Assembly (NCBI RefSeq): GCF_020521555.1
Contig: NZ_BPWA01000001.1
Location: 1,674,001 to 1,738,000 of the forward strand
Origin: Rodentibacter sp. JRC1
GTDB lineage: Bacteria; Pseudomonadota; Gammaproteobacteria; Enterobacterales; Pasteurellaceae
Reading direction: 5' to 3'
DNA length: 64,000 bases
In this document: positions 1-64,000 of the stretch, one piece after another
How the letters are laid out: the number at the start of each line of letters is the position of its first letter
How positions within the stretch are numbered: the stretch's first letter is position 1
Notes under the pieces: generated by a model
What the model was told of the DNA's origin: nothing
Seen by the model: only the letters and a program-made list of their open reading frames with translations
Databases searched by the model: none
Position numbers and translations under genes: made by a program

Positions 1-782
1 ATTTCTTCCATAACTTGACTGTTATCCCATTTACCGGCATTTGGTCCTTGGTCTGAAGCTCTTGTGGTGTAGGCTCGATACATTTCTTCACGTAACGCAC
101 GGTTTTCACAATAGGTCATTACAGGTAAATAGCTTGGAATTTCAAGGGTAAATCGGTAGCCTTTTAAATCTTTATTTTCGGCGGATTGTTTTGCGGCCAG
201 TAGGGCGGATTCCGGTAAGCCTGTGAGTTCCGCTTCATCTTCTATCACTTTTTCCCACCCCATTGTGGCATCAAGTACGTTATTACTGAATTGTGAGTTG
301 AGTTCGGATAGGCGGGATGAAATTTCGCCGTAACGTTTTTGTTTTTCCTCTGATAAAGCGATTCCGGAAAGATCGAAATCACGTAGTGAATTTTCAATGG
401 CTTTTTTTTGCGCTACGGAATAAGTGGTAAATTCAGGGCTGTTTTTAAGTGCTAAATAAGCGTTATAAAGTCCTTTATGCTGTCCCACCCAAGTGCTGTA
501 TTCGGAAAGTAATGGAAGGCAGGCTTGATAGGCTTCACGTAATTCCGGACTATTCTTCACCGAATTTAGATGAGAAATCGGCGACCAAGCACGGCTTAGA
601 CGATCGCTGACTTCCGTTAAAGGCGAAATGAAGTTTTCCCAAGTAAAATGCGGTTGATTTAGCACTTGTTCTATCGTATCACGACAATCTTGAATGAGTT
701 TTTCAACAGCGGGTTGAACGTGTTCAGGGGTAATTTGTGAGAAAGGCGGTAGGCCTTGGAGATTAAGTAGTGGATTTGACAT
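1..782 (-). CDS. prlC: Oligopeptidase A, N-terminal part (cut by window edge)
   Basis: The first 260 codons of an M3-family zinc metallopeptidase are visible; the gene runs off the left edge, so the HEXXH zinc site lies outside. The protein starts MSNPLLNLQGLPPFSQI and continues with the typical helical N-terminal domain. Oligopeptidase A is a cytoplasmic enzyme that degrades short peptides, including cleaved signal peptides. The start is the only good ATG and is preceded by AGGAAC on the minus strand. It is divergent from the YbaN-like gene. The family call is firm; activity cannot be judged from this fragment. Confidence 0.9.
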   Translation of the reverse strand, partial: MSNPLLNLQGLPPFSQITPEHVQPAVEKLIQDCRDTIEQVLNQPHFTWENFISPLTEVSDRLSRAWSPISHLNSVKNSPELREAYQACLPLLSEYSTWVGQHKGLYNAYLALKNSPEFTTYSVAQKKAIENSLRDFDLSGIALSEEKQKRYGEISSRLSELNSQFSNNVLDATMGWEKVIEDEAELTGLPESALLAAKQSAENKDLKGYRFTLEIPSYLPVMTYCENRALREEMYRAYTTRASDQGPNAGKWDNSQVMEE

Positions 783-897
783 AAATGTTCCTTTTTCTAA
801 AACCGTTCTTTATGTGGCTGCAAATTCTATAATATCAAGGTTGAAAAATCTAAAAAATCAGCAATAATTGCTCACATTCTATGATTCTAGGAACATT

Positions 898-1281
898 ATG
901 AAGTACATTTATATTTTATTGGGGTTTCTTTCTCTTGGGCTCGGTATCATTGGTATTTTTCTTCCGATTTTGCCGACAACGCCGTTTCTTTTACTTACTT
1001 TATTTTTCTTTGCTAAAGGTTCAAAACGTTTGGAGACTTGGTTTCTTAGTACTGCCGTTTATCAAAAGCATTTGAAATCTTTTAATGAACGCCGTGCAAT
1101 GACAAAGAAAACGAAGATTTCTATTTTGTTTGTTTCAACAATGATGTTGCTAATCGGTTTTTATTTTACACCTAGTGTGATTGGCAGAAGCGTTATTGCT
1201 GTGTTGATCGCCGTAAAATATTGGTTTTTCTTATTTTGGATTAAAACTGAAGAAATGGAAAACGAGGCTGAAAATGAATAA
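898..1281 (+). CDS. YbaN-like inner membrane protein (DUF454)
   Basis: A small hydrophobic protein of 127 residues starting MKYIYILLGFLSLGLG. It shows an N-terminal hydrophobic pair around a conserved LPILPTTPFLLL stretch, a central basic loop with Lys/Arg residues, and further membrane segments near the C-terminus, as in the YbaN/DUF454 family of unknown function. I chose the ATG at 898 because AGGAAC lies five bases upstream; an in-frame TTG at 868 has no such site. Its end overlaps the next gene by 8 bases, so the two are probably co-transcribed. Confidence 0.8.
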   Translation: MKYIYILLGFLSLGLGIIGIFLPILPTTPFLLLTLFFFAKGSKRLETWFLSTAVYQKHLKSFNERRAMTKKTKISILFVSTMMLLIGFYFTPSVIGRSVIAVLIAVKYWFFLFWIKTEEMENEAENE

Positions 1282-2839
1282 CTTTTCCTTATTCGGTTTA
1301 AAAAGTGCGGTCATTTTTTCCGTTCTTTTTCTTCTGAGTGGCTGTGATAAATTAAATAGTCCAAAGACGCAGAAAAACCAAACTGAATCAACAAGTTCGG
1401 TAACGCAGTCTGTTCCTAAAACGGTGGAATCTTATCGTGAGAAACTGATTCGTGGCATAAGATTTGAGCCTGTTTTAGAGCCTTGGCAAGTAAAAGAGGA
1501 AGAACAACTTTCGCTTATTCGTGATTTATTTGAGGGGTTGACGGCTTATGATGAGCAAGGAAATATTGTACCGGCAGCCGCCGAAAGTTGGCAAACGCAA
1601 GATAATAAAATATGGCGGTTTGTGTTACGTGAAGGTTTAATGTGGTCAAATGGCGAACCTTTAACGGCGCAAGATTTTGTGTTTTCTTGGCAGACACTTT
1701 CCCAATCGCAAACACCGCTGAAATCTTATTTATTATATTTAAATTTGAAAAATGCAAAATCGGTACTGGATAAAAAACAGCAGCCTGAAAATCTTGGAAT
1801 CTCTGCCGAAAATGACCGCACTTTATTAATTTCTTTGGATAAACCTACCCCTTATTTACCTGAAATGCTGGTTCATATCGCATTGTTGCCGCAATATCAG
1901 GGGGCAAAGGCGCAGGTATCAAATGGCGCTTATATGTTTTCATCACGTGATGGAAACGGTGTCCATTTAGTGAAAAATCCATATTATTGGAAGAAAGAGA
2001 ATGTGTCGTTCAAACGTGTGGATTATGTGCCTTACGATGGAGAAGAAACGCTTTCAAGATTAGATGTCGTGTGGGATATTGGAGATACAACAAATAATAT
2101 TCAATATTTTCCAAAACTATGCGGTTATTTTTATGAGTTCAACTTGCGCGATCCCAAATTAAGCAATCCTTTAGTGAGAAAAGCGATTGCCTCAAGGGTT
2201 TCTGTTGTCGGGATTACGCATAATGAAATGCCAAATGGCATTCCTAGTTCTTATTTTTTGCCAAAAGCGATGTTGCAAGGGGCCGATTCAAGATGGGAAC
2301 CTGTGGTGGCGGAACAGCTATTGGCGAAAGCTAACATAACAGAAAAGCAGCCATTAATTTTACAGTTGAGTTATGATGATTCTCCACTACATCGCAGTAT
2401 TGCAAATCGATTAGCGCAGCAATTATCGGAATCGGATTTATTACGACCTGAAACGCAATCAATGAGTTGGCAACAGCTACAAGAGAAGCGGGTGAAAGGA
2501 GAATTTCAGTTGGTACGTTCCGGTTGGTGTGGGGATTTTAATCATCCTATGGCATTTTTAGGATTATTTTACTCAAAAAGTCCGGATAATAAGAGCGGTT
2601 ATGTGAATCCGCAATACGATAAACTTTTTGAGCAAGCATTAAAAAGCGCATCAGAAAAAGAGCGATCGGAAATTTACTTAAAATTAAGTGAGATCATTCA
2701 GCAAGAAAATATCGTTCTTCCACTGTTTCAATATACGACACCGGTTTATATTGCACCTTCAATAATGGGAGCGAAACAAAACCCGATAGGATCGATTTCC
2801 AGCAAAGACCTGTGGCGAAAAGTAGAAATCACCGAATAA
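1274..2839 (+). CDS. Peptide-type ABC transporter substrate-binding lipoprotein (OppA/SBP_bac_5 family)
   Basis: 521 residues. The N-terminus is a lipoprotein signal ending in LLSGC at about residue 24, so the mature protein should be anchored to a membrane in the periplasm. The rest matches the SBP family 5 fold used for oligopeptides, with motifs such as GLTAYDEQGNIVPAAAESW, FVLREGLMWSNGEPLTAQD and the LVKNPYYW strand. No permease or ATPase genes lie beside it, so it is an orphan binding protein. A similar orphan sits next to prlC in H. influenzae (recalled, not checked). An uptake sequence at 1313 encodes part of the signal peptide (SAV). The ligand is unknown. Confidence 0.85.
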   Translation: MNNFSLFGLKSAVIFSVLFLLSGCDKLNSPKTQKNQTESTSSVTQSVPKTVESYREKLIRGIRFEPVLEPWQVKEEEQLSLIRDLFEGLTAYDEQGNIVPAAAESWQTQDNKIWRFVLREGLMWSNGEPLTAQDFVFSWQTLSQSQTPLKSYLLYLNLKNAKSVLDKKQQPENLGISAENDRTLLISLDKPTPYLPEMLVHIALLPQYQGAKAQVSNGAYMFSSRDGNGVHLVKNPYYWKKENVSFKRVDYVPYDGEETLSRLDVVWDIGDTTNNIQYFPKLCGYFYEFNLRDPKLSNPLVRKAIASRVSVVGITHNEMPNGIPSSYFLPKAMLQGADSRWEPVVAEQLLAKANITEKQPLILQLSYDDSPLHRSIANRLAQQLSESDLLRPETQSMSWQQLQEKRVKGEFQLVRSGWCGDFNHPMAFLGLFYSKSPDNKSGYVNPQYDKLFEQALKSASEKERSEIYLKLSEIIQQENIVLPLFQYTTPVYIAPSIMGAKQNPIGSISSKDLWRKVEITE

Positions 2840-2846
2840 CCATAAT

Positions 2847-2882
2847 AAAAATGCCCCGTCAGGAAACAAACGAGGCATTTTT
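2847..2882. terminator. Bidirectional terminator between the binding protein and fur
   Basis: AAAAATGCCCCGT and ACGAGGCATTTTT form a 13-base stem with one mismatch and an 11-base loop. A-runs and T-runs on the two sides allow it to work for both converging genes. Confidence 0.85.
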
Positions 2883-2885
2883 TGC

Positions 2886-3335
2886 TTAATTGTCTTTATC
2901 TTTTTTAATTTCTTCGCATTTTTCAATATCGCTACATTTGCCATAAAGATACAAACTGTGGGCTTTTAATTGAATACCGTATTGTTCGCTAATTTCTTTT
3001 TGACGCTGTTCGATAAGATTATCGGAGAACTCAAACACTTTACCGCAATCTTCACAGATGATGTGATCGTGGTGTTCTGTCGGAGCAAGTTCAAAAACCG
3101 ATTTATTCCCTTCAAAATTATGACGAATTAAAATGTGTGCTTCGTCAAATTGGTTTAATACGCGATAAACCGTGGCAAGACCGATATCACTACCTTGTTC
3201 TAACAAAATTTTATACACATCTTCTGCTGAAAAATGCTCATTTTTGTGATTTTGCATTAATGCTAAAATAGTTAGACGAGGTTCGGTGATTTTTAAACCG
3301 GCCTTTTTTAGCAATTTAATATTTTCTTCAGACAT
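2886..3335 (-). CDS. fur: Ferric uptake regulator Fur
   Basis: 149 residues starting MSEENIKLLKKAGLKITEPR. The winged-helix DNA-binding half (residues 1-85) is followed by the dimerisation/metal half with HHDHIICEDCGKVFEF and a late Cys pair (KCSDIEKC), as in Fe(II)-dependent Fur repressors of iron uptake. The start was chosen at 3335 because AGGAAAC precedes it; an upstream in-frame start would run into fldA. It lies 22 bases downstream of fldA on the same strand, the conserved fldA-fur order of gamma-proteobacteria. Confidence 0.97.
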   Translation of the reverse strand: MSEENIKLLKKAGLKITEPRLTILALMQNHKNEHFSAEDVYKILLEQGSDIGLATVYRVLNQFDEAHILIRHNFEGNKSVFELAPTEHHDHIICEDCGKVFEFSDNLIEQRQKEISEQYGIQLKAHSLYLYGKCSDIEKCEEIKKDKDN

Positions 3336-3357
3336 AAAGTTTCCTTTTTTTAGAATG

Positions 3358-3882
3358 TTAGGCAAGTTCGGCTAAACACATCTCTTCATAAATTTGTTTA
3401 CACCATTTTTCTACGCGTTCCGCCGTAAGCTCCGGTTGGCGATCTTCATCAATACATAAACCGATGAAAGTGCCGTCGTCTAATAGTGCTTTTGAGGCTT
3501 CAAAAGTGTAACCTTCCGTCGGCCAATTACCGACAACAATTGCACCACGAGGTTCAACAATATCGCGCACCGTGCCAATGGCATCACAGAAATAATCCGC
3601 ATAGTCTTCTTGGTCGCCACAACCGAAAATTGCGACTAATTTGTCAGTAAAATCAAGTTCCTCTAATGTTGGGAAAAAATCATCCCAGTCGGCTTGGGCT
3701 TCACCATAATACCAAGTAGGGATACCAAAAAGTAAAAAATCGTAGGCTTCAATATCTTCTTTTGAGGTTTTTGCAATATCACGAATATCGACTAATTCAT
3801 TGCCTAATTGTGTTTGAATCATTTTGGCGATATTTTCGGTATTGCCTGTATCGCTACCATAAAATAGACCCACTACTGCCAT
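3358..3882 (-). CDS. fldA: Flavodoxin, long-chain type
   Basis: 174 residues. The N-terminal GLFYGSDTGNTENIAK is the FMN phosphate-binding loop; PTWYYGE and GCGDQEDYADYFCDA are the isoalloxazine-stacking loops of long-chain flavodoxins. It is a soluble low-potential electron carrier that replaces ferredoxin under iron shortage and feeds reductive enzymes such as IspG/IspH. It is the first gene of a pair with fur, so both could be expressed from the region 3883-3984, where a weak Fur-like box is seen. Confidence 0.96.
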   Translation of the reverse strand: MAVVGLFYGSDTGNTENIAKMIQTQLGNELVDIRDIAKTSKEDIEAYDFLLFGIPTWYYGEAQADWDDFFPTLEELDFTDKLVAIFGCGDQEDYADYFCDAIGTVRDIVEPRGAIVVGNWPTEGYTFEASKALLDDGTFIGLCIDEDRQPELTAERVEKWCKQIYEEMCLAELA

Positions 3883-3961
3883 CTTTCTTTCCTTCGAATA
3901 AATGTTTAAAAGCTATAAAAACCAAGGGAAAAGCCCCTGTCAATCGCGCGAACTATAGCAT

Positions 3962-3980
3962 AAATCAATTCTCATTTGAA
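3962..3980 (-). promoter_or_regulatory. Possible Fur box upstream of fldA-fur
   Basis: Read on the minus strand the site contains AATGAGAATTGATTT, which keeps one good Fur half (AATGAGAAT) and a weak second half. It lies about 80-100 bases before the fldA start. The match is modest. Confidence 0.3.
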
Positions 3981-3984
3981 CCAA

Positions 3985-4770
3985 TTAATTCTTATTTAAA
4001 AACCGATTGATTGCCCGAATGACAAACTCGGGTTTCTCTGCATGAACCCAATGCCCACAACCATTCACCGTAAATGAGGTAGCATTCGGAAATTGTTTTA
4101 AAATACTGGGGGTATCCTCCACTTTGATGTAAGACGAATCTCCCCCTTTTATGAACAATGTCGGTGTATCGGTCTGAACGAATTGCCAGTCCATCAAATG
4201 TGGGTAATTGTTGAAAAGTGCGGTCAAATTGAAGCGGAAAAATTCAGGTGAATTCGGATCAAAAGATTTCAGCATAAATTGTACCACCGCAGGATCTTGG
4301 ATTTTTTGTTCTAAAATCGGTTTGGCTTCTTGACGGCTTTGTGGGGCAGCATTCTTGACAGAAAATAGCCCTTTAAATACATCTTGATGTCCTTCGTTTC
4401 CGTAAGCAACAGGGGCAATATCAATCACAATTAATTTTTCAACGAGTTCGGGATAAAGTGAGGTCAATTTCATTGACGTTTTTCCACCCATAGAATGCCC
4501 GATCAGAATCACTTTTTCTAACCTAAGATGTTGAATAAGGGCGAATACATCTTTTGCCATTAAATCGTAATCCATTGATTCCGAATGAAAACTTTGTCCG
4601 TGGTTGCGCAAATCAACCCGCAAGATAGAATAATTATCACTAAAGGCACGTGCGATAACGCCAAGGTTATTCATATCGCCGAATAAACCATGAATAAAAA
4701 CCAGAGTGGATTGATTAATTGCTTGTTTTGTTTGGTGAAATTGATAGTTTAATAATTGGGAATTAGACAT
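3985..4770 (-). CDS. ybfF: Alpha/beta-hydrolase esterase, YbfF-like
   Basis: 261 residues with the complete alpha/beta-hydrolase core: oxyanion region LVFIHGLFGDMNNLG, nucleophile elbow GHSMGGK (Ser near residue 94), a late acid, and the catalytic His in NGCGHWVHAEKPE. E. coli YbfF is a cytoplasmic esterase with acyl-CoA/palmitoyl ester activity. The arrangement seqA / ybfF (divergent) / fldA / fur is as in enterics except that ybfE, normally between ybfF and fldA, is absent. The natural substrate is unknown. Confidence 0.88.
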   Translation of the reverse strand: MSNSQLLNYQFHQTKQAINQSTLVFIHGLFGDMNNLGVIARAFSDNYSILRVDLRNHGQSFHSESMDYDLMAKDVFALIQHLRLEKVILIGHSMGGKTSMKLTSLYPELVEKLIVIDIAPVAYGNEGHQDVFKGLFSVKNAAPQSRQEAKPILEQKIQDPAVVQFMLKSFDPNSPEFFRFNLTALFNNYPHLMDWQFVQTDTPTLFIKGGDSSYIKVEDTPSILKQFPNATSFTVNGCGHWVHAEKPEFVIRAINRFLNKN

Positions 4771-4840
4771 ATTTTTCGCGTGAGAATTTGTGAGGAAATC
4801 GTTATAATGAGCGGAAATTCTAGCAAATGGAGAGACAAAA

Positions 4841-5488
4841 ATGAAGATAATAGAAGTGGATGAAGAATTGTATCAATACATTGCAAAGCAGACCCAATCT
4901 ATTGGTGAAAGTGCCTCGGATATTCTTCGCCGTTTGCTTAATTTGCCTGCCAATTCGAGCAGCACCTTAGATTTCGTTTCTTTTGATGATACAAGGAAAA
5001 AAAGTGCGGTTAAATCTGATGATGTTTCTGTAGAGGAAATTAATTCAAATAAGGCATCTCAATCGCACATTGAAGTTGTAGAACCTGCCGCACCTAAAGT
5101 CGTGAAAAAACAATCGAATGAAGCTATTAATCAGATTTCGGATAAAGTTCGTGCTTTGTTAAATTCTGTCGAATTTAGAGAAGAGAGCAAAGCGGTAGTG
5201 CGTTTTTTAGCGATTTTACGTGTTCTTTATCGTACGGATCCGGAAAGTTTTGCCCAAGCGACAGAGTCTTTACAAGGACGTACCCGTGTTTACTTTGCCC
5301 GTGATGAAGCGACATTATTGATGGCAGGTAATCATACCAAGCCAAAACAAATTCCGGATACGCCTTATTGGGTGATTACCAATACAAACAGCGGACGTAA
5401 AATGCTGATGTTGGAAGGCGCAATGCAATCTATGAATTTGCCTGAAAGTTTGATTGACGAAGTGCGGGCATATTTTGTCAGCAACTAA
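4841..5488 (+). CDS. seqA: Negative regulator of replication initiation SeqA
   Basis: 215 residues. The N-terminus MKIIEVDEELYQYIAKQ with IGESASDILRRLLNLP is the SeqA oligomerisation domain; a variable linker follows, then the C-terminal domain (about 100-215) that binds hemimethylated GATC, with FLAILRVLYRTDPESFAQA and GRTRVYFA. It sequesters newly replicated origins and restrains re-initiation. GGAGAG precedes the ATG. Its 3' end overlaps menE. Confidence 0.96.
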   Translation: MKIIEVDEELYQYIAKQTQSIGESASDILRRLLNLPANSSSTLDFVSFDDTRKKSAVKSDDVSVEEINSNKASQSHIEVVEPAAPKVVKKQSNEAINQISDKVRALLNSVEFREESKAVVRFLAILRVLYRTDPESFAQATESLQGRTRVYFARDEATLLMAGNHTKPKQIPDTPYWVITNTNSGRKMLMLEGAMQSMNLPESLIDEVRAYFVSN

Positions 5489-6869
5489 ACTATTTCCTTG
5501 GCAGGTTTTTGCCAATGATCCTCTGTATTGCGGAAAAATCGCATTGCGTTCATCGCAAGGCGATCTTTTTACGTGGGCTGATATCGCTTATAAGATCAAT
5601 CAGATGGCGGCATTTTTGCAAATGCGTGGCATAACGGGTGGTATTATATCTAAAAGTGCGGTCGCTTTTTATGGTAAAAATTCAGAAAGCATTCTTTTTC
5701 TCTATTTGGCGGCGATTCAATGCGGTGTCAAGATTCTAGGTTTAAACCCGGCATTTCCTGAGGAAAAAGTGAATGAGCTATGCCGAGAATATGGCATTGA
5801 TTTATGTTTGCGTGATGAAGATCTTGCACAGGCTTATTCTATTTCACCACAGAATGTTTTTACTCAGGCGGATTTTTCTCAACCTGCAACGATGACGCTT
5901 ACCTCAGGTTCAAGCGGTATGCCGAAAGCTGTGGTGCATAATGTTCAATCTCATTTGGATAATGCTGTCGGTGTGTGTCGATTAATGAATTTTGATTCCA
6001 CCCAATCTTGGTTATTTTCTCTGCCTTTGTATCACGTTTCAGGGCAAGGGATCGTGTGGCGCTGGCTGACCTGTGGAGCGGAATTGCATTTCCCACAAGC
6101 GGATTTTTATGCTTCATTATTACAATCTACCCACGCTTCGTTAGTGCCGACCCAATTACAGCGTTTACTTGATTATTTGGTGCAATATCCTCAAATGGAT
6201 TTCAGTACGCGTCATATTTTATTGGGTGGCGCGCATATTCCGGTTGAACTGACTCAAAAGGTTCACCAATATGGGATTGCCTCGTACAGCGGTTATGGTA
6301 TGACGGAAATGGCATCAACGGTTTTTGCGAAAAAATCCGATGATTTTTCGGGCGTGGGGCAACCGCTTTTGGGACGAGAGTTTCGACTGGTTAATGATGA
6401 AATCTGGCTTAAAGGTGCGGGGCTTGCTTTAGGGTATTGGAAAAATAATGAAATTAAACCGCTGACAAATGAGGAAGGTTGGTTGCAAACCAAAGATAAA
6501 GGTGTTTGGCAAAATAATGAATTGGTGATTATCGGACGTTTAGATAATATGTTTATTTCCGGTGGAGAAAATATTCAACCGGAAGAAATTGAAAAGCTAC
6601 TCTTACAATCAGGCTTCGTGAAACAAGCCTTCGTATTACCGAAGGAAGACGCAGAATTTGGCGCAAGACCGGTCGCAATTCTTGAGTTTCACGAACGGTT
6701 CACGGAAAGTGCGGTCGAAAAGTTACGCATTTTTTTACAAGAACGTTTAGCCCGTTTTAAGCTACCCGTTGCCTATTATGCGTTGCCCCAAAATTTACAA
6801 CAGGGTGCCATTAAAATTTCACGTAAGGTGTTGGCGCAATGGTTGGCGCAGCAAAAATATGACAAATAG
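5454..6869 (+). CDS. menE: o-Succinylbenzoate-CoA ligase MenE
   Basis: An adenylate-forming enzyme of menaquinone synthesis that converts o-succinylbenzoate to its CoA thioester. Visible motifs are the P-loop TSGSSGMPKAVVHN near residue 150, YSGYGMTEMAS near 280, GRLDNMFISGGENIQPEEIE near 360 and a C-terminal KIS lysine region. The start is uncertain: no ATG is available, and TTG at 5454 (35-base overlap with seqA) or TTG at 5475 are the candidates. I give the longer form. Coupling to seqA by overlap is likely. No other men gene is in the window. Confidence 0.9.
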   Translation: MTKCGHILSATKLFPWQVFANDPLYCGKIALRSSQGDLFTWADIAYKINQMAAFLQMRGITGGIISKSAVAFYGKNSESILFLYLAAIQCGVKILGLNPAFPEEKVNELCREYGIDLCLRDEDLAQAYSISPQNVFTQADFSQPATMTLTSGSSGMPKAVVHNVQSHLDNAVGVCRLMNFDSTQSWLFSLPLYHVSGQGIVWRWLTCGAELHFPQADFYASLLQSTHASLVPTQLQRLLDYLVQYPQMDFSTRHILLGGAHIPVELTQKVHQYGIASYSGYGMTEMASTVFAKKSDDFSGVGQPLLGREFRLVNDEIWLKGAGLALGYWKNNEIKPLTNEEGWLQTKDKGVWQNNELVIIGRLDNMFISGGENIQPEEIEKLLLQSGFVKQAFVLPKEDAEFGARPVAILEFHERFTESAVEKLRIFLQERLARFKLPVAYYALPQNLQQGAIKISRKVLAQWLAQQKYDK

Positions 6870-6893
6870 AAAATATAACAACATAGGAAGAAT

Positions 6894-9800
6894 ATGAAAT
6901 TATCCCGTTTTTTAACCGCACTTTCCGCAAGTCTTATTATGGGCTTTGCGTTATCTTATCCGGCTGTGGCGGAGCAGGCAACATCTTTGCCGACCGAGCA
7001 AAGTTTGAACGCTGATTTGGCGATTGCGCAGAAAATGGCTGATGGGGAGTTGAAAAAAACAAAGATTGAGCGGTTACAAGGCTCGCTTAATTTGTTGCAA
7101 CGCATTCAAACTCAGCAAAAAAATAATAACGAATTAGATAATGCACTGAATAGTGCAGATGCGGAGATCCAAAAAAATACCACGGAATTACAGCGTCTGA
7201 AGAAATCATTAGAGCAAGTAAAGTCTGATGATTATAAGGCGCGTTCATTAGATGATTTACAAGAGACGCTTGATAAACTCAATGCTCAGCAGCAGGAAAC
7301 ACAAATTGAATTGACGGCAGCTAATACTTTAGTTGCCGGGCAGAGTTCCGTTTCAGAGCGTGCGCAAACTACATTGGCGGATAATTTAAAACGTAGCCAA
7401 GAGTTAAACCAACAACTTTCCGATAGCGCATTAAGTAGCGAATTGCAACAGCAATACCAGTTGGAATTGCAGCTTATTGATCTCAAAAATAACGCCAATC
7501 AAACGTTATTGAAAAACAGTGATCAGCTTTCTTTGCTTTATCAAAGTCGCTATGACTTGTTGAATATGAAACAGCAGCTTCAGCAACAGCAGATAGCGGC
7601 AATTCAGGAGGCGATTAATCAAAAGAATTTGGAACAAACCCAAGATAAGGTTGAACAAGCACAGCAACGACAACAAAGTGCGGTTAAAAATGACTACATT
7701 CAGAAAGCCTTGGATTTCAATGCCCAGCTAAGTCAGTTTTTGTTACAGCAAACAGAAAAAACAAATACGCTGACGCAAGATGAACTCAGAATGCGTAATG
7801 TGTTGGATAACTTAACTCAAACACAGCGTACTCTTGATGAACAAATTAGTGCTTTGCAAGGGACGTTAGTGCTTTCGCGTATTATTCAACAACAAAAACA
7901 AAAATTACCGACAAACTTAAATATTCAAGGGTTATCAAAGGAAATTGCCGATTTACGAGTACAAATTTTTGATATTACCCAGCGTCGTAATGAGTTATAC
8001 GATCTTGACGCCTATATTCAAAAAATTGAAACGGACGAAGATCAAACCTTTACAGCGGCAGAAAAGACACAGTTGATAAGTTTGTTTACAGAACGCCGCA
8101 AAATGGGATCTGATCTTATTAAGTCACTAAATAATCAGTTAAATTTAGCGATTTCTTTAGAACTCACCCAACAGCAAATTACGCAGATTAGCGATCAAAT
8201 TCAGTCAAAGTTAGAGCAACAAAGTTTCTGGGTAAAAAGTACTAACCCGATTAATTTAGACTGGCTGAAGATGTTGCCGATGTCATTAAATGAACAAGTT
8301 AATAGCATTGTAAAGCATTTAGGATTGCCGACTAATTATGATAATTTGCCATCGTTGCTCACTTATGTCTTTCTTCTATTGTTGATTGGTGGGGCGATTT
8401 TAAAATTCAAACCAAAAATTAAGCAACGCTTAGCAATGATTAACGGTGAAATAAATACCTTGCGTGCGGATACGCAGTGGCATACACCGTTGGCGTTAAT
8501 ATTAACCGGATTATTAAATTTATCCGGCACACTTTGGTTCTTAGCGGTTTGTCAATTGATCGGTTTTTTCTTCTTCCGTAACCCACAAGAATTTTGGGAT
8601 TGGTCGTTCCGAATGGCAGGCTATTGGTGGTTCTTTAATGTGTGGTTTGCGATTTATCGTCCGAACGGCATTTTTGTACAACATTTCGGTTTCGCCCAAT
8701 CGGATGCGGAAAGATTTCGCGGCGTAATAAAACGTATCATTATCGCAGTTATACTGTTATTAAATACCTCGGTATTTAGTTATGCGCTGGATAATGGTTT
8801 GGCGAATGATGTATTGGGTGAATTAATTACTATTGCTTCACTTGTTTTCTGCCTTGTAATTATTGCACCTCGTTTTAATCGTGCATTGCGTGCTTATGAA
8901 GAACATCAATTGCAACGCAATAATCTTATCGTAAAAGCGATTCAGATTTTGCTACAGCTTACACCAATCGGGTTTATCATCTTAGTAGTGTTGGGGTATT
9001 ACTACACTGTATTAAATCTTATTCAGCATATCATCAATTCTTATATTGCTTGGTGCATTTGGTTTATTTTACGTAACGTGATTTACCGTGGAATTACGGT
9101 ATCATCTCGCCGTTTGGCACATCGTCGCTTAATGGAAAAACGTCGTCAAAAAGCAGAAGAATTTAATGATGGTTCACCTTCAGATGATGTGGTTGTAATG
9201 AATGATCAAGAGGAAGGGTTAGCGTTAAATGAAGTGAGAAATCAATTATTACGTTTTGCTGATCTCTTTATCTGGACAGCATTGTTCGCTATTTTTTACT
9301 TTGTTTGGTCGGATCTTGTAACAGTAGCCAGTTATTTGCGTGATATCACATTATGGCAACAAATTTCTGTCGTTGATGGTGCGAATGTGTCGGAAAGTAT
9401 TACGCTCTTTAATTTATTGGTCGCTTTGGTTATTGTCGTGATCACCTATGTATTGGTGCGCAATATTTCAGGAATTTTGGAAGTGATGCTTTTCTCGCGA
9501 CTGAAATTATCGCAAGGAACACCTTACACTATTACTACATTATTAACCTATATTACCGTTGCCATTGGTAGTGCGTGGGCATTTGCAACATTGGGAATGT
9601 CTTGGTCGAAATTACAATGGCTATTCGCTGCACTTTCTGTCGGTCTTGGTTTCGGTATGCAAGAAATTTTCGCAAACTTTGTTTCCGGTATTATCTTGCT
9701 TTTTGAACGACCGATCCGAGTGGGAGATACGGTAACGATTAACGGCGTAAGCGGCACGGTTGCGAAAATTCGGATTCGTGCGATTACATTGATTGATTTT

Positions 9801-10232
9801 GATCGGAAAGAAGTGATTGTACCGAATAAATCCTTTGTTACGGGACAGGTGATCAACTGGGCGCTTTCAAATACGATGACCCGTTTAGTGGTGAGCGTTG
9901 GAGTTGCCTATGGTTCTGATTTGGAATTGGTGAAAAAATTATTACTCCAAGCCGCCAATGAACAGCCGACGATTTTAAAAGATCCTGAACCGAGAGCATT
10001 TTTCTTAACTTTCGGGGCAAGCACATTGGATCACGAATTGCGTGTCTACGTAGGACAGCTTTCTGAACGCACAAATACCATTGATGCACTCAATCGCCGG
10101 ATTAACGAACTCTTTGCCGAAAATAATATTGATATTGCATTTAATCAACTTGATGTCTTTATTAAAAATAATGATACGGGTGAAGAAATTTCTTTCGTCG
10201 AGGCGAACAGCACAAAATTAGCCGCAAAATAA
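6894..10232 (+). CDS. mscK: Large mechanosensitive channel, MscK/KefA type
   Basis: 1112 residues. A signal peptide (1-26, ending YPAVA) is followed by a long glutamine-rich periplasmic region with coiled-coil character (about 30-470), a set of about ten transmembrane segments (about 480-900), and a C-terminal MscS pore and beta domain with SVGLGFGMQEIFANFVSG near 915 and ERPIRVGDTVTINGVSGTV. The length fits MscK (about 1100 residues) rather than MscS (about 280). It should release solutes on hypo-osmotic shock. GGAAG precedes the ATG and the gene sits between menE and aroC. An uptake sequence encodes TAL in the signal peptide. Confidence 0.92.
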   Translation: MKLSRFLTALSASLIMGFALSYPAVAEQATSLPTEQSLNADLAIAQKMADGELKKTKIERLQGSLNLLQRIQTQQKNNNELDNALNSADAEIQKNTTELQRLKKSLEQVKSDDYKARSLDDLQETLDKLNAQQQETQIELTAANTLVAGQSSVSERAQTTLADNLKRSQELNQQLSDSALSSELQQQYQLELQLIDLKNNANQTLLKNSDQLSLLYQSRYDLLNMKQQLQQQQIAAIQEAINQKNLEQTQDKVEQAQQRQQSAVKNDYIQKALDFNAQLSQFLLQQTEKTNTLTQDELRMRNVLDNLTQTQRTLDEQISALQGTLVLSRIIQQQKQKLPTNLNIQGLSKEIADLRVQIFDITQRRNELYDLDAYIQKIETDEDQTFTAAEKTQLISLFTERRKMGSDLIKSLNNQLNLAISLELTQQQITQISDQIQSKLEQQSFWVKSTNPINLDWLKMLPMSLNEQVNSIVKHLGLPTNYDNLPSLLTYVFLLLLIGGAILKFKPKIKQRLAMINGEINTLRADTQWHTPLALILTGLLNLSGTLWFLAVCQLIGFFFFRNPQEFWDWSFRMAGYWWFFNVWFAIYRPNGIFVQHFGFAQSDAERFRGVIKRIIIAVILLLNTSVFSYALDNGLANDVLGELITIASLVFCLVIIAPRFNRALRAYEEHQLQRNNLIVKAIQILLQLTPIGFIILVVLGYYYTVLNLIQHIINSYIAWCIWFILRNVIYRGITVSSRRLAHRRLMEKRRQKAEEFNDGSPSDDVVVMNDQEEGLALNEVRNQLLRFADLFIWTALFAIFYFVWSDLVTVASYLRDITLWQQISVVDGANVSESITLFNLLVALVIVVITYVLVRNISGILEVMLFSRLKLSQGTPYTITTLLTYITVAIGSAWAFATLGMSWSKLQWLFAALSVGLGFGMQEIFANFVSGIILLFERPIRVGDTVTINGVSGTVAKIRIRAITLIDFDRKEVIVPNKSFVTGQVINWALSNTMTRLVVSVGVAYGSDLELVKKLLLQAANEQPTILKDPEPRAFFLTFGASTLDHELRVYVGQLSERTNTIDALNRRINELFAENNIDIAFNQLDVFIKNNDTGEEISFVEANSTKLAAK

Positions 10233-10252
10233 GAGAAAACAAGAGGTAAAGT

Positions 10253-11326
10253 ATGGCAGGCAACACAATTGGACAACTTTTCCGTGTGACTACCTTTGGT
10301 GAATCGCATGGCATCGCACTTGGTTGTATCGTAGACGGCATTCCGCCGAATATGGCACTGTCCGAAGCGGATATTCAACCTGATTTAGATCGCCGTAAAC
10401 CGGGGACATCCCGTTACACCACGCCGCGCCGTGAAGCGGATGAAGTGCAAATTTTGTCCGGTGTTTTTGAAGGTAAAACCACCGGCACCAGTATTGGTAT
10501 GATCATTAAAAACGGCGATCAACGCTCTCAAGATTATGGCGAAATTAAAGATCGCTTCCGCCCGGGGCACGCTGATTTTACCTATCAACAGAAATATGGG
10601 ATTCGCGATTATCGTGGCGGCGGACGTTCTTCTGCGCGTGAAACCGCAATGCGTGTAGCGGCAGGAGCTATTGCGAAAAAATATTTGCGTGAACAGTTCG
10701 GCATTGAAGTGCGTGGTTTTTTAAGTCAAATCGGTGAGGTAAAAATTGCACCGCAGACAGTCGGAAAAATTGATTGGGAAAAAGTAAATAGCAACCCGTT
10801 TTTTTGTCCTGATGAAAGTGCGGTCGAAAAATTTGATGAATTAATTCGCGAGCTAAAAAAGGAAGGCGACTCCATTGGGGCGAAACTTACGGTGATTGCC
10901 GAAAACGTTCCCGTAGGGTTAGGCGAGCCGGTATTCGATCGTTTGGATGCGGATCTTGCGCACGCATTGATGGGAATTAATGCGGTGAAAGGTGTGGAAA
11001 TCGGCGATGGTTTTGAAGTGGTGAAACAACGAGGGAGCCAACATCGTGATGAAATGACTCCAACGGGTTTTGAAAGCAATCACGCAGGCGGTATTTTGGG
11101 CGGTATTAGTTCAGGTCAACCGATTGTTGCAACAATCGCTTTGAAACCGACTTCCAGTATCACCATTCCGGGGCGTTCTATCAATTTAACGGGTGAACCG
11201 GTAGAAGTAGTCACTAAAGGCCGTCACGACCCTTGCGTAGGGATTCGCGCCGTACCTATTGCAGAAGCAATGATGGCGATTGTGTTATTGGATCATCTAT
11301 TACGCTTTAAAGCTCAGTGCAAATAA
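10253..11326 (+). CDS. aroC: Chorismate synthase
   Basis: 357 residues. It makes chorismate from EPSP with reduced FMN as cofactor, the last common step to aromatic amino acids, folates and quinones. All three family signatures are present: TTFGESHG near the start, [23 protein letters not shown] with [14 protein letters not shown], and [18 protein letters not shown] near the end. Its product is the precursor of the menaquinone route containing MenE, two genes upstream. Confidence 0.98.
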
Positions 11327-11371
11327 TATAATGTGTAACTGTGGCATAATGCCGATAAAATGAGTAACAAA

Positions 11372-12232
11372 ATGGAAAAATTTTTACTGAAAACTGCGGT
11401 CATTTTTACCGCACTTTTTTCTTTAAATTTACAAGCATCTCCGCAAGATTGGCAACAAATTAAACGTCCTATTCCGAGTGATGACGGTAAAGCCAAACCC
11501 ATCGGTAGTTATTCCAATGGCTGTATTATTGGCGCACAAGCCTTACCTGCAAAGGGAGAAGGTTATCAAGTGATTCGTATGAACCGTAATCGTTATTACG
11601 GACATCCGGATATGATTCGATACCTTAAACGTTTGGGGGAAAAAGCCAAGGCCGCAGGTTTACCGACAATACTTGTGGGCGATATCGCTATGCCGGGGGG
11701 CGGACGTTTTTTAACGGGGCACGCAAGTCATCAAATGGGCTTGGATGCGGATATTTGGTTGCGTATGGGGGCGATGTCGGATAAGGATGCCCTTAATTCT
11801 GATGGAAAAGGATTACTGGTTGTTAATCGCCAAGCACAACGGGTTGATGAGCGGGTATGGAATAACCACCATGCTACACTCATTAAGTTGGCGACAGCCG
11901 ATCCGAATGTTACCCGTATTTTTGTGAATCCGGCAATTAAACTAAAACTTTGTCAAACAGCCGGTAATGATCGAGGATGGTTGCATAAAATCCGTCCTTG
12001 GTTTGGTCATGATTCGCACTTTCACGTACGTTTAAAATGCCCTGCAGATGCCGCATATTGCGAAGATCAAGCACCGATTCCCGCCGGAGACGGTTGTGGT
12101 GATGAACTTTATTCATGGTTTGAACCGAAAAAAACAAGTGCCGGAGCAAACAAACCTAAAGTTATTCCGCCTGAACCGTTTTTATGTCAACAGGTGCTAA
12201 GTTCACCGAATCGACACGAATGGTTAGAGTAA
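11372..12232 (+). CDS. mepA: Penicillin-insensitive murein endopeptidase MepA
   Basis: 286 residues. The signal peptide (MEKFLLKTAVIFTALFSLNLQA) directs it to the periplasm, where the family cleaves D-Ala-meso-DAP cross-links in peptidoglycan. Zinc-site motifs are GHASHQMGLDADIW (near residue 122) and the C-terminal GHDSHFHVRLKCP; several Cys residues fit the disulfide-rich fold. An upstream in-frame ATG at 11360 would add four residues; neither start has a strong ribosome site. It follows aroC closely, as in E. coli and H. influenzae. Confidence 0.95.
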   Translation: MEKFLLKTAVIFTALFSLNLQASPQDWQQIKRPIPSDDGKAKPIGSYSNGCIIGAQALPAKGEGYQVIRMNRNRYYGHPDMIRYLKRLGEKAKAAGLPTILVGDIAMPGGGRFLTGHASHQMGLDADIWLRMGAMSDKDALNSDGKGLLVVNRQAQRVDERVWNNHHATLIKLATADPNVTRIFVNPAIKLKLCQTAGNDRGWLHKIRPWFGHDSHFHVRLKCPADAAYCEDQAPIPAGDGCGDELYSWFEPKKTSAGANKPKVIPPEPFLCQQVLSSPNRHEWLE

Positions 12233-12259
12233 GGCTAAGTAAGATACTGGGAAGAGAAA

Positions 12260-13027
12260 ATGGAATTAGGCATTGATGTTTTAGCGGTACTTTTCGTTGT
12301 GGCGTTTGTTGCCGCATTTATTGATGCGATTGCAGGTGGCGGTGGCTTAATTACCATTCCCGCCTTGTTGATGACAGGAATCCCCCCGGCCGCCGCTTTA
12401 GGCACAAACAAGTTACAAGCAATGGGCGGTGCATTTTCAGCCAGTATGTACTTTCTGCGTAAAAGAGCGGTCAATTTGCGGGAATTTTGGTTTATTCTCA
12501 TCTGTGTTTTTTTAGGTTCTGCGACCGGCACAATAATGATTCAACTGATGGATGTCTCGGTTTTCAAAAAATTGTTGCCATGGTTGATTCTAGCTATCGG
12601 TCTGTATTTTTTATTTACCCCGACATTGGGGGAAAGTGATCGTAAACAACGTTTAAATTACTTTGTTTTTGGCTTAATAGTTAGTCCTTTTTTAGGTTTT
12701 TATGATGGATTTTTTGGACCGGGAACCGGCTCCATTATGAATTTGGCTTGTGTAGTGCTATTAGGCTTTAATTTGGCGAAAGCAACCGCACATGCCAAAG
12801 TGATGAACTTTACCTCAAACCTTGCTTCTTTTTTATTTTTCTTAGCCGGCGGACAAATCTTATGGACAGTAGGGATTGTGATGATGCTAGGTAGTTCTGT
12901 GGGGGCAACGTGGGGAGCTAAAATGGTGATGACAAGAGGCAAAACACTCATTCGTCCCATGGTTGTCATGATGTCATTCACTATGACCGCCAAAATGGCG
13001 TATGATCAAGGTTGGTTTAATTTTTAA
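12260..13027 (+). CDS. TSUP-family membrane transporter (TauE/SafE)
   Basis: 255 residues and strongly hydrophobic, with seven to eight membrane segments and the family features DAIAGGGGLITIPALL and LGTNKLQA in the first half and DGFFGPGTGSIM in the second repeat. The family exports or imports small sulfur or organic anions; the substrate here cannot be told. GGGAAGAG lies just before the ATG. The neighbourhood mepA-TSUP-lpxM is as in H. influenzae. Confidence 0.85.
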   Translation: MELGIDVLAVLFVVAFVAAFIDAIAGGGGLITIPALLMTGIPPAAALGTNKLQAMGGAFSASMYFLRKRAVNLREFWFILICVFLGSATGTIMIQLMDVSVFKKLLPWLILAIGLYFLFTPTLGESDRKQRLNYFVFGLIVSPFLGFYDGFFGPGTGSIMNLACVVLLGFNLAKATAHAKVMNFTSNLASFLFFLAGGQILWTVGIVMMLGSSVGATWGAKMVMTRGKTLIRPMVVMMSFTMTAKMAYDQGWFNF

Positions 13028-13056
13028 AGTGCGGTCGATTTCACAATAATTTTGTT

Positions 13057-14013
13057 ATGACGGATTCTCAAAAAAATATACGTTTAACGGCTCGAGTTGG
13101 TTATGAACCTCATTTTTCATGGTCGTATTTAAAACCTCAATATTGGGGAATATGGGTTGGTATTTTACTTTTGCTGTTGTTGGCGATGATTCCTTTTCGT
13201 CTGCGCGATAAGATTGCCGGAAAACTGGGTAAATGGATTGGACGCAAAGCGTTAAAGCAACGTAAGCGGGCACAAACCAATTTGCAATTATGCTTTCCGA
13301 ATTGGACGGAACAACAACGTGAACAGGTGATTGACAAAATGTTTACCGTTGTCGGACAGGTGATGTTAGGTATCGGCGAGATTGCCGTTCGTTCCAAAAA
13401 GCATTTACAAAAACGCAGCGAATTTATTGGCATTGAGCATATTCAAAAAGCGAAAGCGGAAGGGTATAACATTATTTTAATGGTACCGCACGGCTGGGCG
13501 ATTGATGCCTCCGGTATTATTTTACACACTCATGGTATGCCGATGACCTCAATGTATAACCCTCATCGTAACCCGTTGGTCGATTGGCTTTGGACGATCA
13601 CACGTCAGCGTTTCGGTGGAAAAATGCATGCGCGTCAGAACGGTATTAAACCTTTTTTAAATTATGTGCGCAAAGGCGAAATGGGGTATTACTTACCCGA
13701 TGAAGATTTCGGTGCAGAGCAGAGTGTGTTTGTGGATTTCTTCTCAACTTATAAAGCAACTTTACCGGGCTTAAACAAAATGGCGAAACTTGCGAAAGCG
13801 GTCGTTATTCCGATGTTTCCACGTTACAACGCCGAAAGTGGAAAATATGAAATGGAAATTCACCCCGCTATGGAACTAAGCGATGATCCCGAACAATCCG
13901 CCCGTGCAATGAATGAAGAGATCGAATCTTTTGTCACGCCGACACCGGAGCAATATGTTTGGATCTTACAATTACTGAGAACCCGTAAAAACGGAGAAGA
14001 TCTTTATGATTAA
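13057..14013 (+). CDS. lpxM: Lipid A myristoyl-type acyltransferase LpxM (MsbB)
   Basis: 318 residues. An N-terminal membrane anchor (about 25-50) is followed by the LPLAT fold with the HX4D catalytic motif in VPHGWAID near residue 145 and the YYLPDEDFG block near 210. It adds the last secondary acyl chain to lipid A at the inner membrane. LpxL-type enzymes are the alternative, but the sequence and neighbourhood match the H. influenzae msbB/htrB2 gene better. Confidence 0.85.
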   Translation: MTDSQKNIRLTARVGYEPHFSWSYLKPQYWGIWVGILLLLLLAMIPFRLRDKIAGKLGKWIGRKALKQRKRAQTNLQLCFPNWTEQQREQVIDKMFTVVGQVMLGIGEIAVRSKKHLQKRSEFIGIEHIQKAKAEGYNIILMVPHGWAIDASGIILHTHGMPMTSMYNPHRNPLVDWLWTITRQRFGGKMHARQNGIKPFLNYVRKGEMGYYLPDEDFGAEQSVFVDFFSTYKATLPGLNKMAKLAKAVVIPMFPRYNAESGKYEMEIHPAMELSDDPEQSARAMNEEIESFVTPTPEQYVWILQLLRTRKNGEDLYD

Positions 14014-14037
14014 GGTGCTATTTTGTTAAATAGTTTC

Positions 14038-14104
14038 GGGCGGGTACAGGACCCGCCCCTACCAACATAATCAAATTTTTTTGTGCAACTGCTGCATAAT
14101 ATCG
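14038..14104. repeat. Partial copy of the small inverted-repeat element (copy C)
   Basis: A hairpin GGGCGGGT-acagg-ACCCGCCC (14038-14058) is followed at 14078-14104 by a terminal repeat ending GCTGCATAATATCG, like the right ends of the elements near 53.6, 57.8 and 60.6 kb. No matching left end is visible, so this is a truncated copy. It lies just after lpxM. Confidence 0.55.
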
Positions 14105-14144
14105 TAAAATTCATTGTATTTTATGACCGCACTTTTTCTTCGAA

Positions 14145-14591
14145 TTAGGCCGCAAATTTCAGCGTATTACGCTTCGGCTGAATTTGGTGGATCGTATTTG
14201 TTACCGTGCCGACAATTGATAAATCTGCCCAATTTTTGGTTTTAATATTTCTCATTTGAGAATCAAGTGCCATAAACATAAACTCATTGTTATGTGCGAT
14301 GAATTCATAAACGTGAAATTCATTTTCAACTTTAAGCACCACAAGATCGCCTTCCGAAAGCATCTCATTTTTTTCAACGACTAACATATCGCCTTGTTCA
14401 ATTCCCCATGCAAGCATATTCGGATTCGTTACGCGAATAAAGCAAGTTTGTTGCGGACGTTTAATGCAATAGAGATTTAGATCCAGTTTTTTACTGAATG
14501 TGGATCTTTTTTCGATATCGTTGAAAAATGGTATCGGATGATAAGAAAACGTTGTCTCATTTTGAGTGGCAGTATTTGCGTAATTCATCAT
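14145..14591 (-). CDS. UmuD/LexA-like S24 protein lacking the catalytic dyad
   Basis: 148 residues. Residues 50-120 align with the UmuD' / LexA protease core: CFIRVTNPNMLAWGIEQGD corresponds to UmuD YFVKASGDSMIDGGISDGD, and EGDLVVLKVENEFHVYEF to the strand with the catalytic Lys. The nucleophile Ser is replaced by Asn58 and the Lys by Tyr95, and no Cys-Gly or Ala-Gly cleavage site is seen, so autocleavage is not expected. No umuC-like polymerase gene is adjacent. A LexA-type box lies 54 bases upstream, suggesting SOS control. AGGAAAA precedes the start. The function is unknown. Confidence 0.75.
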   Translation of the reverse strand: MMNYANTATQNETTFSYHPIPFFNDIEKRSTFSKKLDLNLYCIKRPQQTCFIRVTNPNMLAWGIEQGDMLVVEKNEMLSEGDLVVLKVENEFHVYEFIAHNNEFMFMALDSQMRNIKTKNWADLSIVGTVTNTIHQIQPKRNTLKFAA

Positions 14592-14644
14592 CAGGTTTTC
14601 CTTTGGTTAAAAAATAATTGGTTATTTATACAGGTGATAATATA

Positions 14645-14660
14645 CTGGTGTTCTATACAG
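14645..14660 (-). promoter_or_regulatory. LexA (SOS) box upstream of the UmuD-like gene
   Basis: CTGGTGTTCTATACAG has the CTG-N10-CAG form of gamma-proteobacterial SOS boxes; the right half (ATACAG) is perfect and the left half has one change from CTGT. It sits 54 bases before the start codon. Confidence 0.65.
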
Positions 14661-14756
14661 TCTGTCAACATTGGGTAGAAAAAATTTTTTTATTTAGCAA
14701 AATTTTAGAAAAAATATAGTAAACGTCATAAAATTCTTAACCTCCTAAAAAAAGAG

Positions 14757-14772
14757 AAGAAAACGTTTTCTT
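14757..14772. promoter_or_regulatory. PurR-like operator upstream of sstT
   Basis: AAGAAAACGTTTTCTT is a perfect 16-base palindrome. It differs from the PurR pattern ANGCAANCGNTTNCNT at one fixed position (A for C). Another LacI-family repressor could also bind such a CG-centred site. Confidence 0.45.
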
Positions 14773-14818
14773 TTAAATAAAATTTAGGCTATCTTTGCCT
14801 AGCTTGGGGGGATCAGCG

Positions 14819-16102
14819 ATGATCCGAAGTTTAATCTTACTTTTATTTAATATTATTATGAATGTATCACGTTTATTACATTTTCTTTTTCAAGGCAATT
14901 TGGTAAAGCGAATTGCTATTGGTCTTATCCTTGGAATCCTTGTTGCGTGGGTAAATAAACACCTCCACCAATCTTTAGGTTTTGATCTTGCCGCAACAGT
15001 AGGTGTGCTTGGTCAAATTTTTGTAAAAGCCTTACGTGCAGTTGCGCCTATTTTGATTTTCTTCCTTGTTATGGCGGCTTTGGCAAATAAAAAAGTCGGC
15101 TCAAAAAATAATATGAAAGAAATCGTTGTGCTTTATTTATTAGGCACGTTTTTAGCGGCGGTTGCGGCTGTCGTGGCAAGTATGCTTTTCCCTTCCGAAG
15201 TGGCATTGTCAGTGAAGGAAGATGCAAGCTCGGCGCCTCAATCCGTGAGCCAAGTTTTGTTAACATTGGTGCTTAATGTAGTGGATAATCCGTTAAATGC
15301 AATTTTTAAAGCGAACTTTATCGGCGTGTTGGCTTGGTCTATCGGTTTGGGGATTGCATTACGCTATGCTTCCGAATCAACCAAACAAGTGGTAGCGGAT
15401 TTTGCCGAAGCGATTTCAAAAATCGTACACGTGATTATTTCATTTGCGCCGTTCGGTGTATTCGGTTTAGTGGCTGAAACCTTATCGGATAAAGGATTAG
15501 AGGCATTAGGCGGATACGTACATTTATTATCGGTATTAATCGGTACAATGCTATTCACTGCATTTGTTTTAAATCCGGTTTTGGTTTATTGGAAAATTCG
15601 TAAAAATCCATATCCGTTGGTATGGACTTGTGTACGCGAAAGTGGTGTTACCGCGTTCTTTACTCGTAGTTCTGCAGCAAATATTCCGGTCAATATCGGT
15701 TTGGCAAAGCGTTTGAATCTTGACGAAGAAACCTATTCTGTTGCAATCCCGCTTGGTGCAAATATTAATATGGCGGGGGCGGCCATTACGATTACTATAC
15801 TGACTTTAGCGGCGGTTCATACGTTAGGTATAGAGATTTCTTTTGTTAGCGCCGTATTGTTGAGTATCGTTGCCGCATTGTGTGCTTGTGGTGCATCGGG
15901 GGTTGCGGGAGGCTCATTATTATTGATTCCGCTGGCTTGTAGTTTATTCGGCGTGTCTGATGATGTTGCTGCGCAGATGATTGGTGTTGGCTTTATTATA
16001 GGAATCTTACAAGATTCTACCGAAACAGCGCTGAATTCATCAACCGACGTGCTATTTACCGCCGCAGTATGCATGGAAGAAGAACGTAAGAACAGTGCGT
16101 AA
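14819..16102 (+). CDS. sstT: Serine/threonine:Na+ symporter SstT
   Basis: About 427 residues of a DAACS-family transporter; the closest remembered relative is E. coli SstT. Shared blocks include [58 protein letters not shown] and [19 protein letters not shown], with about eight membrane helices and two re-entrant loops. The start is uncertain: the ATG at 14819 has GGGGGGAT upstream, while the ATG at 14858 gives the length usual in the family but has no ribosome site. A PurR-like palindrome lies about 50 bases upstream. Confidence 0.92.
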
Positions 16103-16112
16103 TTAAGTTTAA

Positions 16113-16141
16113 GAAGGTGGACGAAAGTTCGCCTTTTTTAT
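16113..16141 (+). terminator. Terminator after sstT
   Basis: AAGGTGGAC-gaaa-GTTCGCCTT forms a 9-base stem with two G-U pairs and a GNRA-like loop, followed by a T-run. Confidence 0.8.
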
Positions 16142-16232
16142 TTTGGGGCAGGGGGGACATTCTTATGTACAAAGTGCGGTCTAATTTGTTAGACTTTTTG
16201 TCGCTGACTTAACTCAAAAGAGGGAATAAAAA

Positions 16233-17147
16233 ATGGATGGATTAACCATTGCTACATTAGTTTTTCTTGTGCTTGTCGTGGTGATTTTGTTTTCAACGGT
16301 TAAAACCGTGCCACAAGGTTATAACTGGACGATCGAACGCTTCGGGCGTTATACCCGCACTTTAATGCCGGGGTTGAATTTGGTTGTGCCGTTTGTGGAT
16401 CGTGTCGGTCGTAAAATCAATATGATGGAACAAGTGTTAGATATTCCCTCACAAGAGGTGATTTCTAAAGATAATGCTAACGTATCCATTGATGCGGTGT
16501 GTTTCGTGCAAGTGATTGATGCACGCCGTGCCGCTTATGAAGTAAACCATCTTGAGCAAGCCATCATCAATTTGACAATGACAAATATTCGTACTGTGCT
16601 AGGTTCGATGGAGTTGGACGAAATGCTTTCGCAACGTGATGCGATTAATGGTCGCTTACTTGCGATTGTAGATGAGGCAACCAACCCTTGGGGGATTAAA
16701 GTGACCCGAATTGAAATTCGTGATGTGCGCCCGCCACGTGAATTAATTGATTCGATGAACGCACAAATGAAAGCGGAACGTAACAAACGTGCGGAAGTGT
16801 TGGAAGCAGAAGGGGTTCGCCAAGCCGAAATTTTGCGTGCCGAAGGGGAAAAACAAGCACGTATTTTGAAAGCGGAAGGGGAGCGTCAGGAAGCCTTTTT
16901 ACAAGCGGAAGCGCGTGAGCGTGCGGCCGAAGCGGAGGCGAAAGCAACGCAAATGGTATCCGAAGCCATTGCAACCGGTGATACGAAAGCAATCAATTAC
17001 TTCATTGCACAAAAATATACGGAAGCCCTCAAGGAAATCGGTGGTGCGCAAAATAGTAAAGTCGTACTTATGCCGTTAGAAGCGGGGAATTTGATCGGTT
17101 CTGTGGCAGGAATTGCGGAATTATTGAAAGGCGATAAAAAAGCCTAA
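16233..17147 (+). CDS. qmcA: SPFH/stomatin-like membrane protein QmcA
   Basis: 304 residues. One N-terminal membrane anchor (about 5-22) is followed by the SPFH domain ([23 protein letters not shown] onward) and an Ala/Glu/Arg-rich coiled coil (about 175-250). These proteins form detergent-resistant oligomers linked to quality control by FtsH. The gene is followed by an NfeD partner, the usual pairing of stomatins with NfeD. Start codon preceded by AGAGGGAA. Confidence 0.9.
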
Positions 17148-17164
17148 TCGTTATTTCATTTTTT

Positions 17165-17204
17165 TAGTGCGGTTGAAATTTATGGATTTTATGACCGCAC
17201 TTTT
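17165..17204 (+). terminator. Inverted uptake-sequence pair between qmcA and nfeD
   Basis: AGTGCGGT and ACCGCACT, 20 bases apart, can form an 8-base stem followed by TTTT. It lies between two probably co-transcribed genes, so at most it attenuates. Confidence 0.45.
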
Positions 17205-17222
17205 CTCTATAAGGGAGGCTAT

Positions 17223-17678
17223 ATGGCGGAATGGTTGACTGCGTGGACATTATGGCATTGGCTGGTGTTGGGATTTGTCTTGCTTATCGCTGAAATAATC
17301 GTGCCGGGTGTATTTTTACTGTGGTGGGGACTTGCGGCATTAGTTACCGCACTACTTCAATTTATTTTCCCGACTTTTTCGTTCGCAGGGCTTGTCATTT
17401 TTTATGCCGTCTTAGCCGGTATGCTATCGGTGATTTGGTGGAAGTATCAACATACTAAAGATCACCGGGATCAATCTCATAGCACATTAAATCAGCGTGA
17501 TCACGCTATGCTTGATAAACAAGGCACAGTACAAGAAATTGCGGCAAACGGCATTGGGCGCGGTGCTTTTGGTGATACGACTTGGCGTATTCAAGGGGAG
17601 CATCTTGCGGTGAATGATCTCGTCAAAGTTGTTCGGGTAGACGGTATAACGCTTATTGTGAAAAAGGTAACAAAATGA
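17223..17678 (+). CDS. NfeD-like membrane protein (YbbJ type)
   Basis: 151 residues: two to three N-terminal membrane segments (about 10-75), then a soluble OB-fold domain with LDKQGTVQEIAANGIGRGAF and a late VVRVDGITLIVKK strand. NfeD proteins act with stomatin/SPFH partners, here QmcA directly upstream. AAGGGAGG gives a strong ribosome site. The stop overlaps the next start (ATGA). Confidence 0.85.
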   Translation: MAEWLTAWTLWHWLVLGFVLLIAEIIVPGVFLLWWGLAALVTALLQFIFPTFSFAGLVIFYAVLAGMLSVIWWKYQHTKDHRDQSHSTLNQRDHAMLDKQGTVQEIAANGIGRGAFGDTTWRIQGEHLAVNDLVKVVRVDGITLIVKKVTK

Positions 17679-18286
17679 ATCATCTTATTATTTTTGCCCA
17701 CCCGAATTCTAAAGGAAGTTTTGGGCGGGCCATTGCGGATCGTGTAGCAAAAGCCGGTCAAGAACTTGGCGTAAATACATGGTTTCGTGATCTTTACAGC
17801 TTGGATTTTAATCCGATTATTTCCTTTGAAGAACTGCAGGCAGCAAACCAAGGTATTATTCCCGAAGAAATAAAATATGAACATCAACTGATTCGCCAAG
17901 CGGATTTGATTACTTTGGTTTATCCGCTTTGGTGGATGGGATTTCCTGCAATTTTAAAGGGATATTTGGATCGCGTATTAAGCCATGGATTTGCTTATAA
18001 AACGGAAAATGGAGAATCCGTAGGGTTGCTTCAAGGTAAACAAATGCAACAATTTATCACCATTGGTAGCAGTGTGGGTAAATACAAAGAATTTGGTGTA
18101 GATAAATCATTGAATCATTGTTTAATAAACGGCTTATTTAATTATTGCGGCATTTTAAACGTGGAATATGAATTGTTCGGCGATATTCATTTGATTGATG
18201 ATGAGGCACGCCTTGCAATGATTGAGACGGCTGAACAAAAAACACGGGAAAAATTGACCGCACTTTTAAAAGGAAATTGTCAATGA
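17675..18286 (+). CDS. NAD(P)H-dependent oxidoreductase, flavodoxin-like fold
   Basis: 203 residues. The N-terminal LIIFAHPNSKGSFGRAIADRV binds the FMN/FAD phosphate, and YPLWWMGFPAILKGYLDRV is the hallmark of the MdaB/KefF/NQO1-like quinone reductases. Likely a cytoplasmic two-electron quinone or electrophile reductase. It overlaps nfeD by 4 bases upstream and torD by 4 bases downstream, so it belongs to a translationally coupled run. The substrate is unknown. Confidence 0.82.
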   Translation: MNHLIIFAHPNSKGSFGRAIADRVAKAGQELGVNTWFRDLYSLDFNPIISFEELQAANQGIIPEEIKYEHQLIRQADLITLVYPLWWMGFPAILKGYLDRVLSHGFAYKTENGESVGLLQGKQMQQFITIGSSVGKYKEFGVDKSLNHCLINGLFNYCGILNVEYELFGDIHLIDDEARLAMIETAEQKTREKLTALLKGNCQ

Positions 18287-18840
18287 GCACTGAAAAACAA
18301 CTGAATCATTTTTCCTTAATCAGCCGTTTATTCGGTAATTTATTTTATCGTGCACCGACAGATCCGATTCTTGCAGGTGCGTTTGATTGGCTTCAACAAA
18401 AAGGCTTAAACCAAGTTTGGGTATTGGAAGCCGATAAAGAAAGCGAGGCGGCATTAGATAATCTCCAACTAAAAATTGATTTATCCTTACTCGACCAAGA
18501 ATATCAAAAACTCTTTGGCTCCGAGGGCAAAGTGGCAACATCAATTTCTGCTTATGCTATTGATGTTGCGGATTTCATCGCATTTCGTCACGAACGTGGT
18601 ATGCCTGAAATTGACAATGCGGATCATTTTTCCTTGCTTTTACTTACCGCTTCTTGGCTCGAAGACAATGTAGATTCCGTTTCCGCTCAAAAAACTTTAT
18701 TTGAGGCGTTTTTATTGCCTTGTGCGGCAAAATTTTTAACTCAAGTGGAAACCTACGCGACTTTGCCGTTTTATCGTTCCCTCGCATATTTAACACGTGA
18801 AATCTTAGCGGCAATGGCAGATGAGTTGGAAGAAAACTAA
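18283..18840 (+). CDS. torD: TorD-family molybdoenzyme chaperone
   Basis: 185 residues, all helical, with the TorD motifs QEYQKLFGSEG and the E(R)GMPEIDNADHFSLLLLTASWL block. TorD-type chaperones hold the Tat signal peptide of TorA/TorZ/BisC-like reductases until the molybdenum cofactor is inserted. The likely client, TorZ, is encoded 26 kb away, but the molybdate genes are next door. The start at 18283 overlaps the previous stop (ATGA). Confidence 0.85.
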   Translation: MSTEKQLNHFSLISRLFGNLFYRAPTDPILAGAFDWLQQKGLNQVWVLEADKESEAALDNLQLKIDLSLLDQEYQKLFGSEGKVATSISAYAIDVADFIAFRHERGMPEIDNADHFSLLLLTASWLEDNVDSVSAQKTLFEAFLLPCAAKFLTQVETYATLPFYRSLAYLTREILAAMADELEEN

Positions 18841-18843
18841 TAA

Positions 18844-18876
18844 GAAGGGCTTGTTTTAAACAAGCCTCTTTTTTTG
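18844..18876 (+). terminator. Terminator after torD
   Basis: GGCTTG and CAAGCC form the core of a GC-rich hairpin over a short A/T loop, followed by seven T. It lies between torD and the converging modE. Confidence 0.85.
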
Positions 18877-18881
18877 TTCAA

Positions 18882-19649
18882 TTATCCTAATGTTGCCAAG
18901 ATAATCTGTTCCTGATCAACATGCACCCAAACCTGTTGTGCGATTTGGTAGTTATTCGGCTGGTTTATCGTGGCGCAAAATTCAATTTCAGTATTATCGA
19001 ATTGTAAGATCGCTTCTTCCTCATCAAGTGATTTTATCGTAACCGGAAATTGGTTTACCTGATTATCTAAGGGCTGTTCAGTGATTTTTACCCAAGGTGC
19101 TTTAAACATCAACATCACTTCTTTTTCTGTCATCAGCTTTAAGCGTGCGGCACTTTTTGTAGTAATCGAAACTTGCATTGGTTCCGGTAAATGAGCGACT
19201 TCCACATCTACCACGCAACGGGAATCAATAATGCGTTGACGTGCCACTTTGCCGAAGAATTGATTGCGTGCACTACTTTGCAGGGAAAAGCGGGCGGTTG
19301 CCGTGAGTAGGCTATCAAGCGGTAGGTTTTCATCTTGTAAAATTCGAAAAGCGTTATCTTGTGTTTTCTCCAGTAAATCATAAAGTTGGAGTAAGCGTTC
19401 CGCATAACCGGTTAATGCTGTGCCTCCGCCGTTTTTCCCGCCGGTATTGCGTTCTAATAAAGGGCTGGGACTGATTTTATTCATTGCCTCAAGATGATCC
19501 CATGCGCTTTTATAGCTGACGTTGGCATTTTTAGCCGCTTGATTGATTGAGCCGCATTGCTGAATTTCTTTAAGCAAACGAATGCGTTTGGGATCAATAA
19601 AGACCGCTTGTTGAAGTTTAATTGTTAATAAAATTTCAGTGTTTTTCAT
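18882..19649 (-). CDS. modE: Molybdate-responsive regulator ModE
   Basis: 255 residues starting MKNTEILLTIKLQQA. Residues 1-115 are the winged-helix domain with GSINQAAKNANVSYKSAWDHLEAMN; the C-terminal half holds two Mop/TOBE molybdate-binding domains (SARNQFFGKVARQRI onward). With molybdate it represses the uptake operon. The gene is divergent from modA across a ModE-like operator at 19720. GAGGTGG precedes the chosen ATG; longer in-frame versions would run into the operator region. Confidence 0.94.
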   Translation of the reverse strand: MKNTEILLTIKLQQAVFIDPKRIRLLKEIQQCGSINQAAKNANVSYKSAWDHLEAMNKISPSPLLERNTGGKNGGGTALTGYAERLLQLYDLLEKTQDNAFRILQDENLPLDSLLTATARFSLQSSARNQFFGKVARQRIIDSRCVVDVEVAHLPEPMQVSITTKSAARLKLMTEKEVMLMFKAPWVKITEQPLDNQVNQFPVTIKSLDEEEAILQFDNTEIEFCATINQPNNYQIAQQVWVHVDQEQIILATLG

Positions 19650-19719
19650 ATCCACCTCTAAATGCTGATGATGACATTCTACTCGAAAATACAAATTTTT
19701 GTATGAGTATCCTTTATTT

Positions 19720-19743
19720 CGCTATATAATTAAGTAGATAATG
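19720..19743. promoter_or_regulatory. ModE operator between modE and modA
   Basis: CGCTATATA and TAGATAATG are separated by six bases, matching the known inverted CGnTATATA-type ModE site with three changes in the second half. It is 20 bases before the modA start and would control modABC. Confidence 0.65.
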
Positions 19744-19762
19744 TTCGATGTGGAGATGATTT

Positions 19763-20539
19763 ATGAAAAAAACAACCGTTATTTCAACCGCACTTTCCTC
19801 TTTGCTTCTGTCGGTAGGATTGGGATTTTCCACAGGGGCTTATGCAAAAGTTACCGTATTTGCAGCGGTCTCTATGACTGATGCATTGCAACAAGTTGCC
19901 GCAGATTATGCAAAACAAAATCCTAAAAATGATGTGGTGTTTTCTTTTGCTTCTTCTTCAACTTTGGCAAAACAAGTGGAAGAAGGGGCACCGGCCGATA
20001 TTTTTGTTTCGGCAAGTAATAAATGGATGAAATATCTCTCTGAGAAAAAACTAACGCTGAAAGAAACCGAAAAAGTATTGGCCGGCAATGAGTTGGTATT
20101 AATTGCGCCGATAAAAAGTGCGGTCGATTTTGTTGATGTTTCCAAAGGGGAATGGACTGAAGCATTAAAAGACAGTTATTTATCCGTAGGTGATCCGGCA
20201 CACGTACCGGCAGGGCAATATGCGGAAGAATCATTAACCAAATTAAATCTGTGGGATAAAGTGAAAGCCCGTTTAGCCCGAGCAAAAGATGTGCGAGGCG
20301 CACTGGCATTGGTTGAGCGAGCGGAAGTACCTTATGGCATTGTGTATAGCACTGATGCAAAAGTGAGTAAAAATGTGAAAATCGTGGGAATATTTCCGAC
20401 AGATAGCCATAAACCGGTAGAGTATCCGATAGCGATTTTAAAAGATCGCAATAATGCGGATTCGCGTGATTTTTTGAAATATCTTGAATCGGATGCGGCA
20501 AAAAAAGTGCTTGAGAGCTATGGTTTCTCTGTGAAATAA
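19763..20539 (+). CDS. modA: Molybdate-binding periplasmic protein ModA
   Basis: 258 residues. A signal peptide (about 1-28, ending AYAK) is followed by the type II binding fold: VFAAVSMTDALQQVA, SFASSSTLAKQVEEGAPADIFVSAS and DPAHVPAGQYAEE are the oxyanion-contacting segments of ModA. It delivers molybdate or tungstate to ModBC. It is the first gene after the ModE site. A hairpin with a T-run separates it from modB. Confidence 0.96.
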   Translation: MKKTTVISTALSSLLLSVGLGFSTGAYAKVTVFAAVSMTDALQQVAADYAKQNPKNDVVFSFASSSTLAKQVEEGAPADIFVSASNKWMKYLSEKKLTLKETEKVLAGNELVLIAPIKSAVDFVDVSKGEWTEALKDSYLSVGDPAHVPAGQYAEESLTKLNLWDKVKARLARAKDVRGALALVERAEVPYGIVYSTDAKVSKNVKIVGIFPTDSHKPVEYPIAILKDRNNADSRDFLKYLESDAAKKVLESYGFSVK

Positions 20540-20560
20540 TTTGGGATAAGTTTGTGAGGT

Positions 20561-20585
20561 AAGGGCTGGAAACAGTCCTTTTTTA
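20561..20585 (+). terminator. Terminator-like hairpin between modA and modB
   Basis: AAGGGCTG-gaaa-CAGTCCTT followed by TTTT. Inside the mod operon, it could let modA be made in excess over modBC. Confidence 0.7.
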
Positions 20586-20631
20586 TATTTAGTGAGTAGT
20601 TCGTTTCTCCAAGCCAAAATAAGGATTTCGT

Positions 20632-21360
20632 TTGTTCACTCAACTTCTTTCTTTTTTTAATCTAAGCTCATTAGAAATCGATGCCATTCGCTTGAGTTTA
20701 AGTGTGGCATTCAACGCAATGCTTTGGAGCTTGCCTTTTGCGATTTTGATTGCATGGTTATTGGCACGCAAGAATTTTTACGGTAAATCATTTATCACAG
20801 GTATTATCCATTTACCTTTGGTGCTTCCTCCGGTGGTCATCGGTTATTTATTGTTGGTTGCTATGGGGCGAAATGGAGTTATCGGCAAATATTTGTATCA
20901 ATGGTTCGGCGTGTCTTTCGGATTTAGCTGGAAAGGGGCGGCTCTGGCTTCTGCGGTTGTGGCGTTTCCTTTGGTTGTTCGGGCAATTCGCCTTTCTTTG
21001 GAAAGTATCGATATTAAGTTGGAACAAGCTGCACAAACCCTAGGAGCATCTGCTTGGCGTGTATTTTTCACCATTACTTTACCCCTTTCATTGCCGGGCG
21101 TGTTAGCCGGCTTAGTGCTTGGTTTTGCCCGCTCTTTGGGCGAATTTGGTGCAACCATTACCTTTGTTTCGAATATTGCCGGAGAAACACAGACGATTCC
21201 TCTTGCAATGTATTCTTTTATTCAAACACCGGGGGCAGAAGAGCAAACGATGCGTTTATGTCTCTTTGCGATTATTCTTTCATTGATTTCTTTACTTGCT
21301 TCCGAATGGCTTGGTAAGCGAATGCAGAAAAAATTGGGGGAAGCTAATGTTGCAAATTAA
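20632..21360 (+). CDS. modB: Molybdate ABC transporter permease ModB
   Basis: 242 residues with five to six membrane helices and the EAA loop [21 protein letters not shown], where the ATPase docks. [10 protein letters not shown] is typical of ModB. The start is TTG at 20632 with AAGGA nine bases upstream; there is no good ATG before the conserved region. The end overlaps modC by 14 bases. Confidence 0.94.
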
Positions 21361-22402
21361 TGTGAAAAAACAATTAGCGCAATTTACGTTACAAACGAAT
21401 TTGCAAATTCCGGCTCAAGGTGTCACGGCGATTTTCGGTTTATCGGGTTCAGGCAAAACCTCATTAATTAATTTGGTGAGTGGCTTAATGCTACCGGATG
21501 AAGGATTTATTCGTTTAAATGACCGCACTTTGGTAGATATTGATAACCAAGAAAATATCCCCACTCATCAGCGAAGAATCGGCTATGTATTCCAAGATGC
21601 GCGTTTGTTTCCTCATTACACGGTGAAGGGGAATCTACGCTATGGTGCGAGGAATATTGCGAAAGCGGATTTTGATTATATTGTGGAATTATTGGGTATT
21701 CGGCATTTGTTAAAACGTTATCCGCTTACGCTATCGGGCGGGGAAAAACAACGTGTTGCTATCGGAAGGGCTTTGCTTGCCGATCCGGATATTTTACTTA
21801 TGGATGAACCGCTTTCTGCGTTAGATGTACCGCGGAAACGGGAATTAATGGAATATCTTGAATGCCTTTCCAACGAAATTAATGTGCCTATTTTATATGT
21901 TAGCCACAGTTTAGATGAGCTTCTCTGTCTAGCGGATCGTGTCGTGTTAATGGAGGACGGCGTTGTTAAGGCCTATGATACGCTAGAAAGAATTTGGAAC
22001 AGTCCGGTTTTTGCTCCGTGGAAAAGCGAAAGTGGACAGAGTAGTGTGCTGGCGTTACCCGTTTATTTACATAATCCGCCTTATAAAATGACCGCACTTT
22101 CTTTGGGTTATCAAACGCTGTGGATTAATCAAGTTCAGGAGGAGGTGGGGAAACTTGTACGTGTGTGCATTTATAGTTCGGACGTGTCTATCGCCTTACA
22201 AAAGCCGGAACAAACCAGTATTCGAAATATTTTATGCGGGCAAATCGTGCAGATCGAAGTGCTTGATAAACGGGTGGATGTCGCCGTGTTGGTGGAAGGA
22301 CATAAAATGTGGGCGAGTATTAGTAAATGGGCGCAAAATGAACTGCGTTTTGCGGTGGGAATGAATGTTTACGTACAAATTAAAGCCGTGTCGGTGGTTT
22401 AA
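21347..22402 (+). CDS. modC: Molybdate ABC transporter ATPase ModC
   Basis: 352 residues. The ATPase domain shows Walker [10 protein letters not shown] (near residue 33), the Q-loop, signature LSGGEKQR (near 130), Walker B ILLMDEP and the switch His in [10 protein letters not shown]-terminal Mop/TOBE domain (about 285-350) allows regulation by bound molybdate. GGGGGAAG precedes the ATG at 21347. Two uptake sequences lie inside the gene. Confidence 0.95.
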
Positions 22403-22506
22403 GTTTATATATCCTTAGATTATAAGCTATAACAAAAAATAATTAGATTTTTGATTTGGAAGCCTATCTAATACCACTATCCGATTGTTTTATGAAGGAA
22501 ATAAAT

Positions 22507-23835
22507 ATGCTATTTCTTGTACTTGCCATTTTTGCACTTATTCTGGTCCTGCTCGGTCATCTTTATAAAAAGACCCAAAAACTAGGGCAAACAGTATTTA
22601 TCGGCTTGGTGCTTGGTTTGGGGTCAGGTGCGTTGTTACAAAATATCGGCAATGGAGAGAGCGTAAAAAGCACATTAGACTGGATCAATCTTGTGGGCGG
22701 TGGTTATGTTCGTTTATTACAAATGATTGTAATGCCTCTGGTTTTTGTCTCCATTCTGTCGGCAATTACCCGTTTAAATGAGGCGCGTTCTTTAGGAAAA
22801 ATTAGCTTTAGCGTGCTTTCGGTATTGCTTGTTACCACCGCAATTGCTGCCTTTATCGGCATTATTATGGTGCAAGTGTTTGGTTTAACGGCTGAAGGAT
22901 TAGTAGCGGGGGAACGTGAATTAGCAGCGCAAACGAAAGTATTAGGTCGTGCGGATCAAATTAACGGATTAAGTGTCCCTACCATGTTGCTTTCTTTCAT
23001 TCCGAAAAATCCTTTTGCCGAATTGACAGGGGCAAATCCGACTTCGATTATTAGTGTTGTTATTTTCTCTGCATTCTTAGGTGTGGCGACATTGAGTTTA
23101 CGCAAAGAAAATCAAGAATTAGGTGATCGCATTGCACAAGGCGTAGAAACTTTAAATAAATTAGTCGCACGTTTGGTGCGTTTTGTTATTCGTTTAACAC
23201 CTTATGGCGTATTCGCATTAATGATTAAAGTCGGCGCAACATCCAAATGGGCGGATATTTTAAATTTGGGTAGCTTTATTGTTGCTTCTTATATTGCGAT
23301 TTTCCTAATGTTTGTTGTACATGGCGTGTTGCTTTTTTTATCCGGTATCAACCCGATTCAATACTTCAAAAAAGTTATGCCGACATTGGCGTTTGCATTC
23401 AGTTCCCGTTCAAGCGCAGCTACTATTCCGCTTAATATAGAAACACAGACGAATAAACTCGGTAATAATTCGGCTATTGCAAATTTCTCTGCAACATTCG
23501 GTGCGACAATCGGGCAAAATGGTTGCGCAGGGATTTATCCTGCAATGTTGGCAGTCATGGTTGCCCCAACCGTGGGGATTGATCCTTTCAGCGTAAGTTA
23601 TATCGCCACGCTTGTTTTAGTGGTTGCGATTTCTTCCTTTGGCATCGCCGGAGTGGGCGGTGGTGCGACATTTGCCGCAATCGTTGTTCTTTCTACTTTA
23701 GGTTTGCCTTTGGAATTAGTGGGATTATTGATTTCTATCGAACCGCTAATTGATATGGGACGTACTGCATTAAATGTAAACGGTGCAATGACAGCCGGCA
23801 CATTGAGTAGTAAGTGGCTAAAATTGAAAGAATAA
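22507..23835 (+). CDS. tcyP: L-cystine:Na+/H+ symporter, TcyP type
   Basis: 442 residues of the DAACS (dicarboxylate/amino acid:cation) family. FSSRSSAATIPLNIETQ is the re-entrant SSAAT motif, and NGCAGIYPAMLAVMVAPTVG, FGIAGVGGGATFAAIVVL and ALNVNGAMTAG are characteristic of the TcyP/YdjN cystine branch. It has its own ribosome site (AAGGAAAT) and seems to be a single-gene unit ended by a strong hairpin. Cystine is the best substrate guess. Confidence 0.85.
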   Translation: MLFLVLAIFALILVLLGHLYKKTQKLGQTVFIGLVLGLGSGALLQNIGNGESVKSTLDWINLVGGGYVRLLQMIVMPLVFVSILSAITRLNEARSLGKISFSVLSVLLVTTAIAAFIGIIMVQVFGLTAEGLVAGERELAAQTKVLGRADQINGLSVPTMLLSFIPKNPFAELTGANPTSIISVVIFSAFLGVATLSLRKENQELGDRIAQGVETLNKLVARLVRFVIRLTPYGVFALMIKVGATSKWADILNLGSFIVASYIAIFLMFVVHGVLLFLSGINPIQYFKKVMPTLAFAFSSRSSAATIPLNIETQTNKLGNNSAIANFSATFGATIGQNGCAGIYPAMLAVMVAPTVGIDPFSVSYIATLVLVVAISSFGIAGVGGGATFAAIVVLSTLGLPLELVGLLISIEPLIDMGRTALNVNGAMTAGTLSSKWLKLKE

Positions 23836-24185
23836 CTGTAGGTGTTATTCTCATTTTATAAAGATATTAAGTCTTTATACATAAATAAAAACCTGTAAAA
23901 AAACTGCCCCAAAAGTTGGTTAACTACCGATAAATGGGGCAGCTTTTTTTATGGCTAAATTTATTTAGTTATTCGAATAGTACGTTATTAACTCCTAGGT
24001 AGGTTTTGACAGACATATTGTTCTTGATAATTTTAATAAATCGCTTTATGGGGGAGGGATTGAGTTACTTGTGAAGTCCATTCAATACTTTTTTACTCCA
24101 AGTTTGCTATAGAAACTGGTTATTATTCATCAATTTAGTTACAATTCGACGGTTTTATTTTTTAACTCATTTTTAGGAGAATATT
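23836..24185. other. Intergenic region between tcyP and scrA-like gene
   Basis: Besides the terminator at 23897-23950, this holds about 230 A/T-rich bases leading to the PTS gene and AGGAGA before its ATG. I see no convincing operator, RNA gene or remnant. Confidence 0.5.
23897..23950. terminator. Terminator after tcyP
   Basis: CTGCCCCA and TGGGGCAG are flanked by A-run and T-run, with a 23-base loop. Strong and potentially bidirectional. Confidence 0.75.
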
Positions 24186-25604
24186 ATGAACTTTCCCAAA
24201 ATCGCTGAACAAGTGATAGAAAAGCTAGGTGGCAAAAGTAATATTGCCACCGCAGCACATTGCGCAACACGTTTACGCATCGTCTTGAATGATGAAAGTA
24301 AAGTTGACAAAGAAGGTATTGACAATATTGACGGCGTTAAAGGTCAATTTTCTGTTGCCGGTCAATATCAAATTATTTTTGGTTCGGGTACTGTGAATAA
24401 AGTTCACGAAGAACTTACTAAGCAACTCGGCATTGGTGATGTGAGTAAAGCGGAAATTGCCGAAGCGGCTGCCGGTAACCAAGGCTTATTACAACGTTTG
24501 GTGAAAGGATTAGCGGATATTTTCGTCCCTATCATTCCGGCGATTGTAGCAGGCGGTTTGTTGATGGGGATTCATTCAATGTTAACCTCCATCGGCTTTT
24601 TCTGGGAAGGTCATTCTGTGGTGACGAAATACCCTGAAGTTTCCGATTTGGTGGACTTCATTAATACAATTGCGAATGCGCCGTTTGTATTTTTGCCGGT
24701 ATTGCTTGGTTTTTCCGCCACCCGTAAATTTGGCGGTAACCCGTTCTTAGGTGCGGCACTAGGGATGCTTTTGGTTCATCCTGCCTTGGCAGATGGTTGG
24801 AACTATGCGAAAACCTTAATGGAAGGCAACATCAAATATTGGAATATCTTTGGTTTTGAAATCGAGAAAGTCGGCTACCAAGGCACGGTGATCCCAACTA
24901 TTATTTCTGCTTGGGTACTTGCTACATTGGAAAAAACATTCCGTAAATTCGTGCCGTCTTATTTGGATAACCTTATCACACCGTTATTCTCATTGTTTAT
25001 TGCCGGTTGTTTGGCATTTACCGTGATTGGTCCGTTCGGTCGCGAAGCCGGTTCTTTGATTTCAGCAGGTTTAACTTGGCTCTATGATACTCTTGGTTTT
25101 GTCGGTGGTGCGATTTTCGGTACTTTTTATGCGCCAATCGTAATTACCGGTATGCACCAAACCTTTATTGCGGTGGAAACGCAATTGTTAGCGGATGTAG
25201 CCCGTACCGGCGGTACTTTTATTTTCCCTATCGCTGCAATGTCTAATATTGCTCAGGGTGCCGCCTGTTTAGGTGTGGCGCTTGCATTGAAAGATCCGAA
25301 AGTTCGCGGTTTAGCCGTGCCTTCCGGTATTTCCGCATTATTGGGTATTACCGAACCGGCAATGTTCGGTGTGAACTTACGCTATCGTCAGGCTTTCTTT
25401 GCCGCAATGATCGGTTCAGGTTTGGCAAGTGCCTTTATTGCTTTCTTTAATGTAAAAGCCATCGCATTGGGAGCGGCAGGCTTCCTTGGCATACCATCAA
25501 TCAAACCTGATAGTTTGGCGATGTATAGTGTAGGAATGGCGATTTCCTTTATCATTGCATTCAGCTTATCTTTCGTAATGGTAAAACGTGCGAATGCAAA
25601 ATAG
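24186..25604 (+). CDS. PTS permease, sucrose/trehalose-type EIIBC (ScrA-like)
   Basis: 472 residues. The EIIB domain (1-90) has its phosphocysteine Cys26 in HCATRLRIVL, followed by GVKGQFSVAGQYQIIFGSG; the EIIC domain has about ten helices with FVPIIPAIVAGGLLMG and the conserved GITEPAMFG. There is no EIIA domain, so EIIA-Glc (Crr) would have to supply phosphate. The sequence looks closer to ScrA than to TreB. Unusually no sucrose or trehalose-phosphate hydrolase, repressor or kinase is adjacent, so the sugar remains uncertain. Confidence 0.82.
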   Translation: MNFPKIAEQVIEKLGGKSNIATAAHCATRLRIVLNDESKVDKEGIDNIDGVKGQFSVAGQYQIIFGSGTVNKVHEELTKQLGIGDVSKAEIAEAAAGNQGLLQRLVKGLADIFVPIIPAIVAGGLLMGIHSMLTSIGFFWEGHSVVTKYPEVSDLVDFINTIANAPFVFLPVLLGFSATRKFGGNPFLGAALGMLLVHPALADGWNYAKTLMEGNIKYWNIFGFEIEKVGYQGTVIPTIISAWVLATLEKTFRKFVPSYLDNLITPLFSLFIAGCLAFTVIGPFGREAGSLISAGLTWLYDTLGFVGGAIFGTFYAPIVITGMHQTFIAVETQLLADVARTGGTFIFPIAAMSNIAQGAACLGVALALKDPKVRGLAVPSGISALLGITEPAMFGVNLRYRQAFFAAMIGSGLASAFIAFFNVKAIALGAAGFLGIPSIKPDSLAMYSVGMAISFIIAFSLSFVMVKRANAK

Positions 25605-25621
25605 TTTTTAATTAAAACAAA

Positions 25622-25651
25622 AAAGTGCGGTGAAAATAACCGCACTTTTTC
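25622..25651. terminator. Terminator made of two inverted uptake sequences
   Basis: AAAAAGTGCGGT and ACCGCACTTTTT, 7 bases apart, form a perfect 12-base stem. It sits between the converging scrA-like gene and mtgA and can serve both. Confidence 0.85.
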
Positions 25652-25654
25652 TAT

Positions 25655-26407
25655 CTAATCCAATCTTTTTAAATAACCCGTTCCCAACTGATTCATCTGT
25701 CGCATAATCCATTGCTGTTTTTTACGAATTAAAACGCTCGGTTTATTTACTTTGTAGATAATCGGATTAGGTAACACAGCGGCTAGCAATGCCGCTTCTC
25801 TTTGGGTTAAGTGTTTTGCCGATTTTTTAAAATAAAAACGGCTTGCCGCTTCCACACCAAAAATTCCGTCACCGAATTCTGCAATATTTAGGTACACTTC
25901 TAAAATTCGTTTTTTTGACCAACCAAGCTCTAATAATATTGTTGCGGGTACTTCCAAGCCTTTACGTAACCAGCTTTGCCCGTGCCAAAGCATCAAATTT
26001 TTAGCGGTTTGTTGTGAGATAGTTGAACCGCCCCGAATTTGGCGTTTTGATTTTTCGTTATATTTAAAGGCTTTTTGAATGGCTTTCAGATCAAATCCGT
26101 GATGTTGAGAAAATTTTTGATCTTCGGCTGCAATGACGGCGAGCTGCATATAAGGTGAAATATTTTCAATTCCACGCCAACTTGATTTTGCGTGATAACG
26201 GAAATCACCTTGTAGCCAGTGGCTGATTTGTTGTTGTGCCATATAGGCTGAAAAGGGAATAGGAACAAAGCGAAAAATCAACACAAAAGCAAAAATGGCG
26301 AAGAAAAACCGAATTGCTATGCGTTGCCAATTTTTCTTCCACCATTTGGGATTGAGTAATTGTAAAAGTGCGGTCAATATTCGCTTAGTTTTTTTCAATA
26401 TTATCAA
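25655..26407 (-). CDS. mtgA: Monofunctional peptidoglycan transglycosylase
   Basis: About 250 residues: an N-terminal membrane anchor (about 30-50) and a GT51 domain with [16 protein letters not shown] (catalytic Glu), [14 protein letters not shown] and [20 protein letters not shown]. It polymerises lipid II into glycan strands at the inner membrane. The start is TTG at 26407 or 26398 and overlaps the end of trpR, so coupling to trpR translation is likely. Confidence 0.93.
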
Positions 26408-26690
26408 GATGTTGTTTTACCCATTCTATAAAATCGGGATCCATTGTTTTAATCATATTAGAACCGCGGGTGATGGTTGCCGCACTGGTATTCAGATTTT
26501 GCTGAATTTCACGTTGGGATAAATTTTTGTCTAATAATTGAGAGACAATTTGTAAACGTAGTCCCACGGCATCGCGTTCGTCAGGTGTGAGAAGTAAAGT
26601 TAAAAGCTCTTGGGCTTTTCCTTGTTTGAACGCGGTTTGCAGCATTGTAAGGAAAGCATTCCACTGATCTAAATTTCGGCTGATATACAT
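26385..26690 (-). CDS. trpR: Trp operon repressor TrpR
   Basis: 101 residues, all helical, with the helix-turn-helix [25 protein letters not shown]. With tryptophan bound it represses trp and aromatic genes. A TrpR-like operator lies immediately upstream of the start, so the gene should be autoregulated. It lies between slt and mtgA on one strand. Confidence 0.96.
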
Positions 26691-26702
26691 AATGAGTATC
26701 CT

Positions 26703-26720
26703 ATACTATTAAACTAGTGC
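26703..26720 (-). promoter_or_regulatory. TrpR operator upstream of trpR
   Basis: ATACTATTAAACTAGTGC matches the TrpR palindrome GTACTAGTTAACTAGTAC at 14 of 18 positions and resembles the E. coli aroH operator. It ends 12 bases before the trpR start codon. Confidence 0.7.
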
Positions 26721-26722
26721 GC

Positions 26723-28885
26723 TTAGTATAACCGATCAAATTCTTCTTGACTAAAGGTTTGTGGGTTTTCTTGATGTTGTAAAATTTGATAATAAAAGTC
26801 GTATGCCAGTACATTTTGCACATAGCCTCGTGTTTCAAAAAATGGAATGGAGGCGATAAATTCGTCCATTGTCAGTTTACCATTGGCTCGTGCTAACCAT
26901 TTTTCTACACGGCTTGCCCCTGCATTGTAAGCGGCGGCAATAAGAATACGATTATTAGGATATTTAATGTTTAACTCTGTTAAATGTGCCGTTCCAAGCA
27001 AAATGTTATTCAGTGGTTTGAATAAATCATTCTCGCTTTGGTATGGCAGTTGATTGTTATCCGCCGTTAATTGCGCGGTGCTTGGCAAAAGTTGCATTAA
27101 ACCGCGCGCATTGGCAGAAGATTGCGCCATCGGGTTAAACGCACTTTCTTGACGGGCAATCGCCATGGCAAAGGTTTTGCTAATATGAGAGCCTTTTTTT
27201 AGTGTGGCGTTTCGATAATGTCGTTCCGTGTTTAAGGCAATATCAAAATAGTCTTGATAGGCATTGGGTAAACGTAAACTGAGGTGATCCCAAGCCTTTG
27301 CAATAATTGAGCCGGCAACCCCTAAATCAAACCAACCCTGTTGATTGGCATAATCGCTTAAGGCGATTTGTTCGGCTTGTTTTGATTCACCCGAAAGATT
27401 TTCTAACAAGAAATGCCAGCGTTGTTTTGCCGCACCTAAGCGATTTAATTGACGTAGCTCCTCAATTTCGGCTAAAGCCTCTTGGTGTTTTGCCAACTTA
27501 TCTTTCATTTTTTTCATCGATTGTTTTTGCTCGAAACGATAATTCGCACCACGATTTTTCGGGTTTAACATCGCTTTTGCCAACATCGGATAGAAACCGC
27601 GTTCTTTAGAAAGTGCGGTCAATATTTCTTGTGTTTTCCGTTTGTCGGTTTTTGCCAGCCAGTAGCGCCATTCTTGTTTTTCTTTTCCCTTCTCGGAAAG
27701 CGCATTTAACCAAGACATAAGATCGGTTTTTTGCCAAATTGCCATACGCAAACGGCGTTCGGTCAGATTATCTGCCTTTAATTTCAGAATTTCTTTATCA
27801 CGCCATTGTTGAAAATTTTGGTTTTCGTTATCAAAAAAACGACCGATAAAGGCGATTTTCCAATCACGCAGTTGAGTTTCATTGAGCTGCCAATTTTTCG
27901 CCCACTGTTCATAAGTTGAAAAATTTGGTTCGTTGATATTTTCAGGAATAGTGCGTAAATAGCGGGCGAAGGTTTGTATAACGGCAAATTGATTACGAAT
28001 GTTGCCGTTTTCAAGAATCGGCGTTTTCTCTGCAAGCATTTTTAAACCGGCAGGCTTTTTTAGTAAATCGATATCATTTTGTAAGTCGGTTAAAACGGCT
28101 GCATTTTCTTTTTCGCTATCTAATTCTTTTGTGAGTAACTCTAAGCCTTTTATATCATTTTTTAGAAACAGCTTTTCCGCCTTTTGATAAATCTTATCCG
28201 TGCTTCTGCCGCCATTTGCAAGCCATAGTTCCCAAAGCGGGCTGTTGTTGGTGAGTTCGCCGTTGTTTAACCAAAGGGTTTCAAAACGTAACAAAATATC
28301 GGGATTAGTATTTGATTTAGCCGCTTTATCTCTCTGATATTCTAAGTTTAGCGCAGCGATTTGCATTGCTAAGGTTTGCGGTTTGATTTTTTTCGTATAA
28401 TTTACCAGTTCCGGCGAATTACTGTTATTGAGTAAAGTCAGTAGGCTTTGCTTTAAACGTGAACGAAGAAAGTGCTGAGGATATCGGCGAAGGTAACCTT
28501 CAATTTCATCTTTTAATGCAATGACCTCTTCAGGGGAAGAAGTTGGTGTAATCAATTTGATTTGGCTATCAAAATAAGCAATTTGCGCCTCTTTTTGTAA
28601 TGGATAACCTTTTAGCGATTGAATAAGTTGTTGAAAAAGCGGTTTGTTTTCAAAAACTCGATGATTTTTTACCGCACTTTTTAATAAATTTTCTAACTGT
28701 AAAAAAGTCGCACGTTGCTCCGAGCGTTTTAATGCGACAGATTGTTGGTTTTGGAGCCATTTGGTTTGTTCTTCGGCGAGATTGACTTTCGGCACACTTT
28801 CCGCTTTTGTTTTATGTGTATTTGCCATAATTGATTGAGAAAGTGCGGTTAAAATAACAAGAGAAATGAGTGAGTGTTTTTTCAT
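26723..28885 (-). CDS. slt: Soluble lytic murein transglycosylase Slt
   Basis: About 720 residues. A signal peptide (MKKHSLISLVILTALSQSIMA) is followed by a long superhelical U-domain (about 60-550) and a C-terminal lysozyme-like domain with IARQESAFNPMAQSSANARGLMQLLPSTA, where the Glu is catalytic, and AAYNAGASRVEKWL. It cleaves glycan strands to 1,6-anhydro ends in the periplasm. It is longer than E. coli Slt70 (about 645). The ATG at 28885 is chosen because it opens the signal peptide. An uptake sequence encodes TAL there. Confidence 0.92.
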   Translation of the reverse strand: MKKHSLISLVILTALSQSIMANTHKTKAESVPKVNLAEEQTKWLQNQQSVALKRSEQRATFLQLENLLKSAVKNHRVFENKPLFQQLIQSLKGYPLQKEAQIAYFDSQIKLITPTSSPEEVIALKDEIEGYLRRYPQHFLRSRLKQSLLTLLNNSNSPELVNYTKKIKPQTLAMQIAALNLEYQRDKAAKSNTNPDILLRFETLWLNNGELTNNSPLWELWLANGGRSTDKIYQKAEKLFLKNDIKGLELLTKELDSEKENAAVLTDLQNDIDLLKKPAGLKMLAEKTPILENGNIRNQFAVIQTFARYLRTIPENINEPNFSTYEQWAKNWQLNETQLRDWKIAFIGRFFDNENQNFQQWRDKEILKLKADNLTERRLRMAIWQKTDLMSWLNALSEKGKEKQEWRYWLAKTDKRKTQEILTALSKERGFYPMLAKAMLNPKNRGANYRFEQKQSMKKMKDKLAKHQEALAEIEELRQLNRLGAAKQRWHFLLENLSGESKQAEQIALSDYANQQGWFDLGVAGSIIAKAWDHLSLRLPNAYQDYFDIALNTERHYRNATLKKGSHISKTFAMAIARQESAFNPMAQSSANARGLMQLLPSTAQLTADNNQLPYQSENDLFKPLNNILLGTAHLTELNIKYPNNRILIAAAYNAGASRVEKWLARANGKLTMDEFIASIPFFETRGYVQNVLAYDFYYQILQHQENPQTFSQEEFDRLY

Positions 28886-28939
28886 ATACTTTCGGTCATA
28901 GCTTAGTGAAGCGATTAAAATCATAAAATGGGATTAGCA

Positions 28940-28967
28940 AAAAAGCGAATCCTTAGATTCGCTTTTT
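28940..28967 (-). terminator. Terminator of the yciCBAI operon
   Basis: AAAAAGCGAATC and GATTCGCTTTTT form a perfect 12-base stem with a CTTA loop, between yciI and slt. Confidence 0.88.
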
Positions 28968-28982
28968 AATAGATTAGTTTCG

Positions 28983-29279
28983 TTAAAATACTTTTTTAAA
29001 GGGTTTTACAATCACCTCGCCGTATACACCGGCTTCGACATAAGGATCTTGGGCTGCCCAATCTTTTGCGGCAAGTAAGTTATCAAATTTTGCGATAACG
29101 GTAGAACCGCTAAATCCTGCCTCACCGGGGTTTTCATCATCAATGGCGGGATTTGGCCCTGCGGTGAGCAGGCGATCTTCCGCCTGTAACTGTTTTAGGC
29201 GTGCAAGATGTTGTTCACGTACGGCAAGACGTTTTTCAAGTGTGCCGGGAATATCTTGAGCAAAAATGACGTAATACAT
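28983..29279 (-). CDS. yciI: YciI-family protein
   Basis: 98 residues, [20 protein letters not shown] onward, with the conserved [24 protein letters not shown] loop (His/Asp site of the family) and [14 protein letters not shown] ferredoxin-like dimeric fold of unknown function, possibly enzymatic. It is the last gene of yciC-yciB-yciA-yciI and lies 12 bases after yciA. Confidence 0.9.
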
Positions 29280-29291
29280 TGTTTTCTCCTT

Positions 29292-29762
29292 TTAGTGTTG
29301 GGATTGGTATTCTTCAATGGAAGCCAAGGCTTTTTCTAATTCGTGATTGCCGTCTCGAGGGATAGCCCGTGATTTTCCGTTGCCATCTACCGCAACAAAG
29401 GTGAATACGGCATCGGTTACGCAATAACGTTCACCGATAGGTTCACTGGAGACTTTTTTCACCCATACTTCCACTTTAATTTGAATGGAAGAACGACCGA
29501 CTTTTAAGCATTGTCCGTAACAGCATACCACATCGCCGACAGAGATGGGTTTGATGAAGTTCATACTATCCACGGCAACGGTAACCACACGACCGTGCGC
29601 AATTTCTTTGGCTAAAATCGCACCGCCCATATCCATTTGCGACATAATCCAGCCACCAAAAATATCACCATTTGCATTGGTGTCAGAGGGCATGGCAAGG
29701 GTGCGTAGTAATAATGTGCCTTTTGATTGGCGACCGTCTTTATCAATAAAATTTGAGGACAT
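29292..29762 (-). CDS. yciA: Acyl-CoA thioesterase YciA
   Basis: 156 residues, a hot-dog fold thioesterase with TNANGDIFGGWIMSQMDMGGAI (catalytic Asp) and VDSMNFIKPISVGDVV. The H. influenzae homologue hydrolyses many acyl-CoAs with broad range. The start codon shares a base with the yciB stop, so translation is coupled. Confidence 0.93.
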   Translation of the reverse strand: MSSNFIDKDGRQSKGTLLLRTLAMPSDTNANGDIFGGWIMSQMDMGGAILAKEIAHGRVVTVAVDSMNFIKPISVGDVVCCYGQCLKVGRSSIQIKVEVWVKKVSSEPIGERYCVTDAVFTFVAVDGNGKSRAIPRDGNHELEKALASIEEYQSQH

Positions 29763-30322
29763 TATTGTTCTCCATCTTTGTGATCATTTTGTTCATCTTT
29801 TGGTAAAAATTTGTAAATGTAAGCACCGGAAAGAATGGTTGCGATAACCGTCATACCGATTAAACCGAAGGATTTAAAATCCACCCAAGCTTCTTCCGAC
29901 ATATTGCGGCTAATATAAATATTCACCAACATACAAATAATGAAGAAAATCGCCCAGCCGAGATTGAGGGTATTCCAAGCTTTTTCGGGTAATGTTATTT
30001 CTTTGCCGAGTAATTTTTTTACAAGTGGTGTTTTAAATTGAAATTGTGCAATGAGTAACACAATGGCAAAGAGAGCGTTAACAATCGTTACTTTCCATTG
30101 GAGATAACGCAATTCGTTGAAATATGCGGTTAAAAGTCCAAAAAAAACGACCGCACTTGCCATTATTTTTTGTTGTTTTTCAATCGTGCCGTATTTCCAT
30201 TTTAAGACAGCCATTTGTACCATTGTGGCAACCACTAAAACGATAGCGGCATCACGTACCCCTCCCAATTTATAAGTGATAAAAAAAAGAATCAGTGGAA
30301 TAAATTCAAGTAATTGTTTCAT
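29762..30322 (-). CDS. yciB: Inner membrane septation protein YciB
   Basis: 186 residues with five to six membrane helices, starting [21 protein letters not shown]. The family (YciB/IspZ/septation protein A) supports envelope synthesis and cell division in enterics. It is immediately adjacent to yciC (stop and start touch), the conserved order. Confidence 0.92.
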
Positions 30323-31072
30323 TTATTGCTCCTGCATAAATAAACTGTAAAAGCGGTATGTGATGACCAATACGAAAATATTTATCAAAGCCGCAAGGAT
30401 ACTTGCTATAACTGCAAAGATGATGTTGTTAGAAATGGAGACAATTTGAAATATCAAAATCGGAACGACAACGTATATGAGTAACGCATAGACAAATAAT
30501 GCACTTTTTTTATTCACTCCCTGTAACCAAATTGTTTTCAGGCTTTGCCCGATTCCTGCTTGTGTCGTTAAATAATGTGTCGCCGATAAATTTAAACGAA
30601 CGAAAAAATAAACTCCGAAAATAACGGCAAAGAGAGAAATAATCGATGGTGAGGTTTGTGTAGCAACGGCGGCGGTTATTTCAAGTAAGCCGAGTAATAA
30701 CGGGGTGATAGCAGCCAGTTCTAAAATCACCACGCCGATAAAACGTGGCAATGTTGCGTTAAAGCTTTGCCCTAAAGTGCGGTAATTTTGTCGGCTGATT
30801 TGGTGGATAGTTGTTATTCCCCATGCGCCGATAAAAGTTGTCGCTAACTGCGTGATAGAAAATGACAGCAAGAAAGCCGTTACATCAAGTTTTGTGAGAT
30901 CGGGTAAAGCACTGCCGGTAGTCAGCTCTTTTTGAGAAATGAGAGGAGGGCTTAATAATACACTTGCCACTTGTACCATAAATAAAATCGATACAAATCG
31001 AAGCATTGTTTTCTGCTGGTTACGAAAAAAATTCCAACTATCTTGTAAAATCTGAGTAAAGTTAATATTCAT
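30323..31072 (-). CDS. yciC: YciC-family inner membrane protein (UPF0259)
   Basis: 249 residues with about six membrane segments, opening INFTQILQDSWNFFRNQQKTM as in the family. The function is unknown, although yciB and yciC act together in envelope homeostasis in E. coli. First gene of the yciCBAI operon, divergent from ompW. Confidence 0.88.
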   Translation of the reverse strand: MNINFTQILQDSWNFFRNQQKTMLRFVSILFMVQVASVLLSPPLISQKELTTGSALPDLTKLDVTAFLLSFSITQLATTFIGAWGITTIHQISRQNYRTLGQSFNATLPRFIGVVILELAAITPLLLGLLEITAAVATQTSPSIISLFAVIFGVYFFVRLNLSATHYLTTQAGIGQSLKTIWLQGVNKKSALFVYALLIYVVVPILIFQIVSISNNIIFAVIASILAALINIFVLVITYRFYSLFMQEQ

Positions 31073-31241
31073 TCCGTTTTCTCTTTATTAAAAATAGCGT
31101 GATTATACCTTGTTTATGTTACCACGGCATTTATCTTAGCTAAAAATCCGGTTTTTTGATATGGCTCAAAATTTTTAAATTTCATTTTTTCAATAAAAGT
31201 GCGGTTATTTTATGCAATAAATTTTATTAATTTATAAAAAT

Positions 31242-31255
31242 TTGAAGTAGATCAC
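31242..31255 (+). promoter_or_regulatory. FNR-type box in the ompW promoter
   Basis: TTGAAGTAGATCAC matches TTGAT-N4-ATCAA at 8 of 10 positions. A TATATT at 31278-31283 sits at the spacing expected for an FNR class II promoter (box centred near -41.5). Confidence 0.55.
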
Positions 31256-31349
31256 AGAAAGACTACTCAAAATGAAGTATATTTCACGGCGTAGATAGCC
31301 ATAAACTTTTTATGGTTATCCAATCAAAATAATACTTAAGGAGTTCAAT

Positions 31350-32033
31350 ATGAAAAAAACAGCACTTGCATTAGGTTTAACTGCCGCATTATTTAGTGGC
31401 GTAGCAAGCGCACATCAAGCAGGTGATTTTATTTTACGTGCCGGTGGTGTGTTTGTATCAGCAAATTCTGAATCTACAACTAAAACTAATGTGCCGGTTA
31501 ATTTAGAAGTGAGTGATAATGCACAGTTAGGTTTGACCGGTACGTATATGTTTACCGACAATATTGGTTTAGAGTTATTAGGCGCAACGCCATTCTCACA
31601 CAAGGTAAAAGCGAATGTTCCGGGATTAAGCGGTTTAACAAATGGAGCTGTCGGTGATAATTTAGGTAATGTGGTGAAAGTAAAACAATTACCACCAAGC
31701 TTATATTTACAATATTATTTCTTAGATAAAGATGCAGGTTCTCGCCCATACCTTGGTGTGGGTTTAAACTATACGCGTTTCTTTAATGCAAAATCAACTA
31801 ATCCGTTAATTACTGATGTTAACGTGAAAAAACATTCTTTCGCACCTGTTGTAAATGCGGGTATTGATATTAAATTAACTGATAATTTATATTTGAATAC
31901 AGCAATGTGGTACACCCGCATTAAAACTACTGCTAAATTTAAAGTTCCAGCTGTCACTGCCGGTTATGAACATGAAGTGAAACTTAAACTTGATCCGTTT
32001 GTATTCTTCACCGGTTTAGCGTATCGTTTCTAA
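31350..32033 (+). CDS. ompW: Outer membrane protein OmpW
   Basis: 227 residues: signal peptide ending GVASA (21 residues), then an 8-strand beta-barrel with DFILRAGGVFV, TYMFTDNIGLELLGA, LPPSLYLQYYF and the C-terminal aromatic end LAYRF recognised by the BAM complex. OmpW forms a narrow hydrophobic channel and is induced without oxygen in related species, which fits the FNR-type box upstream. Strong AAGGAG ribosome site. Confidence 0.94.
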   Translation: MKKTALALGLTAALFSGVASAHQAGDFILRAGGVFVSANSESTTKTNVPVNLEVSDNAQLGLTGTYMFTDNIGLELLGATPFSHKVKANVPGLSGLTNGAVGDNLGNVVKVKQLPPSLYLQYYFLDKDAGSRPYLGVGLNYTRFFNAKSTNPLITDVNVKKHSFAPVVNAGIDIKLTDNLYLNTAMWYTRIKTTAKFKVPAVTAGYEHEVKLKLDPFVFFTGLAYRF

Positions 32034-32059
32034 TAAAATAATTTGTCCTCTATTTAATA

Positions 32060-32087
32060 AAAAGCGATGAATGGTTTCATCGCTTTT
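32060..32087. terminator. Terminator after ompW
   Basis: AAAAGCGATGAA and TTCATCGCTTTT form a 12-base stem; usable for the converging purN as well. Confidence 0.85.
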
Positions 32088-32100
32088 CTTTTGTGCTTTA

Positions 32101-32739
32101 TTATTCGTTGGCATAGCCTTGCTTTGGTAGCGGTTTTCCATCTAAATAGGCTATGCCGTCTTTTAGATGTAGACGATCTTCAATAAACCATTTAATCACC
32201 ATCGGATAAATGGCATATTCTTGCTCTCTTGTTCGTAATTCAATGTCTTCTACATTGTCATCGGGAAAAATCGGCACTTTGGCTTGTAATATTATTGCAC
32301 CGCTATCCACCTCTTCATTCACAAAATGCACAGTCGTGCCGTGCTCTGTATCACCGGCGTCTAATGCCCGTTGATAAGTATGTAAGCCTGCATATTTAGG
32401 CAGTAGGGAAGGGTGAATATTTAGTATTTTTCCAGGGAAACGTTGAGTAAAGGCTGGTGTTAAAATTTTCATATAACCGGCAAGTACAATTAAGTCTATG
32501 CCCATTGCTTGTAAATAATCACCGATGGCATTATCCATTTCCTTATTGTCGACGAAATGTTGGCGCAAAAAAACTTGTGTAGGAATGACCGCACTTTTTG
32601 CCCGTTCCAATCCAAATGCCTCGGCTTTGTTACTGACAACACAAGCGATTTTAGCCGGTATGAAGCTTTTTTCACAAGCATCAATAATGGCTTGAAGATT
32701 TGTTCCTTGCCCTGAAATTAAAACAGCAATTTTTTTCAT
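32101..32739 (-). CDS. purN: Phosphoribosylglycinamide formyltransferase 1
   Basis: 212 residues from MKKIAVLISGQGTNLQAI. It transfers a formyl group from 10-formyl-THF to GAR in purine synthesis. The active-site blocks are NIHPSLLPKYAGLHTY (Asn/His) and the HFVNEEVDSGAI loop with the catalytic Asp. The start was chosen for this usual length. It follows purM by 57 bases on the same strand. Confidence 0.97.
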   Translation of the reverse strand: MKKIAVLISGQGTNLQAIIDACEKSFIPAKIACVVSNKAEAFGLERAKSAVIPTQVFLRQHFVDNKEMDNAIGDYLQAMGIDLIVLAGYMKILTPAFTQRFPGKILNIHPSLLPKYAGLHTYQRALDAGDTEHGTTVHFVNEEVDSGAIILQAKVPIFPDDNVEDIELRTREQEYAIYPMVIKWFIEDRLHLKDGIAYLDGKPLPKQGYANE

Positions 32740-32796
32740 AACAATCCTAAAAGAGAAAAAAGAAAGGCGAATTTTCATTCGCCTATATTGAAGAGA

Positions 32797-33834
32797 TTAT
32801 TGAATGACGACTTGTTCTTCGTTATCCGTGGCGGACTCAATGTGTCCGATAAGCCACGCATTCTCACCCGCTTGTTTTAAAATCGCCAGTGCGGTTTCCA
32901 CTTGATCTTGTGGCAATGCTATTACCATACCTACGCCACAGTTGAAAGTGCGGTACATTTCGTAAGTGGAAATATTTCCTTGTTCTTGTAACCATTTAAA
33001 AATGGGTTGCCATTCCCAACTTTTCTCATCAATGACAGCTTTAGTGTTTTTCGGTAATACCCGTGGAATATTTTCCCAAAAGCCGCCTCCGGTGAGATGT
33101 GCAATAGCGTGAACATCGGTTTGTTTTATGAGAGATAAAATAGATTTTACATAAATTTTAGTCGGGGCAAGGACTTGTTCGCTTAATGATTGACCTGCTA
33201 ATTGTTCTGTTGCCGGATTGACACCGGAAACTTCAATCACTTTACGAATTAAAGAATAACCGTTTGAATGCGGACCGCTTGAGCCTAAAGCAATTAAAGC
33301 GTCGCCGTTACGCACTTGGCTACCATCAATAATTTCAGATTTTTCAACCACACCGACACAGAAACCGGCTAAATCGTAATCGCCTTCGTGGTACATACCC
33401 GGCATTTCAGCCGTTTCACCGCCCACAAGCGCACAGCCTGATTGTACACAACCTTCCGCAATGCCTTTGACCACATCAGAAGCGACATCCACTTCCAATT
33501 TTCCGGTGGCGTAATAATCTAAGAAAAACAGCGGCTCGGCACCTTGTACCACTAGATCATTCACACACATCGCAACTAAATCTATACCAATGGTATCGTG
33601 TTTTTTCAAATCAATCGCCAAGCGTAATTTTGTCCCTACGCCATCTGTGCCGGAAACTAAGATCGGTTCTTTATATTTACTTGGAATGGCGCACAATGCC
33701 CCGAATCCCCCTAACCCGCCAATGACTTCCGGACGGGTAGTGCGTTTTACATGCGGTTTGATTCGTTCGACAAGTTCGTTGCCGGCATTGATATCTACAC
33801 CGGCATCTTTATAACTTAATGATTGTTTGCTCAC
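32797..33834 (-). CDS. purM: Phosphoribosylformylglycinamidine cyclo-ligase
   Basis: 345 residues of the AIR synthetase family: [20 protein letters not shown] at the N-terminus, [22 protein letters not shown] and [11 protein letters not shown] are the ATP/substrate loops. It makes AIR from FGAM in purine synthesis. First gene of purMN, with a PurR box 51 bases upstream of the start. Confidence 0.98.
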
Positions 33835-33884
33835 AATGTATCCCTGTGTCAGTTAAATAAAATCAGCGCGGATTGTATCAGTTT

Positions 33885-33900
33885 GAGCAAACGTTTGCGA
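33885..33900 (-). promoter_or_regulatory. PurR box upstream of purMN
   Basis: GAGCAAACGTTTGCGA contains the perfect palindrome GCAAACGTTTGC, the core of the PurR consensus ACGCAAACGTTTGCGT. Confidence 0.88.
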
Positions 33901-33956
33901 TAAAATTTTGAGCTGTAAATCAAAAGTGCGGTCGCTTTTTTAACTGTTTGCTCCGT

Positions 33957-35342
33957 TTAGTTAAGCCAGAATAGGTATCCGAACGTTGCGATGACAAATA
34001 CACAAACAATATTTAAAACAACACCGGCTTTCACCATCTCACTTTGTTTTACCTCACCGCTACCGAATACGATGGCGTTCGGTGGGGTTGCCACCGGTAG
34101 CATAAATGCACAAGACGCCCCTAATCCGATAATCAAGGCAAGACCGATTTCCGGAATGCCTAAAGATTGCGCAATAGAGATGAAAATCGGTACAAGTAAT
34201 GCCGCACTGGCGGTATTGGAGGTAAATTCGGTTAAGAAAATAATAAAGGCGGCAACTAATAACCCGATTAAGTAGTAGTGCTGACCTTGTACGAGGAAGA
34301 CGATACCATCGGCAAGAATTTTACTCGCTCCGGAATCTTTTAGTACGGCACTTAACGTTAAACCGCCGCCAAATAGCATCAATACGCCCCAATCGGTATT
34401 TTCTTGAATTTGTTTCCAGGTTGCGACACCGGTTGCACAAATGATGATGGCGGCAAATAAGGCGACAATGCTGTCGAAACTGGCAATATTTTTTTGCAGT
34501 CCCAATAGCCCGCTAAAAAACGGATTGATTTTTGAGCTAAATACCCAACAAAATGCGATAAAAATGAAGATGATAAGTGTGAGAATCCGTTGAGAGTTCA
34601 TTTCTATTTTTTCGAAGGATTGTTCAAAATGGACATTGAGTTTCGGCTTGAAAACAATCCAGAGCGTGCCGATCATTAAAGGTAATAAAATGATCATAAT
34701 CGGTAAGCCATACCATAACCAATCAGAGAAAGTGAGGTGTAGGTTACTGGCTACGATCGCATTCGGCGGACTGCCGACTAAGGTTCCCATACCGCCTATG
34801 CTGGCACTATAAGCAATGCCTAATAATACGAAAACATAAGTGTTGTGTTCTTTCTCGCGATCCATCTGACTTAAAATTCCCATGGCGAGCGGCAACATCA
34901 TAGCTGCGGTTGCGGTATTACTCATCCACATAGAAAGGAAGGCGGTAATTAAAAACAGATAGATGACGGCAATTAAAAGATTTCCTTTGGCAAGCGCCAT
35001 AATTTTATTGGCGATCATTTTATCGAGCTTTTGCATATGTAGTGCTGTGGCTAACGCAAAGCCGCCAAAAAAGAGGAAAATCGTTGGGTCGGAAAATGTG
35101 GCAAGTGCTTGCTTGGTTGTGACTAAATTTAATGAAATAGCCAATAATGGCACAAGTAACGCCGTAATCGTAACGTGTAATGCTTCGCTTAACCAAAGCA
35201 CTGCGATAAAGCCTAATAGGGCAAGGCCTGCATTTTCCTTAGGTGCGAAAGGCAAGAATTTTAACAAAATAAAAAATAACACGATATCGGCAAGGAATAT
35301 GATGCCGTTTTTATGGCTTTTACCTGAAGATGTTGTGTTCAT
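33957..35342 (-). CDS. DASS-family anion:Na+ symporter
   Basis: 461 residues and about eleven membrane segments. Two SNT motifs, MWMSNTATAAMMLPLA and FTSNTASAALLVP, plus GTLVGSPPNAIV and LPVATPPNAIVFGSG, mark the SLC13/VcINDY group that imports di- or tricarboxylates such as succinate or citrate with Na+. GGGGGAAC precedes the ATG at 35342. A similar gene lies beside the fuc locus in H. influenzae (recalled). The substrate is inferred from the family only. Confidence 0.87.
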   Translation of the reverse strand: MNTTSSGKSHKNGIIFLADIVLFFILLKFLPFAPKENAGLALLGFIAVLWLSEALHVTITALLVPLLAISLNLVTTKQALATFSDPTIFLFFGGFALATALHMQKLDKMIANKIMALAKGNLLIAVIYLFLITAFLSMWMSNTATAAMMLPLAMGILSQMDREKEHNTYVFVLLGIAYSASIGGMGTLVGSPPNAIVASNLHLTFSDWLWYGLPIMIILLPLMIGTLWIVFKPKLNVHFEQSFEKIEMNSQRILTLIIFIFIAFCWVFSSKINPFFSGLLGLQKNIASFDSIVALFAAIIICATGVATWKQIQENTDWGVLMLFGGGLTLSAVLKDSGASKILADGIVFLVQGQHYYLIGLLVAAFIIFLTEFTSNTASAALLVPIFISIAQSLGIPEIGLALIIGLGASCAFMLPVATPPNAIVFGSGEVKQSEMVKAGVVLNIVCVFVIATFGYLFWLN

Positions 35343-35454
35343 AAAGTTCCCCCACATTTTTATAAATCAACCAAATAAACCAATGTTAAAGGAATGTTAC
35401 AAACTTGCAATGAGTAAAATTAAAAAGTGTGATCAAGTGCAAAAAATTTAACAA

Positions 35455-35480
35455 AAAAGTGCGGTTATTTTTAACCGCAC
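35455..35480. terminator. Inverted uptake-sequence terminator after glmU
   Basis: AAGTGCGGTTA and TAACCGCACTT pair over a short T-rich loop, downstream of glmU and upstream of the DASS gene. Confidence 0.7.
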
Positions 35481-35529
35481 TTCAGTTCGCTCACAAAAGT
35501 GAGTCGTCTTTTGTCTTTTTATAGCGTAT

Positions 35530-36900
35530 TTACTTTTTCTTAACCGGACGTTGCCAGCCCTGAATGTGGCGTTGCGGCACACGTGTAATCACCAGCTCAT
35601 CTTTACCTACATTGCGTGTAATCGTTGAACCGGCACCGATGGTTGCGCCGTCTTCAACAGTAACCGGAGCGACAAGCTGAGTATCCGATCCGACAAATAC
35701 ATTATCCCCAATTGTCGTTTTGAATTTGTTTGCACCATCATAGTTACAGGTAATGACCCCTGCGCCGATATTACAATTTGCACCGATTTCACTGTCTCCT
35801 ACATAGGTTAAGTGATTCACTTTAGAACCTTTGCCGACAACGGATTTTTTGATTTCAACAAAGTTACCTACGTGGGTTTCGGCTGCAAGTTCCGTACCGG
35901 GACGCAAACGTGAGAAAGGCCCGATAGCGGCTTTTTCACCAATGATCGCATCTTCCAATACTGAATAGGGTTTCACTTCCACGTCATCACCGATCACAAC
36001 ATTTTTCAGCACGCAACCGGCACCGATTTTTACGCGATTGCCTAAACGCACATTACCTTCAATAATGACATTGATATCAATTTCAACGTCTTTGCCGTGT
36101 TCAAGTTTTCCTCTTAAATCGAAACGTTTTGGATCAAGCAACATTACACCTTCAAGCAACAGACGTTCCGCTTGTTTGTGTTGATAGTAACGTTCAAGTG
36201 CGGCGAGTTGTAAACGGTTGTTTGCACCTTCCACTTCCATCATTTCAGTCGCCTGTACCGCTACGACTTGGCAACCGTCTTGATTTGCCAATGCAACTAA
36301 ATCCGTTAAATAATATTCACCTTGCGCATTGTTATTGCCAACACGGGCAAGCCATTTTTTAAAGCTGGCGCCATCCGCTACCATTACACCGGTGTTCCCT
36401 TCTTGAATTTTTAATTGTGCTTCGTTGGCATCTTTTTGCTCAACAATCGCCACCACATTACCATTTTCACGAATAATGCGCCCATAGCCCGTAGGGTTGT
36501 CTAAATTAACCGTTAATAGTGCAATGCCGTTTTCAGGTTTCGCTGCAATTAATTTTTCCAATGTTTCTTTTGAAATAAGCGGTACATCTCCATAAAGCAC
36601 GAGGATATTTTCATCATCTTTAAAAAAAGGTGAGGCTTTTTGCACAGCGTGAGCGGTACCCAATTGTTCCGTTTGCAACACCCAATTTACCTTTTCATTT
36701 TCAAGGTGTTCACGCATCAATTCACCGCCATGCCCGTAAACTAAATGTACATTTTCCGCACCCAGTGAATTTACCGTATCAATGACATGTTTCACCATAG
36801 GTTTACCTGCAATTTTATGCAATACCTTCGGTAAATCCGAATACATACGCGTGCCTTTTCCTGCTGCCAAAATGACCGCACTTAATGTTTTGTTTGTCAT
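35530..36900 (-). CDS. glmU: Bifunctional GlcNAc-1-P uridyltransferase / GlcN-1-P acetyltransferase
   Basis: 456 residues, the standard length. The N-terminal pyrophosphorylase domain shows [20 protein letters not shown]; the C-terminal half is a left-handed beta-helix of hexapeptide repeats with [19 protein letters not shown] and the catalytic His region. It makes UDP-GlcNAc for peptidoglycan and LPS in the cytoplasm. The start at 36900 gives the canonical N-terminus; an upstream in-frame extension is unlikely. An uptake sequence lies in the first codons. Confidence 0.98.
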
Positions 36901-37025
36901 AAATGTTCTCTTGTGATCAAAAAATGGGGTTATTTTAGCGTAGAACATGAGAGATGATAAGTTGTTTATCTTTTCTAAGAAGGCATATAATGAGACCGAT
37001 TATTTTAATCGGTTTAGAGGCGAAT

Positions 37026-37775
37026 ATGCGCAATAGAGATGAAATTATTCTGCAATTAATCAATCATCAAGGAAAAGTGAGTGTGTTGGAGTTGGCGGAG
37101 CAGTGTGCGATGTCTGTTGAAACGATTCGACGTGATTTAAATCGTCTCGAAAAGAAAGGATTGCTCTACCGAACACACGGCGGTGCAGTCAGCAAGAAAA
37201 CCACCGATCTTGGTGCTTTTTTTCAAACGCGTCAGCATATTAACGCTGCGGCTAAACGTTATATCGCCAAAAATGCGCTTGAATTACTCTATGAGAATGC
37301 GGTTATTGGCTTGGATGCGAGTTCTACCAGTTGGTATTTTGCCCACCTAATGCCTGATATTCCTTGTACGGTAGTGACTAATTCGATGTTTAATATCAAT
37401 GCTTTGGTGAATAAGCCTCATATTAAAACAATTGTTACCGGTGGTGTTTATTCTTCAAAATATGAAGCCTTTTACGGCCCTTTATCCGAATATTTACTCC
37501 AACGTTTACACATTAATTTTTCTGTTTTTTCTTGTTCCGGTATTGATAGCCAAGGAAATATTTGGGAATCAAATGAACTTAATGCTTCTATAAAACGGAA
37601 AATGATGGATGCTTCAGAACAATGCTACCTCTTGGTTGACCATTCCAAATTTGAGAAAAAAAGCCTTATACAATTAGCTGAATTGAGAAAAATTAACACT
37701 ATTTTTACTGACTCTGATCTGCCGTATGAACTTCAAAACTATTGTGAAAATGCGGATGTAATGACTGTTTTATAA
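37026..37775 (+). CDS. fucR: Fucose operon regulator FucR (DeoR family)
   Basis: 249 residues from MRNRDEIILQLINHQGKVSV. The DeoR helix-turn-helix is seen as LAEQCAMSVETIRRDLNRLEKKGLLYRTHGG, and the C-terminal sensor domain binds a phosphorylated sugar, probably fuculose-1-phosphate. GAGGCG precedes this start; in-frame ATGs at 36954 and 36990 would add residues absent from the family. It lies just before fucIKUAP and is likely its regulator. Confidence 0.92.
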   Translation: MRNRDEIILQLINHQGKVSVLELAEQCAMSVETIRRDLNRLEKKGLLYRTHGGAVSKKTTDLGAFFQTRQHINAAAKRYIAKNALELLYENAVIGLDASSTSWYFAHLMPDIPCTVVTNSMFNINALVNKPHIKTIVTGGVYSSKYEAFYGPLSEYLLQRLHINFSVFSCSGIDSQGNIWESNELNASIKRKMMDASEQCYLLVDHSKFEKKSLIQLAELRKINTIFTDSDLPYELQNYCENADVMTVL

Positions 37776-37813
37776 AAAGTAATGACTGAATTGACCGATA
37801 TTCCTTGAAAACT

Positions 37814-37858
37814 ACAATAATCGGTCATTGAATTTTATCAAAAATGACCGATTATTGT
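37814..37858. promoter_or_regulatory. Large inverted repeat between fucR and fucI (candidate FucR operator)
   Basis: ACAATAATCGGTCATT (37814-37829) and AATGACCGATTATTGT (37843-37858) are perfect 16-base inverted arms 13 bases apart. A third partial copy, TTGACCGATATT, lies upstream near 37792. The right arm overlaps the CRP site. It could also be a fucR terminator, but no T-run follows. Confidence 0.6.
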
Positions 37859-37871
37859 GATCTTGCTCACA
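37856..37871 (+). promoter_or_regulatory. CRP site upstream of fucI
   Basis: TGTGATCTTGCTCACA is the perfect TGTGA-N6-TCACA pattern, 131 bases before the fucI start. Confidence 0.8.
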
Positions 37872-38002
37872 AATCCAAAACAAAACTCATCTCCTACCTG
37901 TCTTCCCCCATCAATTTAATAAAAAATGCTATCAAGTTAAGTTGATAAGCAACTCGTTCAAGTAGTTCATATAAATAACCGCAATGATAAAGGAGTTTTA
38001 CT

Positions 38003-39772
38003 ATGACACTTTTCACTCAGTCAAACCGCGTAAAAATTGGCATTCGACCAACTATTGACGGACGTAGAATGGGCGTTCGGGAATCTTTGGAAGCACAAAC
38101 GATGCGAATGGCACAAGCTGTCGCAACATTGTTGGAAAGTCATATTCGCCATACCAACGGTGATTTTGTGCAGTGCATTATTGCCGATAGCACTATCGGA
38201 GGCGTAGCGGAAGCAGCAGCTTGCGCCGAAAAATTCAAACGGGAAAACGTAGGATTAACGATTACGGTAACCCCTTGTTGGTGCTACGGTTCGGAAACCA
38301 TCGATATGGATCCCCATATGCCGAAAGCCATTTGGGGCTTTAACGGTACCGAACGTCCGGGCGCGGTTTATTTAGCGGCTGCATTAGCCGGTCATTCGCA
38401 ATTAGGGTTGCCGGCGTTTTCTATTTATGGCACGGAAGTGCAGGAAGCGGACGACACTTCGATTCCGAATGATGTGAAAGAAAAATTGTTACGTTTTGCC
38501 CGAGCGGGGCTTGCGGTGGCAACATTGCGCGGTAAATCTTATTTATCTATCGGTTCGGTTTCAATGGGGATTGCCGGTTCTATCGTTAATCAACAATTTT
38601 TCCAAGAATACCTCGGTATGCGGAACGAATATGTGGATATGAGCGAGATCAAACGTCGTTTGGATCGCCGAATTTATGATCAAGAAGAATTAGATTTAGC
38701 TTTATCTTGGGTAAAAACGTACTGCCAAGAAGGTATTGATGTTAATAATCCGGAACATCAACGCACTGCCGAGCAGCGTGCCGAATTATGGGAGACCGTT
38801 GTTAAAATGACCTTGATCACCCGTGATTTGATGGCGGGTAATCCTAAACTGGCGGCACTAAATTATGGCGAAGAAGCCCTTGGTCACAACGCCATTGCTG
38901 CCGGTTTCCAAGGACAACGCCATTGGACGGATCACTTGCCGAACGGTGATTTTATGGAAGCGGTATTAAATACCACTTACGATTGGAACGGTGTCCGCCC
39001 ACCTTATATTCTCGCCACTGAAAACGATTCTTTAAACGCCGTTAATATGCTATTCGGTAATTTACTTACCGGACAGGCACAAATTTTTGCCGATGTTCGC
39101 ACTTATTGGAGTGAAGACGCGGTTGAACGGGTTACCGGTTTCCGGCCGGAAAGCGGATTTATTCATTTAATCAATTCCGGTTCGGCAACCTTAGACGGCA
39201 CGGGACAACATACCGATGCACAAGGCAATCCGGTGGTGAAACCGGTGTGGGAGGTCTCGGAGCAGGACGGCAAACGTTGTTATGAGCATACCCGTTGGTG
39301 TCCGGCTGTACACGAATATTTCCGTGGCGGCGGTTATTCTTCTCAATATCTCACCAAAGGCGGTATGCCGTTTACAATGCACCGTATCAATCTGATCAAA
39401 GGTATCGGTCCGGTGTTACAAATCGCCGAAGGCTGGTCAATCGATTTACCTGAACAGGTCCACAATATCTTGAATAAACGTACTAACGAAACTTGGCCGA
39501 CCACTTGGTTTGTGCCGCGTTTAACAGGTAAAGGCGCATTTAGCGATGTATATTCGGTGATGGCTAATTGGGGGGCGAACCATTGTGTTGCCACCTACGG
39601 ACATATCGGTGCGGATCTGATTACCCTCGCCTCAATGTTGCGTATTCCGGTTTGTATGCACAATGTGGAAGATAAGGCAATCTTCCGTCCGAGTGCTTGG
39701 AACGGTTTCGGACAAGATAAAGAGGGGCAGGATTATCGTGCCTGTGCCAACTTCGGCCCACTTTATCGATAA
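38003..39772 (+). CDS. fucI: L-fucose isomerase
   Basis: 589 residues, the family length. It interconverts L-fucose and L-fuculose with Mn2+ in the cytoplasm. The sequence starts [21 protein letters not shown] and contains the metal/substrate blocks [38 protein letters not shown] and [17 protein letters not shown]. First structural gene of fucIKUAP; a CRP site and the inverted repeat lie upstream. No uptake sequence is inside. Confidence 0.97.
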
Positions 39773-39787
39773 TTTCCGCTTTAACCC

Positions 39788-39816
39788 AAAAGTGCGGTCG
39801 ATTTTGACCGCACTTT
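39788..39816 (+). terminator. Inverted uptake-sequence hairpin between fucI and fucK
   Basis: AAAGTGCGGTC and GACCGCACTTT form a perfect 11-base stem with a 7-base loop, immediately before the fucK ribosome site (AGGAGG). No real T-run follows, so it may stabilise or attenuate rather than end the transcript. Confidence 0.5.
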
Positions 39817-39827
39817 AGGAGGATATT

Positions 39828-41291
39828 ATGTCTATCGTCTTAATTTTTGATTGCGGAGCGACCAATTTACGCACTATTGCCGTGGATCAATTCGGCAAAA
39901 TTGTGGCGTCCCACCATTTGCCGAATAAGACCAAGCAGGGTTTGGAATCACCCGATTATCATATTTGGGATTTTGAGGAAATTTGGCAAAAGTTATTACA
40001 TTGCGCTCGGCAAACGCTGACTCATTTAAAAGAAATCGCTATTCCGTTAAATGAAGTCATTGGTATCGGTGTAACGACTTTTGGCGTAGATGGGACAATA
40101 TTCGATAAACGGGGCGAACAATTGTATCCGGTTATTTCGTGGAAATGCCCTCGCACGCAAGAGATAATGCAACGTCTTGAACATTATCTTGATGTACAAA
40201 AACTGTATCAACGTAACGGTGTCGGGCAATATGCGTTTAATACCTTATTCAAGCTGTTGTGGTTAAAAGAAAATCAGCCGACGCTTTATGCTCGAATGGA
40301 TAAGTTCCTGTTTATCTCATCGATGATTACCTATCGTTTAACCGGCAATCTCACCACCGACCGCACAATGGCGGGTACATCAATGATGACAAATCTTTCT
40401 AGTGGTGATTGGGATCAGGAAGTGCTGCAAGTATTAGGTTTAACGCCCGATCATTTTCCGCCGATGTTAAATGCCGGAGAACAAGTCGGTATATTGAGTT
40501 CTATATTAGCGGAACAGCTTGGTTTATCGCCTGTTCCTGTTATTTCCTGCGGGCACGATACGCAGTTTGCCGTGTTCGGATCAGGGGCGGCGTTACATCA
40601 ACCCGTACTCAGCTCTGGCACTTGGGAAATATTAATGGCGCGAACCCACATCGCCGAACCGAATACCGATTTTCTTGCGCAAGGATTAACCACCGAATTT
40701 GATGCTCAATCCGACTGTTTTAATCCGGCGGTGCAGTGGGTCGGTTCGGGGGTAATGGAATGGGTCGGCAGAACTTTCTTCACTGATGTGATGAATAGTG
40801 AGCGGTATTACGAAACAATGATCCGTGAAGCGGAACAACAAGCGGTCGGTTCCGGCGGCATTTTTGCCGGTGGCTGTTTTTCTGAACTTCACAACGGTAC
40901 GCTTTACGGTTTATCAATGCATTGTCAACGCGGACAGATTTATCGGGCAATGTTGGAATATATGGCGTTACGGCTGAAACAGGGGCTAACACTTTTACAA
41001 CGAGTCAGCCATTTCCAAGCAAAAAGTGTAATTTGCGTTGGCGGCGGCTCAAAGAACCGCCTGTGGAACCAAATTCGTGCCGATGTATTAAATTTGCCGA
41101 TAGAGATTGTCGATGTGTCTGAAAGCACGGTGTTAGGTGCGGCAATGTTTGTTTTCTCCGCTCTCGGGGTTTATCCGAATGTCGAAACAGCCCAGCAGCA
41201 AATGCGGGCAAAAACGCAACGAATCAATCCATCGGCTCAATCTGACGCTTATCAACAATGGTTACAACAATATCAGGAGCGACTATGTTAA
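39828..41291 (+). CDS. fucK: L-fuculokinase
   Basis: 487 residues of the FGGY carbohydrate kinase family. The ATPase core shows [16 protein letters not shown] at the N-terminus, [15 protein letters not shown] near 235 and the late [20 protein letters not shown]. It phosphorylates L-fuculose to fuculose-1-phosphate. Strong AGGAGG site. The stop overlaps the fucU start by 7 bases. Confidence 0.95.
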
Positions 41292-41722
41292 AAGGTATTC
41301 ACCCGGCAATTTCCCCCGAACTGTTAAAAACGCTTGCCGAAATGGGACACGGTGATGAATTGGTACTTGCCGATGCGCATTTCCCGGCACATGCTCTTCA
41401 TCATAAGGTGATTCGGGCGGATGGTGTAAACATTGCCACTCTCTTAGCCGCAATCAGCCCGTTATTTGAATTTGATACTTATGTGGAATCGCCGTTAATT
41501 ATGATGCAAGCGGTTAGCGGTGATACGCTCGATCCGCAAGTCGAACAACGCTATACCGCCGCCATTAAAAGTGCGGTCGGAAATTTCCCTGTTTTAACCC
41601 GAATTGAACGCTTTGCTTTTTATGAACGAGCAAAATCCGCTTATGCAATCGTTATCAGCGGTGAAACCGCTAAATACGGCAATATTATTCTCAAGAAAGG
41701 CGTTACGCCCGTTTCGTTATAG
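41285..41722 (+). CDS. fucU: L-fucose mutarotase
   Basis: 145 residues from [20 protein letters not shown], with [16 protein letters not shown] carrying the His/Asp residues of the RbsD/FucU fold. It speeds the alpha/beta interconversion of fucose. CAGGAG precedes the ATG. Contains the only uptake sequence inside the fuc structural genes. Confidence 0.95.
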
Positions 41723-41739
41723 TCAAAAGGAATTTCATT

Positions 41740-42387
41740 ATGACAAGAACTGAACTTTCACAAAAAATAATCGATACCTGCCTAGAAATGACCCGTTTGG
41801 GCTTAAATCAAGGTACCGCAGGTAATGTCAGCGTTCGCTATCAAAACGGTATGCTGATTACGCCGACCGGTACACCCTATCATTTGCTCACTCCCGAGCA
41901 GATCGTGTTTGTTGATAATGACGGCAAGCATGAGGAGGGAAAGCTCCCTTCCAGCGAATGGCATTTCCACCTTGCGGTTTATCAAGCCAGACAAGATGTT
42001 AATGCGGTAGTCCATAACCATGCGGTGAATTGTGCGGCAGTTTCTATTTTAGAAAAATCCATTCCGCCGTTTCACTATATGATCGGTGTCGGCGGTGCAG
42101 ATCACATTCCTTGTGTGCCTTATGCCACCTTCGGCACGCCAAAATTGGCGGAATATGTACGAGAAGGTATTCGACAATGCAAAGCGATTTTGCTCGCTCA
42201 TCATGGAATGATCGCCGCTGAAAGCAATTTAGATAAAGCCTTATGGCTTGCCCACGAAGTAGAAGTGCTTGCCGAGTGGTATATCAAATTACTTTCTACC
42301 GGTTTGGATATTCCGTTGCTGTCCGAACAAGAAATGACAGTGGTATTGAATAAATTTCAATCCTACGGGTTGCGGATCGAAGAGTAG
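41740..42387 (+). CDS. fucA: L-fuculose-phosphate aldolase
   Basis: 215 residues of the class II aldolase/adducin family. The zinc ligands are in SSEWHFHLAVYQ and VHNHAVNC, with a further His in LLAHHGMIA. It splits fuculose-1-phosphate into DHAP and L-lactaldehyde, the last step of the pathway. AAAGGAA precedes the ATG. Confidence 0.95.
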   Translation: MTRTELSQKIIDTCLEMTRLGLNQGTAGNVSVRYQNGMLITPTGTPYHLLTPEQIVFVDNDGKHEEGKLPSSEWHFHLAVYQARQDVNAVVHNHAVNCAAVSILEKSIPPFHYMIGVGGADHIPCVPYATFGTPKLAEYVREGIRQCKAILLAHHGMIAAESNLDKALWLAHEVEVLAEWYIKLLSTGLDIPLLSEQEMTVVLNKFQSYGLRIEE

Positions 42388-42436
42388 TTTTTTTACCTGC
42401 CTTTCTCCAATTTTCCCTTACATTAAGGAGTAATCT

Positions 42437-43723
42437 ATGACTGCAAAAGTATTAGAGAAGAAGTATGTCGTCCCCTTTGTTTTAATTACCTCATTATTCG
42501 CACTATGGGGTTTTGCCAATGATATTACCAACCCAATGGTCGCAGCGTTTCAAACGGTTATGGAAATGCCGGCGGCGGAGGCAGCCCTTATTCAATTTGC
42601 TTTCTATGGCGGTTACGGCACAATGGCAATTCCGGCGGCATTGTTTATCGGGCGTTACAGCTATAAAGCCGGTATCCTGTTAGGTTTGGCACTTTACGCT
42701 ATCGGTGCGTTATTGTTTTATCCGGCAGCAATTTATGAAGAATTTATCTTCTTTTTACTTTCCATTTATATCCTCACCTTTGGTTTGGCATTTTTGGAAA
42801 CCACAGCAAACCCTTACATTCTCTCAATGGGTGATCCGGAAACTGCGACCCGCCGTCTTAATTTCGCTCAATCTTTTAACCCATTAGGTTCTATTACGGG
42901 GATGTTTATCGCTTCCCAATTTGTTTTAACCGCATTGGAATCGGATAAACGGAATGCCGATGGCAGTTTAATTTTTAGTACATTGTCTATGGCGGAGAAA
43001 GCGGTGATTAAAACTCACGACTTAGAAATTATTCGTACTCCTTATATCATTTTAGGGCTTGTTGTAATCGGCATTTTTATCTTAATCGCCTTATTTAAAA
43101 TGCCAACCACTAAAATTGAAGAAGAGGCAAAAATCTCATTTACCGTTGCGGTTAAACGCTTAGCTGCGAATGCCAAATATCGCGAAGGGGTTATTGCTCA
43201 AGTGTTTTATGTCGGTGTACAAATTATGGTGTGGACGTTTATCATTCAGTATGCCGAACGCTTAGGTTTTACTAAAGCCGAAGCACAGCATTACAACATC
43301 ATCGCCATGAGTATTTTTATCGCCAGCCGATTTATCAGTACCGCATTAATGAAATATCTTAAAGCAGAATTTATTTTAATGTTATTTGCACTCGGCGGTT
43401 TCTTTAGCATATTGGGCGTTATTTTTATTGATGGTGTTAGCGGTTTATATTGCTTAGTGCTTACCTCTGCCTTTATGTCATTAATGTTTCCGACGATTTA
43501 CGGTATTGCCCTCAACGGCTTAAAAGAGGAATCCACTCTTGGCGCAGCCGGATTGGTTATGGCGATTGTCGGCGGAGCGTTAATGCCGCCATTGCAAGGA
43601 ATGCTTATCGACCAAGGCACAATAATGGCAATGCCGGCAGTAAATGTTTCCTTTATCTTACCTCTCCTTTGTTTTGTGATGATTGCCATCTATGGTTTCA
43701 GAACCTGGAAAATACATAAATAA
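42437..43723 (+). CDS. fucP: L-fucose:H+ symporter
   Basis: 428 residues, a 12-helix MFS transporter of the FHS family. FALWGFANDITNPMVAAFQ, FAFYGGYGTMAIPAALF and FLETTANPYILSMGDP are characteristic of FucP. It imports fucose at the inner membrane. Last gene of the operon; terminated by a palindrome of two fused uptake sequences. Confidence 0.94.
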   Translation: MTAKVLEKKYVVPFVLITSLFALWGFANDITNPMVAAFQTVMEMPAAEAALIQFAFYGGYGTMAIPAALFIGRYSYKAGILLGLALYAIGALLFYPAAIYEEFIFFLLSIYILTFGLAFLETTANPYILSMGDPETATRRLNFAQSFNPLGSITGMFIASQFVLTALESDKRNADGSLIFSTLSMAEKAVIKTHDLEIIRTPYIILGLVVIGIFILIALFKMPTTKIEEEAKISFTVAVKRLAANAKYREGVIAQVFYVGVQIMVWTFIIQYAERLGFTKAEAQHYNIIAMSIFIASRFISTALMKYLKAEFILMLFALGGFFSILGVIFIDGVSGLYCLVLTSAFMSLMFPTIYGIALNGLKEESTLGAAGLVMAIVGGALMPPLQGMLIDQGTIMAMPAVNVSFILPLLCFVMIAIYGFRTWKIHK

Positions 43724-43734
43724 ATTTAAATTTG

Positions 43735-43760
43735 ACCGCACTTAAGTGCGGTTATTTTTT
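43735..43760 (+). terminator. Terminator after fucP
   Basis: ACCGCACTTAAGTGCGGT is a perfect 18-base palindrome formed by two head-to-head uptake sequences, followed by a T-run. Confidence 0.8.
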
Positions 43761-44027
43761 TAGGTGTTTTTTAATAATACACAGGTATACCTTCAAGTTT
43801 ATTTGGCTATAAAAAATAAACCGGAATTGTTGTAGTTATTAATATTCTTTGTGGGAGTGGTGTTTATACTAAATGATATTTTTTAACATTTTGTTTTTTA
43901 AGTGAAAAATTTTGTTTTTAAAAGTTCTATAATTAAAAAACTATTCTCTTCAATATGGTTTCATTTTTTTATGAAATGTGAGCTACTTCACAGAATTAAA
44001 ATGCTTCAAATTTAATAGTGATTTTAT

Positions 44028-44041
44028 TGATTCAAGTCAAT
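44028..44041 (+). promoter_or_regulatory. FNR box upstream of torYZ
   Basis: TTGATTCAAGTCAA matches TTGAT-N4-ATCAA at 9 of 10 positions. TATCCT at 44065-44070 is a plausible -10 at class II spacing. Confidence 0.65.
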
Positions 44042-44131
44042 ATATTAGCCCCAAAAATTTTTCTATCCTGTTATCATCTTCCTACTCAATAAGAGGTATT
44101 GGTATATTTTATTAGAGAGCGAGAAGTAATT

Positions 44132-45250
44132 ATGGCTAAATTTAAAAGTTTTTCGGTTTTAACCGCACTTATTTTTGTGGGGCTGGGTGCAATAATGCTT
44201 TTTGGTGTGCAACAAGTAATGAAAGCAACAAGTTCCACTGAATTTTGTTTGAGTTGTCATTCTATGGAACAGCCTAAAGCGGAATGGGAAGCCAGCTCTC
44301 ATTTTTCCAATGCTAAAGGTATTCGGGCTGAATGTGCCGATTGTCATGTTCCGCAAGACGGCTTGCATTATGTTAAGGCTAAATTTATTGCTTTGAAAGA
44401 TCTTTGGTACACCATCACTGATAAATTACCGAATCAAGAAGCTTATGAAAAACATCGGTTAGAGATGGCTCAACGGGTTTGGAAAGAGATGAAGGAGACT
44501 GATTCAGCCACTTGCAAATCCTGCCATAGTATAGATGCGATGGAATTGACCGAACAATCCGAAGCCGCACGGAAAATGCATAAACTGGCACAAGAAACGA
44601 ATCAAACCTGTATTGATTGTCATAAGGGCTTGGTGCATTTTATGCCGGAAATAGAAGTCGATAACGCCGCTGCTGCAGATGAATTATCGAAACATGGCGG
44701 AGAATTTTCTACTAATGATAAGGTACTTTACGCATTAACAATGAAATCGGTTCAATCGGTACAAGGTGGTGAGGTGCGTTTAATGCCTTATGCCGAATTA
44801 ACCGATTGGAAAGAAACTAACGGTAAAATGACCGCACTTTTGAAAGGTTGGCAGCAAGTCGGTGCCGAAAGTGTGATGTATATGGATTTAGGTAAACGAA
44901 TTACGGTGGCGTTACTTGGTGATGAGGTAAAAGATAAAGTAAGTATTGTGAAAACGGTGCATGATTCTGTGACTGATTCCGAATGGAGAGAGATTACAAT
45001 GGAAATCGTTGTGCCAAAAGAGGCGGTGACAGCCAATATTTCCGTATTAAATCAATTTGGTAATAATTTAAATCAAACCCATTGTAGCGGTTGTCATGCG
45101 GTAATTGGTGCGGATCACTATACCGCAAATCAATGGATCGGCGTAGTCAACTCGATGAAAGATCGTACATCAATGAGTGCTGATGATGTGCGTACTCTAA
45201 CGATTTTTTTACAACGTAATGCAAAAGATATGGTTGGTTCATCTCACTAA
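44132..45250 (+). CDS. torY: Pentaheme c-type cytochrome TorY (NapC/TorC family)
   Basis: 372 residues. One N-terminal membrane anchor (about 8-28) is followed by four CXXCH sites in the NapC/NirT-like domain (CLSCH, CADCH, CKSCH, CIDCH) and a fifth (CSGCH) in the C-terminal extension, the five-heme pattern of TorC/TorY. It carries electrons from menaquinol to the periplasmic reductase TorZ encoded next. The ATG at 44132 follows GAGAAG; an earlier in-frame start is not needed. An uptake sequence encodes TAL in the anchor. Confidence 0.93.
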   Translation: MAKFKSFSVLTALIFVGLGAIMLFGVQQVMKATSSTEFCLSCHSMEQPKAEWEASSHFSNAKGIRAECADCHVPQDGLHYVKAKFIALKDLWYTITDKLPNQEAYEKHRLEMAQRVWKEMKETDSATCKSCHSIDAMELTEQSEAARKMHKLAQETNQTCIDCHKGLVHFMPEIEVDNAAAADELSKHGGEFSTNDKVLYALTMKSVQSVQGGEVRLMPYAELTDWKETNGKMTALLKGWQQVGAESVMYMDLGKRITVALLGDEVKDKVSIVKTVHDSVTDSEWREITMEIVVPKEAVTANISVLNQFGNNLNQTHCSGCHAVIGADHYTANQWIGVVNSMKDRTSMSADDVRTLTIFLQRNAKDMVGSSH

Positions 45251-45278
45251 TATTTTAACTTTAAACCTGGAGTCTATT

Positions 45279-47774
45279 ATGAAAAAAGACAAAATCAATA
45301 TGAAGCGTAGAGATTTTTTGAAAAATTCCTCGCTAAGTGCTGCCGGAATTTCATTAAGTGGAGCTGTTGGCGGTGGTGTTATAGGTGCGTTAACTTCCGC
45401 CCCGGCAGTGGCTGCAGAATCAACAACGGTCGTTACTGCGGCACACTGGGGAGCACTCGGTGTTGTTGTTGAAAATGGTAAAGTGGTTAAATCCGGTCCG
45501 GCGATTGTTCCTGCGTTAGAGAATGAATTGCAATCGGTTGTGGCAGATCAACTTTATAGTGAAACCCGTATTAAATATCCTATGGTGCGGAAAGGTTATT
45601 TAGCAAATCCGGGAAAAAGTGATACCACCCTGCGTGGTAATGATGAATGGGTACGGGTTTCTTGGGAACAGGCTTTGGATTTGGTGGATAAAGAGTTTAA
45701 ACGGGTTAGAGCGGAAGGTGGCTTTGAGAATATATTCGGCGGCTCCTACGGTTGGAAAAGTTCGGGGTCTTTACATTCAAGTCGTACACTGTTGCACCGC
45801 TACTTAAATGCTACCGGAGGATTCGTCGGACATAAAGGTGATTATTCTACCGGTGCCGCTCAGGTCATTATGCCGCATGTGCTTGGCACGATTGAGGTTT
45901 ATGAGCAACAAACCAGTTGGGAAACGATTTTAGAAACATCGGAATTAGTCGTGCTGTGGTCAGCGAATCCGATCACGACGATGCGTATTGCTTGGACGGC
46001 AACCGATCAAAAAGGGTTGGAATATTTTAAAAAATTAAAAGAATCGGGTAAGCGGATTATCTGTATTGATCCGGTTAAAAGCGAAAGCTGTGAATATCTC
46101 GGTGCGGAGTGGATTCCTATCCATACGGCAACTGATGTGGCATTAATGCTGGGAATTGCACATACTTTAGTTGTTTCTGACAAACATGATAAAGCATTCT
46201 TGAAAAAATACACGACCGGTTATGATAAATTTGAGCAATATTTGTTAGGAAAAGAAGACGGTCAAGTAAAAGACGCACAATGGGCAGCCAAAATTTGTGG
46301 TGTACCTGTGGAAGTCATCACGCAATTAGCCAATGATTTTTCATCTAAACGAACGATGTTAATGGCAGGGTGGGGAATGCAGCGTCAACGCTATGGTGAA
46401 CAAACTCACTGGATGTTAGTTACTTTGGCTTCTATGCTAGGTCAAATAGGCTTACCCGGCGGTGGCTTCGGATTAAGCTATCACTATTCTAATGGCGGCG
46501 TACCGACAACAACCGGTGGGGTAATCGGTGCTATGTCTGCGACATTAGATAACGATACGTCAAATACAGGGCAGTCTTGGCTATCGAAATCAGCTAAACT
46601 CAGTTTCCCGCTTGCCCGTATTTCAGATGTGTTATTAAATCCGGGGAAAACGATTGAATTTAACGGTACGAAAATCACCTATCCGGATATTAAGTTAATT
46701 TATTGGGCTGGCGGTAATCCATTTGTACACCATCAAGATACCAATACGTTAGTGAAAGCATGGCAAAAACCGGAAACCATTATCGTTAATGAAGTTAACT
46801 GGACTCCGACTGCCCGTATGGCGGACATCGTGTTACCGATAACGACAAGTTATGAACGTAATGACTTAACAATGACGGGAGATTATTCAATGATGCATAT
46901 TCTCCCGATGAAAAAGGTTGTCGAACCGCTATTTGAGGCTCGGAGTGATTACGATGTGTTTGCAGATCTGGCAAAACGAGCAGGGGTGGAAGACCTATTT
47001 ACCGAAGGCAAAACGGAAATGGATTGGCTGAAATATTTTTACCAATCCGCGTTTGATGCCGCCCGTAAAAACCGAGTATTAATGCCAAAATTTGAAAAAT
47101 TCTGGGAAGAGAATAAACCTATTACTTTTAGTGCAAATGAAAAAGCGAAGAAATGGGTACGTTACGGAGAGTTTCGTGAAGATCCGTTGCTTAACCCATT
47201 GGGTACGCCATCAGGTAAAATTGAAATTTATTCTGAGGTGGTTGCTAAAATGCAGTATGACGATTGTAAAGGGCATCCGACCTGGATGGTTCCTGAGGAA
47301 TTTGCCGGTAATGTGACGACTGAAGCACCGCTTGCATTAGTCACGCCACATCCTTACTATCGCTTACATAGCCAATTAGCGAATACTTCATTACGTGAAA
47401 AATATGCGGTAAGCGATCGTGAACCTGTATTAATTAACACGGAAGATGCCAAGGTTCGTGGCATTGTGAATGGCGATGTGGTACGTGTTTTCAACCAACG
47501 TGGTCAAGTTTTGGCTGGGGCTGTGGTTACGGACGGTATCATCAAAGGCACGGTGGCGTTATATGAAGGTGCTTGGTATGACCCGCACGAATTGGCTACG
47601 GCAGAAAAACCATTGTGCAAAAACGGTTGTCCTAATGTTTTAACCCGTGATGAAGGCACATCTAAATTAGCACAAGGCAATTCACCGAATACCGCTATTG
47701 TTCAAGTTGAGAAATTTGTAGGCGAAGCACCGGCAGTGACGGTATTTAAAGAACCTAAATATATGCAAATTTAA
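45279..47774 (+). CDS. torZ: Periplasmic molybdopterin S-/N-oxide reductase TorZ/BisC
   Basis: 831 residues starting MKKDKINMKRRDFLKNSSLS, with an RRDFLK twin-arginine signal up to about residue 45. The DMSO-reductase family core shows GSYGWKSSGSLHSSRTLLHRYLN, in which a Ser should ligate molybdenum, LMAGWGMQRQRYGEQTHWM and the late DGIIKGTVALYEGAWYDP. Enzymes of this group reduce TMAO, biotin sulfoxide, methionine sulfoxide or other S-/N-oxides; the true substrate cannot be told. It follows torY by 28 bases. TorD and ModABC elsewhere in the window supply chaperone and molybdate. Confidence 0.93.
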   Translation: MKKDKINMKRRDFLKNSSLSAAGISLSGAVGGGVIGALTSAPAVAAESTTVVTAAHWGALGVVVENGKVVKSGPAIVPALENELQSVVADQLYSETRIKYPMVRKGYLANPGKSDTTLRGNDEWVRVSWEQALDLVDKEFKRVRAEGGFENIFGGSYGWKSSGSLHSSRTLLHRYLNATGGFVGHKGDYSTGAAQVIMPHVLGTIEVYEQQTSWETILETSELVVLWSANPITTMRIAWTATDQKGLEYFKKLKESGKRIICIDPVKSESCEYLGAEWIPIHTATDVALMLGIAHTLVVSDKHDKAFLKKYTTGYDKFEQYLLGKEDGQVKDAQWAAKICGVPVEVITQLANDFSSKRTMLMAGWGMQRQRYGEQTHWMLVTLASMLGQIGLPGGGFGLSYHYSNGGVPTTTGGVIGAMSATLDNDTSNTGQSWLSKSAKLSFPLARISDVLLNPGKTIEFNGTKITYPDIKLIYWAGGNPFVHHQDTNTLVKAWQKPETIIVNEVNWTPTARMADIVLPITTSYERNDLTMTGDYSMMHILPMKKVVEPLFEARSDYDVFADLAKRAGVEDLFTEGKTEMDWLKYFYQSAFDAARKNRVLMPKFEKFWEENKPITFSANEKAKKWVRYGEFREDPLLNPLGTPSGKIEIYSEVVAKMQYDDCKGHPTWMVPEEFAGNVTTEAPLALVTPHPYYRLHSQLANTSLREKYAVSDREPVLINTEDAKVRGIVNGDVVRVFNQRGQVLAGAVVTDGIIKGTVALYEGAWYDPHELATAEKPLCKNGCPNVLTRDEGTSKLAQGNSPNTAIVQVEKFVGEAPAVTVFKEPKYMQI

Positions 47775-49717
<1,943 letters not shown>

Positions 49718-49779
49718 ACTTTGTTCGATTTATTAATCACTTAGTGCGAAATCTCTAAAAGTTTAATACCGTAGATAAA

Positions 49780-49807
49780 AAATCAGGGGGATTATCCCCC
49801 CTGATTT
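49780..49807. terminator. Terminator between pyrG and nhaA
   Basis: AAATCAGGGGGAT and ATCCCCCTGATTT form a perfect 13-base stem around one base, so the effective loop uses the inner pairs. It serves the converging genes. Confidence 0.85.
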
Positions 49808-49921
49808 CCGATAATCCACAGTAATTAACCGGCTAATAGCATATCGTTTTCCCTATCGGAATGATTTTGTCCGTTATATTTAGCCTTACGATCTCATCAA
49901 GTCTTTTCTCTTGATTGTTTA

Positions 49922-51091
49922 TTAATGGGAAACGGATGTTGTTTTTTTCAAACAATAATATCCCACAATTGCCGAAATCGTAGAGCCAAGCAATATCCCC
50001 AAACGTGAAAGCGCATTCACACTTTCGCCTGCGTTCGCATCAAAAGCGAGACTTGCCAAAAACATCGACATAGTAAAACCGATACCGCATAAAATTGCCA
50101 CTGCAAAAATTTGTTTAAAATTAATTCCCTCGGGCAGTTTTGCAATGCCTAATTTTACCGAAAGGTAGCTAAAACCGAATACGCCGATTGGTTTACCAAT
50201 AATCAAACCTAGGGCAATGGCAAGCAATAATGGGGAAGATAACATTGAAACATCAATCCCTTCAAAACTCACTCCGGCGTTGGCAAAGGCAAATAGCGGC
50301 AAAATGAGGAATGACGTCCAAGGCATTAGAAGATGTTCAAATTCTTCTAACGGTTTTTCACCTTTTTCGCCTTTCAATGGAATGCAGAAACCGATAATCA
50401 CCCCCGCAAGCGTGGCGTGTACGCCGGATTTTAATACGGATGCCCATAAAATTGCGCCCACTACCATATAGGCACAAAGAGCGGTGACTTTAAAGCGATT
50501 TAATGTGATGAGTAAGACGATGGCAATTCCTGCAAAAATAAGTGCTTGAATGCTTAACCCGTGAGAGAAAAATAAGGCAATGACGACAATTGCACCTAAG
50601 TCATCGATAATCGCTAGAGCGAGTAAAAAGATTTTTAATGGCAAGGGTACTTGTTTACTCAGAAGAGCCATAATGCCGAGAGCAAAAGCAATATCCGTTG
50701 CCATTGGGATCGCCCAGCCGTTAGCGAAAGCAGGTTCTTGGCGTGCGATAAACACATAAACTAAAGCCGGAATCACCATACCACCTATTGCTGCAATGGC
50801 AGGGAAAACGGCCTGTTGATAACTGGAAAGAGAGCCTTCTAACAGTTCTCGCTTTACTTCCAATCCCACTAAAACGAAAAATACCGCCATAAAGCCGTCA
50901 TTAATCCAATGAATCAGTGTTTTATCAATAGAAAAGCTACCGATTTTAATACTCACGGGTAAATTTAAGAAACCATTGTAAGCCCCATTTAAAGGGGAAT
51001 TGGCAAAAAACATTGCGATTAATGCAGAGCAAAGTAATAAGATGCCACCGGCAGATTCAAGTTTAAAAAATCGCTGTATAAGTTGTAACAC
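49922..51091 (-). CDS. nhaA: Na+/H+ antiporter NhaA
   Basis: 389 residues and about twelve membrane helices. [18 protein letters not shown], the conserved [16 protein letters not shown] and [18 protein letters not shown] with the paired Asp residues are the ion-binding core. It exports Na+ in exchange for protons. It is divergent from brnQ. Confidence 0.97.
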
Positions 51092-51233
51092 AAAATCTCT
51101 CCAAAAAAGTTAAAAATAAATTAACAAAAAATCAACGAAGCTCGGATATTATCATAAATTTTCGCTATATATGGAAAATACCGCTAGAAAAGTGCGGTCA
51201 TTTCCTACATATTTTTTGTGGTTAAGCCATCAA

Positions 51234-51249
51234 TGTGATTTTGCTCACA
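51234..51249 (+). promoter_or_regulatory. CRP site upstream of brnQ
   Basis: TGTGATTTTGCTCACA is the perfect TGTGA-N6-TCACA pattern, 78 bases before the brnQ start and in the divergent nhaA-brnQ region. Confidence 0.75.
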
Positions 51250-51326
51250 TTTTTGCATCTAAAGAGTAGGGTTCTATTCATCTTTATAGTAAACTTGTCG
51301 CCCCTTTTTATTTACTGAGAAGATAT

Positions 51327-52625
51327 ATGTTTAGTCGTAAAGATATTATTGTTTTGGGGATGATGATTTTCGCGCTCTTTTTAGGGGCCGGAAATATTAT
51401 TTTCCCGCCGATGGAAGGATTTTCCGCCGGTCATCATTGGGCGAGTGCCTCTTTAGGTTTTGTTTTAACCGGTGTATTAATGCCATTTATCACTTTAGTT
51501 GTGGTGGCGGTACTTGGACGCGGTGAAGAACTTATGCGCGATTTACCGAAATGGGCGGAAGTTATCTTTTTAACCACCTTATATTTGGTGATCGGCTCTT
51601 TATTTGCAATGCCACGAGTGACGAATGTGGCTTATGAAATGGCTTGGTTACCCTTAAGCATTATGGAAGATAGTAGTAGCGCACACTTTATCTTTTCACT
51701 TATATTTAATCTTATCGGTATGTTATTTATGCTGCGTCCGAACACGATTATTTCTAGCGTCGGCAAATTTATGACGCCTGCTCTACTCGTGTTATTAGTT
51801 GTGGTTGCAGTGAATGTGTTGATTTCTCCTCTTTCGGAAATTGTTGAACCGAGCAATGCCTATGTGACGAATTCACCGATTACGGCCGGTTTAATCAGCG
51901 GTTATCAAACGATGGACGTACTCGCAGCGATTGCTTTCGGCGGTATTGTGGCACGTGCATTGGCAGTGAAAAATGTTTTTGCCGCACAAAAAGTAATGAA
52001 ATACACCATTTCCGCCGGTTTTATTTCTGTGTTTTTACTTGCGGCATTGTATTTCTCATTATTTTATTTAGGTGCAACGGGGGCAAAAGTTGCAGAAGGT
52101 GCGACCAATGGCGGACAAATTTTTTCTCATTATGTGAACGCATTATTTGGAATTGGCGGCACTTGGATTATGTCGGGTATTATTATTTTGGCAAATCTTA
52201 CGACACTTGTAGGCGTAACCAGCGCGTGTGCAGATTATTTCTCTAAATTCCATACCCGTTTGTCTTATCCGTTTTGGGTGGTACTTTTTACCATTTTAAC
52301 TACTGTCATCGCACAAACAGGTCTAACGGAATTATTACGAATTACTATTCCGGCATTATTGTTAATTTACCCTGTTGCGATTATGTTGGTGTTTTTACAA
52401 ATTATCCGTAGTAAATTGCCGAATATTAAATTTAGCTATTATTTTACTTTACTTGTTACCGTCTGTTTCAGTGCCTGTGATAGTTTGAAAAATATGAATT
52501 TATTACCGCAATCAATTGAAAATCTGTTGGCTCATTTACCGCTTTATTCTTCCGGTATGGCGTGGTTGATTCCATCATTTGTTGTACTTGGTTTATCTTT
52601 CCTGTTGGGAAGAAAGTCGGCGTAA
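51327..52625 (+). CDS. brnQ: Branched-chain amino acid:Na+ symporter BrnQ
   Basis: 432 residues with about twelve membrane segments. The opening FSRKDIIVLGMMIFALFLGAGNIIFPP with LGAGNIIFPP is diagnostic of the LIVCS family, and GYQTMDVLAAIAFGGIV is conserved. It imports leucine, isoleucine and valine. A CRP site upstream suggests induction on carbon limitation. Confidence 0.94.
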   Translation: MFSRKDIIVLGMMIFALFLGAGNIIFPPMEGFSAGHHWASASLGFVLTGVLMPFITLVVVAVLGRGEELMRDLPKWAEVIFLTTLYLVIGSLFAMPRVTNVAYEMAWLPLSIMEDSSSAHFIFSLIFNLIGMLFMLRPNTIISSVGKFMTPALLVLLVVVAVNVLISPLSEIVEPSNAYVTNSPITAGLISGYQTMDVLAAIAFGGIVARALAVKNVFAAQKVMKYTISAGFISVFLLAALYFSLFYLGATGAKVAEGATNGGQIFSHYVNALFGIGGTWIMSGIIILANLTTLVGVTSACADYFSKFHTRLSYPFWVVLFTILTTVIAQTGLTELLRITIPALLLIYPVAIMLVFLQIIRSKLPNIKFSYYFTLLVTVCFSACDSLKNMNLLPQSIENLLAHLPLYSSGMAWLIPSFVVLGLSFLLGRKSA

Positions 52626-52642
52626 TTCAATTTTTCATGATA

Positions 52643-52675
52643 AAAAATACCGAGTCCAAAATGCTCGGTATTTTT
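52643..52675. terminator. Terminator between brnQ and rlmB
   Basis: AAAAATACCGAG and CTCGGTATTTTT form a perfect 12-base stem with a 9-base loop. Confidence 0.88.
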
Positions 52676-52703
52676 ACAAAGTGCGGTCATATTTTGAAAT
52701 GTT

Positions 52704-53444
52704 TTATAAATCTAAACGCTGGCGAACGATTTCAAATAAACATACACCGGTTGCCACAGATACATTTAATGAGGAAACCGATCCCGCCATAGGAATACTG
52801 ATGAGTTGATCGCAATGTTCACGCGTTAAGCGGCGCATACCTTCACCCTCCGCCCCCATAACCAGCGCGATTGCACCCTTAAGTTTGGTGTTATAAATGG
52901 TTTCTGCGGCTTCACCTGCCGTACCGACTACCCAAATATTATGATTTTGTTGTAGCTCACGAAGAGTACGGGAAAGGTTTGTTACCCGAATGAGCGGAAC
53001 GGTTTCCGCTGCGCCGCAAGCGACTTTACGTGCGATAGAAGTGAGCTGTGCCGATTTATCTTTCGGAACGATAACCGCATCGACACCGGCGGCATCTGCG
53101 GTACGCAGGCAAGCGCCAAGATTATGAGGATCGGTCACGCCGTCAAGCACCAACAAAAGCGGATCTTGTTTATTGGTGAGAACGGTATCGAGATCATTTT
53201 CATTGAGTTCTTTTGCCGCCTGCACGCGAGCTATCACACCTTGGTGGACTTCGCCGTTCGCTTTTTTATCTAGAGTTTGGCGATTTACAAATTGTACACC
53301 GATGCCCATTGCGTAGAGTTCGTTTAATAAAGGTTGCAGACGTTTATCTTCACGGCCTTTTAGCACAAAGACTTCAATTAAACGTTCAGGTGTATGAGCT
53401 AAAATACTATTAACGGCGTGAATACCGTAAATCTGTTCGGACAT
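52704..53444 (-). CDS. rlmB: 23S rRNA Gm2251 2'-O-methyltransferase
   Basis: 246 residues: an N-terminal L7Ae-like substrate domain ([15 protein letters not shown]) and the SPOUT domain with [31 protein letters not shown] and [17 protein letters not shown], the knotted SAM site. It lies downstream of rnr on the same strand, as in E. coli, but a small mobile element now separates the two. Confidence 0.96.
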
Positions 53445-53549
53445 AAACTTTCTCTCAATTTAATTCAACGATGTAAGCGAAGGGCGTGAAAATTTTCGCA
53501 GCTATCGGCGTAAATTATGACAATTCCCATCGCTTTACTGAACAACTAT

Positions 53550-53641
53550 TTCGGTATTATGAATACTTGTACGAAATATCATAGATATTACCTCTCTTAA
53601 GAAATAAAATCCTCTTTGTACAACCGATACATAATGCCGAA
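53550..53641. mobile_element. Small inverted-repeat element (MITE-like), copy D, between rnr and rlmB
   Basis: A 92-base element with terminal inverted repeats of about 27 bases (53550-53576 and 53615-53641), ends CGGTATTATG and CATAATGCCG. If the ends are taken at CGG/CCG, AACTATTT and AATTATTT flank it, an 8-base target duplication with one change. The right duplication includes the rnr stop codon (53642-53644). No coding capacity, so it would need a transposase in trans. Confidence 0.7.
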
Positions 53642-55981
53642 TTATTTTTTTGATTTCTTAGAAACTTCTTTCTTTTTTACCGCACTTTTTCGTCTTTTAC
53701 CGATTTTTGGCGGTAATTCTTTAAATATTTTCTTCGCTTTTTCTTTAGCGGTTTTTCCTGTTCGGCGTGCTTTTCGTTCACTGCTCAATAGGGAAAAATC
53801 TATCATTTTTTGTTCTAAATGTACCGCTTCTACGCGAACACGCACTTTATCGCCCAAGCGATATTGCATACCGCTGTTTTCACCGATTAAACGTTGTTTT
53901 GCGGCATCGAACTGATAATAATCATTTTCCAACGTAGAAATATGTACTAATCCGTCAATGAAGAGTTCGTCCAAACGCACAAACAAACCGAAACCGGTAA
54001 CGGATGAAATTACGCCGTTAAATTCATTGCCTATATGATCCTGCATGTATTCGCATTTTAGCCAGTCAGCCGTTTCACGTGTAGCATCATCGGCGCGGCG
54101 TTCGGTCATTGAACAATGATCACCTAATAAATCCATTTCATCAAAAGAATAATGATAGCCGCCCGTTTCGGTGGTTTTGCGTTTTGAACCCTGTTTTTTA
54201 GCAAGCAAATATTTAATACCACGATGAAGTGTTAAATCGGGATAACGGCGAATCGGCGAAGTGAAATGCGCATATTCTTCCAATGCTAAACCGAAATGTC
54301 CGATATTATCGGCATTATACACGGCTTGACTAAGAGAACGGAGTAGCATCGTTTGAATTAACTCGTGATCAGGACGTTCTTTCACCTTCTCCAATAGGGT
54401 TGCGTAATCCTTAGTGAGCGGTTTTAAACCGCCTTCTAAGGCTAAACCGAATTCATTTAAAAATGTGCGGAATGAAGTGAGTTTTTCTTCACTTGGCGTA
54501 GCGTGAATACGATACAATGCCGGCTCATTGTTTTTTTGCATAAAATTTGCCGCCGCAATATTGGCAAGAATCATACATTCTTCAATGATTTTATGGGCGT
54601 CATTCCGAACCACCGGTTCAATCCGTTCAATACGTCCCATCGCATTAAAAATAAATTTGCTTTCAACGGTTTCAAAATCTATCGCACCACGCTGTTGACG
54701 GGCGGAAAGCAACGCTTGATATAAATCATAAAGCGCTTCCAAATGTGGAACAAGCAGGGCATAACGCTCCCGTAATTCGGTATCTCCCTCCAGCATTTTT
54801 GCTACCTTGGTATAGGTTAAACGTGCGTGAGAGTTCATTACCGCTTCATAAAAACGATAGTCGGTAAGTTTGCCCTTAGCGGAAATTTGCATTTCACATA
54901 CCATACATAGGCGATCTACTTGCGGATTAAGCGAACATAAGCCGTTAGATAAAATTTCCGGCAGCATTGGAACGACTCGGTTTGGAAAATAGACGGAATT
55001 ACCCCGATTATGGGCTTCAGCATCTAGAGCGGTGTGCAATCGTACATAATAGCTCACATCCGCAATCGCAACCCAAAGTTTCCAGCCTTTGTCCTGTTTT
55101 TCACAATATACGGCATCATCAAAATCGCGAGCATCTTCCCCGTCAATGGTAACGAGCGGTAGATTGCGTAAATCAATACGTCCTTTTTTCGCTTCTTCAG
55201 GTACTTCTTCCGTAAATTTTTTAACGTATTTTTCGACCGCACTTGGGAATTTATGGGGAATGTCGTGATTGTGCAAAGCGATTTCCACTTCCATTCCTTT
55301 CGCCATATTATCACCCAAAATTTCCGTGATAATCCCCACCGGTTGACTGAAATTGGAAGAACGCTCCTGCAATTCCACCACAACCACTTGTCCCATACGT
55401 GCGCCATTGCGGTGTTCGTTTGGGACTAAAATATCACGCCCAATGCGGCTATCATCCGGCACCACATAGCCGAAACCGTTTTCCAAGAAAAAACGTCCCA
55501 CAATTTGTTTTTTTCGGTTTTCCAGCACGCGAACAATGCGGACCTCACGCCGACCTCGGCGATCTAAACCGGCCCTTTGTACTAAAACGAAATCACCATG
55601 CATAACACGTTGCATTTGGTGGTTGGGAATAAATAAATCCTCTTTTTGTCCCTCCACCTGCAAGAATCCGTAACCTTCACGATGACCGATCACCGTACCT
55701 TTTATGAGATCTAATTTCTCCGGTAAGGCATAGCGTTTACGTTTTGTGAATACAAGTTGCCCGTCATTTTCCATTGCTCGCAAACGGCGGCGCATCGCTT
55801 CGATTTGCTCTTCATTATGGATAGAAAGTGCGGTCAAAATTTCTTCCCGATTCATCGGTGCATTATTTTCGCGAATGATATTTAAAATAAACTCACGGCT
55901 TGGAATGGGATTACCGTATTTTTTCAATTCCCGCTGATAATGGGGATCTTGATGAGATAAGGTTTTGGTTTTTTTTATCAT
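53642..55981 (-). CDS. rnr: Ribonuclease R
   Basis: 779 residues. An N-terminal helix-turn-helix and cold-shock domains precede the RNB catalytic core with [17 protein letters not shown] (Asp cluster); an S1 domain ([18 protein letters not shown]) and a lysine-rich tail ending KKSKK follow. It degrades structured RNA 3' to 5'. The ATG at 55981 is chosen; a GTG at 56020 would add 13 residues. A perfect hairpin lies at 56071-56101 upstream, and the stop codon lies inside the duplication of an inserted element. Confidence 0.95.
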
Positions 55982-56070
55982 TATTTGGCTTTTTTTTAAA
56001 AATTTCGGAAAGTTTGGCACTAAGGAAGAGATAATGCAAGGGAATAGGGAAAATTTGTGAGGCGGAAATA

Positions 56071-56101
56071 GACTTTATTTCTAAATCAAAGAAATAAAGT
56101 C
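56071..56101. promoter_or_regulatory. Hairpin in the rnr upstream region
   Basis: GACTTTATTTC and GAAATAAAGTC form a perfect 11-base stem with a 9-base loop, about 90 bases before the rnr start. It could be a leader structure for rnr or an operator. Confidence 0.4.
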
Positions 56102-56110
56102 CCATTTACT

Positions 56111-56230
56111 GAAAAATCTTTCCATTATTCTTGAAAGAATGTGAATTTCGGTTTAACTTTGGGACACGAAAATGACAGCTTAAAACCCTGTGAAATTTAG
56201 GGCTAATCTACTTTAGCCCTTTTAATTTTT
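56111..56230 (+). promoter_or_regulatory. Candidate nadV leader with terminator-like hairpin
   Basis: AGGGCTAA-tctact-TTAGCCCT (56199-56220) followed by TTTAATTTTT looks like an intrinsic terminator only 17 bases before the nadV ATG, with no rightward gene before it. Upstream, ACCCT-N8-AGGG could pair with the terminator's 5' arm, giving a mutually exclusive fold. It may be an attenuator or the left-over terminator of an older neighbour. Confidence 0.4.
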
Positions 56231-56246
56231 AAATGAGCTAAATGGA

Positions 56247-57632
56247 ATGTACACATCTAATTTTTTAAATCTTATCTTAAATGTTGACAGTTATAAGGCA
56301 TCTCATTGGTTGCAATACCCACCTAATACGGAATATGTCTCTTATTATGTTGAGGCGCGTAGCGGAGAGTTTGATGTCGTTTTTTTTGGTTTACAAGCCT
56401 TTATCAAAGAGTATTTGTTAACTCCCGTTACCCAACAGGATATTGAAGAAGCGGAAATTGTTTTAAAACTACACGGGTTGCCGTTTAATCGTCTTGGTTG
56501 GCAGCGTTTAATTGAGAAATATCAAGGATTTTTACCGTTAAAAATAGAAGCTGTTCCTGAAGGGACGGTATTACCGGTAGGCAATGTGGTTTGCCAGATT
56601 GTTAACACCGATCCTGAATTCTTTTGGCTGACGGGTTATCTGGAAACCGCATTATTACGTGCAATTTGGTATCCCTCCACGGTTGCAAGTATTTCTTATT
56701 TCTGTAAACGGCAGATCAAGCAAGCACTTGAAAAATCTGCCGATAATTTAGATAACTTATTATTTAAATTGCATGATTTCGGCGCGAGAGGGGCATCTAG
56801 TTTAGAAACGGTTGCTTTAGGCGGTTTGGCTCATTTGGTTAATTTTATGGGAACGGACAGTGTTTCGGCATTAGTTGCAGCCCGCCGTTGGTACAACGTG
56901 GAGCAAATGCCGGCTTTTTCTATTCCAGCCGCAGAACATAGCACCATAACTTCATGGGGCAAAGAAAGAGAAATTGATGCCTATGAAAATATGTTAAATC
57001 AATTTGCCGGTAAAGATAAAATTTATGCGGTTGTTTCGGATAGTTATGATCTTTGGTATGCACTGGAGCATATTTGGGGGGAGCGGCTTAAAGATAAAAT
57101 AAAAGAACGAGGAGGAACTTTGGTTATACGCCCGGATAGCGGCGATCCTGCCGAAGTGATATGCCGCTCATTAGATATTTTAGCGCGTAAATTCGGTTCA
57201 ACGCTGAATAGCAAAGGTTATCGGGTGTTGCCTGATTATATACGACTTATTCAAGGAGACGGGATTAATTGTAATTCAATCGCGCCGATTCTAGAATCAA
57301 TAATCGCTCACGGATTTAGCGTTGATAATGTGAATTTCGGAATGGGTGGGGGATTATTACAACAGGTAAACCGAGACACGATGAGTTGGGCGATGAAAGC
57401 AAGCGCGGTGAATATCGCAGGTAAATGGCAAGATGTTTATAAAGATCCGATTACCGGTCAGGCGAAGCGTTCCAAAAAAGGGTTGCTCGCCTTGGTTAAA
57501 CGGCAAAATCAATGGCAAACGATCCCTCAACAAGCCTTAAATGGACAAGAGAATCAATTACGTACGGTGTTTTTTAACGGACAGTTATTAATTGACGATA
57601 CTTTAGAAACAATACGAATGAGAACGGGGTGA
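56247..57632 (+). CDS. nadV: Nicotinamide phosphoribosyltransferase NadV
   Basis: 461 residues of the NAMPT/PBEF family. It makes nicotinamide mononucleotide from nicotinamide and PRPP, giving independence from external V factor (NAD). Visible blocks are LNVDSYKASHWLQYP, LFKLHDFGARGASSLE, IPAAEHSTITSWGKERE with catalytic His231, TLVIRPDSGDP and FGMGGGLLQQVNRDTM. The ribosome site is weak. No uptake sequence is found between about 55.83 and 58.32 kb, and diverged direct repeats flank the gene, consistent with acquisition by transfer; neither point is proof. Confidence 0.94.
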   Translation: MYTSNFLNLILNVDSYKASHWLQYPPNTEYVSYYVEARSGEFDVVFFGLQAFIKEYLLTPVTQQDIEEAEIVLKLHGLPFNRLGWQRLIEKYQGFLPLKIEAVPEGTVLPVGNVVCQIVNTDPEFFWLTGYLETALLRAIWYPSTVASISYFCKRQIKQALEKSADNLDNLLFKLHDFGARGASSLETVALGGLAHLVNFMGTDSVSALVAARRWYNVEQMPAFSIPAAEHSTITSWGKEREIDAYENMLNQFAGKDKIYAVVSDSYDLWYALEHIWGERLKDKIKERGGTLVIRPDSGDPAEVICRSLDILARKFGSTLNSKGYRVLPDYIRLIQGDGINCNSIAPILESIIAHGFSVDNVNFGMGGGLLQQVNRDTMSWAMKASAVNIAGKWQDVYKDPITGQAKRSKKGLLALVKRQNQWQTIPQQALNGQENQLRTVFFNGQLLIDDTLETIRMRTG

Positions 57633-57646
57633 TAGGCTTTGTGGTG

Positions 57647-57872
57647 AAATAAACCGAAATACTCGCTATTATGTAGCACTTGCACAAATCTTTGTAGGGG
57701 CTGTTAGGCGAAGCCGTAACGCATCATTAACAAAGTTTAATGGTGCGTTACGCAAAGCTAACGCACCCTACCTCCCGATAAATATTGAATATAAAATTCT
57801 ATTTGGGCAACTGATACATAATACCGGAAATACTTCCCATCATTTTGTAAGACGGCGTATTTCGGTTTATTT
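57647..57872 (+). repeat. Inverted repeat after nadV, split by an element insertion
   Basis: AAATAAACCGAAATAC (57647-57662) and GTATTTCGGTTTATTT (57857-57872) are perfect 16-base inverted arms. Removing the element and one copy of its duplication would bring them to within 23 bases, a normal hairpin, probably the original nadV terminator. Confidence 0.75.
57664..57826. mobile_element. Small inverted-repeat element (MITE-like), copy A, after nadV
   Basis: 163 bases. Terminal inverted repeats at 57664-57689 and 57801-57826 match at 22 of 26 positions. A perfect 8-base duplication GAAATACT flanks it at 57656-57663 and 57827-57834. Inside are nested inverted arms at 57694-57723 and 57744-57771 around GTAGGG...GTAACGCA. 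It carries no gene. The 8-base duplication and terminal repeats identify a non-autonomous transposon, though the transposase family is unknown to me. Confidence 0.82.
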
Positions 57873-57895
57873 GGGGGACTAATTCACTTTAGCTT

Positions 57896-58221
57896 TTAGG
57901 GTTGGGTAAAATGCAATTCGCCCTGATTTTCTAAAAACGTCGGTTGAATTTCTACATAATCTTTATCTTTCGCTTTCAATATACTGCCTGTTTATTGAAT
58001 GTAATCTTTAAAGTGGGGCGTTTTGCGGTGATTTTCATAAGCCGCACCATTAGCGTAAATTTCAAAGAAAACCATTTATTGGGGCTTTCTTCTGTCGCCT
58101 CCGCATTCGCAATAACACTTTCTTCCCGTTTTAAGGATTATGTCATTTCCGCTGTAATAATGGCTTTAAATTTCGCATTATCTTCCGGTTTTACTTCCAC
58201 TGTAACAAGATTTGCCCGCAT
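57896..58221 (-). pseudogene. Broken antibiotic-biosynthesis/quinol monooxygenase (ABM domain)
   Basis: On the minus strand an ATG at 58221 opens MRANLVTVEVKPEDNAKFKA, which stops at TAA after 27 codons. After a frameshift, a second frame gives FEIYANGAAYENHRKTPHFK, a further TAA, and KDYVEIQPTFLENQGELHF before the final stop at 57896-57898. Together these cover an ABM (YgiN-like, about 100 residues) protein, a small cofactor-free oxygenase or quinol monooxygenase. Two stops plus a frameshift show it is dead. Confidence 0.75.
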
Positions 58222-58376
58222 TTCAGATTTTTGGTGTACCTTTTTATCTCCTAAAAATTGAGCCTTGAGCGTAATACGTTTTTTTTAAGGAAGACCAATA
58301 AAACCGTCAAAAAAATAACCGCACTTTTATTTTTAGTAGAATGCCAAGGTACGGTTAGTTTAGTTGAGATCTGTTA

Positions 58377-59729
58377 TTACTTAGCGTTAAGTAATGCCGG
58401 TACTTTCAGTAAAATTAATTCGTTATCATCCTGACGATTAGGCTCACGGCTTGATGAAAATGGAAAATTATTATCGTTACCCACAATAATATGCTCATTA
58501 TCCACAATATCTACGTTTTCAATAGTAAAAAACGGAAATGCTAATTTTTCTCCGGTTAATGGTTTAAGACTGATTTTATTTGGATCGGCAATTTTGAGTA
58601 AATCAATGTAAGCAATTTTTTTCACAGCCTTGCCAACATTGTTATCAGAAAACGTTACCTTATAAATACGTTTAAATTTTGCCGGATCGGAAAAACAATG
58701 TGTTGTGTCTGTAAGGTTTCTGCAGGCTTTATCAAGCGTTCCTTCCCCGTTATCCCGTTCAATAATTAAACCGTTTTTAGCATCAATCATATTGAAATCG
58801 CCGATAGCGTTATGCTCATTTTCTAAAGGGTAAAACCAATAACGTCCCGTCCATTTTTGTTTATCAACATCAAACTCTAAAATACGTAGTGAAACTTTAC
58901 CATCTATGGTTTCCCAACTTTGTTTATTTTCATTCCATAAAGGGCCTTCTAATAATGGGTAAAGATATTTATTGTCAGGTGAGGCAGCCATTCCTTCATA
59001 ACCTTTCGAACGTTTTAAATTAACATTTTTATAATGTCCGTTTGGTGTACTTGGCGAGCCAACCCGACTGTTGTCGGGAGACTGAATTTTTATTCCGTCA
59101 ACTTCACTTTCAAATACGGATAATATTTTCCCGTCTAAATTTGCTTTAATTAGGTAAGGGCCAAATTCATCGCCAATCCAAATATTATCATCGATGATTT
59201 GAAAGCTTTCTGTATCGAAATCTGCTCCGGTTAAATATCTTTCCTTAGTATCTTCGTGGGTAATACGAAACGGTACTTTTTTGTCCGGATCGGATAAAAA
59301 GACAGTTTTAATCGGTTTAAATTGCCCTTGTGACCAGTCAATTTTGTATTGGTTTAAGTAAAGCATTGAATCGGCTGAATTTGCTTTACTGCCAAATCCG
59401 TTATCTGTAAGGAGCCATACTGTATCTTTGCCGACAACTTTGATTCCTGAGTGTCCTTGTCGGGGTTGATTTTGAATTGGTAAAAAATGACCTGTTTCGC
59501 GATCCTTCGATTTTCCTTGCACTGATTGTAATTTTTCTATCCGTTTAAATGTTGTATATTTCCCAGACGTTTTTAAATCATTTGGTGTATTATTCGGCAC
59601 CGAAACAACGGAATTTGCTGGTAATACAGCATGTCCGGATAGCTCGGCAGGTACCTCAAAAGCGGCTTGAACAATGCTTGTCATACCTAAGGTTAAACTC
59701 AATATAGTTAAATACTGTTTGCTTTTCAT
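58377..59729 (-). CDS. Secreted phytase-like/esterase-like protein
   Basis: 450 residues with a signal peptide (about 1-22, ending VQA) and then the esterase-like-of-phytase beta-propeller family: VWLLTDNGFGSKANSADS, LTGADFDTESFQIIDDNIWIGDEFGPYLIK, SKGYEGMAASPDNKYLYPLLEG and FFTIENVDIVDNEHIIVGNDNNFPF, with many acidic residues suited to metal binding. Likely periplasmic or exported and acting on a phosphate ester. A PhoB-like box 47 bases before the start supports a role in phosphate starvation. Substrate unproved. It lies between two decayed stretches. Confidence 0.82.
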   Translation of the reverse strand: MKSKQYLTILSLTLGMTSIVQAAFEVPAELSGHAVLPANSVVSVPNNTPNDLKTSGKYTTFKRIEKLQSVQGKSKDRETGHFLPIQNQPRQGHSGIKVVGKDTVWLLTDNGFGSKANSADSMLYLNQYKIDWSQGQFKPIKTVFLSDPDKKVPFRITHEDTKERYLTGADFDTESFQIIDDNIWIGDEFGPYLIKANLDGKILSVFESEVDGIKIQSPDNSRVGSPSTPNGHYKNVNLKRSKGYEGMAASPDNKYLYPLLEGPLWNENKQSWETIDGKVSLRILEFDVDKQKWTGRYWFYPLENEHNAIGDFNMIDAKNGLIIERDNGEGTLDKACRNLTDTTHCFSDPAKFKRIYKVTFSDNNVGKAVKKIAYIDLLKIADPNKISLKPLTGEKLAFPFFTIENVDIVDNEHIIVGNDNNFPFSSSREPNRQDDNELILLKVPALLNAK

Positions 59730-59775
59730 ACATTTTCCCTTTTACTTAATTCTATAAAGAGAATATATGGTAAAT

Positions 59776-59793
59776 ATGACGATAGTATGACAG
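59776..59793 (-). promoter_or_regulatory. PhoB (Pho) box upstream of the phytase-like gene
   Basis: On the minus strand CTGTCAT-ACTA-TCGTCAT: two 7-base direct repeats with the canonical 4-base spacing; the first is perfect and the second keeps GTCAT. A TATATT eight bases downstream is a fitting -10. Confidence 0.68.
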
Positions 59794-59903
59794 AGAAATA
59801 AGTTCCTTTGAGTATGAATTAGGCGAAATATTAGTAAGTTTGAGCCATGATTGAAACTATCTCTTATTTTATGCCTTTATCACTTCAGTAATACCCGCTG
59901 CGC

Positions 59904-60011
59904 TCATTTTTGGGGCAAATCGCGAATTTCATATTCGTCGAGATCCGGATAGTAGCAATCCTCTTTGAAAATATTTTTAAACCATTCCGTATGGGGTGGA
60001 AAAAGTGAGTT
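59904..60011 (-). pseudogene. Unrecognised C-terminal gene fragment
   Basis: An open stretch of about 35 codons without start, ending TGA at 59904. It reads TEWFKNIFKEDCYYPDLDEY and then EIRDLPQK, which looks like real protein rather than noise, but I cannot name the family. It lies in the decayed segment. Confidence 0.3.
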
Positions 60012-60063
60012 TTAGGTAAAAGCTAACAATGCAACAGTATAATGCTTACTATGGGTAGCTTAA

Positions 60064-60312
60064 TGTCAAAGCAGTATTTCTGAGGTAGAGCGTAAATTAC
60101 AAATTGCCGTACCCTCTGCCAGTCAATCATTAAAATTACTTGAACGTACAGAAAAACGGCTAGGCATTGGGCGTATTTTTGAACCTAATATGCAAACTTT
60201 TACCGATAAAGACGACTTTGTTCCAATCTTGCAAAACACTGGAGTGAGTATCCACCACTTTATTTGTATTATCTACAGCATGCTAAAAAGGCATGAAAGG
60301 TTCAGACAGTGA
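60064..60312 (+). pseudogene. Helix-turn-helix regulator remnant (LysR-like)
   Basis: The frame 60064-60312 lacks a start and contains SISEVERKLQIAVPSASQSL followed by KLLERTEKRLGIGRIFE, closely resembling the LysR DNA-binding helix-turn-helix. The rest of the gene is missing. It ends just before an element copy at about 60351. Confidence 0.5.
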
Positions 60313-60350
60313 TTGAATTTCTGTAGGAAAAGAACAGGGTATAAAAATGT

Positions 60351-60570
60351 CGATAATGCAGTTGCATAAAGAAAATTTTATATTCAATATTTTGAGGTAG
60401 GGTGTGTTAGCCGTAGGCGTAACGCCCCTTTTTTGTCAATAAATTTCATTACGGTGCGTTACGGCTTCGCCTAACAGCACCCTTGTATATTAAAACTCTG
60501 ATAAACTCGCAACAAACAACACAACGTTATCCACAGCTACGATGATTTGTGCAAGTGCTACATAATACCA
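60351..60570. mobile_element. Small inverted-repeat element (MITE-like), copy B, inverted relative to copy A
   Basis: Reverse orientation to copy A. Shared stretches include AATTTTATATTCAATATTT, GAGGTAGGGTG, GCGTTACGGCTTCGCCTAAC and the right end GTGCAAGTGCTACATAATAC. It has about 60 extra bases before its right end and a degraded left end, and no clear target duplication. Confidence 0.65.
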
Positions 60571-60590
60571 AAAATTCACCGCACTTTTTA

Positions 60591-61250
60591 CTAAAAATCT
60601 ACATTTGCGTGAAATGTGATGGGCGCACCGGTTATTGGGTGCGTGATACTAAGTTCTTCGGCGTGTAAACAAAGGCGTGGCGCCATAAGTTTTGCTTGAG
60701 GATGTGCATAAAATTTATCACCTAAAATCGGGTGTCCCAGTGCCAGCATATGCAAGCGAAGTTGGTGGGAGCGTCCGGTGATTGGGGTGAGTTTTACACG
60801 CGTGCTGTTATTCGGGAGGCGTTCTAAAACGTCAAATTTTGTGACCGCTCTTTTGCCGGATACAAAGTCTAAACGCTGACGAGGGCGGTTTTCCCAATCG
60901 CAAATCATCGGCAAATCGACTTCACCGCTGTTTTGTGCCAAATGTCCCCACACGAGGGCTTGATAATGCTTTTTCGGTTCACGTTCACGAAATTGGCGTT
61001 TAAGTTCTTTATCGGCGGCTTTGCTCAAGGCAAATAAAATAATCCCGCTGGTTGCCATATCAAGGCGGTGTGCCGGTTCGCAGAAACCGAATTTTTCTTT
61101 TACCCGACTCATTGCACTGTCGTAATATTGAGGCTGATTACCCGGCACGGAAAGTAAGCCGCTCGGTTTATTCACCACACAAATATAGTTGTCTTGATAA
61201 ATAAGATCCAAATAAGGCGTTATCGGGGGATTGTATTCAATTAATGCCAT
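60591..61250 (-). CDS. rluA: rRNA/tRNA pseudouridine synthase RluA
   Basis: 219 residues with the RluA-family active site EPAHRLDMATSGIILFA (catalytic Asp64) and LTPITGRSHQLRLHMLALGH. The length and sequence fit RluA, which modifies 23S U746 and tRNA U32. It lies two bases after rapA on the same strand, as in H. influenzae. Confidence 0.93.
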   Translation of the reverse strand: MALIEYNPPITPYLDLIYQDNYICVVNKPSGLLSVPGNQPQYYDSAMSRVKEKFGFCEPAHRLDMATSGIILFALSKAADKELKRQFREREPKKHYQALVWGHLAQNSGEVDLPMICDWENRPRQRLDFVSGKRAVTKFDVLERLPNNSTRVKLTPITGRSHQLRLHMLALGHPILGDKFYAHPQAKLMAPRLCLHAEELSITHPITGAPITFHANVDF

Positions 61251-61252
61251 AA

Positions 61253-64000
61253 TTATTCCTTATTGGTGATAATGACACGTAGGCTATCCAATCGCCATGT
61301 CGCTTTGGAAAGTTCTTGTAGCGATTGAGCTCGTTGAGCTTCCAAAATATCAATTTCGCTTTGACGAATGTTTTTATTGACGGCTTGTAAGGCTTGTAGT
61401 CGGTTGAGTTCGGCACTTAATGCGTAATCGGCCGAACGTTGCGCTTCGGAAATTGTGGTTTGTGCAAGAGATTGTACTTTCTTTTCTCCCATCACCAATA
61501 ATTGCTCCAAGGTCGGACGTGCCATTTTGATCATTTTATTCGCCACATCTTTGCCGAGCGGTTTGAGTTTACTTTGTAAGGTTTCAAAGGCGACCTGTTC
61601 AGCTATGTTGTTGCCTTTGTTATCAAGCAAAAGGCGAATAGGTGTCGGAGGTAAGAAACGGTTTAGCTGTAATCCTTTTGGTGATTGCGTTTCCACGACA
61701 TAAACGAGCTCTAATAACAAAGTGCCTGCCGGTAATTGCTTGTTGATGAGTAATGCCATTGCTGCTTTGCCGATATCGCCCGAGGCAATGAGATCAATAC
61801 CTTGACGGATCATCGGGTGATCCCAAGTTAAAAATTCTAATTCCTCACGAGCAAGGGCAAGATTGCGATCAAAGGTTACCGTAACGCCCTCTTCTTTCAG
61901 CCCCGGAAAATCCGGTACAAGCATTGTGCCGGTAGGAGTGATGACAAGGCTATTTTCGCCGAGATCATCTTGTTCTACGCCGATAATATCGAATAAATCC
62001 AGCGCAAAATTCACTAATTCGACTTCGTTATCTTGTGCCGCGATTTCTTGCGCCAGTTGTTGTGCCTGTTCGCCGCCGTTAGAATTGAGTTCTAACAACC
62101 GATCACGACCTTGTTCCAATTCCCGCTTTAGTCTTTCCCGTGCTTTCTTTGTTTCTGTAATGAGTGTATTTATCTCAGAAAGTGCGGTTAAATTTGACCG
62201 TACTTTTTGTAGCGGTTCGGCAAAATGTTCAAATAACGTCATCCCCATCGGGCAGGTTTGTTCAAAGGCATTTAAACCTTCGTGATACCAACGCGCCAGC
62301 GCATAATCGGCGGAGTTTGCCACACAAGGAACATAAATTTGTACATCACGGGCTTGACCGATACGATCCAGACGCCCGATACATTGCTCTAATAAATCAG
62401 GATTATGCGGTAAATCAAATAACACCAAGGTATTGGCAAATTGGAAGTTACGCCCCTCTGAACCGATACCGGAACTCAGTAACACCTGTGCCCCTTGCGC
62501 CATATCGGCAAAGTAGGCAGCGGCACGATCACGCTCGATAATTGACATTTTTTCATGGAATACCGCCGCACGAATCGCCTCTTTTTCACGCAGAAGTTGC
62601 TCTAACCTCATTGCCGTTTGCGCGCTTTGGCAAATGACGAAAATTTTTTCATCACGTTGTGTTTTAAGGAAATTCAGCAGCCATTGCATTTTGCTATCTT
62701 GCGCTTGGTTTTCGCTTTCCACTGTAAGTGTAATTTGATGATAAATACGATGTGGAAAACCTTTTACGCCTTGACGGGTGTTGCGAAACAACACACGACT
62801 GGTGCCGTGCCGATCGATAAGGTTTTGAATGAGTTCTTGACGGGCAGATTGCTGCTCTTCTTCATTATGGGAATCAATGGCTCGGAACAGCGGTTCTACG
62901 TCTTGTTCGCTTAATAAATCGGAAATATGGTTTTTTTCAACCGCACTTAACGATTTATCCGCCAGCAACGATTGCACTGCATCCGCAACAGGTTGATAAT
63001 TTTGTTGCTCTTTTTGGAATGTCGCATAATCGAAAAAACGTTCGGGATCGAGCAATCGTAAACGGGCGAAGTGGCTTTCTTGCCCTAACTGTTCAGGAGT
63101 CGCCGTGAGCAATAATACGGAAGGAATAGTCTGCGCAAGTCGTTCCACCAATAAATAAGCGTGGCTCGGTGCATTTTCGTTCCAAACAAGATGATGAGCT
63201 TCATCTACAATCAAACAATCAAAACCGGCGGCAAGGGCTTGCTCTGCACGTTTTGGTGAATTGACCAACCAATCTAACGCACAAATTATCAAGGATTCCG
63301 AAGCAAAGGGATTTTCTCCGGTGGTCACGAAATCGGCGCAACGTTCTTCATCAAATAATGAAAAATGTAAGTTAAAGCGGCGTAACATTTCAACTAACCA
63401 TTGATGTTGCAAGCTTTCAGGCACGAGAATAAGGACGCGTTGCACTTTCTCGGCGAACAATTGATTTTGTAGAATCATTCCGGCTTCAATGGTTTTTCCT
63501 AATCCTACTTCATCGGCAAGTAGCACACGAGGATTCACACGCTTACCCACTTCGGCGGCGATATGCAATTGATGAGGAATTAGACCTGCGCGAATACCGC
63601 GTAACCCACGGAGTGGCGATTGAAATTGTGCCTGTTGATGTTTCAGCGTGCGATAACGTAGCGCAAAATGATGGCTGCGATCCAATTGTGCGGAAAAAAG
63701 ACGATCTTTTGCCGAACTGAACGAAATAAGGGGGGAAATATCCTTTTCTTGCACGACCACTTGCTCGCCTTGCGGGTTTTCTACCAAGTAAAAATTTAGG
63801 TTTTTTAGGGTTTGAATATCGACGATTTTCCCTTGCCAACCTGCTTTATGCGTCAGCATTTCGCCCTTGTTAAATTGAATACGTGTAAGTGGTGCTTGTG
63901 TTATTGAGTAAATACGGGTTTCATCCGCCGCAGGGAAGTGAAGGCTCACCGTGCGGGCATCAAAATCGGTAACTATACCTAATCCAAGATTATTTTCACT
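61253..64000 (-). CDS. rapA: RNA polymerase-associated ATPase RapA, N-terminus cut by window edge
   Basis: 916 codons are visible and the frame stays open to the right edge ([20 protein letters not shown]), so the true start lies outside. The SWI2/SNF2 core has [45 protein letters not shown] and [15 protein letters not shown] with [14 protein letters not shown]. RapA binds RNA polymerase and helps recycle it. Followed directly by rluA. Confidence 0.95.

Follow-up and report, generated by a model that had tools for sequence, protein, structure and literature searches.

Introduction

MITEAba12 and the Correia elements are examples of the miniature transposable elements (MITEs) of bacteria. The main text of a review of such elements describes them as short, non-coding, palindromic and present in high copy number, with terminal inverted repeats (TIRs) and target-site duplications (TSDs) (PMC10969869), and the words Haemophilus, Pasteurella and IS1595 occur nowhere in that main text. 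The family described here shares all of these features; unlike bacterial MITEs such as QMITE, it has an insertion register tied to DNA-uptake signals (USS).

A second point of comparison is provided by the insertion sequences (ISs) of the IS1595 family (PF12762/PF12760, NCBIfam NF033547), to which the partner transposases that we scanned belong. ISApl4, a member of the IS1016 group from the same bacterial family, resembles the present family in its 8-bp, A/T-rich target duplications, and 16 of the 35 sites listed for it lie inside genes (PMC12561309), so USS targeting is not general to IS1595 elements. The partners differ from IS1595-family ISs in having two transposase genes, long cargo and USS-anchored targets. 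The ISs that target REP sequences (ISPsy8, ISPa11, ISPpu9/10, ISRm19/22) likewise land in an abundant palindromic extragenic repeat (PMC1525189), whereas the repeat in the present case is the one that controls natural transformation, the USS, and the partners are of the IS1595 family.

In the Pasteurellaceae, paired USS form intrinsic terminators and the extended USS motif has two A/T tracts, according to PMC1852404, and such USS-pair terminators make up part of the target sites analyzed here. Unlike them, the hairpin downstream of nadV from which this analysis starts contains no USS, and its role as a terminator is putative. Among open-licence full texts, we found no report of the USS as a landing site of mobile elements.

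A Miniature Element Within the Hairpin Downstream of nadV

The window (the 64-kb stretch of DNA analyzed as a whole) carries nadV at 56247..57632 on the forward strand, encoding a nicotinamide phosphoribosyltransferase of 461 aa with PF04095 and PF18127 (NAMPT_N) above cut-off. A hairpin begins 14 bases past the end of the gene, and its left arm AAATAAACCGAAATAC (57647..57662, forward strand) and right arm GTATTTCGGTTTATTT (57857..57872, forward strand) are exact reverse complements lying 194 bases apart, just as the initial annotation had claimed. Perfect inverted 16-mers with starts 16–250 bases apart occur as only two pairs in the 64-kb window, and the nadV arms are one of them. Between the arms lies the 163-bp MITE proposed in the same annotation (57664..57826, forward strand), which is devoid of any ORF of 80 aa or more and whose 26-nt ends are inverted repeats with 85% complementarity: a left TIR at 57664..57689 (forward), whose motif is the TIR of IS1595-family transposons, pairs with a right TIR at 57801..57826 (reverse). 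Internal palindromes occupy 57715..57767 (57715–57730/57737–57752 and 57742–57750/57759–57767). The element is flanked by a perfect duplication of the 8-mer GAAATACT, at 57656..57663 and again at 57827..57834, for which the chance of an 8/8 match is about 2e-5 at this base composition. Like most targets of the family, the duplicated 8-mer runs from an A-tract to a T-tract, and it sits close to the tip of a long stem; removal of the element together with one duplicate leaves a hairpin with a 23-base loop, again as first described. An Rfam search of 57400–58100 at an E-value of 0.1 gave no matches, and neither did a search of plasmid DNA with the nadV insertion site.

The closest comparison for this locus comes from a related genome, G011, whose NadV orthologue is 95% identical and is the best match after the window's own (18 genomes with a match, 41 searched); the closest named match is that of P. 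canis at 87%. The empty site that the initial annotation had anticipated in relatives is found here, as a hairpin AAACCGAAAACAC..GTGAATTTCGGTTTA lacking the insert between nadV and shared downstream sequence, in which the target 8-mer occurs just once, as GAAAACAC. This supports an insertion of the element at nadV in the window's lineage. The alternative, that G011 deleted the element or that two unrelated intergenic sequences resemble each other by chance, draws on the poor alignment of the nadV intergenic regions outside the hairpin and on the modest extent of the empty-site match over it (40 of 52 bases, 77%, E 3e-5, with the remaining spacer aligning poorly), but we regard it as very improbable given that the arms and loop in G011 align with those of the window across the insertion join, with one target 8-mer and the same two neighbours. 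The presence of family copies elsewhere in G011 also speaks against it, and it means that G011 is not a family-free genome. Nine named nadV loci (P. canis, P. oralis and others) showed neither the TIR nor a matching hairpin and thus give no outgroup. Further past nadV, positions 57896–58284 match G011 (L051 3113–4064) at 85%, and beyond 58284 the window is without about 560 bases that G011 has. Separately, the NadV-like proteins of nine of the 14 other genomes searched in the genus (G001–G003, G005–G010) are only 35–36% identical to that of the window, and this suggests more than one origin of nadV in the genus.

The perfect duplication, the orthologous empty site and the many copies with the same ends bear out the earlier reading of transposition into the hairpin: the nadV insert is a genuine miniature transposon and its transposition is real. 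By itself, the insertion is a sound and fairly ordinary MITE event.

Its consequence for nadV is probably modest. RNA folding predicts a strong empty-site stem on both strands (−27.5 kcal/mol on the nadV strand and −26.6 kcal/mol on the other; the site has a stem score of 20). With the element in place, the predicted structure of the nadV strand reaches −84.8 kcal/mol, and the original arms still pair with each other at the foot of a single long stem. A single long hairpin (−84.1 kcal/mol) is likewise predicted for the 22-copy MITE consensus. As the MITE is a palindrome, its insertion has probably extended the nadV hairpin and not destroyed it. An altered nadV 3′ end is possible and a longer hairpin is equally likely; with the arms kept paired in the predicted filled RNA, an altered end is not the sole outcome to be considered. 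A terminator scan that allowed only loops of 3–8 bases did not match the nadV hairpin, whose tail falls short of a clean T-run.

The Element Belongs to a Family of About One Hundred Copies

A search of the window's genome (G000) with the TIR pattern at up to 3 mismatches returned 109 forward and 106 reverse matches, with none for the reversed control, which corresponds to a family of about a hundred copies. BLAST with the nadV copy found at least 40 places in this genome, itself included (the best 40 of 168 candidates), and identities among the matches listed were 74–84%, bar itself and one partial match at 89%. Fifteen genomes of the genus were searched for the TIR at up to 2 mismatches, and every one has it, G000 (91/85) and G011 (88/76) being the richest. 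For G000, 100 loci were fetched and 80 elements parsed, of which 77, at unrelated sites, were unique after three duplicates were removed (22 loci gave no parse); for G011, 27 elements were parsed from 30 loci (4 gave no parse). The lengths in both genomes cluster at 153–154 and 169–174 bp. A TSD with up to 2 mismatches flanks 47/77 copies in G000 and 19/27 in G011, and 42 of the 47 TSDs in G000 contain 6–8 A/T bases. Since at least 6 of the 27 insertions in G011 are orthologous to insertions in G000, the two sets are not fully independent.

Comparison of the two genomes gave eight reciprocal-site rows, comprising four clean empty sites, three matches of an element to another copy (L210) and one ambiguous case (L103 vs. 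L022). All four of the clean filled/empty sites have a USS, and three of them are empty in the window: a USS-pair site at 17034..17317 (reverse strand, 91% identity), filled in G011 at L105, and USS sites at 51066..51358 (forward, 83%) and 52557..52847 (forward, 89%), filled at L115 and L095. The presence of the USS in these empty sites means that it precedes insertion. With some insertions shared by the two genomes and others present in just one of them, the family was mobile both before and after the split of G000 and G011. The window holds three other TIR matches, all on the reverse strand and none more than 40 bases from a USS core: those of two degraded copies at 14080..14104 (USS core starting at 14126) and 53615..53639 (core starting at 53679), and that of a diverged copy at 60546..60570 (core starting at 60578, 7 bases past the TIR as drawn).

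Large Transposons of the IS1595 Family Share the TIR

The same TIR of about 25 bp bounds transposons with IS1595-family transposases in Pasteurellaceae other than G000 and G011, and at the three loci scanned these TIR-bounded transposons carry PF12762/PF12760 transposases. PF12762 scored above cut-off in 14 of the 25 genomes searched, and in neither G000 nor G011, both of which are among the 25. A transposase query at an E-value of 1e-20 matched 58 of 140 Pasteurellaceae genomes, again with no match in G000 or G011. We thus set aside the idea of a matching transposase still resident in G000, for which the same searches that succeed in other genomes gave 0 matches. Transposase matches in plasmids amounted to 308 records, all below 60% identity. 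On an IMG/VR contig (L313 5408–6801), the TIR and an IS1595-type transposase have neighbouring genes that resemble those of Mu on visual inspection, a phage-borne copy; the 108 bases read upstream of its TIR contain no USS.

The transposases are often arranged as minus/plus pairs. Forty loci with such pairs were fetched, of which 32 were parsed as elements (within L273–L310) and 8 were not. The 32 transposons span 6.4 to 11.6 kb and are flanked by 8-bp duplications, perfect in 27, with one mismatch in 1 and with three or four mismatches in 4. In every one of the 32, transposase matches (some of them broken) lie near either end, and at least one transposase per element is only about 40–47% identical to the reference copy. 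Among the shared small proteins, one cluster of about 144 aa accounts for 55 ORFs in the 32 elements, a cluster of about 110 aa is present in 30/32 (two scanned members look like Cro/C1-type HTH regulators), and a cluster of about 170 aa in 11/32. One element protein of about 140 aa has 80 relatives in the protein collection, and those named by organism come from genera of the Pasteurellaceae. Restriction- or methylase-type Pfam families occur in at least 22 of the 32 transposons, from a protein-by-protein scan that covered 40 of the 79 ORFs in the cargo with a length of at least 200 aa; other cargo includes YadA-type adhesin domains in three elements and a reverse transcriptase in one, and several gave no match. 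These elements of 6–12 kb, with two transposases and swappable cargo, could form a transposon group of their own.

Only the TIR is common to the ends of the MITE and of the transposons, as judged by eye over 90 bases in 7 of the 32, and in those same stretches the internal sequence of the MITE has no counterpart. What we propose to connect the MITEs and the transposons, given their common ends, is a shared mobilization and not descent by internal deletion.

Insertions Are Positioned Relative to DNA-Uptake Signals

The USS AAGTGCGGT lies within 40 bp of 46/77 copies in G000 and 22/27 copies in G011, compared with 14.1% of 5374 AT-rich intergenic control positions taken from 30 stretches of G000 in which ORFs were masked at 100 aa. 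Sites that span a USS inverted pair number 13/77 in G000 and 8/27 in G011 vs. 0.26% of the controls. No USS is present within 40 bp of the remaining 31/77 and 5/27 copies. The nadV copy belongs to this USS-less minority of the family; it has no USS at a preferred offset, the nearest exact USS core being at 58318. In G000 we also observed a tandem array of at least six near-identical USS inverted pairs with a spacing of 132 bases (G000:C1:2294621–2295320).

When d is the number of bases by which the duplication starts beyond the USS core, the 109 USS–element pairs divide into 24 at d = 1, 31 at 9–12, 10 at 19–20, 12 at −20 and 32 elsewhere, and the register is resolved to a single base: d = 1 has 24 insertions, while its neighbours d = 0 and d = 2 have 1 and 2. 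Counted per element, 38/77 copies in G000 and 14/27 in G011 have a USS at a preferred offset. Judging from examples, we infer that many of the −20 and +20 offsets are the same events, namely insertion just outside a short-loop USS hairpin.

It is important to consider whether a generic preference for A/T-rich 8-mers could produce this pattern, the USS being nearby on account of its A/T tracts and terminators being safe sites for survival. Such a preference is in keeping with the A/T-rich TSDs noted above and with the A/T-rich, often intragenic target 8-mers of ISApl4. To some degree it is also visible in our data: an 8-mer target model built from 35 sites that lie outside d = 0–3, with expectations from 30 intergenic USS, itself favours the USS A/T tracts, so the association is partly plain sequence preference. 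As a full account, however, we consider it unlikely. Relative to intergenic controls matched by 8-mer (one mismatch allowed), 31/47 copies were observed near a USS where 8.95 were expected (p about 3e-12). The model odds are 7.95 for d = 0 (1 insertion), 6.48 for d = 1 (24 insertions), about 3.5 for d = 11–12 and 1.04 for d = −20 (12 insertions); that they misrank d = 0 relative to d = 1 and miss d = −20 means that something besides A/T content determines the register, and a generic preference predicts neither the d = 1 register nor the −20/+20 peaks. Selection against other sites could sharpen the USS pattern.

Similar offsets are seen in the large transposons of other species, some of which have the Apl dialect of the USS, and this also argues against a generic preference. 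The flanks of these transposons were searched for three exact forms: the Hin core and the Apl core, both as given in PMC1626085, with the latter shortened to CAAGCGGT, and a third form, AAGAGCGGT, which was chosen after the flanks had been seen and is not an established USS. One of the three is present at 22 of the 32 transposon sites, at offsets of 1, 8–12, 20 and 21, and all three are missing from the other 10. One site, L292, has the shorter AAGCGGT on both sides. The third form is one base off the Hin USS and is enriched about 3.6- to 4.5-fold over the reversed control in four of five genomes and 2.2-fold in the fifth; its count in G000 is 135 vs. 37 for the control, and among the insertion sites it was noted in the flanks of L276, L278, L303 and L308.

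A second alternative holds that the target is a DNA or RNA hairpin (a terminator or a cruciform), of which USS pairs are merely the commonest. The nadV site, with its stem score of 20, is of this kind, and four transposon sites (L280, L288, L301 and L302) also lie within inverted repeats while lacking any exact USS form; more broadly, a stem score of 12 or above is found at 22/32 large transposon sites vs. 5.7% of 1500 AT-rich intergenic controls. We nevertheless find this reading rather unlikely, if somewhat less so than the generic A/T preference. At clean MITE sites without a USS, strong spanning hairpins occur in 2/16 cases in G000 and 0/2 in G011 vs. 4.5% of no-USS controls, and with only those 2 of the 16 G000 sites the notion that MITEs generally choose hairpins was rejected. 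In addition, a single exact USS without an inverted partner within 40 bp is found at 22 of the 46 USS-near sites in G000 and 12 of the 22 in G011, where a degenerate partner is possible.

The preference of both the MITEs and the transposons for USS is thus a statistical and positional association, accompanied by USS-bearing empty sites.

Discussion

The explanation that we favour, and hold to be probable as a whole, is that the MITE is mobilized in trans by an IS1595-family transposase and that the family integrates preferentially at fixed distances from USS. The MITE would be non-autonomous, with the transposase acting in trans on its ends of about 25 bp and making the 8-bp duplication. The ends, the duplication and the empty site are seen directly in the DNA, and as to which transposase moved the element, we infer that the likely autonomous partners, not found in G000, are the 6–12 kb Pasteurellaceae transposons, which have a pair of IS1595-family transposase genes and a cargo that varies and often includes restriction or methylase genes. 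By statistical and positional association, the preferred targets are A/T tracts at a fixed distance from the USS core, with the duplication starting 1, about 9–12 or about 20 bases beyond it, and some of the insertions fall within or right next to inverted USS pairs like those reported to act as terminators. The likely cause of the preference is that the transposition complex selects its target by the USS core, by the adjoining A/T tracts or by both. At nadV, the element would have used a hairpin that lacks the USS and presents a similar A-tract/T-tract target.

A transposon lineage whose landing sites are associated with, and anchored on, DNA-uptake signals is unexpected. Work on USS has dealt with their part in the recognition of DNA for transformation and in termination. 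A broader picture, which we offer tentatively and consider somewhat doubtful, is that an IS1595-type lineage of the Pasteurellaceae, made up of the two-transposase transposons and of MITEs that live on them as parasites, may read the USS of its host in any dialect, land within about 20 bp of an intact one, thereby tag itself for uptake and travel by natural transformation, with its restriction cargo shaping which incoming DNA survives. If mobile elements do use USS as landing sites, this would constitute a sequence-defined integration rule that ties transposition to natural competence, and would point to a way in which restriction-modification loci might pass between these bacteria. Whether uptake signals spread the genes of selfish elements becomes a testable question.
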